Notes under the pieces: generated by a model
Seen by the model: only the letters and a program-made list of their open reading frames with translations
Database searches by the model: none
What the model was told of the DNA's origin: nothing
Assembly (NCBI GenBank): GCA_027081505.1
Contig: JALWKK010000088.1
Location: forward strand, 1 to 39,201
Direction of reading: 5' to 3'
From: Flavobacteriaceae bacterium
GTDB lineage: Bacteria > Bacteroidota > Bacteroidia > Flavobacteriales > Flavobacteriaceae
Length of the DNA stretch: 39,201 bases
Shown here: positions 1 to 39,201 of the stretch, one piece after another
Numbering within the stretch: position 1 is the stretch's first letter
Layout: each line of letters opens with the position of its first letter
Program-made: the position numbers and the translations under genes

Positions 1-3000
1 CGTTACGGGTTTCGGCGGTCATCGGGCTTCCCAATACCATAAAGTCGCGGGATGCAAGGTTGGGCGTGGAAAGGTTTACGTTGATGGTTCCGTTGTTGGT
101 TACCGATGCATAAGAATCAGTTTGCACCACGCTACCTTGATGTTCTACAATCAGGCTTCCGTTTACGGTAATGTCGCCATCGATGTTTAAGAAGTTTCCG
201 GCAGTAATCGTTACGGTATTGCCTGAATTTATAGATAATACACAGGCATTTAGGTCGCCATTTGTTGCTGTATTATAATTTCCATTAATTATTACAGCAT
301 TGGTAGAATCCGGCACTCCGGCTGGAGACCAAGTTGTTCCATCCCAAGTTTTAGTTCCTCCCGAACAAGAAACAAAAGCTTCGAGCGGACCAAAATAATA
401 AGTTCCGTTTAAACCTGTAAAAGAGGCGGTTAAGGTTACGTTAGTGCCAAAAGCGCCAATGGTAGGAGTAACGGTTTCGGCAATGCTTCCGCCATCTTCT
501 CTTCCAATAATGATTTGATTTCTATTTAATCCGGTGGCTGCTTCCCAACCGGCAATTTCTGCTTCGGTAAAATAGAAAACAACCGATGTGCTTTCGGGAG
601 AAAAAGTATTAGTATGCGAAATTGTAAAGGTTTTATCGGCTACATGGTTTGGTAATGTGCTACCATTATAGGCTTGTGCATTTGTTCCTGCTCGTGAAAC
701 CGAAACGGTAACACAACCGTAATCGTCTGCATTGTTATTGGTAATGTCTGCCATCAAATCTCCTGTAGCGGTATCGGAAGTATAAATGGTTCCAGAAGTT
801 GGAATAATTTGAGTATCTTCGGTTGAACCCGTATTAACAGTGGTTTGAACATTTGAAATACTAACAGCAGTTACAGATATATTATCAACAGCCATTCCGT
901 AGGACCAATTTCCGCCATCATTATACCTAAATTGTATTTCTACACTTGCTTGACCAATGTAAGGAGTCAAATCAACAGTTACTCCATTAACCCAAGGTGT
1001 AGTATAACTTCCTCCTCCATTATCGATAGATGTATTTGAAAGTGTTTGGATTGAAGTAAATGCTCCTCCGGTACTAATTAAAACATCTCCTGTTTCAGGA
1101 CTTATATTAGCAAAAGCATGATCAAATGTTAAGGTAGCCGAGCTATAAGCACCGGCTAAACTAAAAGTTGTAGTTGTTAGCAGGTCATTGGCTTTATCGC
1201 AATTACAAGCATCATCATTAGTAAAAGCAAAAATAGTTGCATTTCCGGTTGTATCCCAATAGGTACTGGAAGCAGTGGCAGTATTTCCGGCATTCCAAAA
1301 GTCGGAACCGGCGTTACCCGATGTTGTTACATCATAAACACCATCGTCGAAGTCTTCAAAATAAACACTTACAATTTGTGAAGCGACAGGGACGATATCA
1401 TCGTCGTTTATAGTTAAAGTAAATGTGTCTTTGTTTGGATCTGCGGTGGCGTCTCCACCATTGGCATTCACGGTAAAATCTACCACCACTGTTTCATCTC
1501 CTTCAAGAAAGCCATCGTGATACACTCTAAGAATCATATTTTGTGAAGCGGTAGAACCTGCTGGAAATGTAATGCCGGGTGTTACTAAATCATAATCTAA
1601 ACCTGTGGTAGCTGTACCTGCGGCATTTATTACAAAAGTTACATCTGCATTAGCAGAAGGAGCTTGGGCAATGGTTAAAGGAATTGTAACATCTGTAAAA
1701 TTACAATCTGTATTTTCGGGTTGATTACCAACTGTAGTACTGTAAGCAATAACAGGTGTAGATGCCACAACGATACCGGTAACTATAAGTGAATAATTTT
1801 GCGAACCACCGCTAAGAGTTCCTTTGTGGGTAACTGTAAGTGTGTAAGTACCTGAAGCCCCTGCAATATCTATTCTTTCGTAAGGGTCAACAAGATTGTC
1901 TCCGGTTCCGTTGGTTGTTACACCGGTTAATTTCCAAGGTGTGTAAACGGTTCCGTTATCCAGTCGAATATCTAAATCATTAACCAAAACAGGAGTATTG
2001 CTATTGGTTCCATTATTTACGGTTCCGGGCGGATCTGTCCAAGAGATTGATGCCATTAAAGGATCTACACCGTTAGATTGCACGGTAATGGTATAAGTTT
2101 GCCCTTGGTTTAAGGTAAGCTCTTCAACAATGGCACTTCCCGATGTGGCTGCGGCAGTTGTTAATGTTTCGGCTGCTTTTTTAGCGTTTAATAGTCCCCA
2201 GCCGGTTTGTGCATCGGGTCCGGCAGGAGCAACATCATCTGCAGTATGTAGAACTAAACCTTTTAAGGTAGCCGCTCTCATAAAGTTTCCATTTAAATTG
2301 TTATAGTGTTCTTGTAAAAGAAGTAATGTTCCGGTAACGTTTGGAGATGCCATAGATGTTCCTGTAATTGAATTATATGCGGTATCGGATGTTTCATAAG
2401 TCGAATACACACCTGTTCCATTTCCCATAATATCCGGTTTAATTCTGTAATCATCGGTTGGACCTTCGCTAGAAGAAGAATTTCTACTTACAGAAATCAG
2501 ATTTCCGTTTGCATCAATAGTTGCGTCCAGACCGTTTGCGACTACCAAGTTATTCTTTGCGGTAGCATGACCACTTAATTTATCGTAAGCAGATTGTCCG
2601 TCTAACGGCGCTCCGTTTGAGGAGTCATCGTTTCCGTCGTTTCCTGCAGCAACCATCATTAGGTAGTAAGGAGCATTGTAAAGAATGGTATCCCAGTCAA
2701 CTGCATCTTGTCCATATTGACCAAACCAAGCATCCGGTATTAATGTCGAATCATAACCGTATGAATGATTGGATACAAGCATGCCACCGGCTGCAGCTGT
2801 CGTTGCTTCGGCAGTATCGTTATTCCAATCGTATCCTATTGCGTTTGCTTGCCAAGCCATACCTTTGGCTTGTGCTTGAACTCCGGAAGCTATAATCGTA
2901 CCTGTAACATGAGCGGCATGAAAATTTAATGATGCTGTTTCTCCGGCGGTGTATCTATTGTTACCTCCTGCACCGTCATACTCTTGGTGTGTTGATCTTG

Positions 3001-3484
3001 CTAAACCGGCATCCCAAACATAGGCTGTAAGATTATCTCCGTTAAGGTCCAAACCCAATCCGCCTCCGGTATTTAAAAAATTAGTTCTTGTTGAAATAGC
3101 AGCATCTGCGTTATATGTAGTATAGTAAATAGGAGTACCATCTTGAGTTATAAATTGCAACTCCATATAAGTTCCATTCGGCTTTTCTATGATTATGGGA
3201 ATATTATTTGCTTTTGCGAAAGCATCTGCTATTTCTTTGTTTTTTTTGTTTTTAGCAAGAAACTCATTGTAGATTTCTTGTAATTTTTGCCGGTTATATG
3301 AATCTTTTATCGAGTCTATTTGTTTTGAATACGCTCCAAAATCATTTGTAGTGTTTTGTGTATTAAAACTTTTTTGTTTTTGAATGGGCTTTCTTCCATT
3401 TTGGGCATTAACGAAAGAACCAACTAATAATAAAAAGCTTATAATAAGCAAAGTAATCTTTTTTTGAGGGTAGGAATTAATCAT
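1..3484 (-). CDS. Secreted S8 (subtilisin-like) peptidase with calx-beta-type domain, 3' end outside window
   Basis: An uninterrupted reading frame starts at ATG 3484 and runs off the left edge (1161 codons present). Residues 1-27 form a signal peptide (hydrophobic stretch TLLIISFLLLVGSF, likely cleavage after VNA). A propeptide-like segment follows, then an S8 domain with Asp158 (VWDAG), His189 (FHAAHVTG), oxyanion Asn282 (AAGNDG) and Ser377 (GTSMASP). After the peptidase comes a proprotein-convertase-like beta segment (about 440-560), a calx-beta-like domain (about 575-700, ending TINDDD), a jelly-roll-like segment, and adhesin-like repeats at the edge. It probably degrades extracellular protein. 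This architecture normally ends in a type IX secretion C-terminal domain, which lies outside the window, so that route is inferred. It follows nqrF on the same strand after 283 bp and has its own promoter-like sequence. Confidence 0.88.
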   Translation of the reverse strand, partial: MINSYPQKKITLLIISFLLLVGSFVNAQNGRKPIQKQKSFNTQNTTNDFGAYSKQIDSIKDSYNRQKLQEIYNEFLAKNKKNKEIADAFAKANNIPIIIEKPNGTYMELQFITQDGTPIYYTTYNADAAISTRTNFLNTGGGLGLDLNGDNLTAYVWDAGLARSTHQEYDGAGGNNRYTAGETASLNFHAAHVTGTIIASGVQAQAKGMAWQANAIGYDWNNDTAEATTAAAGGMLVSNHSYGYDSTLIPDAWFGQYGQDAVDWDTILYNAPYYLMMVAAGNDGNDDSSNGAPLDGQSAYDKLSGHATAKNNLVVANGLDATIDANGNLISVSRNSSSSEGPTDDYRIKPDIMGNGTGVYSTYETSDTAYNSITGTSMASPNVTGTLLLLQEHYNNLNGNFMRAATLKGLVLHTADDVAPAGPDAQTGWGLLNAKKAAETLTTAAATSGSAIVEELTLNQGQTYTITVQSNGVDPLMASISWTDPPGTVNNGTNSNTPVLVNDLDIRLDNGTVYTPWKLTGVTTNGTGDNLVDPYERIDIAGASGTYTLTVTHKGTLSGGSQNYSLIVTGIVVASTPVIAYSTTVGNQPENTDCNFTDVTIPLTIAQAPSANADVTFVINAAGTATTGLDYDLVTPGITFPAGSTASQNMILRVYHDGFLEGDETVVVDFTVNANGGDATADPNKDTFTLTINDDDIVPVASQIVSVYFEDFDDGVYDVTTSGNAGSDFWNAGNTATASSTYWDTTGNATIFAFTNDDACNCDKANDLLTTTTFSLAGAYSSATLTFDHAFANISPETGDVLISTGGAFTSIQTLSNTSIDNGGGSYTTPWVNGVTVDLTPYIGQASVEIQFRYNDGGNWSYGMAVDNISVTAVSISNVQTTVNTGSTEDTQIIPTSGTIYTSDTATGDLMADITNNNADDYGCVTVSVSRAGTNAQAYNGSTLPNHVADKTFTISHTNTFSPESTSVVFYFTEAEIAGWEAATGLNRNQIIIGREDGGSIAETVTPTIGAFGTNVTLTASFTGLNGTYYFGPLEAFVSCSGGTKTWDGTTWSPAGVPDSTNAVIINGNYNTATNGDLNACVLSINSGNTVTITAGNFLNIDGDITVNGSLIVEHQGSVVQTDSYASVTNNGTINVNLSTPNLASRDFMVLGSPMTAETRN

Positions 3485-3512
3485 TACTAAAGTTTTTGGG
3501 AAATTTAGTTCA

Positions 3513-3543
3513 CAAAATTAGCGCTTTATCGATAAAAAACAAC
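3513..3543 (-). promoter_or_regulatory. Bacteroidetes-type promoter of the S8 peptidase gene
   Basis: On the minus strand, TAATTTTG (3520-3513) matches the -7 consensus TAnnTTTG exactly. A GTTG (3543-3540), one base from the -33 TTTG, lies exactly 19 nt upstream. The start codon at 3484 is about 28 nt downstream, leaving a short leader. This suggests the peptidase is transcribed separately from the nqr operon. Confidence 0.6.
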
Positions 3544-3767
3544 TTTTCATCGATTTTTTACAGAAAAAATTTAGATGGGAGAATGTTGTCAAAAAATTTT
3601 TATTCAGATTTCAGGGTACGGAAAAGTATCTAAAAATATATATAATTCGCTTATTATAAAACAAATACGATCTTTGATTTAGCTTATTTTAAGCATAGAC
3701 GAAAAACTTAAAACGAGAAAGCAAATTCTATTCGGGAAACCTTATGAATTGCAGAAAAATATTGAAA

Positions 3768-5078
3768 TTACCCTCCAAAATCATCAAACCTGATATTTTC
3801 ATCAGGAATTCCGAAGTCTTCTCCCATTTTTTGAACGGCTTTATTCATAAGTGGCGGGCCACAGAAATATAATTCGATATCTTCGGGAGCTTCGTGTTTT
3901 GACAAATATTGGTCGATTACCACTTGGTGAATAAATCCTACAAAACCGTCTCCTTCTTTATCATTAATATCTTTTTTTACTTTCCAATTATCTTCCGGAA
4001 GTGGGTCTGAAAGTGCAATATAAAATTTAAAATTAGGGAACTCTCTTTCAATTTCTCTAAAGTGTTCTATGTAGAAAAGCTCTCTTTTAGATCGTCCACC
4101 ATACCAGTAAGTAACTTTTCGGTTGGTTTTTAATGTTTTAAATAAGTGATAAATATGCGATCGCATTGGAGCCATTCCGGCACCACCGCCTACGTATAGC
4201 ATTTCGGCATCGCTGTCGTTAATAAAGAATTCGCCGTAAGGACCCGAGATTACAACTTTGTCTCCTTTTTTTCTGGAAAAAATATAAGAAGAAGCTATAC
4301 CCGGATTTACATCCATCCATTTATTTTTGGCTCTGTCCCATGGTGGCGTTGCTATACGAACGTTTAGCATAATTTCTCTTCCTTCGGCTGGATAAGAAGC
4401 CATAGAATAGGCTCTTTCTACTGTTTCTGGGTTTTTCATCACCAATGGCCAAAGACCAAATTTATCCCATTCTGTTTGAAATTTATTCGGCTCGTTGTGT
4501 TCTTCTGGGTGAGCTGTAATATCTATATCTTTATATGGAATTTCGCAAGGTGGTATTTCAATTTGTATGTATCCTCCTGCTTTGTAGTTCATATCTTCGG
4601 GTATTTCGACTACAAATTCTTTAATAAAAGATGCCACATTATAGTTTCTAACCACAGTTGCCTCCCATTTTTTGATTCCGAATACTTCTTCGGGTATTTC
4701 GATTTCCATATCTTGTCGTACTTTTACCTGACAAGCGAGACGAAATCCTTCTTGGAGTTCTTTTCGAGTAAAGTTTGGGATTTCGGTAGGAAGCGGTTCT
4801 CCTCCTCCTTTTAAAACTTTACATTCGCATTGTAAACAGGTTCCGCCACCTCCACATGCCGATGGTAAAAATATTTTATTGTTACCCAAAGTGGTTAATA
4901 AGCTGTTTCCTGAAGGTGTTTCGATAACTTTTTCGTGGTTTATTTCTATTTTTACCGGTCCTGATGGGGCTAATTTTTCTTTTGCAAAAAGCAATAGAGA
5001 AACCAAAATTAGAATTAAGACTAAAAAAGAAACTACGGTAACTACTATTACTCCGAGTGTACTTACTGCTAAAAACAT
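3768..5078 (-). CDS. nqrF: Na+-translocating NADH:quinone reductase subunit F
   Basis: NqrF is the NADH-oxidising subunit: it passes electrons from NADH through FAD and a 2Fe-2S cluster into the membrane complex. It has one N-terminal membrane helix (about 5-31), a ferredoxin domain with Cys75, Cys81, Cys84 and Cys116, an FAD-binding RAYS motif (222-225), a nucleotide-binding [10 protein letters not shown] motif (297-306) and a CGPP motif (406-409). The length of 436 aa is larger than the roughly 410 aa of proteobacterial forms, with extra residues in the FAD region. It is the last gene of the nqrABCDEF operon, 9 nt after nqrE. No clear terminator hairpin follows. Confidence 0.97.
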
Positions 5079-5087
5079 AGTTGTGGT

Positions 5088-5822
5088 TTATTGATTTTTT
5101 AAATTGTCAACAACAGCAGTTGATGGTGTTAACTCTGTGTTATTTTTATCTTGTGCCTTTATACTGGCATTTGTTTTATCTTTTTCTGTCGGGGTTTCAT
5201 CTCCTCCGGTTAACATACCTCCAAAGCTCATAAAACCTATTGCCATTAGTCCGGTAATTATAAAAGTAATGCCTAAGCCTCTTAAAGGAGCCGGAATGTT
5301 AGAGTAACGAATTTTTTCTCTTATAGCGGCTATGGCTAATATGGCTAAAAACCAACCTATTCCCGAGCTGATACCATAATTTAAGGCTAAACCGAGTGTA
5401 GGGATTTCTCGTGATTGCATAAACAACGAACCTCCCAGTATAGCACAGTTTACTGCAATTAAAGGAAGAAAAATCCCTAACGAGTTATACAGTGCTGGAG
5501 CAAATCGTTCTACCACTATTTCTACCAATTGAACCATTGTTGCAATGGTAGCAATAAATAGAATAAAGGATAGGAAGCTAAGGTCATAACTGGCGTATTC
5601 TTCGCCTAACCATGACAAGGCGCCTTCTTTTAATATATACTGGTCTAACAACCAGTTAATAGGAACCGTAACGGCTAAAACAAATATTACAGCTGCTCCT
5701 AATCCTACGGCTGTTGAAACTTTTTTGGATACTGCCAAGTACGAACACATTCCTAAGAATGTAGCAAATACCATATTGTCTATAAAAATGGATTTAAAAA
5801 ATAATTCGATATGTTCTAACAT
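5088..5822 (-). CDS. nqrE: Na+-translocating NADH:quinone reductase subunit E
   Basis: NqrE is a six-helix membrane subunit of the Na+-NQR complex and pairs with its homologue NqrD around a buried iron centre. Conserved landmarks are the LEHIELFFKSIFIDNMVFATFLGMC start, the VNCAILGG segment in a central helix and a helix-rich C-terminal half. At 244 aa it exceeds the usual roughly 200 aa. The extra residues form a hydrophilic C-terminal tail (from about residue 203) rich in Asp, Lys, Thr and Asn. It lies 19 nt after nqrD. Confidence 0.96.
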   Translation of the reverse strand: MLEHIELFFKSIFIDNMVFATFLGMCSYLAVSKKVSTAVGLGAAVIFVLAVTVPINWLLDQYILKEGALSWLGEEYASYDLSFLSFILFIATIATMVQLVEIVVERFAPALYNSLGIFLPLIAVNCAILGGSLFMQSREIPTLGLALNYGISSGIGWFLAILAIAAIREKIRYSNIPAPLRGLGITFIITGLMAIGFMSFGGMLTGGDETPTEKDKTNASIKAQDKNNTELTPSTAVVDNLKNQ

Positions 5823-5841
5823 CGTAGTGTTATTTAAAATT

Positions 5842-6486
5842 TTATTCTTCTATTAATTCTTTATTTCTTGATCGTTGAACCCAAATAATGAGCCCGATAA
5901 CAATTAATGCCATTGGAGAGAGTAACATAAACCCATTGTTTTCATAGCCGAAAGCATATACTCCTGTTTTGTTTATCGGGTCCCCAAGTACAGGGAAACC
6001 CAGTAGTGTGCCTGAGCCTAGTAACTCTCTAAAAAAACCAACAATAATAAGGATGATACCGTATCCGGCTGCATTTCCAATTCCGTCAAGGAAAGCTCTC
6101 CAAGGTGAGTTAGCCAATGCAAAAGCTTCAAAACGTCCCATGATAATACAGTTAGTGATGATAAGACCGATAAATACTGAAAGTTGTTTACTTAATTCAT
6201 AAGAAAAAGCTTTGAGTATTTGATCTACAATAATTACTAATGTAGCTACTACTATAAGTTGTACGATAATTCTTATTTTGGAAGGAATGATATTTCTCAT
6301 TAACGAGATAATTACATTACCTACTGACAATACGGCTATCACCGAAACAGCCATAACTATTGAGGCTTTTAATTGTGCTGTAATGGCAAGAGCAGAACAT
6401 ATACCTAAAACTTGTACGGTGATAGGGTTGTTATCAAAAAGCGGATCTAATATAAGTTTTGTGTCTTTTTTAGGTAAAATTCCCAT
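5842..6486 (-). CDS. nqrD: Na+-translocating NADH:quinone reductase subunit D
   Basis: NqrD is an integral membrane subunit of the Na+-NQR, homologous to NqrE and to RnfE/RnfA. Visible landmarks are the N-terminal DPLFDNNPITVQVLGICSALA segment, a second conserved Cys in TNCIIMGRFEAFA and the FRELLGSGTLLG motif. The 214-aa length is normal for the family. It sits 3 nt after nqrC, in the standard nqr order. Confidence 0.97.
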   Translation of the reverse strand: MGILPKKDTKLILDPLFDNNPITVQVLGICSALAITAQLKASIVMAVSVIAVLSVGNVIISLMRNIIPSKIRIIVQLIVVATLVIIVDQILKAFSYELSKQLSVFIGLIITNCIIMGRFEAFALANSPWRAFLDGIGNAAGYGIILIIVGFFRELLGSGTLLGFPVLGDPINKTGVYAFGYENNGFMLLSPMALIVIGLIIWVQRSRNKELIEE

Positions 6487-6489
6487 GAT

Positions 6490-7242
6490 TTATTTTTTAA
6501 TAATTTTCTCTAAACAAGGTAAATACAATTTGAGGTCTTTTTTTATCATTGCAGTAAGTCCGTCTCCGGTTATGGTGGCTCCGGCAAGCGCATCAACTTC
6601 ATTATCGGTTTTATCTTTGTTTAAGGGGTCGTTGTTTCCTTTGACAATAGAAATACCTTTAAATTCGGTGCCTTTAAATATTTTTTCACCTTTAAAATCA
6701 TCCATAAAAAATCGTTCCTTTATGTTGGCTCCCAATCCGGGTGTTTCTCCTTTGTGGTCAAAAAATACGCCTTGTACTACATATTCTTTATCTAAGGCAA
6801 TATAACCCCAGACAGCGTCCCAAAGACCTTTTCCGCGCAGAGGGATGATATAAAAGGTTTTTCCTTCTTTTTCACCTATAAATAAAGGAAGTCTTCTTTC
6901 ATAATTTCCTTTTTTTGCCAGTACTTCCTCTTTTTTGATGTCAATCAAATAAGCATTGTTTTCTTCTGAGATATTATCACCTTGGCAAACCAATTGTTTT
7001 TTAATGTATTTTGAAAATTCAGATTCTACCTTTTTGGGAGGAATAAATGCAACATCTGTATCGCTTTGGTTATTATTAACACCCATTGCATATAAGATGT
7101 TTTGTTGTTTTTCAATACGCTTATTTTCTTCTATTTTTCCTTTTAAACCTTGTGCTACACCCGCTAACAACGAGCCAACAACCAAGACCATAATAATTGA
7201 AAAAAAGATAGTGTAGCTGTTTTTTTCTGTAAACTTTGTCAT
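6490..7242 (-). CDS. nqrC: Na+-translocating NADH:quinone reductase subunit C
   Basis: NqrC carries a covalently bound FMN in the electron path of the Na+-NQR. It has one N-terminal membrane helix (about 11-30) and an FMN-binding domain with GETPGLG (165-171) and the attachment motif AGAT (220-223). Thr223 is the expected phosphoester-linked residue, with Ala in place of the more usual Ser at the first motif position. The flavin would be attached by an ApbE-type flavin transferase, which is not encoded in this window. It starts immediately after nqrB. Confidence 0.97.
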   Translation of the reverse strand: MTKFTEKNSYTIFFSIIMVLVVGSLLAGVAQGLKGKIEENKRIEKQQNILYAMGVNNNQSDTDVAFIPPKKVESEFSKYIKKQLVCQGDNISEENNAYLIDIKKEEVLAKKGNYERRLPLFIGEKEGKTFYIIPLRGKGLWDAVWGYIALDKEYVVQGVFFDHKGETPGLGANIKERFFMDDFKGEKIFKGTEFKGISIVKGNNDPLNKDKTDNEVDALAGATITGDGLTAMIKKDLKLYLPCLEKIIKK

Positions 7243-7244
7243 AA

Positions 7245-8453
7245 CTAAGCCGTTTTTACTTTAATTCGCTTGAGTCTTTTCTTTATATTTCCTTGTATCA
7301 CATAATGGTCTATGGTAGGAGCAAAAACATTCATTAATAAAATTGCAAGCATTACTCCTTCCGGGTAGGCAGGGTTAAATATGCGAATCATAATAGCAAT
7401 AAACCCTATTAAGAAACCATAAATCCATTTTCCTTTATTGGTTTGCGAAGCCGTAACGGGGTCGGTTGCCATATATACTGCACCAAAAGCCAAACCGCCA
7501 ATTAAAAGATGTTGCCAATAGGGCATACTCATAAGTCCGTAAAATTTACTGCTTTCAGAAACAATCCCCGAATCTGCCACATAGTTAAAGATTAGCCCCA
7601 TAACGGCTGCACCGGCAAAAGTGGAAATTATAATTCTCCAACTTCCTATTTTGGTAAAAATTAAGAACAAACCGGCGAGAATAATTAATAAGGTAGAGGT
7701 TTCTCCTATAGATCCCGGTATAAACCCATAAAACATGTCCATTACGCTATATACCGAATCTTTATTTTGTGCAACAGCACCTAAAATGGTTTCGCCCGAA
7801 ATAGCATCGGGAGTACCGGATTTTTTGACAGCATCTAGGACCCAAACTTTATCACCGCTCATCCAAGTGGGGTAAGCAAAAAACAAAAAGGCTCTAATGG
7901 TAAGTGCGGGGTTTAGAATATTCATTCCCGTACCGCCAAAAACTTCTTTTCCTATAACAACTCCAAAAATAATGGCAACTGTTAGCATCCAGAGTGGAAT
8001 ATCTACCGGTACAATTAACGGTACTAACATTCCGGTTACTAAGTATCCTTCTTCTACTTCGTGTCCTTTTATAATTGCAAAAATAAATTCAACTACCAAT
8101 CCTACCACGTAAGAAACTATAAGGATAGGCAAAATGGCTAATGCTCCGGCTGAAAAATTATGCCAAGTCCAAAATTCGGGACTAAAAAAACCGGAAGAAG
8201 CCCTGCTTATCTCCCCCAAGGCGAGATAGTGTTGATATCCGGTATTAAAGGCTCCAAAAATAAGACATGGTATAAGAGCTAATACCACCATATTCATGGT
8301 TCTTTTTAAATCGTCTGCCACTCTAATATGCGCACCGCTTTGTGTTGTTTGGTTGGGTGTGTATAAAAAAGTGTGGAATGCGTTAAAGGCCGGCTCCATT
8401 TTGGTGCCTTGGTATTTTTTCTTTAACGAATCTAGTTTTTGTTTTAATCCCAT
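7245..8453 (-). CDS. nqrB: Na+-translocating NADH:quinone reductase subunit B
   Basis: NqrB is the large membrane subunit that carries a covalent FMN and riboflavin and is thought to form the Na+ path. The 402-aa protein has a cytoplasmic N-terminus (about 1-50) and roughly ten hydrophobic segments. SGET (219-222) occupies the place of the FMN attachment motif, so Thr222 is the probable linked residue; the third position is Glu rather than Ala. The GTGMNILNPAL segment (174-184) is also conserved. It starts 4 nt after nqrA. Confidence 0.97.
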   Translation of the reverse strand: MGLKQKLDSLKKKYQGTKMEPAFNAFHTFLYTPNQTTQSGAHIRVADDLKRTMNMVVLALIPCLIFGAFNTGYQHYLALGEISRASSGFFSPEFWTWHNFSAGALAILPILIVSYVVGLVVEFIFAIIKGHEVEEGYLVTGMLVPLIVPVDIPLWMLTVAIIFGVVIGKEVFGGTGMNILNPALTIRAFLFFAYPTWMSGDKVWVLDAVKKSGTPDAISGETILGAVAQNKDSVYSVMDMFYGFIPGSIGETSTLLIILAGLFLIFTKIGSWRIIISTFAGAAVMGLIFNYVADSGIVSESSKFYGLMSMPYWQHLLIGGLAFGAVYMATDPVTASQTNKGKWIYGFLIGFIAIMIRIFNPAYPEGVMLAILLMNVFAPTIDHYVIQGNIKKRLKRIKVKTA

Positions 8454-8457
8454 TGTG

Positions 8458-9810
8458 TTATCCTATTTCTTTGTACATTAAGTCTAACCCGTCTCTAATA
8501 ATTTTTTGATGAGGTTGTTTTGAGATGCAAACCACTTCGGTAAGTGCAAAATCTTCAGGAGCAACTTCATACATTCCTAAAGCCTCCATTTCGTCTAAAT
8601 CTTTATAAAGACATGATTTGAGAATTTGAAGCGGGTACATATCCATCGGGAATACTTCTTCATATAATCCGGTCATAACAAAAGCTCTGTGTTCACCATT
8701 GGTATTGGTTGATAAGCACATTTCTTTTTTAGGAAATAACCAAGAAAAAGTTAACGATCGAGTTGTAGATAGTTTATTGAAAACCGGTTTTGCCCAACCG
8801 AAAAATTCGTAATCATTTCCTTCGGGAATTACCGAAACCGTATTTGTATAGTAGCCTAAATGTCCTTTAGGCGAAATTGTATTACCCGATAATAAAGTGC
8901 CGTTAATAACTCTAACATTTTCGTCTATTAAACCCGAATCATATATAAAAGTAGCTACTTCGGCTCCTATTTTGGTTGTGTAGTATTTTGGTGTTTTAAC
9001 CGAACAACCTGCTAATGCAACGACCCGTTCTGCGTTAAATTTACCTGTTAAAAGCAATTCGCCAATTATTACCAAATCTTGGGGTGTGACGGTCCAGACG
9101 GTTTCGCCTTTGTTAATCGGGCTAATTTTGTTTATTTGTGTACCGACATTTCCGGCGGGATGCGGTCCTGATATTCGGTAGAGTTCTATATCGCTTAGTT
9201 TTGTAAACGGATTGGTGCTGTTTTTTCCTACCGAAACGTGCACCTTTCCATTAGTTAATTTTCCTAAGGCTGTAACGGCGGCTTGTAGTTCTTTTTCTTT
9301 TCCTAAAAGAGCGAAGTCGTAATCGGCGGCTTGGGGTGCCGTGCTGTAAGCCGAAACAAAAATAGCTTTTGGCGTTATATCGGGGTTGGCAATAATATCG
9401 TACGGACGTTGCTTGATAAAAGCCCAACATCCGGAAGAAAGTAAGTGATATTTAATTTCTTCGGGGTTCATTGAATTAGGATCTACAATACCAAAATCCT
9501 TATAACTATCTTCAGAATCAGCTTCAATGATTAATGCAGTAATCTTTCTTTTAGCTCCTCTTTCAATGGTTGTAAGGGTGCCACTAACAGGAGAAACAAA
9601 TTTTATTTGTTCATTTTTTTTAGCGTAAAACAATACATCTCCGGCTTGTAACTTAGCCCCTTCTTTTACAACCATTTTTGGGGTAATAAGATGAAAATCG
9701 GAGGGTTTAACAACAAATGTCCTGGAGCGCGGAGCCTTAGAAAGTGTTTTTTGGGCATCGCCCTTAAGCCTAATGGTTAGACCTTTTTTAATCGTGATGT
9801 TTTTTGGCAT
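8458..9810 (-). CDS. nqrA: Na+-translocating NADH:quinone reductase subunit A
   Basis: NqrA is the peripheral cytoplasmic subunit of the Na+-NQR and is associated with ubiquinone or menaquinone interaction. At 450 aa it is of normal length. Landmarks are the N-terminal KKGLTIRLKG segment, the barrel-sandwich-like KFVSPVSGTLTTIERGAKR region and the GPHPAGNVGTQI motif. It is the first gene of the nqr operon and has a promoter-like sequence directly upstream. It is transcribed away from the T9SS plug gene. Confidence 0.97.
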   Translation of the reverse strand: MPKNITIKKGLTIRLKGDAQKTLSKAPRSRTFVVKPSDFHLITPKMVVKEGAKLQAGDVLFYAKKNEQIKFVSPVSGTLTTIERGAKRKITALIIEADSEDSYKDFGIVDPNSMNPEEIKYHLLSSGCWAFIKQRPYDIIANPDITPKAIFVSAYSTAPQAADYDFALLGKEKELQAAVTALGKLTNGKVHVSVGKNSTNPFTKLSDIELYRISGPHPAGNVGTQINKISPINKGETVWTVTPQDLVIIGELLLTGKFNAERVVALAGCSVKTPKYYTTKIGAEVATFIYDSGLIDENVRVINGTLLSGNTISPKGHLGYYTNTVSVIPEGNDYEFFGWAKPVFNKLSTTRSLTFSWLFPKKEMCLSTNTNGEHRAFVMTGLYEEVFPMDMYPLQILKSCLYKDLDEMEALGMYEVAPEDFALTEVVCISKQPHQKIIRDGLDLMYKEIG

Positions 9811-9881
9811 AGAATAGTATTTAAAATTCTATTAATTCACTTTTAGAAAGACTTGTTTGTCTTACAAAAGTTTTTGGTGTG

Positions 9882-9914
9882 CAAATTTATAAATTAAAAA
9901 TAGGTTAACCCAAA
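9882..9914 (-). promoter_or_regulatory. Candidate promoter of the nqr operon
   Basis: On the minus strand, TAAATTTG (9889-9882) matches TAnnTTTG exactly. A TTTG (9914-9911) lies 21 nt upstream; the usual spacing is about 19. The nqrA start codon is 72 nt downstream. Confidence 0.5.
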
Positions 9915-10078
9915 AAACCACTCAATATTTTTTAGATTTTTCTTTTAATTTAGACCGTACAATAAAGAGGCATAAATTTTGTTTATATTTACCCCGTAAC
10001 AATTCACTTTATGAAACATCAAAGTAACTATTATTTACAGATGTTTTGTTTAGTCTGGTTACCCAATATAAAAGACGT

Positions 10079-11332
10079 ATGAAATTAAAAACACTAACCG
10101 TTTTGTTTATTGCAATAGGATGTTTTGCAACATTTTCTCAGATAGCAGAAAGAGTCCCTCCTGAATATATCAGAACAATTGAGTTTAAGGGAACAACCCA
10201 ATTTAGCCAACTTCCTATTATACGGTTGGGCGAACCGTTATCGCTTTCGTTTGATGCACTAAATGGCGATGAAGCAGATTATTATTACACAATCACGCAT
10301 TGCGATTTTGATTGGACTCCCAGCGATTTGTCTAAAAACGAATATTTAGACGGATATGATGAAATTAGATTATATACGTATGAAAATTCGTTAAATACAC
10401 TTCAAATTTATTCGCATTACACTTTGAACATTCCTAATAATGACACACGTGGGATTACCAAAAGCGGAAATTATATATTGACTATTTTAAATGATGATGA
10501 AGAAGTGGTTTTTTCAAGAAAATTTATGGTTATTGAAAACTTGGTTGGAGTACAAGTAGCTATAAAGCGCTCTCGAGATTTAAACTATATAAACGAAAAA
10601 CAAGTCGTTCAATTCACGATAAATTCGGCAGATATGCCATTAATTAACCCGAAACAGACGGTGCATACCGTAGTAATGCAAAATAGTAATTTAAAAACTG
10701 CCATAACCACACTTAAACCTCAATATACATTAGGGCAGAAATTAATTTACAGATACGATCAAGAAGCTTCTTTTTGGGGCGGCAATGAATTTTTACGTTT
10801 TGATAATAAAGATATTCGTTCGGCTACTAACGGAATTAGATATGTTGAATTAACCGACATCTACAACAATTACTTATTTACCAACGTACCTCGAAGAGAT
10901 AGACCCTACACATATCATCCCGATATTAACGGAAACTTTGTGGTGCGAAATATTGATGCTAGAAATCCAGATATTGAAGCCGATTACGTGCGGATGCATT
11001 TTTCACTAAAATATTACGAAGAGTTAGGTGATAAAGAATTACACATTTACGGTAATTTTAATAATTGGACTATTGACGGTACAACTTACCTTGAGTATGA
11101 TGAAACTTCAGACTCGTATGTGCTGTCAAGACTTTTTAAACAAGGATTTTATAATTACAGGTATGTGCTGGTAGATAAAGACGGAAGTATTGATCAAGGT
11201 GCTGTTGGAGGAAATTTTTGGCAAACCGAAAACGAATATACCGTACTTGTTTATTACAGAGAACAAGGAGGGCGATACGACAGGATTATAGGAATAGGAC
11301 AGGCAAATTCGTCTGTTATTAACAACAACTAA
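10079..11332 (+). CDS. Type IX secretion system plug protein (former DUF5103)
   Basis: The protein matches the family once called DUF5103, now described as the type IX secretion plug. This periplasmic protein closes the SprA outer-membrane channel when no cargo is engaged. Family landmarks are the IRTIEFKGTTQFSQLPI segment, LGEPLSLSFDALNGDEADYYY, and HCDFDWTPSDLSKNEYLDGY near the N-terminus. A C-terminal Ig-like part (HIYGNFNNWTIDG) resembles a carbohydrate-binding fold. I start at ATG 10079 because it gives a good signal peptide (MKLKTLTVLFIAIGCFATFS); the frame is open upstream from a TTG at 10046 but adds only hydrophilic residues before it. The length is 417 aa. The call rests on recalled family sequence. 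Confidence 0.85.
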   Translation: MKLKTLTVLFIAIGCFATFSQIAERVPPEYIRTIEFKGTTQFSQLPIIRLGEPLSLSFDALNGDEADYYYTITHCDFDWTPSDLSKNEYLDGYDEIRLYTYENSLNTLQIYSHYTLNIPNNDTRGITKSGNYILTILNDDEEVVFSRKFMVIENLVGVQVAIKRSRDLNYINEKQVVQFTINSADMPLINPKQTVHTVVMQNSNLKTAITTLKPQYTLGQKLIYRYDQEASFWGGNEFLRFDNKDIRSATNGIRYVELTDIYNNYLFTNVPRRDRPYTYHPDINGNFVVRNIDARNPDIEADYVRMHFSLKYYEELGDKELHIYGNFNNWTIDGTTYLEYDETSDSYVLSRLFKQGFYNYRYVLVDKDGSIDQGAVGGNFWQTENEYTVLVYYREQGGRYDRIIGIGQANSSVINNN

Positions 11333-11614
11333 AGGTTTTTCCGAACATACTAAGATTTAAACATTTTTTGGGATAGTATCAAAATTGTTTAAAGGATATA
11401 AATTATTTAGGCTGTAAGTAATTTAATAGTGAACGGTTTGTAAAAAAATAATCACGGTTTTTTTACTTCTATAAAGCCCTACGTAATTTTTATATAGAAG
11501 GCAGGTTTGTTACTATTGTAAAATTTATGTTTTTAAACTTGGTTTTTCTTTTTGGAGCTAGCCTGGCAGCAAGTTTTTTATTTTAGTAACAGCGACATTT
11601 TATTAACCCGTATT

Positions 11615-11647
11615 ATTCATATAAACAGCGAAGTGAATTATATGAAT
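11615..11647. repeat. Perfect 10-bp inverted repeat (hairpin)
   Basis: ATTCATATAA (11615-11624) and TTATATGAAT (11638-11647) are exact reverse complements separated by 13 nt. There is no T-run after the second arm, so it does not look like an intrinsic terminator. Confidence 0.6.
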
Positions 11648-11812
11648 CTGCTATGTACAAAGAGGGAGATGCGGAAAACTCCGACTTAGAAATGCCCCAA
11701 ATTTGGGTGTTTTCAAAATACACAAATTTGTTGGCAGTACTTAGTCGTTTAAAAATTCCGTGAATTTTTCGGGTTAAGCTAATTATCATTATTTCAAAAA
11801 AAAAATACGATG

Positions 11813-11826
11813 CTGTTTTTCAACAG
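11813..11826. promoter_or_regulatory. Small palindrome upstream of the TetR gene
   Basis: CTGTT (11813-11817) and AACAG (11822-11826) form a 5-bp inverted repeat 28 nt before the TetR start codon, just upstream of a weak -7-like TATCTTGC. It differs from the 18-bp operator at 12450. A regulatory role is only a possibility. Confidence 0.2.
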
Positions 11827-11853
11827 ATAAAATAGTATCTTGCAACCGATATT

Positions 11854-12423
11854 ATGAAACCTTCCGGTAGAAAAATAGAAATTATCACCACAGCCTCATT
11901 GTTGTTTAAAGAAAAAGGATATAGTGCCGTTACCATGCGTGATATTGCTAAGGCAATGGATATTAAAGCCGCCAGTCTTTACAACCATATTAAATCCAAA
12001 CAAGAACTGCTAAGCCATATCATTATTTCGTTAGCCGAAGAGTTTACAACCGGAATGAAAGCCGTAATTAACTCCGAAACTTCCAGTATAGAAAAATTAA
12101 AAAAACTGGTGGCATTACATGTCTTTATTTCAAGTAACAACACACAAGCCATGGCATCGTTAAACAACGACTGGATGCATCTTGAAGCACAATTAGATTA
12201 TTATTTGCAACTCAGAAAAGATTACGAAGAAAACCTGCGAAAAATTATAAAAGACGGCATAAAAAACAACGAAATAATCGATGTGAACCCCGAAGTAGTT
12301 TTGTTTTCTATGCTTTCTACTTTGCGTTCACTCTATGTTTGGATTCCTAAAAAAGAAGATCTTGACATCGAGCAATTTACACAAGATTTAACCGCCGTAT
12401 TACTCTCAGGTATTGTAAAATAA
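11854..12423 (+). CDS. TetR/AcrR family repressor, probable regulator of the paa operon
   Basis: A 189-aa TetR-type regulator. The N-terminal helix-turn-helix spans about residues 10-50 (KGYSAVTMRDIAKAMDIKAASLYNHIKSK written in part: the TMRDIAKAM and SLYNHIKSK helices are textbook). The remaining helical domain would bind the ligand. It is transcribed in the same direction as, and 66 nt upstream of, the paa operon, whose promoter carries a perfect palindrome. By analogy with TetR-type PaaR regulators the effector is probably phenylacetyl-CoA or a related acyl-CoA; this is inference from context. Confidence 0.88.
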   Translation: MKPSGRKIEIITTASLLFKEKGYSAVTMRDIAKAMDIKAASLYNHIKSKQELLSHIIISLAEEFTTGMKAVINSETSSIEKLKKLVALHVFISSNNTQAMASLNNDWMHLEAQLDYYLQLRKDYEENLRKIIKDGIKNNEIIDVNPEVVLFSMLSTLRSLYVWIPKKEDLDIEQFTQDLTAVLLSGIVK

Positions 12424-12438
12424 TATACCGGTTTTCAA

Positions 12439-12470
12439 TTTGCATATCTAACTAACAAGTGTTAGTTTTG
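12439..12470 (+). promoter_or_regulatory. Promoter of the paa operon
   Basis: TTTG (12439-12442), a 20-nt spacer and TAGTTTTG (12463-12470) match the Bacteroidetes -33 and -7 elements (TTTG, about N19, TAnnTTTG). The paaE start codon is 20 nt further on. Confidence 0.75.
12450..12467. promoter_or_regulatory. Perfect 18-bp palindrome, probable TetR operator
   Basis: AACTAACA (12450-12457), the 2-nt centre AG and TGTTAGTT (12460-12467) form a perfect palindrome of the size bound by TetR-family dimers. It fills the promoter spacer and overlaps five bases of the -7 element, so a bound repressor would block RNA polymerase. Its core CTAACA-AG-TGTTAG resembles the PaaR box of Thermus as I recall it (CNAAC, then GTTNG). 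Confidence 0.75.
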
Positions 12471-12489
12471 TAAAAAAAAAGAAATAAAC

Positions 12490-13548
12490 GTGTCTAAATA
12501 CCATACTTTGACTATTGCCGAAATTTATAAAGAAACACCCGACTGTTCGGTATTAACCTTTGCGATTCCAGAAAATTTGACAAAGGATTTTCAATTTAAA
12601 CAAGGGCAATACCTTACTTTAAAAGCGGAAATCAACGGCGAAGAAGTTGTGCGTTCCTACAGTTTATGTACCGCTCCTTACGAAAACAAATGGAGCGTTG
12701 GCGTTAAAAAAATAGACGGCGGCAAATTTTCAACCTACGCCAATGAAGTTTTGAAAACGGGTGATTCTCTTGAGGTAATGCCTCCCGATGGTAAGTTTTT
12801 TATAGAAATAAATCCTTCAAACGCAAACAATTATGTTGCTTTTGCTGCCGGAAGCGGAATAACACCGGTAATTTCCATCATCAAAACACATTTAAAAGAA
12901 GAACCACAAAGTACGTTTCATTTATTTTACCTCAATAAAAACAGCCAATCGGTTATTTTTAAAAATGAATTAAACCAACTTGCAAAAGACTACAGTAACC
13001 GATTTAAAGTACACTTTTTTTATACACAAGAAGCTACCGAAAATAAACTTTTTAGCGGAAGATTTTCAGTAGAAAAAATACAGCAAATTCAGTCTGAAAT
13101 AATCGATTTTAAAACAGTAAATCACGCGTTTCTTTGCGGACCGCAAGAAATGATTTTTTTATTAAAAGACGAATTGCAAGAATACGAAATTAATGAAAAA
13201 AACATTCATTTTGAATTGTTTGAAGCAGCAAAGCCTGAAAAAGAAACCAAAATTGAAGCCATAGACAATGCAGAAGTAACCATAATTGTTGATGATGAAG
13301 AAATAACCTTTACCGTTCCTAAAGGAAAAAACATTTTAGAAATTGCCGAAGAGCAAGATGCAGACGTGCCCTTTTCGTGTAAAGGAGGAGTTTGTTGTAC
13401 TTGCAAAGCAAAAGTAATTGAAGGAAGCGTCGAGATGAAAGTTAATTATGCACTTGATGAAATAGATTTGGAAAATAACCTAGTGCTAACCTGCCAGGCA
13501 TTTCCCACATCGCAGAAAGTGGTGGTAGATTATGATGATGTGTTTTAA
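12490..13548 (+). CDS. paaE: Phenylacetyl-CoA 1,2-epoxidase, reductase subunit
   Basis: PaaE passes electrons from NADPH through FAD and a 2Fe-2S cluster to the di-iron oxygenase PaaA. The 352-aa protein has an FAD domain (RSYS, 55-58), an NAD(P)-binding domain (GSGITP 121-126, CGPQ 216-219) and a C-terminal plant-type ferredoxin domain with Cys297, Cys302, Cys305 and Cys335. This FNR-then-ferredoxin order is the reverse of NqrF. The start codon is GTG 12490, preceded by an A-rich leader; no closer in-frame ATG exists. It is the first gene of the operon, here ahead of paaA rather than after paaD as in E. coli. Confidence 0.95.
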   Translation: MSKYHTLTIAEIYKETPDCSVLTFAIPENLTKDFQFKQGQYLTLKAEINGEEVVRSYSLCTAPYENKWSVGVKKIDGGKFSTYANEVLKTGDSLEVMPPDGKFFIEINPSNANNYVAFAAGSGITPVISIIKTHLKEEPQSTFHLFYLNKNSQSVIFKNELNQLAKDYSNRFKVHFFYTQEATENKLFSGRFSVEKIQQIQSEIIDFKTVNHAFLCGPQEMIFLLKDELQEYEINEKNIHFELFEAAKPEKETKIEAIDNAEVTIIVDDEEITFTVPKGKNILEIAEEQDADVPFSCKGGVCCTCKAKVIEGSVEMKVNYALDEIDLENNLVLTCQAFPTSQKVVVDYDDVF

Positions 13549-13570
13549 ATACTACCCGACACAAAACATA

Positions 13571-13615
13571 CTCCTACAAGATTTTGCCCTTCTTAGTCGG
13601 CTAACCTTGTAGGTC
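13571..13615. repeat. Palindromic intergenic repeat, copy 1 (paaE-paaA gap)
   Basis: CCTACAAG (13573-13580) and CTTGTAGG (13606-13613) are exact reverse complements. The interior (TTTTGCCC...CTTAG...CGG.TAACC) closely matches copy 2 at 15811. In the operon transcript it would fold as a long hairpin. Confidence 0.7.
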
Positions 13616-13667
13616 TTAAATAAAAACTTCTTAAAGATTAGAAGTCTTAATGATAAAAACCATAATC

Positions 13668-14588
13668 ATGAAAAAAAACACCGAACAATTAGAACGCGAG
13701 TTCCAAGAAAAAATCGATAACGAAGTAAAAATCGAACCCAAAGACTGGATGCCCGATGCGTACCGTAAAAACTTAATTCGGCAAATATCACAGCATGCCC
13801 ACTCGGAAGTTATAGGTATGCAACCCGAAGGAAACTGGATAACACGAGCTCCGAGCCTACGTGCAAAAAAAATACTGCTGGCAAAAATTCAAGACGAAGG
13901 AGGACATGGACTTTATCTTTATAGTGCCGCCGAAACCTTAGGCGTAAGTCGAGATACCTTTTTACAATGGTTGCACGAAGGCAAAGCAAAATATTCCAGT
14001 ATTTTTAATTATCCAACACTAAATTGGGCAGATATGGGAGCCATAGGCTGGTTGGTTGACGGAGCGGCTATCGTAAATCAAGTTTCGCTTCAAAAAACAT
14101 CGTACGGACCCTACTCCAGAGCAATGGTGCGTATTTGTAAAGAAGAAAGTTTTCACCAGCGACAAGGCTACGAAATAATGACCAAAATGGCACGTGGCAC
14201 CAAAGAACAAAAACAAATGGCTCAAGATGCCTTAAACCGTTTTTGGTGGCCGGCATTAATGATGTTTGGTCCTCACGATAGCGATTCGGCTCATTCCTCG
14301 CAGTCATTAAAATGGAAAATAAAACGTGAAAGCAACGACACCCTACGCCAACGATTTATCGACAAAACCATTCCGCAAGCAGAGCTTATTGGTCTTACTG
14401 TTCCGGACCCCGATTTAGAACTCCAACCCAACGGAAGCTATAAAACCGGAGAGATTAATTGGGACGAATTTTGGAACGTAGTAAAAGGAAACGGACCCTG
14501 CAACAAACAACGATTGGCACATCATAAAAAAGCCCACGATGAAGGTCGTTGGGTAAGAGAAGCATGTTTGGCTTTTGCAGAAAATTAA
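13668..14588 (+). CDS. paaA: Phenylacetyl-CoA 1,2-epoxidase, catalytic di-iron subunit
   Basis: PaaA is the oxygenase subunit that epoxidises the aromatic ring of phenylacetyl-CoA. With the start at 13668 the protein has 306 aa and contains the bacterial multicomponent oxygenase di-iron ligands in HSEVIG (Glu47), DEGGH (Glu77, His80) and [10 protein letters not shown] (Glu160, His163). The substrate-side region ([28 protein letters not shown]) is also typical. An in-frame ATG at 13650 would add six residues; I prefer 13668 because the family starts close to there. Confidence 0.96.
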
Positions 14589-14615
14589 AATAACAACAAT
14601 TTAAAACATAAAATT

Positions 14616-14909
14616 ATGAAAACAAAAGATAATCAAGGACCTCTCTGGGAAGTATTTACCCAAAAAAAACAAGGACAACCTTTTAGACACTCCGGAAGCA
14701 TTCACGCTTACGACAAAAACCTCGCTATAGAAGCCGCCAGAGACCTTTTTACCAGACGCAACGAAGGCACAGGACTTTGGGTAGTGAAATCTGAACATAT
14801 CATTGATGTACAACCCGAAGATGCAGAGAGCTTCTTTGAACCCGCAAATGACAAAATTTACCGCCACCCCACATTTTACGAAATACCCGATGGTGTAAAA
14901 AATATGTAA
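14616..14909 (+). CDS. paaB: Phenylacetyl-CoA epoxidase subunit B
   Basis: PaaB is a small structural subunit of the PaaABCE complex, thought to bridge PaaAC dimers. The 97-aa protein carries family landmarks: WEVFTQKKQGQPFRHSGSIHA at the N-terminus (in part), the conserved DLFTRRNEG segment, and LWVV near the middle. It follows paaA by 27 nt and has the usual family length. Confidence 0.95.
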   Translation: MKTKDNQGPLWEVFTQKKQGQPFRHSGSIHAYDKNLAIEAARDLFTRRNEGTGLWVVKSEHIIDVQPEDAESFFEPANDKIYRHPTFYEIPDGVKNM

Positions 14910-14998
14910 AATCTGCCTAAAGCGGAAAAGAATAATTACAACATACGTTTTTGCTTTTCAAAAGTAAAGAAAAGACAAAAAGAAAAAAATAGAAAAAA

Positions 14999-15751
14999 AT
15001 GAAAAATCAACTATTCAAATATACACTACGATTAGGCGACAACGCATTAATTCTCGGTCATCGATTGGCTGAAAATTGCAGTCGCGGTCCATACCTCGAA
15101 GAAGACTTATCCATTACAAACACTTCTTTAGATTTACTCGGTCAAGCCGAAGCATTTTATAAATATGCCGCTAAAGTCGAAGATGCCGGCAGAACCGAAG
15201 ATGATTTAGCCTACAAACGCCCCGAAATAGAATTTTATAACCTGCAACTCACAGAGCAACCCAACGGTGACTTTGCCCACATTCAGGTACGACAATTTTT
15301 TATGGATGCCTTTAATTATTATCTCTATTTACAACTTAAAGAAAGCAAAGACCAAACCCTGGCAGCCATTGCGGCAAAATCGTTAAAAGAAGTAACCTAT
15401 CATTTACGAAGAAGCAGTGAGTGGATGATACGACTGGGAAAAGGAACTCAAGAAAGCAAACAAAAAATGCAACAAGCTCTCGAAGACCTTTGGCAATTTA
15501 CGCACGAGATGTTTGTGGCTGATGAAGTAGATGAAACCCTTTTAAAAGAAGGCATAGCAGCAGATTTACAAATTTTAAAAAAACATTGGAATACCAAAGT
15601 GAATGAAATTTTAAAACAAGCAAATCTACAACGCCCCGAAGACGGTTATCACGCAACCGGAAGTAAAAAAGGATATCATACAGAATATCTGGGATATATC
15701 TTGGCAGAAATGCAATACCTGCCACGAGCCTATCCCCATGCCAAATGGTAA
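14999..15751 (+). CDS. paaC: Phenylacetyl-CoA epoxidase subunit C
   Basis: PaaC is the structural ferritin-like partner of PaaA; it lacks a working metal site and is needed for complex assembly. The 250-aa protein shows LGDNALILGHRLAEN, LDLLGQAEAFYKYA and the helix VTYHLRRSSEWMIRLGKGT typical of the family. It lies 89 nt after paaB. A 223-nt gap full of repeats follows. Confidence 0.95.
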   Translation: MKNQLFKYTLRLGDNALILGHRLAENCSRGPYLEEDLSITNTSLDLLGQAEAFYKYAAKVEDAGRTEDDLAYKRPEIEFYNLQLTEQPNGDFAHIQVRQFFMDAFNYYLYLQLKESKDQTLAAIAAKSLKEVTYHLRRSSEWMIRLGKGTQESKQKMQQALEDLWQFTHEMFVADEVDETLLKEGIAADLQILKKHWNTKVNEILKQANLQRPEDGYHATGSKKGYHTEYLGYILAEMQYLPRAYPHAKW

Positions 15752-15755
15752 ACAT

Positions 15756-15785
15756 CCTGCAAGGTTTTCTTAAAGGGTGTCTTTG
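15756..15785. repeat. Partial intergenic repeat (paaC-paaD gap)
   Basis: CCTGCAAGGTTTT begins here, as in the left arm of the neighbouring copies. The right arm is not recognisable. It is probably a degraded member of the family. Confidence 0.4.
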
Positions 15786-15810
15786 AAGATTATAAGAGGA
15801 AGTAAGTTTT

Positions 15811-15855
15811 CATGCAAGGTTTTGCCCGCCTTAGACGGGTAACCTTGTAGGTATA
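15811..15855. repeat. Palindromic intergenic repeat, copy 2 (paaC-paaD gap)
   Basis: GCAAGGTT (15814-15821) pairs with AACCTTGT (15841-15848), with one G-U pair. An inner CCCG / CGGG stem lies between them. The order of elements matches copy 1. Confidence 0.7.
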
Positions 15856-15890
15856 AGTAAACAATTGTAAAAAATATTTAGGTTTTACTA

Positions 15891-15923
15891 CTCCTGCAAG
15901 GTCTTAAAGACCTTGTAGGTGTC
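15891..15923. repeat. Palindromic intergenic repeat, copy 3 (paaC-paaD gap), compact form
   Basis: CCTGCAAGGTCTT (15893-15905) and AAGACCTTGTAGG (15907-15919) are complementary over 13 bp, with one G-U pair, around a single base. This is a compact member of the family, without the inner GCCC...CGGG module. Confidence 0.75.
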
Positions 15924-15974
15924 AGCCTCAAAAAGAAAAGAGTTAAAAAAAAGAATTTAAAACCGGAAAATAAA

Positions 15975-16472
15975 ATGTCAGACACACAAAAACACCCGGA
16001 AATATGGAATTTACTCGCTACCATACCCGATCCTGAAATTCCGGTACTATCCATATTAGATTTAGGTATTGTAAGAGACGTTGCCCAAGAAGAAGGTAAA
16101 TGGGTAATTACCATCACACCTACTTATTCCGGTTGTCCGGCAATGAACCAATTTGAAGACGATATCCTTTCCAAACTTAAAGAAAACAACTATCAAAACG
16201 TACAAATTAAAACCGTTTACGACCCGCCTTGGACTACCGATTGGATTAATGACGAGGCTTTAAAAAGACTTGAAGAATACGGTATTGCACCACCGGTAAA
16301 AGGCACTCAAGACAAAGGCGTGCTTTTTAGCGAAGGCGTAAAACAAGTTCGTTGCCCGTTGTGTAAATCCACCAACACAAGCCTAATTAGTCAGTTTGGG
16401 TCAACCGCTTGCAAAGCTTTGTATAAGTGCAACGATTGTTTAGAACCTTTTGATTATTTTAAATGTATTTAA
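15975..16472 (+). CDS. paaD: Phenylacetyl-CoA epoxidase maturation factor PaaD
   Basis: PaaD is a MIP18/SufT-like (DUF59) protein needed for maturation of the epoxidase, probably for iron or Fe-S delivery. The N-terminal domain (about 8-100) shows ATIPDPEIPVLSILDLGIVR and the TPTYSGCPAMNQF motif with a conserved Cys. The C-terminal domain has a zinc-ribbon-like pattern (VRCPLCKS ... YKCNDC). The length of 165 aa is normal for PaaD, and the position after paaC is the usual one. Confidence 0.94.
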   Translation: MSDTQKHPEIWNLLATIPDPEIPVLSILDLGIVRDVAQEEGKWVITITPTYSGCPAMNQFEDDILSKLKENNYQNVQIKTVYDPPWTTDWINDEALKRLEEYGIAPPVKGTQDKGVLFSEGVKQVRCPLCKSTNTSLISQFGSTACKALYKCNDCLEPFDYFKCI

Positions 16473-16522
16473 AACCGGTGTTTTCTTCCTTAATCTTCTT
16501 ATTTTTACCCTAAAATTTTAAA

Positions 16523-17308
16523 ATGAACGCACCTAGTATTTTACTCAACTTACAAAGTAGCGTAGCTACTATTACGCTAAATCGCCCGGAAGTATTCAAC
16601 AGCTTCAATAGAGAAATGGCATTATTGTTTCAAAAAACTTTAGACGATTGCCAAGAAAATAAAGAAGTAAGAGCCATTGTAATTACCGGAAGCGGAAAAG
16701 CCTTTTGTGCAGGACAAGATTTAAAAGAAGTAACCTCTCCCGAGTTAAATCCCGGTTTTAGAAAAATTCTCCAAGAACATTACAATCCCATTATCACCCG
16801 AATTAGAAAAATCAGTAAACCCATCATTGCAGCAGTTAACGGCGTTGCAGCAGGAGCAGGAGCAAATATTGCCTTGGCTTGCGATATCGTAATTGCTTCA
16901 GATAAAGCAAGTTTTATTCAAGCCTTTAGCAAAATAGGTTTGGTGCCGGACAGCGGCGGAACGTTTTTTCTTCCCAGATTAATCGGATTTCAAAAAGCTT
17001 CGGCACTTATGATGACAGGCGATAAAGTAACCGCACAAGAAGCCGAAAAGTTAGGAATGATTTATCAAGTAATTCCGTTTGAAGAGTTTGAAAACCACAT
17101 AAAAATATTTTCAGAAAAAATCGCTCAGATGCCAACACAAGCTCTGGGATTTATAAAACAAATGTTGAATCAATCAATGACCAACACCTTAGAACAACAA
17201 TTAGAACTGGAAGGAAAATTACAGATAGAATCGGCACAATCACACGATTATCAAGAAGGAGTAAACGCCTTTGTAGAAAAAAGAAAACCAAAATTTGAAG
17301 GAAAATAA
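16523..17308 (+). CDS. paaG: Enoyl-CoA hydratase/isomerase family, probable 1,2-epoxyphenylacetyl-CoA isomerase
   Basis: A crotonase-fold protein of 261 aa. The oxyanion-hole segments are FCAGQDL (61-67) and AAGAGANIALACD (109-121). I call PaaG rather than PaaF because residues 140-146 read LVPDSGG, placing Asp143 where PaaG has its single catalytic Asp, whereas typical hydratases carry Glu and GAGGT there. PaaG converts the epoxide to the oxepin. It lies 50 nt after paaD. No separate PaaF hydratase is found in the window, so this protein or one elsewhere must cover that step. Confidence 0.88.
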   Translation: MNAPSILLNLQSSVATITLNRPEVFNSFNREMALLFQKTLDDCQENKEVRAIVITGSGKAFCAGQDLKEVTSPELNPGFRKILQEHYNPIITRIRKISKPIIAAVNGVAAGAGANIALACDIVIASDKASFIQAFSKIGLVPDSGGTFFLPRLIGFQKASALMMTGDKVTAQEAEKLGMIYQVIPFEEFENHIKIFSEKIAQMPTQALGFIKQMLNQSMTNTLEQQLELEGKLQIESAQSHDYQEGVNAFVEKRKPKFEGK

Positions 17309-17391
17309 TTTAAAAACCAAATAATGTTAAATTAGTCAAGTAGTTTTTACTTAAACTTTTACATTTTTCAGTTTTACATTTTACATTTAAT

Positions 17392-18588
17392 ATGAAAACA
17401 GCAATCATAGGAAGCGGTACAATGGGCAGCGGCATTGCACAAGTTGCAGCAACCGCCGGATGCCAAGTAAAATTATACGATACCCAGCCGGAAGCTTTAG
17501 AAAAAGCAAAAGCCAAACTCGATAAAATATTAAATCGCTTAATTGAAAAAAAACGCATCGATAACACCGAAAAAAACCGGATTCAAAACAATATCGGTTA
17601 TGTAAATTCCTTAGAAGAATTGGCAGATTCAGATTTGGTAATCGAAGCCATTGTCGAAAACCTTCAAATAAAGCAAACCGTTTTTAGAGAATTAGAAAGC
17701 TTGGTTTCAGACAGTTGTATCATAGCTTCCAATACTTCGAGTTTATCGATAGCTTCTATTGCCTCGGCATTACAAAAACCCGAACGTTGTATTGGTATTC
17801 ACTTTTTTAATCCTGCACCACTGATGCGATTGGTTGAGGTAATCCCTGCCATTCAAACTTCCGAAAAAATAACAACTAAAGTTGTAAAAATCATTACCTA
17901 TTGGGGAAAAACCGTTGCCGTTGCCAAAGACACTCCCGGTTTTATTGTCAATCGAGTAGCACGACCTTTTTATGGCGAAGCATTGCGTATTTATGAAGAA
18001 GGAATTGCCGATTTTGCTACCATTGACCAAGCGATGAAAGAATTGGGCGGATTTAAAATGGGACCTTTCGAACTTATGGATTTTATAGGAAACGATATAA
18101 ATTATACCGTTACCGAAACCGTTTACAATGCCTTTTATCAAGACCCGCGTTACAAACCTTCATTCACACAAAAACGCCTCGCTGAAGCCGGCTACTTAGG
18201 AAGAAAAACCGGAAAAGGATATTATGATTATAATGATAAAGGTGTTGTTGATAATGAAGCTAAACAGAGTAAAAAAATAAGTAATCATAAATTACAAACT
18301 CTTATCTTTGAAAGAATCCTCGTTATGCTCATCAACGAAGCGGCAGATGCTCTTTTTTGGAATATTGCTTCTGCAGAAGATATTGACAACGCTATGACAA
18401 AAGGTGTAAATTACCCGAAAGGATTACTCGCTTGGGCAAATGAAAAAGGAATCGATTGGTGTGTCGAAAAAATGGATGATCTTTATAACGAATACCATGA
18501 AGACCGTTATCGGTGTAGCCCGTTGTTGAGAAAGATGAATAAATTAGGGTTGAGGTTTGAAGAAGTGAAAAAGTTACAGAAGAAATGA
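17392..18588 (+). CDS. paaH: 3-hydroxyacyl-CoA dehydrogenase
   Basis: PaaH oxidises 3-hydroxyadipyl-CoA to 3-oxoadipyl-CoA with NAD+ late in phenylacetate breakdown. The Rossmann motif GSGTMGSG is at residues 7-14, NTSSLSI at 114-120 and the substrate-pocket HFFNPAPLM at 137-145. The C-terminal helical domain follows in partly duplicated form. The 398-aa length is normal for the Bacteroidetes form. Its stop codon overlaps the start of the next gene in ATGA (18585-18588), and its last residues (after SPLLRKM) look basic and idiosyncratic. Confidence 0.93.
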   Translation: MKTAIIGSGTMGSGIAQVAATAGCQVKLYDTQPEALEKAKAKLDKILNRLIEKKRIDNTEKNRIQNNIGYVNSLEELADSDLVIEAIVENLQIKQTVFRELESLVSDSCIIASNTSSLSIASIASALQKPERCIGIHFFNPAPLMRLVEVIPAIQTSEKITTKVVKIITYWGKTVAVAKDTPGFIVNRVARPFYGEALRIYEEGIADFATIDQAMKELGGFKMGPFELMDFIGNDINYTVTETVYNAFYQDPRYKPSFTQKRLAEAGYLGRKTGKGYYDYNDKGVVDNEAKQSKKISNHKLQTLIFERILVMLINEAADALFWNIASAEDIDNAMTKGVNYPKGLLAWANEKGIDWCVEKMDDLYNEYHEDRYRCSPLLRKMNKLGLRFEEVKKLQKK

Positions 18589-18968
18589 AAAAATCAAAAT
18601 ACTATTTTAAATTTGAAGATTTATTAGTTTATCAAAAGGCAATTGATTTTGGAGAATTGGTAGATGCACAAATTAAAACTTTCCCGAAAGAAGAAACCTA
18701 TAGATTGGCATCGCAATTTATACGTGCTGCCGATTCTATAGCATTAAATATTGCCGAAGGTTCTTCAAGTTCAAGGGCTAATTTTAATAGGTATCTTCAA
18801 ATTGCTTGGGACAGCGCTCATGAATGTGTAGTCTGTAGTACAAAAGCTAGGTTAAGAAATTTTATAACCGTTGAAATGGATGAAAAGAATAGAGAATTAA
18901 TTACAGAATTATCTAAAATGATTACTTCTTACAAGAACTATCTAAAGAAAAAGAATTTGCGAAAGTAA
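18585..18968 (+). CDS. Four-helix-bundle protein (S23 / rRNA intervening-sequence protein family)
   Basis: The 127-aa protein matches the family of small four-helix-bundle proteins first noticed in 23S rRNA intervening sequences. Landmarks are FEDLLVYQKAIDF near the N-terminus, the central QFIRAADSIALNIAEGSSS and NFNRYLQIAWDSAHE. The biochemical role of these proteins is unknown. It is an unusual passenger inside a catabolic operon, joined to paaH by a 4-nt ATGA overlap and followed by a perfect hairpin and a 16-bp tandem repeat. No reverse transcriptase or other partner gene is nearby. Confidence 0.88.
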   Translation: MKKSKYYFKFEDLLVYQKAIDFGELVDAQIKTFPKEETYRLASQFIRAADSIALNIAEGSSSSRANFNRYLQIAWDSAHECVVCSTKARLRNFITVEMDEKNRELITELSKMITSYKNYLKKKNLRK

Positions 18969-18980
18969 CTCAAAAATCTA

Positions 18981-18996
18981 CCTGTCGGCAGACAGG
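18981..18996. repeat. Perfect 6-bp-stem hairpin after the four-helix-bundle gene
   Basis: CCTGTC (18981-18986), loop GGCA, GACAGG (18991-18996). There is no T-run, so it is not an intrinsic terminator. It directly abuts the 16-bp tandem repeat. Confidence 0.6.
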
Positions 18997-19060
18997 CTCA
19001 CCAACTAATGAACTCACCAACTCAAAAACTCACCAACTCAAAAACTCACCAACTAATGAA
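18997..19060. repeat. Four tandem copies of a 16-bp unit
   Basis: Units 1 (18997-19012) and 4 (19045-19060) read CTCACCAACTAATGAA. Units 2 and 3 (19013-19044) read CTCACCAACTCAAAAA. The array sits between the four-helix-bundle gene and paaI and runs into the probable paaI start codon. Confidence 0.85.
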
Positions 19061-19463
19061 CTCACACCTCATACCTAAAAAAATGCTATCCCTCGACCCC
19101 TTTAGCCAATGGCTTGGGATTGAAATTTTAGAAGTCAGTAAAGGAAAATGCAAAGTAGGAATGACCATACGTAAAGAAATGCTCAACAGTATGAATTACG
19201 CACACGGCGGAATTACCTATTCACTTGCCGATACCGCATTTGGTTTTGCCGCCAATACCTTCGGAAAGTTTGCCGTTTCTATCGAGACCTCCATCAATCA
19301 TATCGAAGCACTGGAAGAAGGTGATTATATCACTGCCGAGTCCATCATCGAAAAAACTGGAAACAAACTCGGTTTTCACATTGTAGAAGTAAAAAAAGGA
19401 AATGATTTAGTAGCTTTGTTTAAAGGAGTGGTGTATAGAACGAGTAAAGAATGGGAAGAATAA
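19056..19463 (+). CDS. paaI: PaaI-type hotdog-fold acyl-CoA thioesterase
   Basis: PaaI hydrolyses hydroxyphenylacetyl-CoA-type esters and is thought to relieve blocked CoA in the pathway. The hotdog domain shows the catalytic region NYAHGGITYSLADTAFGFA and SIETSINHIEAL. The open frame reaches back to ATG 19008 but that part translates the 16-bp tandem repeat. I choose ATG 19056 (135 aa) because the family normally has about 15-20 residues before DxFSQWLGIE; ATG 19083 (126 aa) is the alternative. The first residues would then come from repeat unit 4. Confidence 0.9.
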   Translation: MNSHLIPKKMLSLDPFSQWLGIEILEVSKGKCKVGMTIRKEMLNSMNYAHGGITYSLADTAFGFAANTFGKFAVSIETSINHIEALEEGDYITAESIIEKTGNKLGFHIVEVKKGNDLVALFKGVVYRTSKEWEE

Positions 19464-19497
19464 TTTAAGAAAAGAAAATAAGGTTTAATTCTTTTTT

Positions 19498-19536
19498 CCT
19501 GCAAGGTTTTCCACCATAGGCAGACCTTTTAGGTAT
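19498..19536. repeat. Palindromic intergenic repeat, degraded copy 4 (paaI-paaJ gap)
   Basis: The left arm CCTGCAAGGTTTT (19498-19510) is intact. The right arm, ACCTTTTAGGTAT (19524-19536), has drifted from ACCTTGTAGGTAT. Confidence 0.55.
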
Positions 19537-19562
19537 AAATATAAATAAAATATGTTAACAAG

Positions 19563-20774
19563 ATGAACGCTTACATTATAGACGGAATACGAACTCCAAT
19601 AGGAAATTACAAAGGAACATTAAGCACCATTCGTACAGACGATTTAGGTGCTTTGGTAATAGCCGAAATCGTAAAACGAAACCCTAGTATCCCAAAAGAA
19701 GCCTTTGACGATGTTATCATGGGGTGTGCCAATCAAGCCGGAGAAGACAACCGTAATGTGGCTCGTATGGCGCTGCTACTGGCAGGACTGCCGGTCACCG
19801 TTCCCGGTGAAACAGTCAACAGACTGTGCAGCAGCGGACTCTCGGCTATCATTCATGCCAATCGTGCTATCAAAGCCGGAGATGGTGATGTGTTTATTGC
19901 CGGGGGAGTAGAAAATATGACTCGCGGTCCGTATGTGATGAGCAAACCCTCTAGTGCTTTTGGAAACGATAGTAAACTTTACGATTCCAGTTTCGGGTGG
20001 CGATTTGTAAACCCGAAAATACACCAACAATACGGTACAGACGCAATGGGCGTAACCGCCGAAAACCTGGTAGAAAAATACAATATCTCTCGAGAAGACC
20101 AAGATGCCTTTGCTTATTGGAGCCAGATGAAAGCTACTAAAGCACAACAAACAGGTAGATTGGACAGAGAAATAGTTCCGGTTGAAATTCCACAGCGTAA
20201 AAAAGATTCTATTATTTTCAAATACGATGAATTTATAAAGCCCAATACCACAAAAGAAATATTAGCAAAATTACGACCTGCTTTTAAAAAAGAGGGAGGA
20301 AGCGTTACGGCAGGAAATTCTTCCGGTTTAAACGATGGAGCAGCAGCAACAATAATAGCTTCCGAAGCAGCAGTAAAAAAATATAATTTACAACCTATGG
20401 CTCGTATTGTAAGCTCGGCGGTAGTAGGAGTAGAGCCACGTATTATGGGCATTGGTCCTGTAGAAGCAAGTAAAAAAGCACTTAAAAAAGCAGGTTTAAC
20501 GATGGAAGATATGGATGTTATTGAACTTAACGAAGCATTTGCCGCTCAAGCATTAGCCTGTATAAGAGCGTGGGGATTAAAAGATGATGACCCTCGTTTA
20601 AACCCTAATGGTGGAGCAATTGCCATAGGTCATCCGCTGGGAGTGACCGGAACACGTATTGCTTACTCGGCTGCATTGCAGTTACAAATTACAGGAAAAA
20701 GATATGCATTAATTACTATGTGTATTGGTGTTGGACAAGGATATGCTGCAATTATTGAGCGAGTTCCTGCTTAG
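19563..20774 (+). CDS. paaJ: Thiolase, probable 3-oxoadipyl-CoA/3-oxo-5,6-dehydrosuberyl-CoA thiolase
   Basis: A 403-aa degradative thiolase. The nucleophile is Cys89 in NRLCSSG, the catalytic His356 is in GHPLG and the second Cys387 is in MCIGVGQG. NEAFAAQ is also present. In the paa pathway this enzyme cleaves 3-oxoadipyl-CoA to succinyl-CoA and acetyl-CoA, which fits its place as last operon gene. Sequence alone would not exclude a PcaF-type or acetyl-CoA C-acetyltransferase role; the operon context decides. No terminator hairpin is seen after the stop. Confidence 0.92.
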   Translation: MNAYIIDGIRTPIGNYKGTLSTIRTDDLGALVIAEIVKRNPSIPKEAFDDVIMGCANQAGEDNRNVARMALLLAGLPVTVPGETVNRLCSSGLSAIIHANRAIKAGDGDVFIAGGVENMTRGPYVMSKPSSAFGNDSKLYDSSFGWRFVNPKIHQQYGTDAMGVTAENLVEKYNISREDQDAFAYWSQMKATKAQQTGRLDREIVPVEIPQRKKDSIIFKYDEFIKPNTTKEILAKLRPAFKKEGGSVTAGNSSGLNDGAAATIIASEAAVKKYNLQPMARIVSSAVVGVEPRIMGIGPVEASKKALKKAGLTMEDMDVIELNEAFAAQALACIRAWGLKDDDPRLNPNGGAIAIGHPLGVTGTRIAYSAALQLQITGKRYALITMCIGVGQGYAAIIERVPA

Positions 20775-20809
20775 GGAGAAAGCTATATATATTTTAAAAA
20801 TTATTTGTA

Positions 20810-21433
20810 ATGATTATGAATTCTAAAATCTCATTAGTAACATTTTTTTTAATATTAGGGTGTTTTATTTCATCCTACAGTCAAATAATTAATGACGATG
20901 ATTTTACTATTGAAATTAAACAGACAAAAGTAAATGCTTTTAATTTTACATCCTCTTCAAGTTGGATTAAAATTCCAAAAAACATGAAAAAATTGTGGGT
21001 TAGAATTCGAATAAAATCTAATACCAAGAAAAGACAGTGGTTTAATCCAAATGCGCTTTCAATCGTTTCAGAGCAATGTAAATGTAGATTTAGACCAACT
21101 GATGTTAAATATGCATATATGATGCACGGTTTCGTAAGTTTTTTAACTTTAGATACAGAAGATAATTCTGAGGTGGATGATAGATATAAAAGAAGACGTC
21201 AACAACACAGCAAGGATATTTTTTTAGATTATAGTTTAGAAGGTTACCAAAACATTCCAACAATTATTAATTATGGAACTAAGAAAAAGCCTAAAAATAT
21301 GTCTGTATTTTATGCAAGTGAAAGGTTTAGTAATAAAACAATAGACTATTATTTCGGTATTCATAATTCCATAAAATCTGTTGATTTATATTACAAAAAT
21401 CATAAAATTAAAACCATAGAAATTAAAGATTAA
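20810..21433 (+). CDS. Secreted or periplasmic protein of unknown function
   Basis: I do not recognise this 207-aa protein. It has a clear signal peptide (ISLVTFFLILGCFISSYS, probable cleavage before QII). The rest is hydrophilic and beta-rich by eye, with a CKCRF motif, a basic RRRQQ stretch in the middle and a C-terminal part that ends with alternating Lys and Ile. The start could be ATG 20810 or ATG 20816. It lies 35 nt after paaJ on the same strand, so it could be read through from the paa operon, but nothing links it functionally. Confidence 0.7.
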   Translation: MIMNSKISLVTFFLILGCFISSYSQIINDDDFTIEIKQTKVNAFNFTSSSSWIKIPKNMKKLWVRIRIKSNTKKRQWFNPNALSIVSEQCKCRFRPTDVKYAYMMHGFVSFLTLDTEDNSEVDDRYKRRRQQHSKDIFLDYSLEGYQNIPTIINYGTKKKPKNMSVFYASERFSNKTIDYYFGIHNSIKSVDLYYKNHKIKTIEIKD

Positions 21434-21530
21434 GCCTTAGTGGAAGCAAACTACAATTAAACAAACTTTAGAAGATATTTTAAAATTCTGATACGACTAC
21501 CAAAATAACATTAAATTACCCGATATAAAT

Positions 21531-21549
21531 AACCGTTTTGTTAGCGGTT
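21531..21549. repeat. Weak hairpin between the secreted protein and nuclease-like genes
   Basis: AACCG (21531-21535) and CGGTT (21545-21549) pair across a 9-nt loop and are followed by TTTG. The stem is short, so a terminator role is doubtful. Confidence 0.2.
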
Positions 21550-21601
21550 TTGTATTGTTATTTCACCGTTGTGATGCAAGGTTAACAATAGAAGAAAAGA
21601 T

Positions 21602-22714
21602 ATGAAAAGGAATGAATTCATACAAAAACTATCCAATATTAAAACCGCAATAAGTGTAACTGGAAAAAAATATAACACCATTCGAGTATATGGAGATAGA
21701 TTGGAGTTTATTAGAGAAAACAAAACCAAACCTGAAAGTATTTCAGTTACAGAATTATTTACACTATTTTCAAAAGAAAACATCATAAATGCTTCTATTG
21801 CAAAATCGTATATATCGGGTAGAGTGCAGTCACCTGCTGTTGCTATTTTAAATACGTTAAAATCATCAAAAACTAATAAAATTACACCAGAAATTGTTTC
21901 TGATATTCAAGATAAACCAATTTTTGAAAATGATAAAAGGAAGCAATCTTATAAAAATATTAAAGATGAAACTCGATTTTTTATTGGGTTGTCCGATATT
22001 TTAGGCACGGAATTCTTGCTCTCAAAAAACATTGGAAAACCAATTAATTCATCTCATATATTTTTGTCTAATAATTTTGAGAAATACAATTTTAGTAAAG
22101 AAATAAATAATTGCTTTTTACAAGTCTTAAAAGACTTGAAATCAAATTATATTTTTAATTCTAAAAGTTTATCTCATCATGTTGATGGGGCAATTATTAA
22201 TCACCCAATATTGAAAAGTAGAATTGTTGAATTTGATGAAGAACAACATTTTACACCGGCAAGATTGGATACATTAACCCATCTTCAAGAAATTTTACCA
22301 GATTATTATTTTTCTAAATTCAAAAATATTTGTAGTGATATAAACTATCTAAATAATTATGTACTTAAAAAACATAGAATTAAAAATAGATTGAAAAATG
22401 TGCCTAACTCATTCATTGAATTTGTCGAATGGTTAGAGCGATCAAATGAAAAATCTTCGGGTTTCATTAGTAATAAAAATGGTTTTGAATTTATTGGAGG
22501 ACGTATTGCCCAGAGAGCATATTATGACTGTTTGAGAGATACTGCACATCTGTCAGAAAACAATTATGGGTTTAAAAGTCCATTGCGTTTTACCAAGAAA
22601 GAATTTGAAGATATTGAAAATGAAGATTTTGGTCTAATATCGATGGATAGAATAAAGGAAATCATTATTGAAATATTAAAAAATAATTATGATATAACAA
22701 TACCCTGTACATAA
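21602..22714 (+). CDS. Putative PD-(D/E)xK-like nuclease, solitary
   Basis: A 370-aa protein of uncertain family. The most suggestive part is residues 193-221: HVDGAII, then about ten residues later RIVEFDEEQHFTPAR. Asp195 and Glu210/Asp212 with Gln215 resemble a PD-(D/E)xK active site of the E-x-(D/E)-x-x-Q-H kind seen in some restriction-type and Vsr-like nucleases. Residues 45-95 look like a small helical DNA-binding domain. It has no partner methyltransferase in the window, is very AT-rich, and has no recognisable boundary repeats. A solitary restriction-type or defence nuclease is possible; the function is inferred from motif shape only. Confidence 0.5.
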   Translation: MKRNEFIQKLSNIKTAISVTGKKYNTIRVYGDRLEFIRENKTKPESISVTELFTLFSKENIINASIAKSYISGRVQSPAVAILNTLKSSKTNKITPEIVSDIQDKPIFENDKRKQSYKNIKDETRFFIGLSDILGTEFLLSKNIGKPINSSHIFLSNNFEKYNFSKEINNCFLQVLKDLKSNYIFNSKSLSHHVDGAIINHPILKSRIVEFDEEQHFTPARLDTLTHLQEILPDYYFSKFKNICSDINYLNNYVLKKHRIKNRLKNVPNSFIEFVEWLERSNEKSSGFISNKNGFEFIGGRIAQRAYYDCLRDTAHLSENNYGFKSPLRFTKKEFEDIENEDFGLISMDRIKEIIIEILKNNYDITIPCT

Positions 22715-23178
22715 CAAAAAATATTTAACTCGGTGCAAGCAAGTAAAATACGAATGGCAATTTCGTCACGGTTGGCAACTAATATTTTTTTGATTTTTAT
22801 ATGTTTCCTATTTTAATCAATTAATATACGGGTTTTCATTTTTGTAATTTCTAACAACAAATGCCAGAGCACTTTCTTAGATTTCGCCCATATTTTTTGA
22901 TTTTTTAAAATTGATGTCTTTAGTGAGTTGGAATAAATCACCTTTAAGTTGGTTTATTTTATCCGGCGATGATATAGTATCTTTTTTCATACCAATGTAA
23001 TAACTCTGAAAACCTAATGTGATTGCTTGTTGCTCGTTTTGCCATGAGTGAACGTTCTTCCCTTTGATATCGGTCAATAGATCCGGCTTGTAAAACGTTT
23101 AGTGTTATTTCTACCGGTTGGTTTTTTTTCTTTTAAACTTAGGTGTGAAAGTTACTAAAGAAAATTGAAACAAACAAT
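22715..23178. other. 464-nt gap with a possible gene remnant
   Basis: The stretch separates the nuclease-like gene from the Crp/Fnr gene. Apart from a 66-codon frame on the minus strand at 22877-23077 I see no gene, strong hairpin or promoter match. Scattered stop codons upstream of that frame suggest decayed DNA. Confidence 0.4.
22877..23077 (-). pseudogene. Possible remnant of a small protein gene
   Basis: A 66-codon frame that opens at TTG 23077, with no ATG start nearby and a stop about 24 nt further upstream. Its translation (containing AITLGFQSYYIGMKKD and LFQLTKDINF) looks like real helical protein and not random sequence. I do not recognise the family. It may be the C-terminal remnant of a longer gene. 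Confidence 0.3.
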
Positions 23179-23865
23179 TTACAAACCCTCGGCAATGTGA
23201 TGCAATTGATTGGGATTTATGATTTTAATTTTTTTGCCTGAAGTTTCTAAAAGACCTTCTTTTTTAAATTCCGATAGGATACGGATACAAGATTCTGTGG
23301 CGGTTCCTACTAGATTTGCAATATCTTCTCTGGATAGTGTAATGTTTAAATAATCTTCATTGTCTTCGCCAAAATTATTTTTTAGATGTAAAAGTGCTTC
23401 GGCTACTCGCTGTTTAACCGGTTTTTGAGACATATTTACAATTACGTCATCTGCTTCTTTAAGATCATTAGCCATATTTCTGAGTAGCTCTACGGTATAG
23501 GAAGGGTTGTTTTTAAGACTTTGAAGTATAAATTCTTTCGGAATAAAACAAACTTCCATATCGTTAACGGCAACTGCTTTTAAATTTGCCGGTTCTTGTG
23601 CTACAACAGAACGTTGACCCAACATCTCTCCGTTACTAACAAATTTTATAATTTGGTCTTTTCCGTTAGCACTTAGTTTTGAAAGTTTTGAAATGCCATA
23701 ACGCACACAGTAAACACCTTTTAAATATTCTCCTTCGTCAAAGATTACTTCACCTTTTTTAAAAGATTTCATAGATTTTCTACACGTTAGCTCCTTTAGC
23801 TCTTCTTCAGAAAAGGCACGCATAGCGTTAAACTTTTTTATTATACAACTTTCACATTTGCTCAT
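23179..23865 (-). CDS. Crp/Fnr family transcription regulator, probable oxygen or redox sensor
   Basis: A 228-aa regulator with a cyclic-nucleotide-type sensor domain (about 20-140), a long dimer helix and a C-terminal winged helix (SREDIANLVGTATESCIRILSEF). N-terminal Cys4 and Cys7 (CESC) with Cys28, plus Cys53 and Cys103 in the sensor, could hold an FNR-like Fe-S cluster, though the spacing differs from E. coli FNR. The recognition helix ATESCIRIL resembles the FNR type (ESVSR). It is divergent from ccoI, and FNR-type boxes occur at ccoI, ccoS and hemN, so it is the likely activator of the microaerobic genes here. Confidence 0.88.
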   Translation of the reverse strand: MSKCESCIIKKFNAMRAFSEEELKELTCRKSMKSFKKGEVIFDEGEYLKGVYCVRYGISKLSKLSANGKDQIIKFVSNGEMLGQRSVVAQEPANLKAVAVNDMEVCFIPKEFILQSLKNNPSYTVELLRNMANDLKEADDVIVNMSQKPVKQRVAEALLHLKNNFGEDNEDYLNITLSREDIANLVGTATESCIRILSEFKKEGLLETSGKKIKIINPNQLHHIAEGL

Positions 23866-23869
23866 ATGG

Positions 23870-23877
23870 CAAATTTA
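23870..23877 (-). promoter_or_regulatory. Candidate -7 element of the Crp/Fnr gene
   Basis: TAAATTTG on the minus strand matches TAnnTTTG and ends 5 nt before the start codon, which would give a nearly leaderless mRNA. A second exact match, TAATTTTG, lies at 23947-23940. The FNR-type box at 23896-23909 lies across the -33 region of the first and downstream of the second, so negative autoregulation is plausible. Confidence 0.35.
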
Positions 23878-23895
23878 CAACAAAAAAATATAAAG

Positions 23896-23909
23896 TTGAT
23901 ATTTGTCAT
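23896..23909 (+). promoter_or_regulatory. FNR-type box upstream of ccoI
   Basis: TTGAT-ATTT-GTCAT fits the FNR consensus TTGAT-N4-ATCAA at 8 of 10 bases. Its centre lies 36.5 nt before the last base of the -7-like AACCTTTG (23932-23939), which puts the centre near -40, a class II activator position. The same distance is found at ccoS and hemN. Confidence 0.7.
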
Positions 23910-23965
23910 ATTTTATTATATGACTATCTTCAACCTTTGCAAAATTAGGTGTTAGAGCATTAATA

Positions 23966-26356
23966 ATGGATAAAACAACTTGCTATCATTGTGGTGATGT
24001 GTGCGAACGAGATACTGTTACGTATGACGGAAAACCGTTTTGTTGTAATGGGTGTAAAACTGTATATGAAATTTTTTCAGAAAACAATTTAACCTGTTAT
24101 TACGACTTGCAAGAAGCTCCCGGCACTACTCCTAAAGAAGTAGAAGGTAAATATAAATTTTTAGACAATGAAGATGTTGTAGAAAGGTTGGTAGCGTTTG
24201 ATGATGGCAAGAGCCGGATAGTAGATTTATACATTCCGACCATACATTGTAGTTCGTGCATTTGGGTATTGGAAAACCTTTCAAAACTACAACCGGCGGT
24301 GAGTACATCGCAAGTTAATTTTCCGAAAAAAACAGTTCGAATTGCGTTTTCTTCAAAAGAATTGTCCCTAAAAAATTTGGTTTTATTGCTTAGCTCTATC
24401 GGGTATGAGCCTTATATCTCTCTTGAAGATTATGATTCGGGAAAAAAAGCAGTTGATAGAAAACTTATTTACAAACTTGCTGTTGCCGGATTTGCATTCG
24501 GGAATATTATGTTTTTGTCGTTTCCAGAGTATTTTAATCCTAACGAAAACGATTTTTGGTTACTACGTTATAAACCGATATTTAGGTGGTTGATGTTTGC
24601 ATTTTCGGTTCCTGTTGTTTTTTATGCAGGGTGGGATTATTTTGTTTCGGCTTATAAAGGCTTGCGAGCAAGAATATTAAACATAGATGTGCCTATTGCA
24701 TTAGGTATTACCGTGTTGTTTGTAAGAAGTACTGTAGATATTATGCTTAATCTCGGTTCGGGTTTTTTTGATAGTTTATCCGGGTTGATTTTCTTTTTAT
24801 TAATCGGGAAATTTTTTCAGCAACGCACCTATTCCTTTTTGTCTTTTGAAAGAGATTATAAATCGTATTTTCCTATTGCGGTAACCCGAATAAAAAGAGA
24901 TAATGCTACTAAGGTTGAAGAAACCGTTCAAGTGTACGATATTAAAAAAGGAGATAGGATTTTAATTAGAAACCAAGAATTAATACCTGTTGACGGAATT
25001 TTAATTAGTGGTCATGCAGAAATAGATTACAGTTTTGTAACCGGTGAGTCGAAACCTGTAGAAAAGCAATCCGGCGACAAACTTTTTGCCGGCGGAAAAC
25101 AAATTGGAGGATTGCTGGAAATTGAAGCTGTACAAACCGTTGAGCAAAGCTATCTTACGCAACTTTGGAGTAACGATGCCTTCTTAAAAGACAAAGAATC
25201 TTCGTTTCAAAATTTAACCGACAAAATTAGCCAACGATTTACCATTGCAGTTTTAAGTATTGCAACTATTTCAACTATTTTTTGGTTGGTTGTAGATGCC
25301 GGTAAATCGTTAAATGTGTTTACGGCGGTTTTAATTATCGCCTGTCCGTGTGCTTTGGCTTTGGCTGCTCCGTTTACTTTAGGAAATATGCTCCGCATTT
25401 TTGGAAAGAAAAAATTTTATTTAAAAAATGCAAGTGTTATCGAGCGATTGGCAAAATCTTCGACACTAATTTTTGACAAAACAGGAACGATTACAACAAA
25501 TGTTTCTCAACAAATTACCTATTTTGGTGAATCTTTATTACCTGTCGAGCAACAACTCTTATTAACCTCTTTAAAAAGTTCTAATCACCCGTTAAGCAGA
25601 CAGTTGTATAACAAAATAAAAAATAAAGAAGAGTTGCAGTTAGACAGTTTTTCAGAAATCACAGGAAAAGGAATAGAAGCCTGCTATAAAAATTTGTGTT
25701 TAAAATTAGGGTCAGAGCGTTTTGTAAAAGGCACAACCTCTGAAGATAAGCAGCAAACAACAGTACACATTAGTTTTAACGGGGTGTATAAAGGATGTTA
25801 TGTTTTTTATAACCAATACCGTGACTCAATTCAAGATGTTTTTAGTCAATTAGCAAAGCATTATAAACTAATTGTTTTATCAGGAGATAACGAAGGAGAA
25901 AAAAACCGTTTAAAAAAACTTTTGCCTAGTAACGTATCATTACACTTTAATCAGTCGCCTCAAGATAAATTAGATTTTGTTCAAAAATTGCAAAATAAAG
26001 GAGATAAAGTTGTAATGATTGGAGATGGGTTAAACGATGCCGGAGCTTTAATGCAAAGCGATGTAGGTTTGGTGGTGTCTGAAGACATTAACGTATTTTC
26101 TCCTGCGAGTGATGGCATCATAGATGCTTCGGTTTTTAATTTGCTACCACGTTTTATTAGACTTTCCGGTAAAGCTGTTAAAATTATAAAATGGAGTTTT
26201 GTTTTTTCGTTTCTTTACAATGTTACCGGATTATATTTTGCGGTTACCGGACAGTTAACACCGGTAATTGCTGCTATTTTAATGCCGTTAAGTTCTATAA
26301 GTGTGGTGGTGTTTACTACTGTTGCAACAAACGCGATTGCAAAAAAGATTCGATAA
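23966..26356 (+). CDS. ccoI: Copper-type P1B ATPase CcoI/FixI for cbb3 oxidase assembly
   Basis: A heavy-metal P-type ATPase of 796 aa that probably exports copper towards the periplasm for the CuB centre of the cbb3 oxidase. The N-terminus has a Cys-rich domain (CYHCGDVC 6-13; CCNGCK 26-31) typical of FixI, then an HMA-like metal site (HCSSC 94-98). TGES is at 359-362, the transmembrane metal site CPC at 460-462, the phosphorylated DKTGT at 504-508 (Asp504), the HP motif at 541-542 and GDGLND at 686-691. It opens the cco cluster, with an FNR-type box upstream. Confidence 0.95.
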   Translation: MDKTTCYHCGDVCERDTVTYDGKPFCCNGCKTVYEIFSENNLTCYYDLQEAPGTTPKEVEGKYKFLDNEDVVERLVAFDDGKSRIVDLYIPTIHCSSCIWVLENLSKLQPAVSTSQVNFPKKTVRIAFSSKELSLKNLVLLLSSIGYEPYISLEDYDSGKKAVDRKLIYKLAVAGFAFGNIMFLSFPEYFNPNENDFWLLRYKPIFRWLMFAFSVPVVFYAGWDYFVSAYKGLRARILNIDVPIALGITVLFVRSTVDIMLNLGSGFFDSLSGLIFFLLIGKFFQQRTYSFLSFERDYKSYFPIAVTRIKRDNATKVEETVQVYDIKKGDRILIRNQELIPVDGILISGHAEIDYSFVTGESKPVEKQSGDKLFAGGKQIGGLLEIEAVQTVEQSYLTQLWSNDAFLKDKESSFQNLTDKISQRFTIAVLSIATISTIFWLVVDAGKSLNVFTAVLIIACPCALALAAPFTLGNMLRIFGKKKFYLKNASVIERLAKSSTLIFDKTGTITTNVSQQITYFGESLLPVEQQLLLTSLKSSNHPLSRQLYNKIKNKEELQLDSFSEITGKGIEACYKNLCLKLGSERFVKGTTSEDKQQTTVHISFNGVYKGCYVFYNQYRDSIQDVFSQLAKHYKLIVLSGDNEGEKNRLKKLLPSNVSLHFNQSPQDKLDFVQKLQNKGDKVVMIGDGLNDAGALMQSDVGLVVSEDINVFSPASDGIIDASVFNLLPRFIRLSGKAVKIIKWSFVFSFLYNVTGLYFAVTGQLTPVIAAILMPLSSISVVVFTTVATNAIAKKIR

Positions 26357-26366
26357 AATAAAAAAG

Positions 26367-26380
26367 ATGATAAATATCAT
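26367..26380 (+). promoter_or_regulatory. FNR-type box upstream of ccoS-ccoNO
   Basis: ATGAT-AAAT-ATCAT is a perfect palindrome with the FNR core TGAT-N4-ATCA. Its centre is 36.5 nt before the last base of TACTTTTG (26403-26410), an exact -7 match. It drives a second transcript start inside the cco cluster. Confidence 0.8.
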
Positions 26381-26402
26381 TTTTTGTACCTTGTGAGAAA
26401 TT

Positions 26403-26410
26403 TACTTTTG
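26403..26410 (+). promoter_or_regulatory. -7 promoter element of ccoS-ccoNO
   Basis: TACTTTTG is an exact match to TAnnTTTG, 20 nt before the ccoS start codon. A TTTT, not TTTG, lies 19 nt upstream, which suits an activator-dependent promoter. Confidence 0.65.
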
Positions 26411-26430
26411 TAAAAAGTATTCAGTTAGGT

Positions 26431-26619
26431 ATGAGTATTATTTATTTATTACTTTCAGTAAGCGTGGTTGTTGCCGTCGGTTTTTTTATAGCCTTTATTG
26501 TTTCGGTAAAAAAAGGGCAGTATGATGATGTTTACACGCCGTCTGTTCGTATGCTTTTTGAAGACGAACTTGTAGAAATTCAAGATTCCAGTATAACCAA
26601 TTCAGAAAAATCAAACTAA
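26431..26619 (+). CDS. ccoS: cbb3-type cytochrome oxidase assembly protein CcoS
   Basis: A 62-aa protein with one N-terminal membrane helix (about 2-26) followed by a short tail with the conserved KKGQYDDVYTPSVRML segment seen in CcoS/FixS. CcoS is needed for cofactor insertion into the cbb3 oxidase. Its stop is 2 nt before ccoNO, so the two are co-transcribed. Confidence 0.92.
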   Translation: MSIIYLLLSVSVVVAVGFFIAFIVSVKKGQYDDVYTPSVRMLFEDELVEIQDSSITNSEKSN

Positions 26620-26621
26620 TT

Positions 26622-28817
26622 ATGGAGGTACAACAATTTTATTACGATAATAAAATCGTTAAAAAGTTTATCTATGCCACAATATTATGGGGTGTAGTAG
26701 GAATGACCGTAGGGCTTATTTTGGCATTTATGTTTTTGTTTCCCAACATGACAGACGGTATTTCTTGGTTAAGTTTCGGGCGTTTGCGTCCGTTACATAC
26801 CAATGCGGTAATATTTGCCTTTGTGGGGAACGCCATCTTTGCAGGGGTTTATTATTCTACCCAACGATTGCTTAAAGCCAGAATGTTTAGCGATTTACTA
26901 AGCAATATTAATTTTTGGGGCTGGCAACTTATTATTGTAGCAGCCGCGATAACCCTACCTTTGGGGCTTACTACATCAAAAGAATATGCCGAGTTGGAAT
27001 GGCCTATCGATATTGCAATAGCTCTAGTTTGGGTAGCTTTTGGAGCAAACCTCATCGGTACTATGATAAAAAGAAGACAACGCCATTTGTATGTTGCAAT
27101 CTGGTTTTATATTGCCACATTTGTTACCGTAGCGGTTTTGCACATTATTAATAGTATGGAGATGCCGGTTAGTTTTTTAAAAAGCTACTCTGCTTATGCG
27201 GGGGTGCAGGATGCTTTGGTACAATGGTGGTATGGGCATAATGCGGTTGCATTTTTCTTAACAACACCCTTTTTAGGGTTAATGTATTATTTTGTTCCAA
27301 AAGCAGCTAACAGACCGATTTATTCATACAGATTATCTATCGTCCACTTTTGGTCATTAATATTTATTTACATTTGGGCAGGACCGCACCATCTGCTATA
27401 TTCAGCTTTGCCGGATTGGGCACAAAACTTAGGTGTAGCCTTTTCGGTTATGTTAATTGCTCCTTCGTGGGGTGGTATGATTAACGGATTACTTACACTA
27501 AGAGGTGCTTGGGATAAAGTAAGAGTAGATCCGGTATTGAAATTTATGGTTGTGGCTATAACCGGATACGGGATGGCGACTTTTGAAGGACCAATGCTTT
27601 CACTAAAAAATGTAAATGCAATCGCACACTTTACAGATTGGATTATAGCACACGTTCATGTAGGAGCACTAGCCTGGAACGGATTTTTAGCCTTTGGTAT
27701 GATTTATTGGCTTGTGCCTCGATTATTTAAAACCAAACTGTGGTCTGTAGCCTTAGCAAATGTCCACTTTTGGGTTGGTACCTTAGGAATTATTATGTAC
27801 GCATTACCACTGTATGTTGCCGGTTTTGTACAAGCATCTATGTGGAAACAATTTAACCCGGACGGGACTTTGGTTTATGGAAATTTCTTAGAAACCGTAG
27901 ATCAAATTATTCCTATGTACTGGATGCGTGCAATAGGAGGCACATTGTATATTGTAGGAATGTTTATTCTACTTTATAATATTGTATTAACCGTAAGAAA
28001 CGGTAGCAAAGTAACCGATGAACTGGCAGAAGCTCCAGCTTTAACCAAAGTAACCAAGCACAGAACAGGAAAAGAAGGCTACCACACTTGGTTAGAAAGA
28101 AAACCGGTTAGGTTTACCATCTATTCTACTATAGCAATTTTAATAGGAGGTATGGTGCAGATTATTCCTTCCTTAATCGTAGATGACTACATTCCTCAAA
28201 TATCAAGTGTAAAACCCTACACACCGCTAGAATTGGAAGGAAGAGATATATACATAAGAGAGGGATGTGTTGCTTGTCACTCACAAATGATTCGTCCTTT
28301 TAGAAGTGAAGTAGCACGGTACGGAGAGTATTCAAAAGCCGGAGAATATGTCTATGACCATCCGTTTTTATGGGGAAGTAAAAGAACCGGACCCGATTTA
28401 CACCGAATAGGAGGAAAATACTCTGATAACTGGCACTTTAACCATATGTATGACCCTCAAAGTACATCAGACGGCTCTATTATGCCACGTTATACTTGGT
28501 TGTTTGACAATAAAAAGCACGATCGATCTTTGATTCAGAAAAAAATGGAAGTTTTGGTAAGTTTAGGTGTGCCTTATTCTGAAGAAGAAATCGCAAATGC
28601 TGAAGAATCTATGGATAAACAAGCCAAGCAAATAGAAAAAAACCTGTACAACGATCCGGATTTTGCCAGTAATTATGAAGAAAACAAAAAATTGGCAGAA
28701 GAAAACGGAGAAGAGTTTGTTCCTATGAAAGATAGAGAAATAGTAGCATTAATTGCATACTTGCAAAGACTGGGTACCGATATTAAAGTTAAATCGGATG
28801 AAATATCCAAAAACTAA
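26622..28817 (+). CDS. ccoN: Fused cbb3-type cytochrome c oxidase subunits I and II (CcoNO)
   Basis: A 731-aa fusion of the catalytic subunit CcoN with the monohaem subunit CcoO, a form common in Bacteroidetes. The CcoN part (about 1-465) has the low-spin haem ligand His59 (PLHTN), CuB ligands His206 (WYGHNAV) and His256-His257 (GPHHLLY), and the haem ligands His344 and His346 (AHVHVG). The CcoO part has a membrane helix (about 498-520) and one haem c site, CVACH (549-553), with RPFRSE following. The joint lies in a hydrophilic linker near residues 460-490. Confidence 0.96.
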   Translation: MEVQQFYYDNKIVKKFIYATILWGVVGMTVGLILAFMFLFPNMTDGISWLSFGRLRPLHTNAVIFAFVGNAIFAGVYYSTQRLLKARMFSDLLSNINFWGWQLIIVAAAITLPLGLTTSKEYAELEWPIDIAIALVWVAFGANLIGTMIKRRQRHLYVAIWFYIATFVTVAVLHIINSMEMPVSFLKSYSAYAGVQDALVQWWYGHNAVAFFLTTPFLGLMYYFVPKAANRPIYSYRLSIVHFWSLIFIYIWAGPHHLLYSALPDWAQNLGVAFSVMLIAPSWGGMINGLLTLRGAWDKVRVDPVLKFMVVAITGYGMATFEGPMLSLKNVNAIAHFTDWIIAHVHVGALAWNGFLAFGMIYWLVPRLFKTKLWSVALANVHFWVGTLGIIMYALPLYVAGFVQASMWKQFNPDGTLVYGNFLETVDQIIPMYWMRAIGGTLYIVGMFILLYNIVLTVRNGSKVTDELAEAPALTKVTKHRTGKEGYHTWLERKPVRFTIYSTIAILIGGMVQIIPSLIVDDYIPQISSVKPYTPLELEGRDIYIREGCVACHSQMIRPFRSEVARYGEYSKAGEYVYDHPFLWGSKRTGPDLHRIGGKYSDNWHFNHMYDPQSTSDGSIMPRYTWLFDNKKHDRSLIQKKMEVLVSLGVPYSEEEIANAEESMDKQAKQIEKNLYNDPDFASNYEENKKLAEENGEEFVPMKDREIVALIAYLQRLGTDIKVKSDEISKN

Positions 28818-28832
28818 AAAGAAAAAAGAACA

Positions 28833-29033
28833 ATGTTAAAATTTGTAAAAGGAAATTTGGAAAATATAGATGGTGTAGAAGTATATCCCATCATCTCGTT
28901 ACTTATATTCTTTACCTTTTTTGTATTTCTTTTTTGGTGGGTATTTACCACCAAAAAAGAGTTTATAGATGAGGTTAGTAATATTCCTTTAGAAAAAGAC
29001 GAAAACGACCAAAACGACAACCAATTATTATGA
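28833..29033 (+). CDS. ccoQ: CcoQ-like small subunit of cbb3 oxidase
   Basis: A 66-aa protein with a single membrane helix (about 23-40, SLLIFFTFFVFLFWWVFTT) and a charged C-terminal tail with DEND and QNDN. Size, topology and place between ccoNO and ccoP identify it as CcoQ/FixQ, which stabilises the oxidase. It overlaps ccoP by 4 nt (ATGA). Confidence 0.85.
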   Translation: MLKFVKGNLENIDGVEVYPIISLLIFFTFFVFLFWWVFTTKKEFIDEVSNIPLEKDENDQNDNQLL

Positions 29034-29902
29034 AAACAACATCATCTTATTTACGAGTATTATTTTTTGTCATAGTTGCCTTTGTTTTATTTGAAGTAAC
29101 TATTGATTCGGGAGACCAATGGGCATTTCAAAAATATCCTATTATATGGGCTGTACTAGGGGTGTTAACGCTTTTTGCCGTAGCTATTGAAATTGCTGTT
29201 GAAGCGATGCGAAGTATTTTGTTTAGATCGCTCAAAGCCGAATCTAAAGAACGGTTTCTTCAACTCCAAAACGAAGCAAAACAAAACAATTGGTTTAACA
29301 AAACCTACCAAAAATTGGTAGGAAAAACCAAGCCTATTGAAGAAGAGTCGGAAATTGTTTTAGATCATAACTACGACGGAATTAGAGAGTTAGACAATCA
29401 ATTACCACCTTGGTGGGTATATATGTTTTATTTAACCATTATTTTTGCGGGAGTCTATTTAACCCGTTACGAAATTTTAGGAGCCGATGACACCCATACC
29501 GAGTATGAAAAAGAAGTTGCTCAAGCCGAAAAAGAAATTGCAGAATGGAAAAAAACAGCAAAAAATTTGGTAGATGTTAACACCGTAACACTCCTTACCG
29601 ATAAAGAAGATTTAGATAAGGGAAAAGCAATTTTTACAACGAGTTGTGTGGCTTGTCACAAAGCAGATGGTGGTGGAGGTATAGGTCCTAACTTAACCGA
29701 CGAATACTGGATACTGGGCGGTGGTATAAAAAATGTTTTTCAAACCATTTCTGAAGGCGGACGTGACGGGAAAGGTATGGTAGCCTGGAAAGGAGACCTA
29801 AAACCACTAGAAATACAACAAGTGGCAAGTTATGTTTTAAGCCTGCAAGGTACAACACCCGAAAACCCAAAAGAACCGCAAGGCGAAATTTGGAAAGAAT
29901 AA
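29030..29902 (+). CDS. ccoP: cbb3-type cytochrome oxidase subunit III, mono-haem form
   Basis: CcoP delivers electrons to the catalytic subunit. The 290-aa protein has membrane segments at about 7-24 and 37-58, then the conserved ELDNQLPPWWVYMFYLTIIF helix of CcoP (about 120-145, split here from its flanks). It has only one haem c site, CVACH (206-210), with Met250 as probable axial ligand, whereas proteobacterial CcoP has two. The C-terminus is Pro/Glu-rich. Confidence 0.94.
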   Translation: MKTTSSYLRVLFFVIVAFVLFEVTIDSGDQWAFQKYPIIWAVLGVLTLFAVAIEIAVEAMRSILFRSLKAESKERFLQLQNEAKQNNWFNKTYQKLVGKTKPIEEESEIVLDHNYDGIRELDNQLPPWWVYMFYLTIIFAGVYLTRYEILGADDTHTEYEKEVAQAEKEIAEWKKTAKNLVDVNTVTLLTDKEDLDKGKAIFTTSCVACHKADGGGGIGPNLTDEYWILGGGIKNVFQTISEGGRDGKGMVAWKGDLKPLEIQQVASYVLSLQGTTPENPKEPQGEIWKE

Positions 29903-29990
29903 AACTAACTTAGATATTAAACAATAGTTGTTTTTAGAGACTAACCTAACCAATATTAGCGTTTAATCTAAAAATAAAATAAAAACTATT

Positions 29991-31412
29991 TTGAAGCCTG
30001 AAGAGAACGAAAAGTTTAGAGACTCTATATCAACCATCACCAAAGAAGGAAAAAGAGCTTGGATATACCCTAAAAAACCAAAAGGAAAGTTTTACAATTA
30101 CCGCAAATTAGTAAGTTATGTATTACTTGCTTTCTTTTTAGTAGCTCCTTTCATCAAGATTAACGGAAACCAATTTTTAATGTTTAACGTTCTCGAAAGA
30201 CGTTTTAATATTTTTGGCGCTCCGTTTTGGCCACAAGATTTTCACATTTTTGTGATAATGATGATTATTGGGGTCGTATTTATAGTCCTTTTTACCGTTG
30301 CTTTTGGTAGAATATTTTGCGGTTGGATGTGTCCGCAAACCATTTTTATGGAAATGGTCTTTAGACGAATCGAATATTGGATAGAAGGAGATAGAGGAAA
30401 ACAAATAAAACTGGATAAACAACCCTGGAATGTAGAAAAGATTACAAAAAAAGGACTAAAATGGCTTATCTTTTTTGTTATTTCTTTTTTAATTGCAAAT
30501 GTCTTTTTGGCTTATTTAATCGGTGGTGATAGGCTCATTCAGTACGTTAAAGACGGACCAACCAGTCATACCGGAACACTTATTTCTTTATTAATATTTA
30601 CCGGTGTGTTTTATTTTATATTTGCGTGGTTTAGAGAACAAGTATGTATTATTGCGTGTCCTTACGGAAGATTGCAAGGCGTACTTCTAGACACCAAATC
30701 TATAATTGTAGCATACGACTATAAAAGAGGAGAGAGAGAATTAGGACGATCTAAATTTAGAAAAAATGAAAATAGATCAAAACTAGGAAAAGGAGATTGT
30801 ATAGATTGTAAGCAATGTGTGGTAGTATGCCCAACAGGAATCGATATTAGAAACGGTACACAACTGGAATGTGTAAATTGTACTGCCTGTATTGATGCTT
30901 GCGATTCTATAATGGAAAATGTAAAACTACCAAAAGGATTAATACGTTATGCAAGCGAAGAAAATATAGGAAAAGGGAAAAAGTTTACTTTCTCTACACG
31001 TTTAAAAGGATACACAGTTGTGTTGGTAATTTTAATTGGTGTATTAATCGGGATGTTATTTTTACGTAATGATATAGAAGCAGACATTCTTCGATTACCG
31101 GGACAACTTTACGAACATAAAGGAGAAGATATTATTAGTAATGTATTTACCTACAAACTTGTAAATAAAACTACCAGAGAAATAAAAAATATTAACTTTA
31201 AGCTGTTATCTCATAAAGGAACCATTAAAGTAGTAGGTCACAACACGTTTGAAGTACCTAAAGAAGGTCTTGCAGAAGGCACTTTGTTTATAGAAATTCG
31301 TAAAAAAAATTTAAAAAAGGATAAAGAAAAACTTAGAATTGGGGTGTATAGTAACGACCAACTTATAGAAACCACATCCACTACTTTTTTAGCACCTAGA
31401 AAGTTTAATTAA
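29991..31412 (+). CDS. ccoG: Cytochrome oxidase accessory protein CcoG (FixG-type ferredoxin)
   Basis: CcoG is a membrane Fe-S protein that supports cbb3 assembly, possibly as a copper reductase. The 473-aa protein has five or so hydrophobic segments, CGWMC (110-114), CIIAC (219-223), two 4Fe-4S motifs (Cys270, 273, 276, 280 and Cys294, 297, 300, 304) and a C-terminal Ig-like domain (about 365-470). The start appears to be TTG 29991: the family's RDSI and KRxWxxPKKPxG motifs follow closely and no ATG fits. It lies 88 nt after ccoP. Confidence 0.94.
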   Translation: MKPEENEKFRDSISTITKEGKRAWIYPKKPKGKFYNYRKLVSYVLLAFFLVAPFIKINGNQFLMFNVLERRFNIFGAPFWPQDFHIFVIMMIIGVVFIVLFTVAFGRIFCGWMCPQTIFMEMVFRRIEYWIEGDRGKQIKLDKQPWNVEKITKKGLKWLIFFVISFLIANVFLAYLIGGDRLIQYVKDGPTSHTGTLISLLIFTGVFYFIFAWFREQVCIIACPYGRLQGVLLDTKSIIVAYDYKRGERELGRSKFRKNENRSKLGKGDCIDCKQCVVVCPTGIDIRNGTQLECVNCTACIDACDSIMENVKLPKGLIRYASEENIGKGKKFTFSTRLKGYTVVLVILIGVLIGMLFLRNDIEADILRLPGQLYEHKGEDIISNVFTYKLVNKTTREIKNINFKLLSHKGTIKVVGHNTFEVPKEGLAEGTLFIEIRKKNLKKDKEKLRIGVYSNDQLIETTSTTFLAPRKFN

Positions 31413-31423
31413 ATAAACCTATT

Positions 31424-31870
31424 ATGAAAATAAATTGGGGAACCGGAATTGTAATTGCTATTGTAGCCTTTATATCATTTATACTTGTTATGGTTATTAT
31501 GATGAGTACCGATAAAAAATTTAACCATGATTTGGTTACACCCGATTATTATCAAAAAGAACTCGCCTACCAAGAAGAAATTGATGCAGAAAAAAATGCC
31601 AATGCAATGACTTCAAGAATTAAAGCAGAACACACACCCGAAGGAATTGTTTTAACTTTTCCTGAAGAGATGCACAATACCAATATAGAAGGCACAGTGT
31701 TCCTATACAGACCATCTAACAAGAAGCTGGATTTTAGCTTACCTTTAGTTTTATCCAACGCACAAATGCTCATACCTGAAAATCGCTTGTTAGATGGTCG
31801 ATGGAACATTACCGTAAGTTGGAAACAAAACGGTAAAAAATTTATGTTTAAGGATCAAATTTTCTATTAA
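31424..31870 (+). CDS. ccoH: FixH/CcoH family cbb3 assembly protein
   Basis: A 148-aa protein with one N-terminal membrane helix (about 5-27) and a periplasmic FixH domain. Landmarks are the LVTPDYYQKELAYQEEID segment and a C-terminal GRWNITVSWKQNGKKF. CcoH assists late cbb3 oxidase maturation. It lies 11 nt after ccoG and 2 nt before the TauE/SafE-like gene. Confidence 0.9.
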   Translation: MKINWGTGIVIAIVAFISFILVMVIMMSTDKKFNHDLVTPDYYQKELAYQEEIDAEKNANAMTSRIKAEHTPEGIVLTFPEEMHNTNIEGTVFLYRPSNKKLDFSLPLVLSNAQMLIPENRLLDGRWNITVSWKQNGKKFMFKDQIFY

Positions 31871-31872
31871 TT

Positions 31873-32586
31873 ATGTTTTGGTCCGCCCTTGTATTTGGAT
31901 TAATGGGTAGTTTTCATTGTATAGGAATGTGTGGTCCCATTGCTTTTATGCTTCCGGTCGATCGCAATAGTACATTAAAAAAAAATCTTCAAATAGGATT
32001 GTATCATCTGGGAAGAATTTTATCCTATAGTATTATTGGATTACTTTTCGGCTTTTTAGGCAAAGGTTTTTATCTGTTTGGTTTTCAACAACAATTGTCT
32101 ATAATTATTGGTTTGCTAATGATATTAATAGCATTTATTCCGTATAAAACAGTTGCCAAATATAATTTATCAAAACCTTTATTTCATATAATGTCAAAAA
32201 TTAAATCGGGCTTGGGAGTAGCATTAAAAAAGAAAACACCGGACACCTTTTTAACCATCGGTTTTTTAAACGGTTTTTTACCCTGCGGATTGGTTTATAT
32301 GGCAGTTTTTGGAGCTTTATCAACCGGAAATTCTTGGCAAGGAGCTTTGTATATGATAATTTTCGGGCTGGGAACCATACCATTAATGACAACGGCAATT
32401 TATCTCGGTAATTTTTTAAAAGGTAAAGTTCGCAGTTATATTACCGGAGCAATACCTTATGTAGTAGCTTTAATGGGTTTGTTGTTTGTACTTCGAGGAT
32501 TGGGACTGGGAATACCGTATCTTTCGCCCCCAAAAATGACACAACAAGTAGATGCTTCTTATAATTGCAACAAACCGGTTAACTAG
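31873..32586 (+). CDS. Sulfite exporter TauE/SafE-family membrane protein of the cco cluster
   Basis: A 237-aa membrane protein with about six helices. The N-terminal GSFHCIGMCGPIAFMLP motif and the second-half FLPCGLVYMAV motif mark the family branch often found beside ccoGH and thought to help copper or haem-protein maturation; the substrate is not known. It closes the cco cluster. Its last 8 bp overlap the convergent hemN gene. Confidence 0.88.
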   Translation: MFWSALVFGLMGSFHCIGMCGPIAFMLPVDRNSTLKKNLQIGLYHLGRILSYSIIGLLFGFLGKGFYLFGFQQQLSIIIGLLMILIAFIPYKTVAKYNLSKPLFHIMSKIKSGLGVALKKKTPDTFLTIGFLNGFLPCGLVYMAVFGALSTGNSWQGALYMIIFGLGTIPLMTTAIYLGNFLKGKVRSYITGAIPYVVALMGLLFVLRGLGLGIPYLSPPKMTQQVDASYNCNKPVN

Positions 32587-33949
32587 TTGTTGAAAAGAGC
32601 TTTATGTCGGGTTTGTTTTGTTGTAACTTTAGATCAAAAGCCATACAAATATTTCTAACAAACGGTCTTCCTTTTTCGGTTACTTTTAAACGATGCGGAT
32701 ATAAAACAACCAACCCATCTTGTTGCATTTCTTCTAACCGAGATAACACAACCGAAATATCTTTAATGAAAGTTTCTTTGGTGTTCCAGAAAGTTTCCAT
32801 TTTACACATAATATTTAGTATGTGCCTTCTAACAACCAAATCTTCTCGGTCTAAGATGTGTCCTTTGTATATAGGAAAAACACCGTCTTCAACTAATTTT
32901 TGATACTCTTCAAGCCCTTTTACATTCTGCCCGAAAGCATACCAACTATCACCCATTGCAGACACTCCCAAACCTATCATTAACTGTGTTTTAGAATAGG
33001 CGTAACCCATAAAATTACGATGTAAATTACCTGTTTTCATCGCTTGGTATAATAAATCGGTTGGCAAAGCAAAATTATCCATGCCAATCTCCACATAACC
33101 CAACTTTTGTAATAAAGATTTTCCGGTTTCGTATTGTTCTTTTTTTTCTTGGGGCGAAGGCAAATCTTCAAGTTTAAAACCACGTTGTTCGTTTCCTTTT
33201 ACCCAAGGAACGTGTACATAACCGTAAAAAGCTATGCGGTCGGGGAGCAACTCTTTTGTTTTAGAAATGGTGTTTATAATATCTTGCGTAGTTTGAAACG
33301 GTAATCCGAAAACTAAATCATGTCCTACCGAGTTAAACCCTGATTCTCTAGCCCACCGTGTTACATTATTTACATTTTCAAAAGGTTGAATTCGATGAAT
33401 GGCTTTTTGAACCCTTAGGTTATAATCTTGCACACCAAAACTCACCCGTTTAAAACCTAATTTAGAAAGCGTTTGCAAATGTTCTTTCGTTGTATTGTTG
33501 GGATGACCTTCAAAACTTAAAACTATATTTGGCGAAGAAGATGCGTGATGAAATAATTCTGCAATGAGTAGTTTTAAATTTTCAGAAGAAAAAAAAGTTG
33601 GTGTGCCGCCTCCCAAATGTATTTCTCTAATAATGGGTTTACCGGAAAATAAAGCAACATACATTTTCCATTCCTTAATAAGTGAAGATATATAAGGAAT
33701 CTCTACATCATGTCGTTTTGTAATACGCTTATTATAACCACAAAAAGTGCAAAGATGCTCACAGAACGGAAGATGGATGTATAAACTAATGCCCTGACTA
33801 ATATTACTTTCGTTGAAACTTTTAACCAATAATTTTTTCCATTTTAAAAGCGAAAAAGAATCATCATCCCAATAAGCAACCGTAGGGTAACCTGTATAGC
33901 GAGGTCCGGCAACATCGTATTTGGTTATTAAGTTAGTTTGTGTTTTCAT
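32579..33949 (-). CDS. hemN: Oxygen-independent coproporphyrinogen III oxidase
   Basis: HemN is a radical-SAM enzyme that makes protoporphyrinogen IX without oxygen. The cluster motif is Cys63-x3-Cys67-x2-Cys70 (CEHLCTFC), preceded by LYIHLPF. HLGGGTPTF and the N-terminal RYTGYPT segment are typical of true HemN and distinguish it from the haem chaperone HemW. The 456-aa length is normal. It converges on the cco cluster and has an FNR-type box upstream, so haem supply and cbb3 oxidase are probably induced together when oxygen falls. Confidence 0.95.
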   Translation of the reverse strand: MKTQTNLITKYDVAGPRYTGYPTVAYWDDDSFSLLKWKKLLVKSFNESNISQGISLYIHLPFCEHLCTFCGYNKRITKRHDVEIPYISSLIKEWKMYVALFSGKPIIREIHLGGGTPTFFSSENLKLLIAELFHHASSSPNIVLSFEGHPNNTTKEHLQTLSKLGFKRVSFGVQDYNLRVQKAIHRIQPFENVNNVTRWARESGFNSVGHDLVFGLPFQTTQDIINTISKTKELLPDRIAFYGYVHVPWVKGNEQRGFKLEDLPSPQEKKEQYETGKSLLQKLGYVEIGMDNFALPTDLLYQAMKTGNLHRNFMGYAYSKTQLMIGLGVSAMGDSWYAFGQNVKGLEEYQKLVEDGVFPIYKGHILDREDLVVRRHILNIMCKMETFWNTKETFIKDISVVLSRLEEMQQDGLVVLYPHRLKVTEKGRPFVRNICMAFDLKLQQNKPDIKLFSTTS

Positions 33950-33964
33950 CTTCTTCTAAGGGGA

Positions 33965-33972
33965 TAAAAGTA
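33965..33972 (-). promoter_or_regulatory. -7-like element of hemN
   Basis: TACTTTTA on the minus strand differs from TAnnTTTG only in the last base. It ends 16 nt before the start codon. Confidence 0.5.
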
Positions 33973-33994
33973 GTACTTGTATATAAATTAAAAA

Positions 33995-34008
33995 ATGATA
34001 TTTATCAA
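33995..34008 (-). promoter_or_regulatory. FNR-type box upstream of hemN
   Basis: Read on the minus strand it is TTGAT-AAAT-ATCAT, 9 of 10 bases of the FNR consensus. Its centre (34001.5) lies 36.5 nt from the last base of the -7-like element at 33965, the same distance as at ccoI and ccoS. Confidence 0.78.
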
Positions 34009-34066
34009 GGTACTTTTTTTATATCTAAAAATGTGTAATTTTATGCCCTGAACAAACAAGGCTATT

Positions 34067-34603
34067 ATGAACACAATATTAGGAATAGGCTCTCGTATTA
34101 ATCATCCCGAATATGGAAAAGGAGTAGTAACCAATGTAACTGCATCGATGTATTGGGTTACTTTTATGGAAAACGGACTGGAAACCATCCCCGTTGACGA
34201 TACTTTTGAAATAATTGAAGCTGTTGAAGATGAGGTAGATACCGTAAGTTTTTATGAAATAGAAAAAAGCCTTCGCGAAATCTTAAAAAAGTGGAGCGAT
34301 GTAAGTGAAATAGTGCATCTTGCCGATAAGTGGCGTGGTGGAACGATGATACTAAAGCCAAAAGATGTTACGTTGTCTTCAAAAGAAATACCTATTAATA
34401 CGTTTTTTCATAAAATAGTAATGCTCAGAGACAGACTACGGGTTATGGAGCAAAAAATAAATTCCAGTAAATTACTCGAAGACCAAGATAAAGTAGATTT
34501 ACAACAGTACATTACCCGTTGTTACGGTAGTTTAACCACTTTTAATGTGCTGTTTAAAAATAAATCGCAACACTTTGTGGGAGATAGTAGCAAGAAAAAA
34601 TAA
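34067..34603 (+). CDS. Conserved protein of unknown function with N-terminal beta-barrel-like domain
   Basis: A 178-aa cytoplasmic protein. Residues 1-50 (IGSRINHPEYGKGVVTNV and YWVTFMENG) resemble the small Tudor/KOW-like barrels at the start of CarD or the end of UvrD. The rest is charged and helical, with a DKWRGGTMILKPKD motif and a C-terminal helix hairpin. It seems to be conserved in Flavobacteria, but I know no function. It is divergent from hemN, 117 nt away, with a -7-like TAATTTTA at 34036-34043. Confidence 0.8.
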   Translation: MNTILGIGSRINHPEYGKGVVTNVTASMYWVTFMENGLETIPVDDTFEIIEAVEDEVDTVSFYEIEKSLREILKKWSDVSEIVHLADKWRGGTMILKPKDVTLSSKEIPINTFFHKIVMLRDRLRVMEQKINSSKLLEDQDKVDLQQYITRCYGSLTTFNVLFKNKSQHFVGDSSKKK

Positions 34604-34906
34604 CCATTTGATTTGCACTTGTTTTTTTTTGTTCTTTTTTAGAAGCCGGCATCTTTGCCTATCTTATACCTGTTCTTAATGTAATAGCAAAAACAACTAT
34701 TGAATAGCCCAATAAATCGTTTCTTTTTTCCTCTATTTTCGTTAAAAATACTCGTTATAACTCTGCTATAGCTGCGTTTTTTCCTTGATACAGAAAAATC
34801 ATTCAATTTATTTTGGACTATAAAACAATTCCTTTTGGTATAAAATAGTCCAATTAGAGAACTTGAAATTGAACTATATTGAGTTCGTACTCGGTATTAA
34901 AGGTTA
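34604..34906. other. 303-nt gap with an inverted repeat and a possible coding remnant
   Basis: No intact gene. On the minus strand a short open stretch near 34640-34740 (translating to KRNDLLGYSIVVFAI) ends at a stop and has no start. A 9-bp inverted repeat lies at 34813-34853. Confidence 0.4.
34813..34853. repeat. 9-bp inverted repeat
   Basis: TTGGACTAT (34813-34821) and ATAGTCCAA (34845-34853) are exact reverse complements separated by 23 nt. It lies between the unknown gene and the 3' end of rpe. Confidence 0.55.
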
Positions 34907-35566
34907 TTAGCGGGTCAATTTTTTAAGATTTTTAATGGTTTCGGCAGGATTTTTAGAGCCAAACACAAAGCTACCTGCTACCAACACATCGGCTCCGCAA
35001 TTAACTAATTTTTTGGCATTTTGGTCGGTTACGCCACCGTCTATTTCGATTAAAGTAAGTGCATTTTTTTGAAGGATAAGATTCTTTAAATTCACTACTT
35101 TAGAATACGTGTTTTCAATAAATTTTTGCCCTCCAAAACCGGGATTTACACTCATTACACAAACAAGGTCTATATCTTGAATGGTATCTTCAAGAAGTGC
35201 AATATTGGTGTGCGGGTTTATAGCAACTCCGGCTTTCATTCCTTCCGACTTAATAGCTTGAATCGTTCTGTGTAAATGCGTACAGGCTTCGTAGTGTACC
35301 GTCAGGTAATTTACACCTAAGCCGGCAAATGTTTTTATATATCTGTCCGGATTTACAATCATTAAATGGGTGTCTAACGGCTTGGTTGCATGTTTTGAAA
35401 TGGCTTTAATTACAGGCATTCCAAATGAGATATTGGGTACAAAAACACCATCCATTATGTCTAAATGAAACCAATCTGCCGGACTTTGGTTTACCAAATC
35501 GATATCTTGTTTTAGGTTAGCAAAATCGGCTGCTAATATAGAAGGAGCAATGCGCACATCTTTCAT
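34907..35566 (-). CDS. rpe: Ribulose-phosphate 3-epimerase
   Basis: Rpe interconverts ribulose 5-phosphate and xylulose 5-phosphate in the pentose phosphate pathway. The 219-aa TIM-barrel protein has the N-terminal APSILAADFA, the metal and catalytic HLDIMDGVFVPN, the MSVNPGFGGQKF loop and the C-terminal IDGGV. It lies downstream of rpoD but has its own promoter and is separated from it by a terminator. Confidence 0.97.
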   Translation of the reverse strand: MKDVRIAPSILAADFANLKQDIDLVNQSPADWFHLDIMDGVFVPNISFGMPVIKAISKHATKPLDTHLMIVNPDRYIKTFAGLGVNYLTVHYEACTHLHRTIQAIKSEGMKAGVAINPHTNIALLEDTIQDIDLVCVMSVNPGFGGQKFIENTYSKVVNLKNLILQKNALTLIEIDGGVTDQNAKKLVNCGADVLVAGSFVFGSKNPAETIKNLKKLTR

Positions 35567-35582
35567 GTAGTATGATTTTTAA

Positions 35583-35613
35583 CAAAGGTAGAATAAAGTT
35601 TGGTATAAAAAAA
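35583..35613 (-). promoter_or_regulatory. Promoter of rpe
   Basis: TACCTTTG (35590-35583) matches TAnnTTTG exactly on the minus strand. A TTTT (35613-35610) lies 19 nt upstream at the -33 position, inside the T-tract of the preceding terminator. Confidence 0.55.
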
Positions 35614-35636
35614 ACCTCCGGTAATCAGCCGAAGGT
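35607..35636 (-). terminator. Intrinsic terminator after rpoD
   Basis: On the minus strand ACCTTCGG (35636-35629), a 7-nt loop and CCGGAGGT (35621-35614) form an 8-bp stem with one U-G pair, followed at once by a run of T. Confidence 0.75.
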
Positions 35637-35650
35637 CATTCATCAATCCG

Positions 35651-35690
35651 CCTGTTTTGATAAAGAAGTTTTAACGCTTCTTAAAACAGG
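35651..35690. repeat. Two-part hairpin in the rpoD 3' region
   Basis: CCTGTTTT (35651-35658) pairs with AAAACAGG (35683-35690), and AAGAAG (35663-35668) with CTTCTT (35677-35682). Together they form a 14-bp stem with a 4-nt bulge and an 8-nt loop. It lies between the rpoD stop and the terminator and would be part of the rpoD mRNA tail. Confidence 0.65.
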
Positions 35691-35709
35691 TCAAAAAAAG
35701 GTAAGAAGT

Positions 35710-36573
35710 TTACCCTAGGTAGGTTTTTAATATCTTACTCCTTGAAGTGTGTTTTAAGCGTCTAATGGCTTTTTCTTTGATTTGTCTCACACGTTCGCGT
35801 GTAAGATCAAAGGTTTCTCCGATTTCTTCAAGTGTCATAGGATGTTGATTGCCCAGTCCAAAATACAATCGTACTACGTCTGCTTCACGAGGTGTAAGTG
35901 TTTCCAAAGCTCGTTCAATTTCGGTACGAAGTGATTCGTGTAACAGGTTTTTGTCGGGGTTAGGCGACTCTCCACTACGAAGAACATCGTATAAATTTGA
36001 GTCTTCTCCTTCAACCAGTGGCGCATCCATAGATACATGGCGACCCGAGTTTTTCATCGATTCCTTAACATCGTTAATGGTCATATCCAACTCTTTTGCG
36101 ATTTCTTCGGCAGAAGGTGGTCGCTCATGTGCTTGTTCTAAATAAGCAAACATCTTATTGATTTTATTTATGCTACCTATTTTGTTAAGTGGCAACCGAA
36201 CGATACGTGATTGTTCGGCTAATGCCTGCAGGATAGATTGGCGTATCCACCATACGGCGTAGGATATAAATTTGAATCCTCTTGTTTCGTCAAAACGTTG
36301 TGCGGCTTTGATAAGTCCAAGATTTCCTTCGTTAATCAAATCGGGAAGTGTTAGCCCTTGGTTTTGGTATTGCTTTGCTACCGATACAACAAAACGTAAA
36401 TTGGCTTTGGTAAGTTTTTCTAAAGCGCGTTGGTCTCCGGCTTTAATCTTCTGTGCCAATTCTACTTCTTCTTCTGCGGTTATTAAATCAACTTTTCCTA
36501 TTTCTTGAAGATACTTGTCTAATGAAGCGGTTTCACGATTTGTAACCTGTTTGGTAATTTTGAGTTGTCTCAT
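35710..36573 (-). CDS. rpoD: Primary sigma factor RpoD/SigA, short Bacteroidetes form
   Basis: A 287-aa sigma-70 factor that directs RNA polymerase to the TTTG / TAnnTTTG promoters of this phylum. Region 1.2 starts at about residue 16 ([10 protein letters not shown]), region 2 holds the core-binding and -10-recognition segment ([29 protein letters not shown]), and region 4 ends with [18 protein letters not shown]. Region 1.1 is absent, as is usual for Bacteroidetes primary sigma factors. Upstream is rho, with a terminator between them. Confidence 0.97.
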
Positions 36574-36660
36574 GTAAAGATGTGTGAATTTTTTGTTACT
36601 GTTTTCTTTTCGTATTTAGTTATACGTAAACGATTGGGTATTTGTTACAAAAAGTGTATA

Positions 36661-36695
36661 AAAAAATCCTGTAATTTTATAAACAGGATTTTTTT
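36661..36695. terminator. Bidirectional-looking intrinsic terminator after rho
   Basis: ATCCTGT (36666-36672) and ACAGGAT (36683-36689) form a 7-bp stem. It is flanked by an A-run on the left and a T-run on the right, so the stem extends by A-T pairs. On the minus strand it follows the rho stop codon by about 20 nt. Confidence 0.8.
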
Positions 36696-36715
36696 AGTGA
36701 TTTTAATTGGTATGA

Positions 36716-38338
36716 TTAACCATTCATAGAAATCAAAAACTCTTGGTTGTTTCTAGTTTGTTTAATTCTTTCATTAATAAATTCCATTGCTTCTATCGGG
36801 TTCATATCGGCAAGGTATTTACGAAGTACCCACATACGTTGTATGGTGTTTTCGTCTAGTAATAAATCGTCTCTACGTGTACTTGATGAGGTAAGGTCGA
36901 TGGCTGGGAAAATTCTTCGGTTAGATATTTTTCTATCTAATTGGAGTTCCATATTCCCGGTTCCTTTAAATTCTTCAAAAATTACTTCATCCATTTTAGA
37001 TCCGGTTTCGGTAAGAGCTGTTGCAATAATACTCAAGGAGCCTCCGCCTTCAATGTTACGTGCAGCTCCAAAGAAACGTTTGGGTTTGTGTAGGGCATTG
37101 GCATCTACACCACCGCTTAATATTTTTCCGCTAGCGGGTTGTACGGTGTTATAGGCACGAGCCAATCGGGTAATAGAATCGAGTAAAATAACAACGTCGT
37201 GTCCGCACTCTACTAAGCGTTTTGCTTTTTCTAAAACAATATTGGCAATACGCACGTGGTCTGTTGCTTCCTTATCAAATGTAGAGGCAACTACTTCTCC
37301 GCGTACATTGCGTTGCATATCGGTAACTTCTTCGGGGCGTTCGTCGATGAGTAAAATTATTTGATATACTTCGGGATGATTTGCGGCTATTGCGTTTGCA
37401 ATATCTTTTAGCAACATGGTTTTCCCGGTTTTGGGTTGAGAAACTATCATTCCCCTTTGTCCTTTTCCTATGGGTGCAAATAAATCTATGATTCGGGTAG
37501 AAATTGTACTTCTTCTTTCGGCAATATTAAATTTTTCTTGCGGAAAGAGCGGAGTAAGATGCTCAAAAGAAACACGATCTCTAACAACATTGGGGTTTTG
37601 TCCGTTTATTTTACTAATCTTGATCAAAGGGAAGTATTTTTCACCTTCTTTTGGTGGTCTTACTTCTCCTAATACCGTATCTCCGGTTTTTAACCCGAAA
37701 AGTCTGATTTGTGATTGTGAAACATAAATATCGTCCGGAGAGGATAGGTAATTATAATCGCTAGATCGTAAAAAACCATATCCGTCTTGCATAATATCCA
37801 AAACTCCTTCACTTTCTATAATGCCCTCAAACTCATAATCGGGTTGGCGGTAACGGTTGCGTGTATCTTTGTTACCGTTTTTACCATTCTTTTGATTTTG
37901 GTGTTGTTGCTTCGGTTGTTGGGTATTATGGTTTTGCTGTTCGCTTTTAGTCTTTTGGTTTTTCTTTCTGTTTTGATTATCTACTTTCTGGTTTTGTGAC
38001 GGGTTGTCTTTTTCTTCACTATTAGCTTCGGGAGTGGTTTTAATTTTTTCTTCAGAAGCATTGCCTTTAGGTTGGTTTTGATGCCTACCTTGATTTCTAC
38101 GGCGTTGTTGTTTGCTTTGATTTTTTTGTTGAGTTGGCTCTTCTGTTTTTTTAACTTCTGTAGCCGAAGTATCTTTAGTAACCTCTTGTACAGCTTTGGG
38201 GTTGGCTGCTTGATAATCTAATATTTGATATACTAAGTCTAATTTTTTTAAATAACGATATTTTGGTACTCCTAGTGTTTTTGCCAATTCTTGCAATTCG
38301 GGCAATTTTTTCGCTTTTAATTCTGAAATTTCAAACAT
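36716..38338 (-). CDS. rho: Transcription termination factor Rho with long Gln/Asn/Lys-rich insertion
   Basis: Rho is the hexameric RNA helicase that ends transcription. The 540-aa protein has an N-terminal SAP-like Rho domain (about 3-45), a low-complexity linker rich in Gln, Asn and Lys (about 51-165), a cold-shock RNA-binding domain (about 172-245) and the ATPase domain with Walker A QPKTGKT (301-307) and the [10 protein letters not shown] segment. E. coli Rho has 419 aa; the difference is almost all linker. Such insertions are known in Bacteroidetes Rho and can drive phase separation. Confidence 0.97.
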
Positions 38339-38511
38339 GTATTTTGATATATTTTAGTTTTTATTAATTGAATAAGAATGAAGAATAATTTTTTTCGAAA
38401 AATAATATTTTTGAAGAACAAATAGCTTTTGTGAGTAAAGCTATCGATTTGGTAGTGCAATAATACAACAAATATTTATTTTTTGAAGTTATTTTTTTAA
38501 AAAAGAAACTG

Positions 38512-38519
38512 TATTTTTG
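38512..38519 (+). promoter_or_regulatory. -7 promoter element of the DUF4293 gene
   Basis: TATTTTTG matches TAnnTTTG exactly, 23 nt before the start codon. A TTTG (38482-38485) is 26 nt upstream, further than usual. Confidence 0.5.
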
Positions 38520-38542
38520 CATCTCTTAATTAAAATGAAGTA

Positions 38543-38953
38543 ATGATTCAACGCATTCAAACAGTTTATTTGTTAGTTTCGGCACTGCTAATAACAGGGT
38601 TGTACTTTTGGTTTCCTGTTCAAGTTGGTAAGGATGCAGAGGTTCTTTTTGGTCCCGATCAGCCTCTAATTTTAGGGCTTATCATTGCCACTATTACACT
38701 TGCTGTTATTTCTATTTTTACTTTTAAAAAACGACAACATCAATTTGTGTTAAATCGTTTAAACATATTATTACATTTTGTATTACTGGGAGTTATCGTA
38801 TATCGATCGCTAATTTTATCCGGAGAAATTTTGATTTCCGAGAAGGGTATTGGGGCGCTTCTTCCTCTTATTTCTATCGTTTTTTTAGTGCTTGCAAATA
38901 AAGCCATTAAGAAGGATGAAGACCTCGTAAAATCTGTAGATAGATTACGATAA
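38543..38953 (+). CDS. DUF4293 family membrane protein
   Basis: A 136-aa protein with four membrane helices (about 5-23, 43-60, 70-88 and 101-118). The start MIQRIQTVYLL is characteristic of DUF4293, a Bacteroidetes family of unknown function that is usually found next to rho, as here (divergent). The C-terminal ANKAIKKDEDLVKSVDRLR is also typical. A strong terminator follows. Confidence 0.9.
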   Translation: MIQRIQTVYLLVSALLITGLYFWFPVQVGKDAEVLFGPDQPLILGLIIATITLAVISIFTFKKRQHQFVLNRLNILLHFVLLGVIVYRSLILSGEILISEKGIGALLPLISIVFLVLANKAIKKDEDLVKSVDRLR

Positions 38954-38976
38954 CCACACATCTTAGTATATGTAGT

Positions 38977-39007
38977 AAACCCCAAAAGGTTGCCTCTTTT
39001 GGGGTTT
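38977..39007. terminator. Strong bidirectional terminator between convergent genes
   Basis: AAACCCCAAAAG (38977-38988), a 7-nt loop and CTTTTGGGGTTT (38996-39007) form a perfect 12-bp stem followed by T residues. It serves the DUF4293 gene on the plus strand and the metallophosphoesterase gene on the minus strand. Confidence 0.9.
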
Positions 39008-39032
39008 TTGATTAATAAAAACGGTATAAAAA

Positions 39033-39201
39033 CTATCTTTTCATTTCGATAACTTCTAAGTTTTGAATGATTCCTTTATTAATGTCAAACCGAAGCATGG
39101 TACGCACTTTATGAAACCCTTGTTTTCCGACAGCACCGGGATTCATGTGTAGTAAACCCAGTTTTTTGTCATTCATTACTTTTAAAATATGTGAGTGACC
39201 A
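39033..39201 (-). CDS. Metallophosphoesterase (YfcE/MJ0936-like), 3' end only
   Basis: The last 56 codons of a gene entering from the right edge. The translation begins GHSHILKVMND and contains LLHMNPGAVGKQGFHKVRTM, then ends at TAG 39035-39033. The GHSH metal ligands and the NPGA motif identify the small metallophosphoesterase family of YfcE-like phosphodiesterases. The N-terminal metal site lies outside the window, so activity cannot be judged. Confidence 0.85.
   Translation of the reverse strand, partial: GHSHILKVMNDKKLGLLHMNPGAVGKQGFHKVRTMLRFDINKGIIQNLEVIEMKR

Follow-up and report, generated by a model that had tools for sequence, protein, structure and literature searches.

We analysed a 39,201-nucleotide stretch of DNA from a Flavobacteriaceae bacterium (assembly GCA_027081505.1, contig JALWKK010000088.1), here referred to as the window. 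It carries a cbb3 oxidase gene cluster with a Crp/Fnr regulator gene and hemN at its two ends:

23179..23865, minus strand: fnr, Crp/Fnr regulator of 228 aa, divergent from ccoI (Pfam cNMP_binding and HTH_Crp_2)
23870..23877, minus strand: candidate -7 element of fnr, TAAATTTG, 32.5 nt from the box shared with ccoI
23896..23909, plus strand: Fnr-type box of ccoI, TTGATATTTGTCAT, centre at -41.5, conserved in orthologous promoters
23932..23939, plus strand: -7 element of ccoI, AACCTTTG, without T at -12
23966..26356, plus strand: ccoI, copper-type P-type ATPase (E1-E2 ATPase)
26367..26380, plus strand: Fnr-type box of ccoS-ccoNO, ATGATAAATATCAT, a perfect 14-bp palindrome, centre at -41.5
26403..26410, plus strand: -7 element of ccoS-ccoNO, TACTTTTG
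26431..26619, plus strand: ccoS, 62 aa, read from the sequence and named by position
26622..28817, plus strand: ccoNO fusion, cbb3 oxidase subunits I/II (PRK14485, above cutoff)
29030..29902, plus strand: ccoP (FixP_N)
29991..31412, plus strand: ccoG (TIGR02745, above cutoff)
31424..31870, plus strand: fixH (family match)
31873..32586, plus strand: DsbD_2 membrane protein of the cbb3 cluster (family match)
32579..33949, minus strand: hemN, oxygen-independent coproporphyrinogen III oxidase (TIGR00538, above cutoff)
33972-33965, minus strand: -7 element of hemN, TACTTTTA
34008-33995, minus strand: Fnr-type box of hemN, TTGATAAATATCAT, centre at -41.5

The name ccoI was given from the gene's place in the cbb3 cluster; its product matches heavy-metal ATPase subfamilies with scores below their NCBIfam cutoffs. 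The fnr start codon lies 4 nt beyond its candidate -7 element.

Equal spacing of three boxes in the window

The original prediction held that the boxes at ccoI, ccoS-ccoNO and hemN are equally spaced from a Bacteroidetes-type octamer. Reading them again from the window returned the same coordinates and sequences, and at all three promoters the last octamer base indeed lies 36.5 nt from the centre of the box. The boxes fit the FNR-type palindrome TGAT-N4-ATCA, with GTCA as the right half at ccoI. Compared with the Bacteroidetes housekeeping promoter TAnnTTTG, the octamers of ccoI, ccoNO and hemN carry 5/6, 6/6 and 5/6 of the fixed bases; only the ccoNO octamer is perfect, the first-position T being missing at ccoI and the final base being A at hemN. 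Octamers with at least 5/6 fixed bases begin at 1.2% of window positions, and the chance expectation for three boxes sharing one of ~40 offsets is ~7e-5, a value that reflects a post hoc choice and would rise in AT-rich intergenic DNA. The pattern TGATNNNNRTCA occurs 8 times in the window, compared with a shuffle mean of 2.37, and at least 8 occurrences were reached in 2 of 100 shuffles. We also considered whether the hemN box might serve the divergent gene at 34067 and set this aside, the nearest octamer seen (TAATTTTA) lying 41.5 nt from the box centre by hand count. Judged from the window alone, the equal spacing is suggestive; comparison across loci and genomes settles the question.

Conservation of the spacing among relatives

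For this comparison we used 80 named loci fetched with CcoNO (the best 80 of 590 matching stretches), most of them from Flavobacteriaceae and the remainder from other Bacteroidota and a small number of further phyla. Loci were dropped where the gene was absent, its start was unmatched or upstream DNA was missing, which left 61 upstream regions for ccoI, 78 for ccoNO and 26 for hemN. A module, defined as a TGAYNNNNRTCA box separated by exactly 36.5 nt from an octamer that has 5/6 or more of the fixed bases, was present in 36/61 ccoI, 53/78 ccoNO and 16/26 hemN regions. Fifty dinucleotide shuffles gave means of 0.02, 0.02 and 0.00, respectively, and at most 1. Spacings of 35.5 and 37.5 nt occurred in 3 and 2 ccoI regions and in 3 and 0 ccoNO regions, and at no hemN gene. 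No site at 35.5, 36.5, 37.5 or 58.5 nt was found in 18/61 ccoI, 15/78 ccoNO and 10/26 hemN regions, and 15 of these 18, 12 of these 15 and 5 of these 10 came from outside Flavobacteriaceae.

The original prediction had named orthologous promoters without the box or the spacing as grounds for giving it up. Within Flavobacteriaceae most loci turned out to have both, a single box at exactly 36.5 nt being present in 45/51 ccoNO, 35/43 ccoI and 14/19 hemN regions; the module was missing from 5/51, 8/43 and 5/19. Outside the family it was missing from 11/27 ccoNO, 15/18 ccoI and 5/7 hemN regions. Loci were assigned to the two groups by hand from record labels and identity: L069, L070 and L085, labelled Flavobacteriales or Flavobacteriaceae, were counted among the others, and L037, L048 and L063, labelled only Bacteroidetes, as Flavobacteriaceae. 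The others include five loci from Melioribacteraceae, Ignavibacteriaceae, Ignavibacterium, Calditrichota and Neomarinimicrobiota.

We then left the gap free (10 to 38) and scanned 30 genomes, namely the window's own and 29 relatives. Among the 150 matches listed, 62 had gap 23, which corresponds to 36.5 nt; gap 12 followed with 12, gap 24 with 8 and gaps 22 and 25 with 5, and the rest had 0 to 5. The gap-12 peak was not accepted as a real spacing: near-identical strings (TGATTATCATCATGC...) recur in it, and these are probably coding. A second Flavobacteriaceae distance of 58.5 nt was likewise rejected. Among the rows listed, this distance runs from the same box to TAGGTATG, the octamer immediately upstream of ccoS; these are therefore not tandem boxes, and true tandems were counted separately.

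Could the equal spacing be due to chance, or to promoter DNA inherited without constraint? The window offers three sites only, two of them with imperfect octamers, and related genomes are not independent. However, three unrelated promoters keep the same length with differing spacers in many genera, and the free-gap scan peaks at this length, so that we find this explanation scarcely conceivable and regard it as already refuted. The spacing is a real feature of an exact, widely conserved promoter architecture.

Promoter anatomy and the -41.5 position

We aligned promoters that had been preselected for 36.5-nt spacing and an octamer with at least 5/6 fixed bases. The ccoI and ccoNO promoters share the consensus AAAn(A)TGAYnnnnRTCATnTTTT, in which the T-tract 3' of the box mirrors the A-rich tract 5' of it. 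The T adjoining the right half-site is present in 36/36 ccoI promoters and in all but one of 53 ccoNO promoters. At hemN (n = 16) both the A- and the T-flank are weaker. Columns -29 to -13 hold at most 0.61 bits in each of the three sets while their number is constant, indicating that the length is kept and not the sequence. T stands at the first octamer base at frequencies of 0.98 (ccoNO) and 0.94 (hemN), and this base is G, A or C in 33/36 aligned ccoI promoters, as in the window. No conserved TTG was seen at -33 in the aligned ccoI, ccoNO or hemN promoters.

The text of the Flavobacterium psychrophilum start-site map places TAnnTTTG at -12 to -5 (PMC9723704). With 36.5 nt to the last octamer base, the box centre therefore falls at -41.5. 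This is the class II activator position of Escherichia coli, a standard activating position. The original prediction was right to measure a class II placement against the Bacteroidetes promoter, and its "near -40" is sharpened to -41.5 by way of the mapped relative. The same text describes strong cbb3 induction under oxygen limitation, with haem enzymes induced too; a search of its main text for the strings "crp", "tga" and "palindrom" gave no hit (PMC9723704).

The Fnr protein

The window Fnr contains C4, C7, C53 and C106 and the recognition helix GTATESCIR (with E191 and R195). These six residues are invariant in 39 aligned orthologs, drawn from 43 Fnr sequences scoring above 100 bits, the window's included. 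The four sequences left out as non-orthologs (L027, L076, L081 and L086) have neither the N-terminal cysteines nor C53, and three of the four also lack C106. Among the Fnr sequences aligned, C28 is not conserved and C193 is variable too. An AlphaFold2 model (mean pLDDT 92.2) places C53 on strand 50-56 and C106 on strand 103-109, strands that we take to be neighbours in the cNMP-type roll.

In FNR the ligand cysteines are C20, C23, C29 and C122, and the recognition residues are E209, S212 and R213. Pfam, the model and a structure match all assign the window protein the CRP/FNR fold with a C-terminal helix-turn-helix. It resembles the [4Fe-4S] sensor FNR of Aliivibrio fischeri and E. coli (PDB 5e44; 27% identity, TM 0.82) in that C4 and C7 form the CxxC near the N terminus, C106 aligns with the distal ligand C122, and E191 and R195 match E209 and R213. 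Unlike FNR, it has cysteine at three of the four ligand positions, with N13 in place of C29 and an additional invariant beta-strand cysteine, C53; I194 replaces S212, and the best NCBIfam FNR match (NF008365) scores 104.2 bits against a cutoff of 228. The best structural match is CrpPg of Porphyromonas gingivalis (2gau; 33% identity, TM 0.88), also a Bacteroidetes Crp/Fnr protein, in which, unlike in the window Fnr, the positions of C53 and C106 are taken by Y and L, respectively. In the text of PMC12040651, CrpPg is a cAMP-independent regulator of virulence genes; the phrases "class II" and "transcription start" are absent from that main text. Judged by sequence, the window Fnr is a relative of FNR that departs from the strict definition in its cysteine set and its curated score. 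The natural reading of its invariant cysteines is that C4, C7, C53 and C106 would hold an Fe-S cluster that senses oxygen.

Sites elsewhere in the genome

The original prediction spoke of a local regulon, a description that gives way to a genome-wide one: nos, nor-like and 2-oxoacid oxidoreductase operons also have the module in front of them. We found seven perfect matches to the fixed-gap pattern in the window's own genome (2.12 Mb, 79% complete), two in the window and five elsewhere. The first of the five precedes a cytochrome c lipoprotein gene, behind which lie genes for a fasciclin protein and for Sec-dependent NosZ (TIGR04246, above cutoff). The second stands before a gene for a cytochrome c protein; next come genes for a COX1-family protein and an AAA ATPase and one whose product matched no family, and by context this operon is probably norCBQD. 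The third lies before a 2-oxoacid:acceptor oxidoreductase gene (TIGR03710, above cutoff); on the other side of this box a divergent gene encodes a 4Fe-4S ferredoxin. A second fasciclin lipoprotein follows the fourth, and a small outer-membrane barrel protein (a weak match, below the Pfam cutoff) follows the fifth. With one mismatch allowed there were 25 matches in total compared with 9 for the reversed control, so that this set is mixed. It includes hemN, because its octamer ends in A, along with PPK2-like and CoA-transferase genes and others, and some of its sites lie inside ORFs.

Separately, we observed a site with 35.5-nt spacing before a gene for a group III truncated haemoglobin (PDB match 2ig3, E 5e-13), which had no Pfam or NCBIfam match.

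The probable reader of the boxes

The original prediction assigned control to the adjacent Crp/Fnr gene. Gene order and co-occurrence lend this predicted control support at the level of sequence. In the window and in 33/80 loci, fnr and ccoI point away from each other and a perfect box separates them. When the window's own genome (79% complete) was searched with the ortholog profile, the gene at 23179-23865 alone reached E<=1e-20; 8 weaker candidates were scored as well. We counted strict sites (T at -35, any base at -12) in 118 genomes of the order and grouped the genomes by their best Fnr match. Where it was below 1e-75, 38 of 39 genomes had a site, with 259 sites in 141.5 Mb; where it was 1e-75 to 1e-60, 18 of 20 genomes had one (95 sites in 79.8 Mb); where it was weaker, 4 of 7 did (14 sites in 17.7 Mb); and of the 52 genomes with no match at 1e-20, 9 did (11 sites in 65.7 Mb). 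Strict sites per Mb, taken raw and uncorrected for genome size, base composition or kinship, thus differ about tenfold between the first and last groups (1.83, n = 39, versus 0.17, n = 52); the reversed-pattern control gave 0.04 and 0.03 per Mb. Leaving genomes of 1 Mb or less out of the no-match group gave 9 strict sites in 54.0 Mb.

The boxes might instead be read by a different Crp/Fnr member, such as a nitric-oxide sensor of the DNR/NnrR type, with the neighbouring fnr incidental. DNR/NnrR-type regulators use a similar palindrome, nor-like and nos operons are among the targets, and many genomes hold several Crp/Fnr genes. The 11 strict sites in 52 genomes without a close Fnr match also indicate that another regulator can use such sites. 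Against this stand the single own-genome match at E<=1e-20 and the recurring divergent fnr-ccoI arrangement around the box. cbb3, ccoI and hemN are, moreover, typical oxygen-response targets, and this too counts against a nitric-oxide sensor or another family member. The F. psychrophilum text reports that cbb3 responds to oxygen limitation (PMC9723704). We therefore consider a different reader of the boxes unlikely. In the text of PMC8510549, the Crp/Fnr homologs of one Flavobacteriales genome are assigned to a carbon-sensing MalR-like group.

Variations in spacing and the fnr promoter

The spacing rule held most strongly within Flavobacteriaceae and did not extend to the whole phylum, with tandem boxes elsewhere and other fixed spacings in one sister family. 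Tandem ccoNO boxes 22 bp apart, at -63.5 and -41.5, occur in 9/27 regions outside Flavobacteriaceae versus 1/51 inside. Under looser criteria, boxes at ccoNO are most often 22 bp apart (13 cases; the next distance has 4).

The sister family, f5, was sampled in 13 genomes of three genera, which are close kin and not independent. Its Fnr ortholog keeps GTATESAIR and lacks C4, C7, C53 and C106 in 13/13; these orthologs carry other cysteines, in 4/13 (L181, L182, L184 and L185) one residue before the C106 position. In f5, fnr adjoins ccoI and the box is kept, with the ccoI -7 element 56.5 or 57.5 nt away (13/13), which puts the box at -61.5/-62.5, one of the class I activator positions. At ccoNO, f5 has the -7 element 24.5 nt (13/13) and also 46.5 to 48.5 nt (13/13) from boxes. 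The 19 f5 genomes of the 118-genome sample hold 90 strict 36.5-nt sites elsewhere.

In the direction of fnr, the shared box lies 22.5 or 23.5 nt from a -7 element in 18/35 boxes and 36.5 nt in L019, L020, L022 and L025 (L025 has both); the window has 32.5 nt. Bound Fnr should block transcription at 22.5 or 23.5 nt and should activate it at 36.5 nt; putative autoregulation of fnr could be of either sign.

These short distances bear on whether the boxes are repressor sites, at which Fnr would block cbb3 and hemN until a signal releases it. The f5 ccoNO box at 24.5 nt overlaps the core promoter (13/13), and the fnr -7 element at 22.5 or 23.5 nt in 18/35 boxes fits such a role. The ccoI, ccoNO and hemN boxes of Flavobacteriaceae, however, are centred at -41.5 at a fixed length, with no conserved TTG at -33, and according to the text of PMC9723704 low oxygen induces cbb3 in the relative F. 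psychrophilum. Repression as the function of these boxes is, in our view, very improbable.

Discussion

We conclude that the three promoters are, with high probability, class II promoters of an Fnr-type activator that work with the Bacteroidetes housekeeping sigma factor. A dimer of Fnr (gene 23179-23865) would, when oxygen is low, bind AAAnATGAYnnnnRTCATnTTTT centred at -41.5, abut polymerase on TAnnTTTG (-12 to -5) and recruit it without a good -33 element. One regulator would in this way switch on the cbb3 oxidase together with the copper ATPase that helps to assemble it, as well as haem synthesis independent of oxygen; at its sites beyond the window it would do the same for the reduction of N2O and NO and for the 2-oxoacid:ferredoxin oxidoreductase. 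Binding of the boxes by Fnr, activation through that binding and the transcript starts themselves are predicted from these comparisons. Several observations count against this conclusion: the FNR score below its cutoff, N13 and I194 at FNR ligand and recognition positions, the strict sites in genomes lacking an Fnr match, the cysteine set and cco spacings of f5, the regions in which the module is missing, and the assignment of Crp/Fnr homologs to a MalR-like group (PMC8510549).

As far as promoter layout can tell, the flavobacterial module is expected to work like E. coli FNR at class II promoters. It shares with the FNR and CRP promoters of E. coli the box, the kinds of target and the 29.5 nt that separate the box centre from the first -10/-7 base (-41.5 to -12). 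It differs in that polymerase uses the Bacteroidetes TAnnTTTG, that the operator has a symmetric A/T flank (AAAA...TTTT) at ccoI and ccoNO, and that TTG is not conserved at -33. The fixed -41.5 relative to TA (-12/-11) of TAnnTTTG suggests a class II contact geometry common to the phyla despite their different promoter elements. The Anr, FnrL and FixK regulons of Proteobacteria, as generally described, likewise bring genes for cbb3, hemN or denitrification under the control of a single regulator of the FNR type; they belong to a different phylum and promoter class, and ferredoxin-linked 2-oxoacid oxidation and fasciclin lipoproteins join the flavobacterial set. In open-access titles and abstracts, which cover few subscription papers, we found no report of the 36.5-nt rule or of activator geometry at a Bacteroidetes promoter. 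The words "Flavobacteri" and "Cytophaga" are absent from the text of PMC1274295 that we searched.

A broader evolutionary reading can be offered tentatively. Bacteroidota may possess an oxygen-sensor branch of their own, with C4, C7, C106 and a beta-roll C53 replacing Cys29 of FNR and with a strict -41.5 rule tied to the phylum's sigma factor. It could have evolved stepwise, from tandem boxes at -63.5 and -41.5 outside Flavobacteriaceae to a single box inside, with f5, having lost all four cysteines, shifted to -61.5/-62.5 at ccoI and to -29.5 plus about -52 at ccoNO. The invariant cysteine set can be tested in one protein preparation.

The -41.5 rule is a search tool with low background (379 fixed-gap versus 9 reversed-pattern sites in 118 genomes). 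It would make oxygen-controlled genes predictable across flavobacteria, including the Sec-dependent (clade II) nosZ for nitrous oxide removal, and so provide a usable rule for such genes in a large and little-studied bacterial group.

Promoter architecture in a sister family and in other Bacteroidota

In f5, a sister family, the Fnr ortholog adjoining ccoI lacks C4, C7, C53 and C106 at 13 of 13 loci (L176 to L188) but retains the recognition helix. The ccoI box lies at −61.5 or −62.5 in this family, a distance as fixed as that in Flavobacteriaceae but different, and the ccoNO boxes, at −29.5 and about −52, are equally fixed at positions other than −41.5. Many strict 36.5-nt sites are nonetheless present in f5 genomes. 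The f5 observations cover L176 to L188, L156, L157 and L162.

At nine loci of Bacteroidota outside Flavobacteriaceae, ccoNO is preceded by two Fnr-type boxes, at −63.5 and −41.5, exactly 22 bp apart (L064, L066, L067, L074, L080, L081, L085, L092 and L094); the left half of the downstream box is mismatched in several of these.

Predicted sites outside the cco cluster

The sequence of one genome stretch (L152) indicates that a single box may be shared by two divergent promoters.

Predicted targets of the box at L152:948-1020
2-oxoacid oxidoreductase, gap 23
4Fe-4S ferredoxin, gap 22

At another stretch, L154, a perfect Fnr site precedes genes for a fasciclin and a further lipoprotein. This pair is divergent from NiFe hydrogenase-like genes, a candidate identity read by eye.

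Further palindromes in the window, and the fnr and ccoI promoters

The window holds two more Fnr-like palindromes, neither among the fixed-gap matches (box plus −7 element) in its own genome:
6935-6948, palindrome
23065-23076, palindrome

The candidate fnr −7 element, TAAATTTG, is separated from the ATG only by CCAT (23863-23877, minus strand), so the fnr mRNA may be leaderless. The T of TAnnTTTG at −12 is kept at ccoNO and hemN and missing in 33 of 36 aligned ccoI promoters, which suggests that the ccoI promoter is weaker or more activator dependent.
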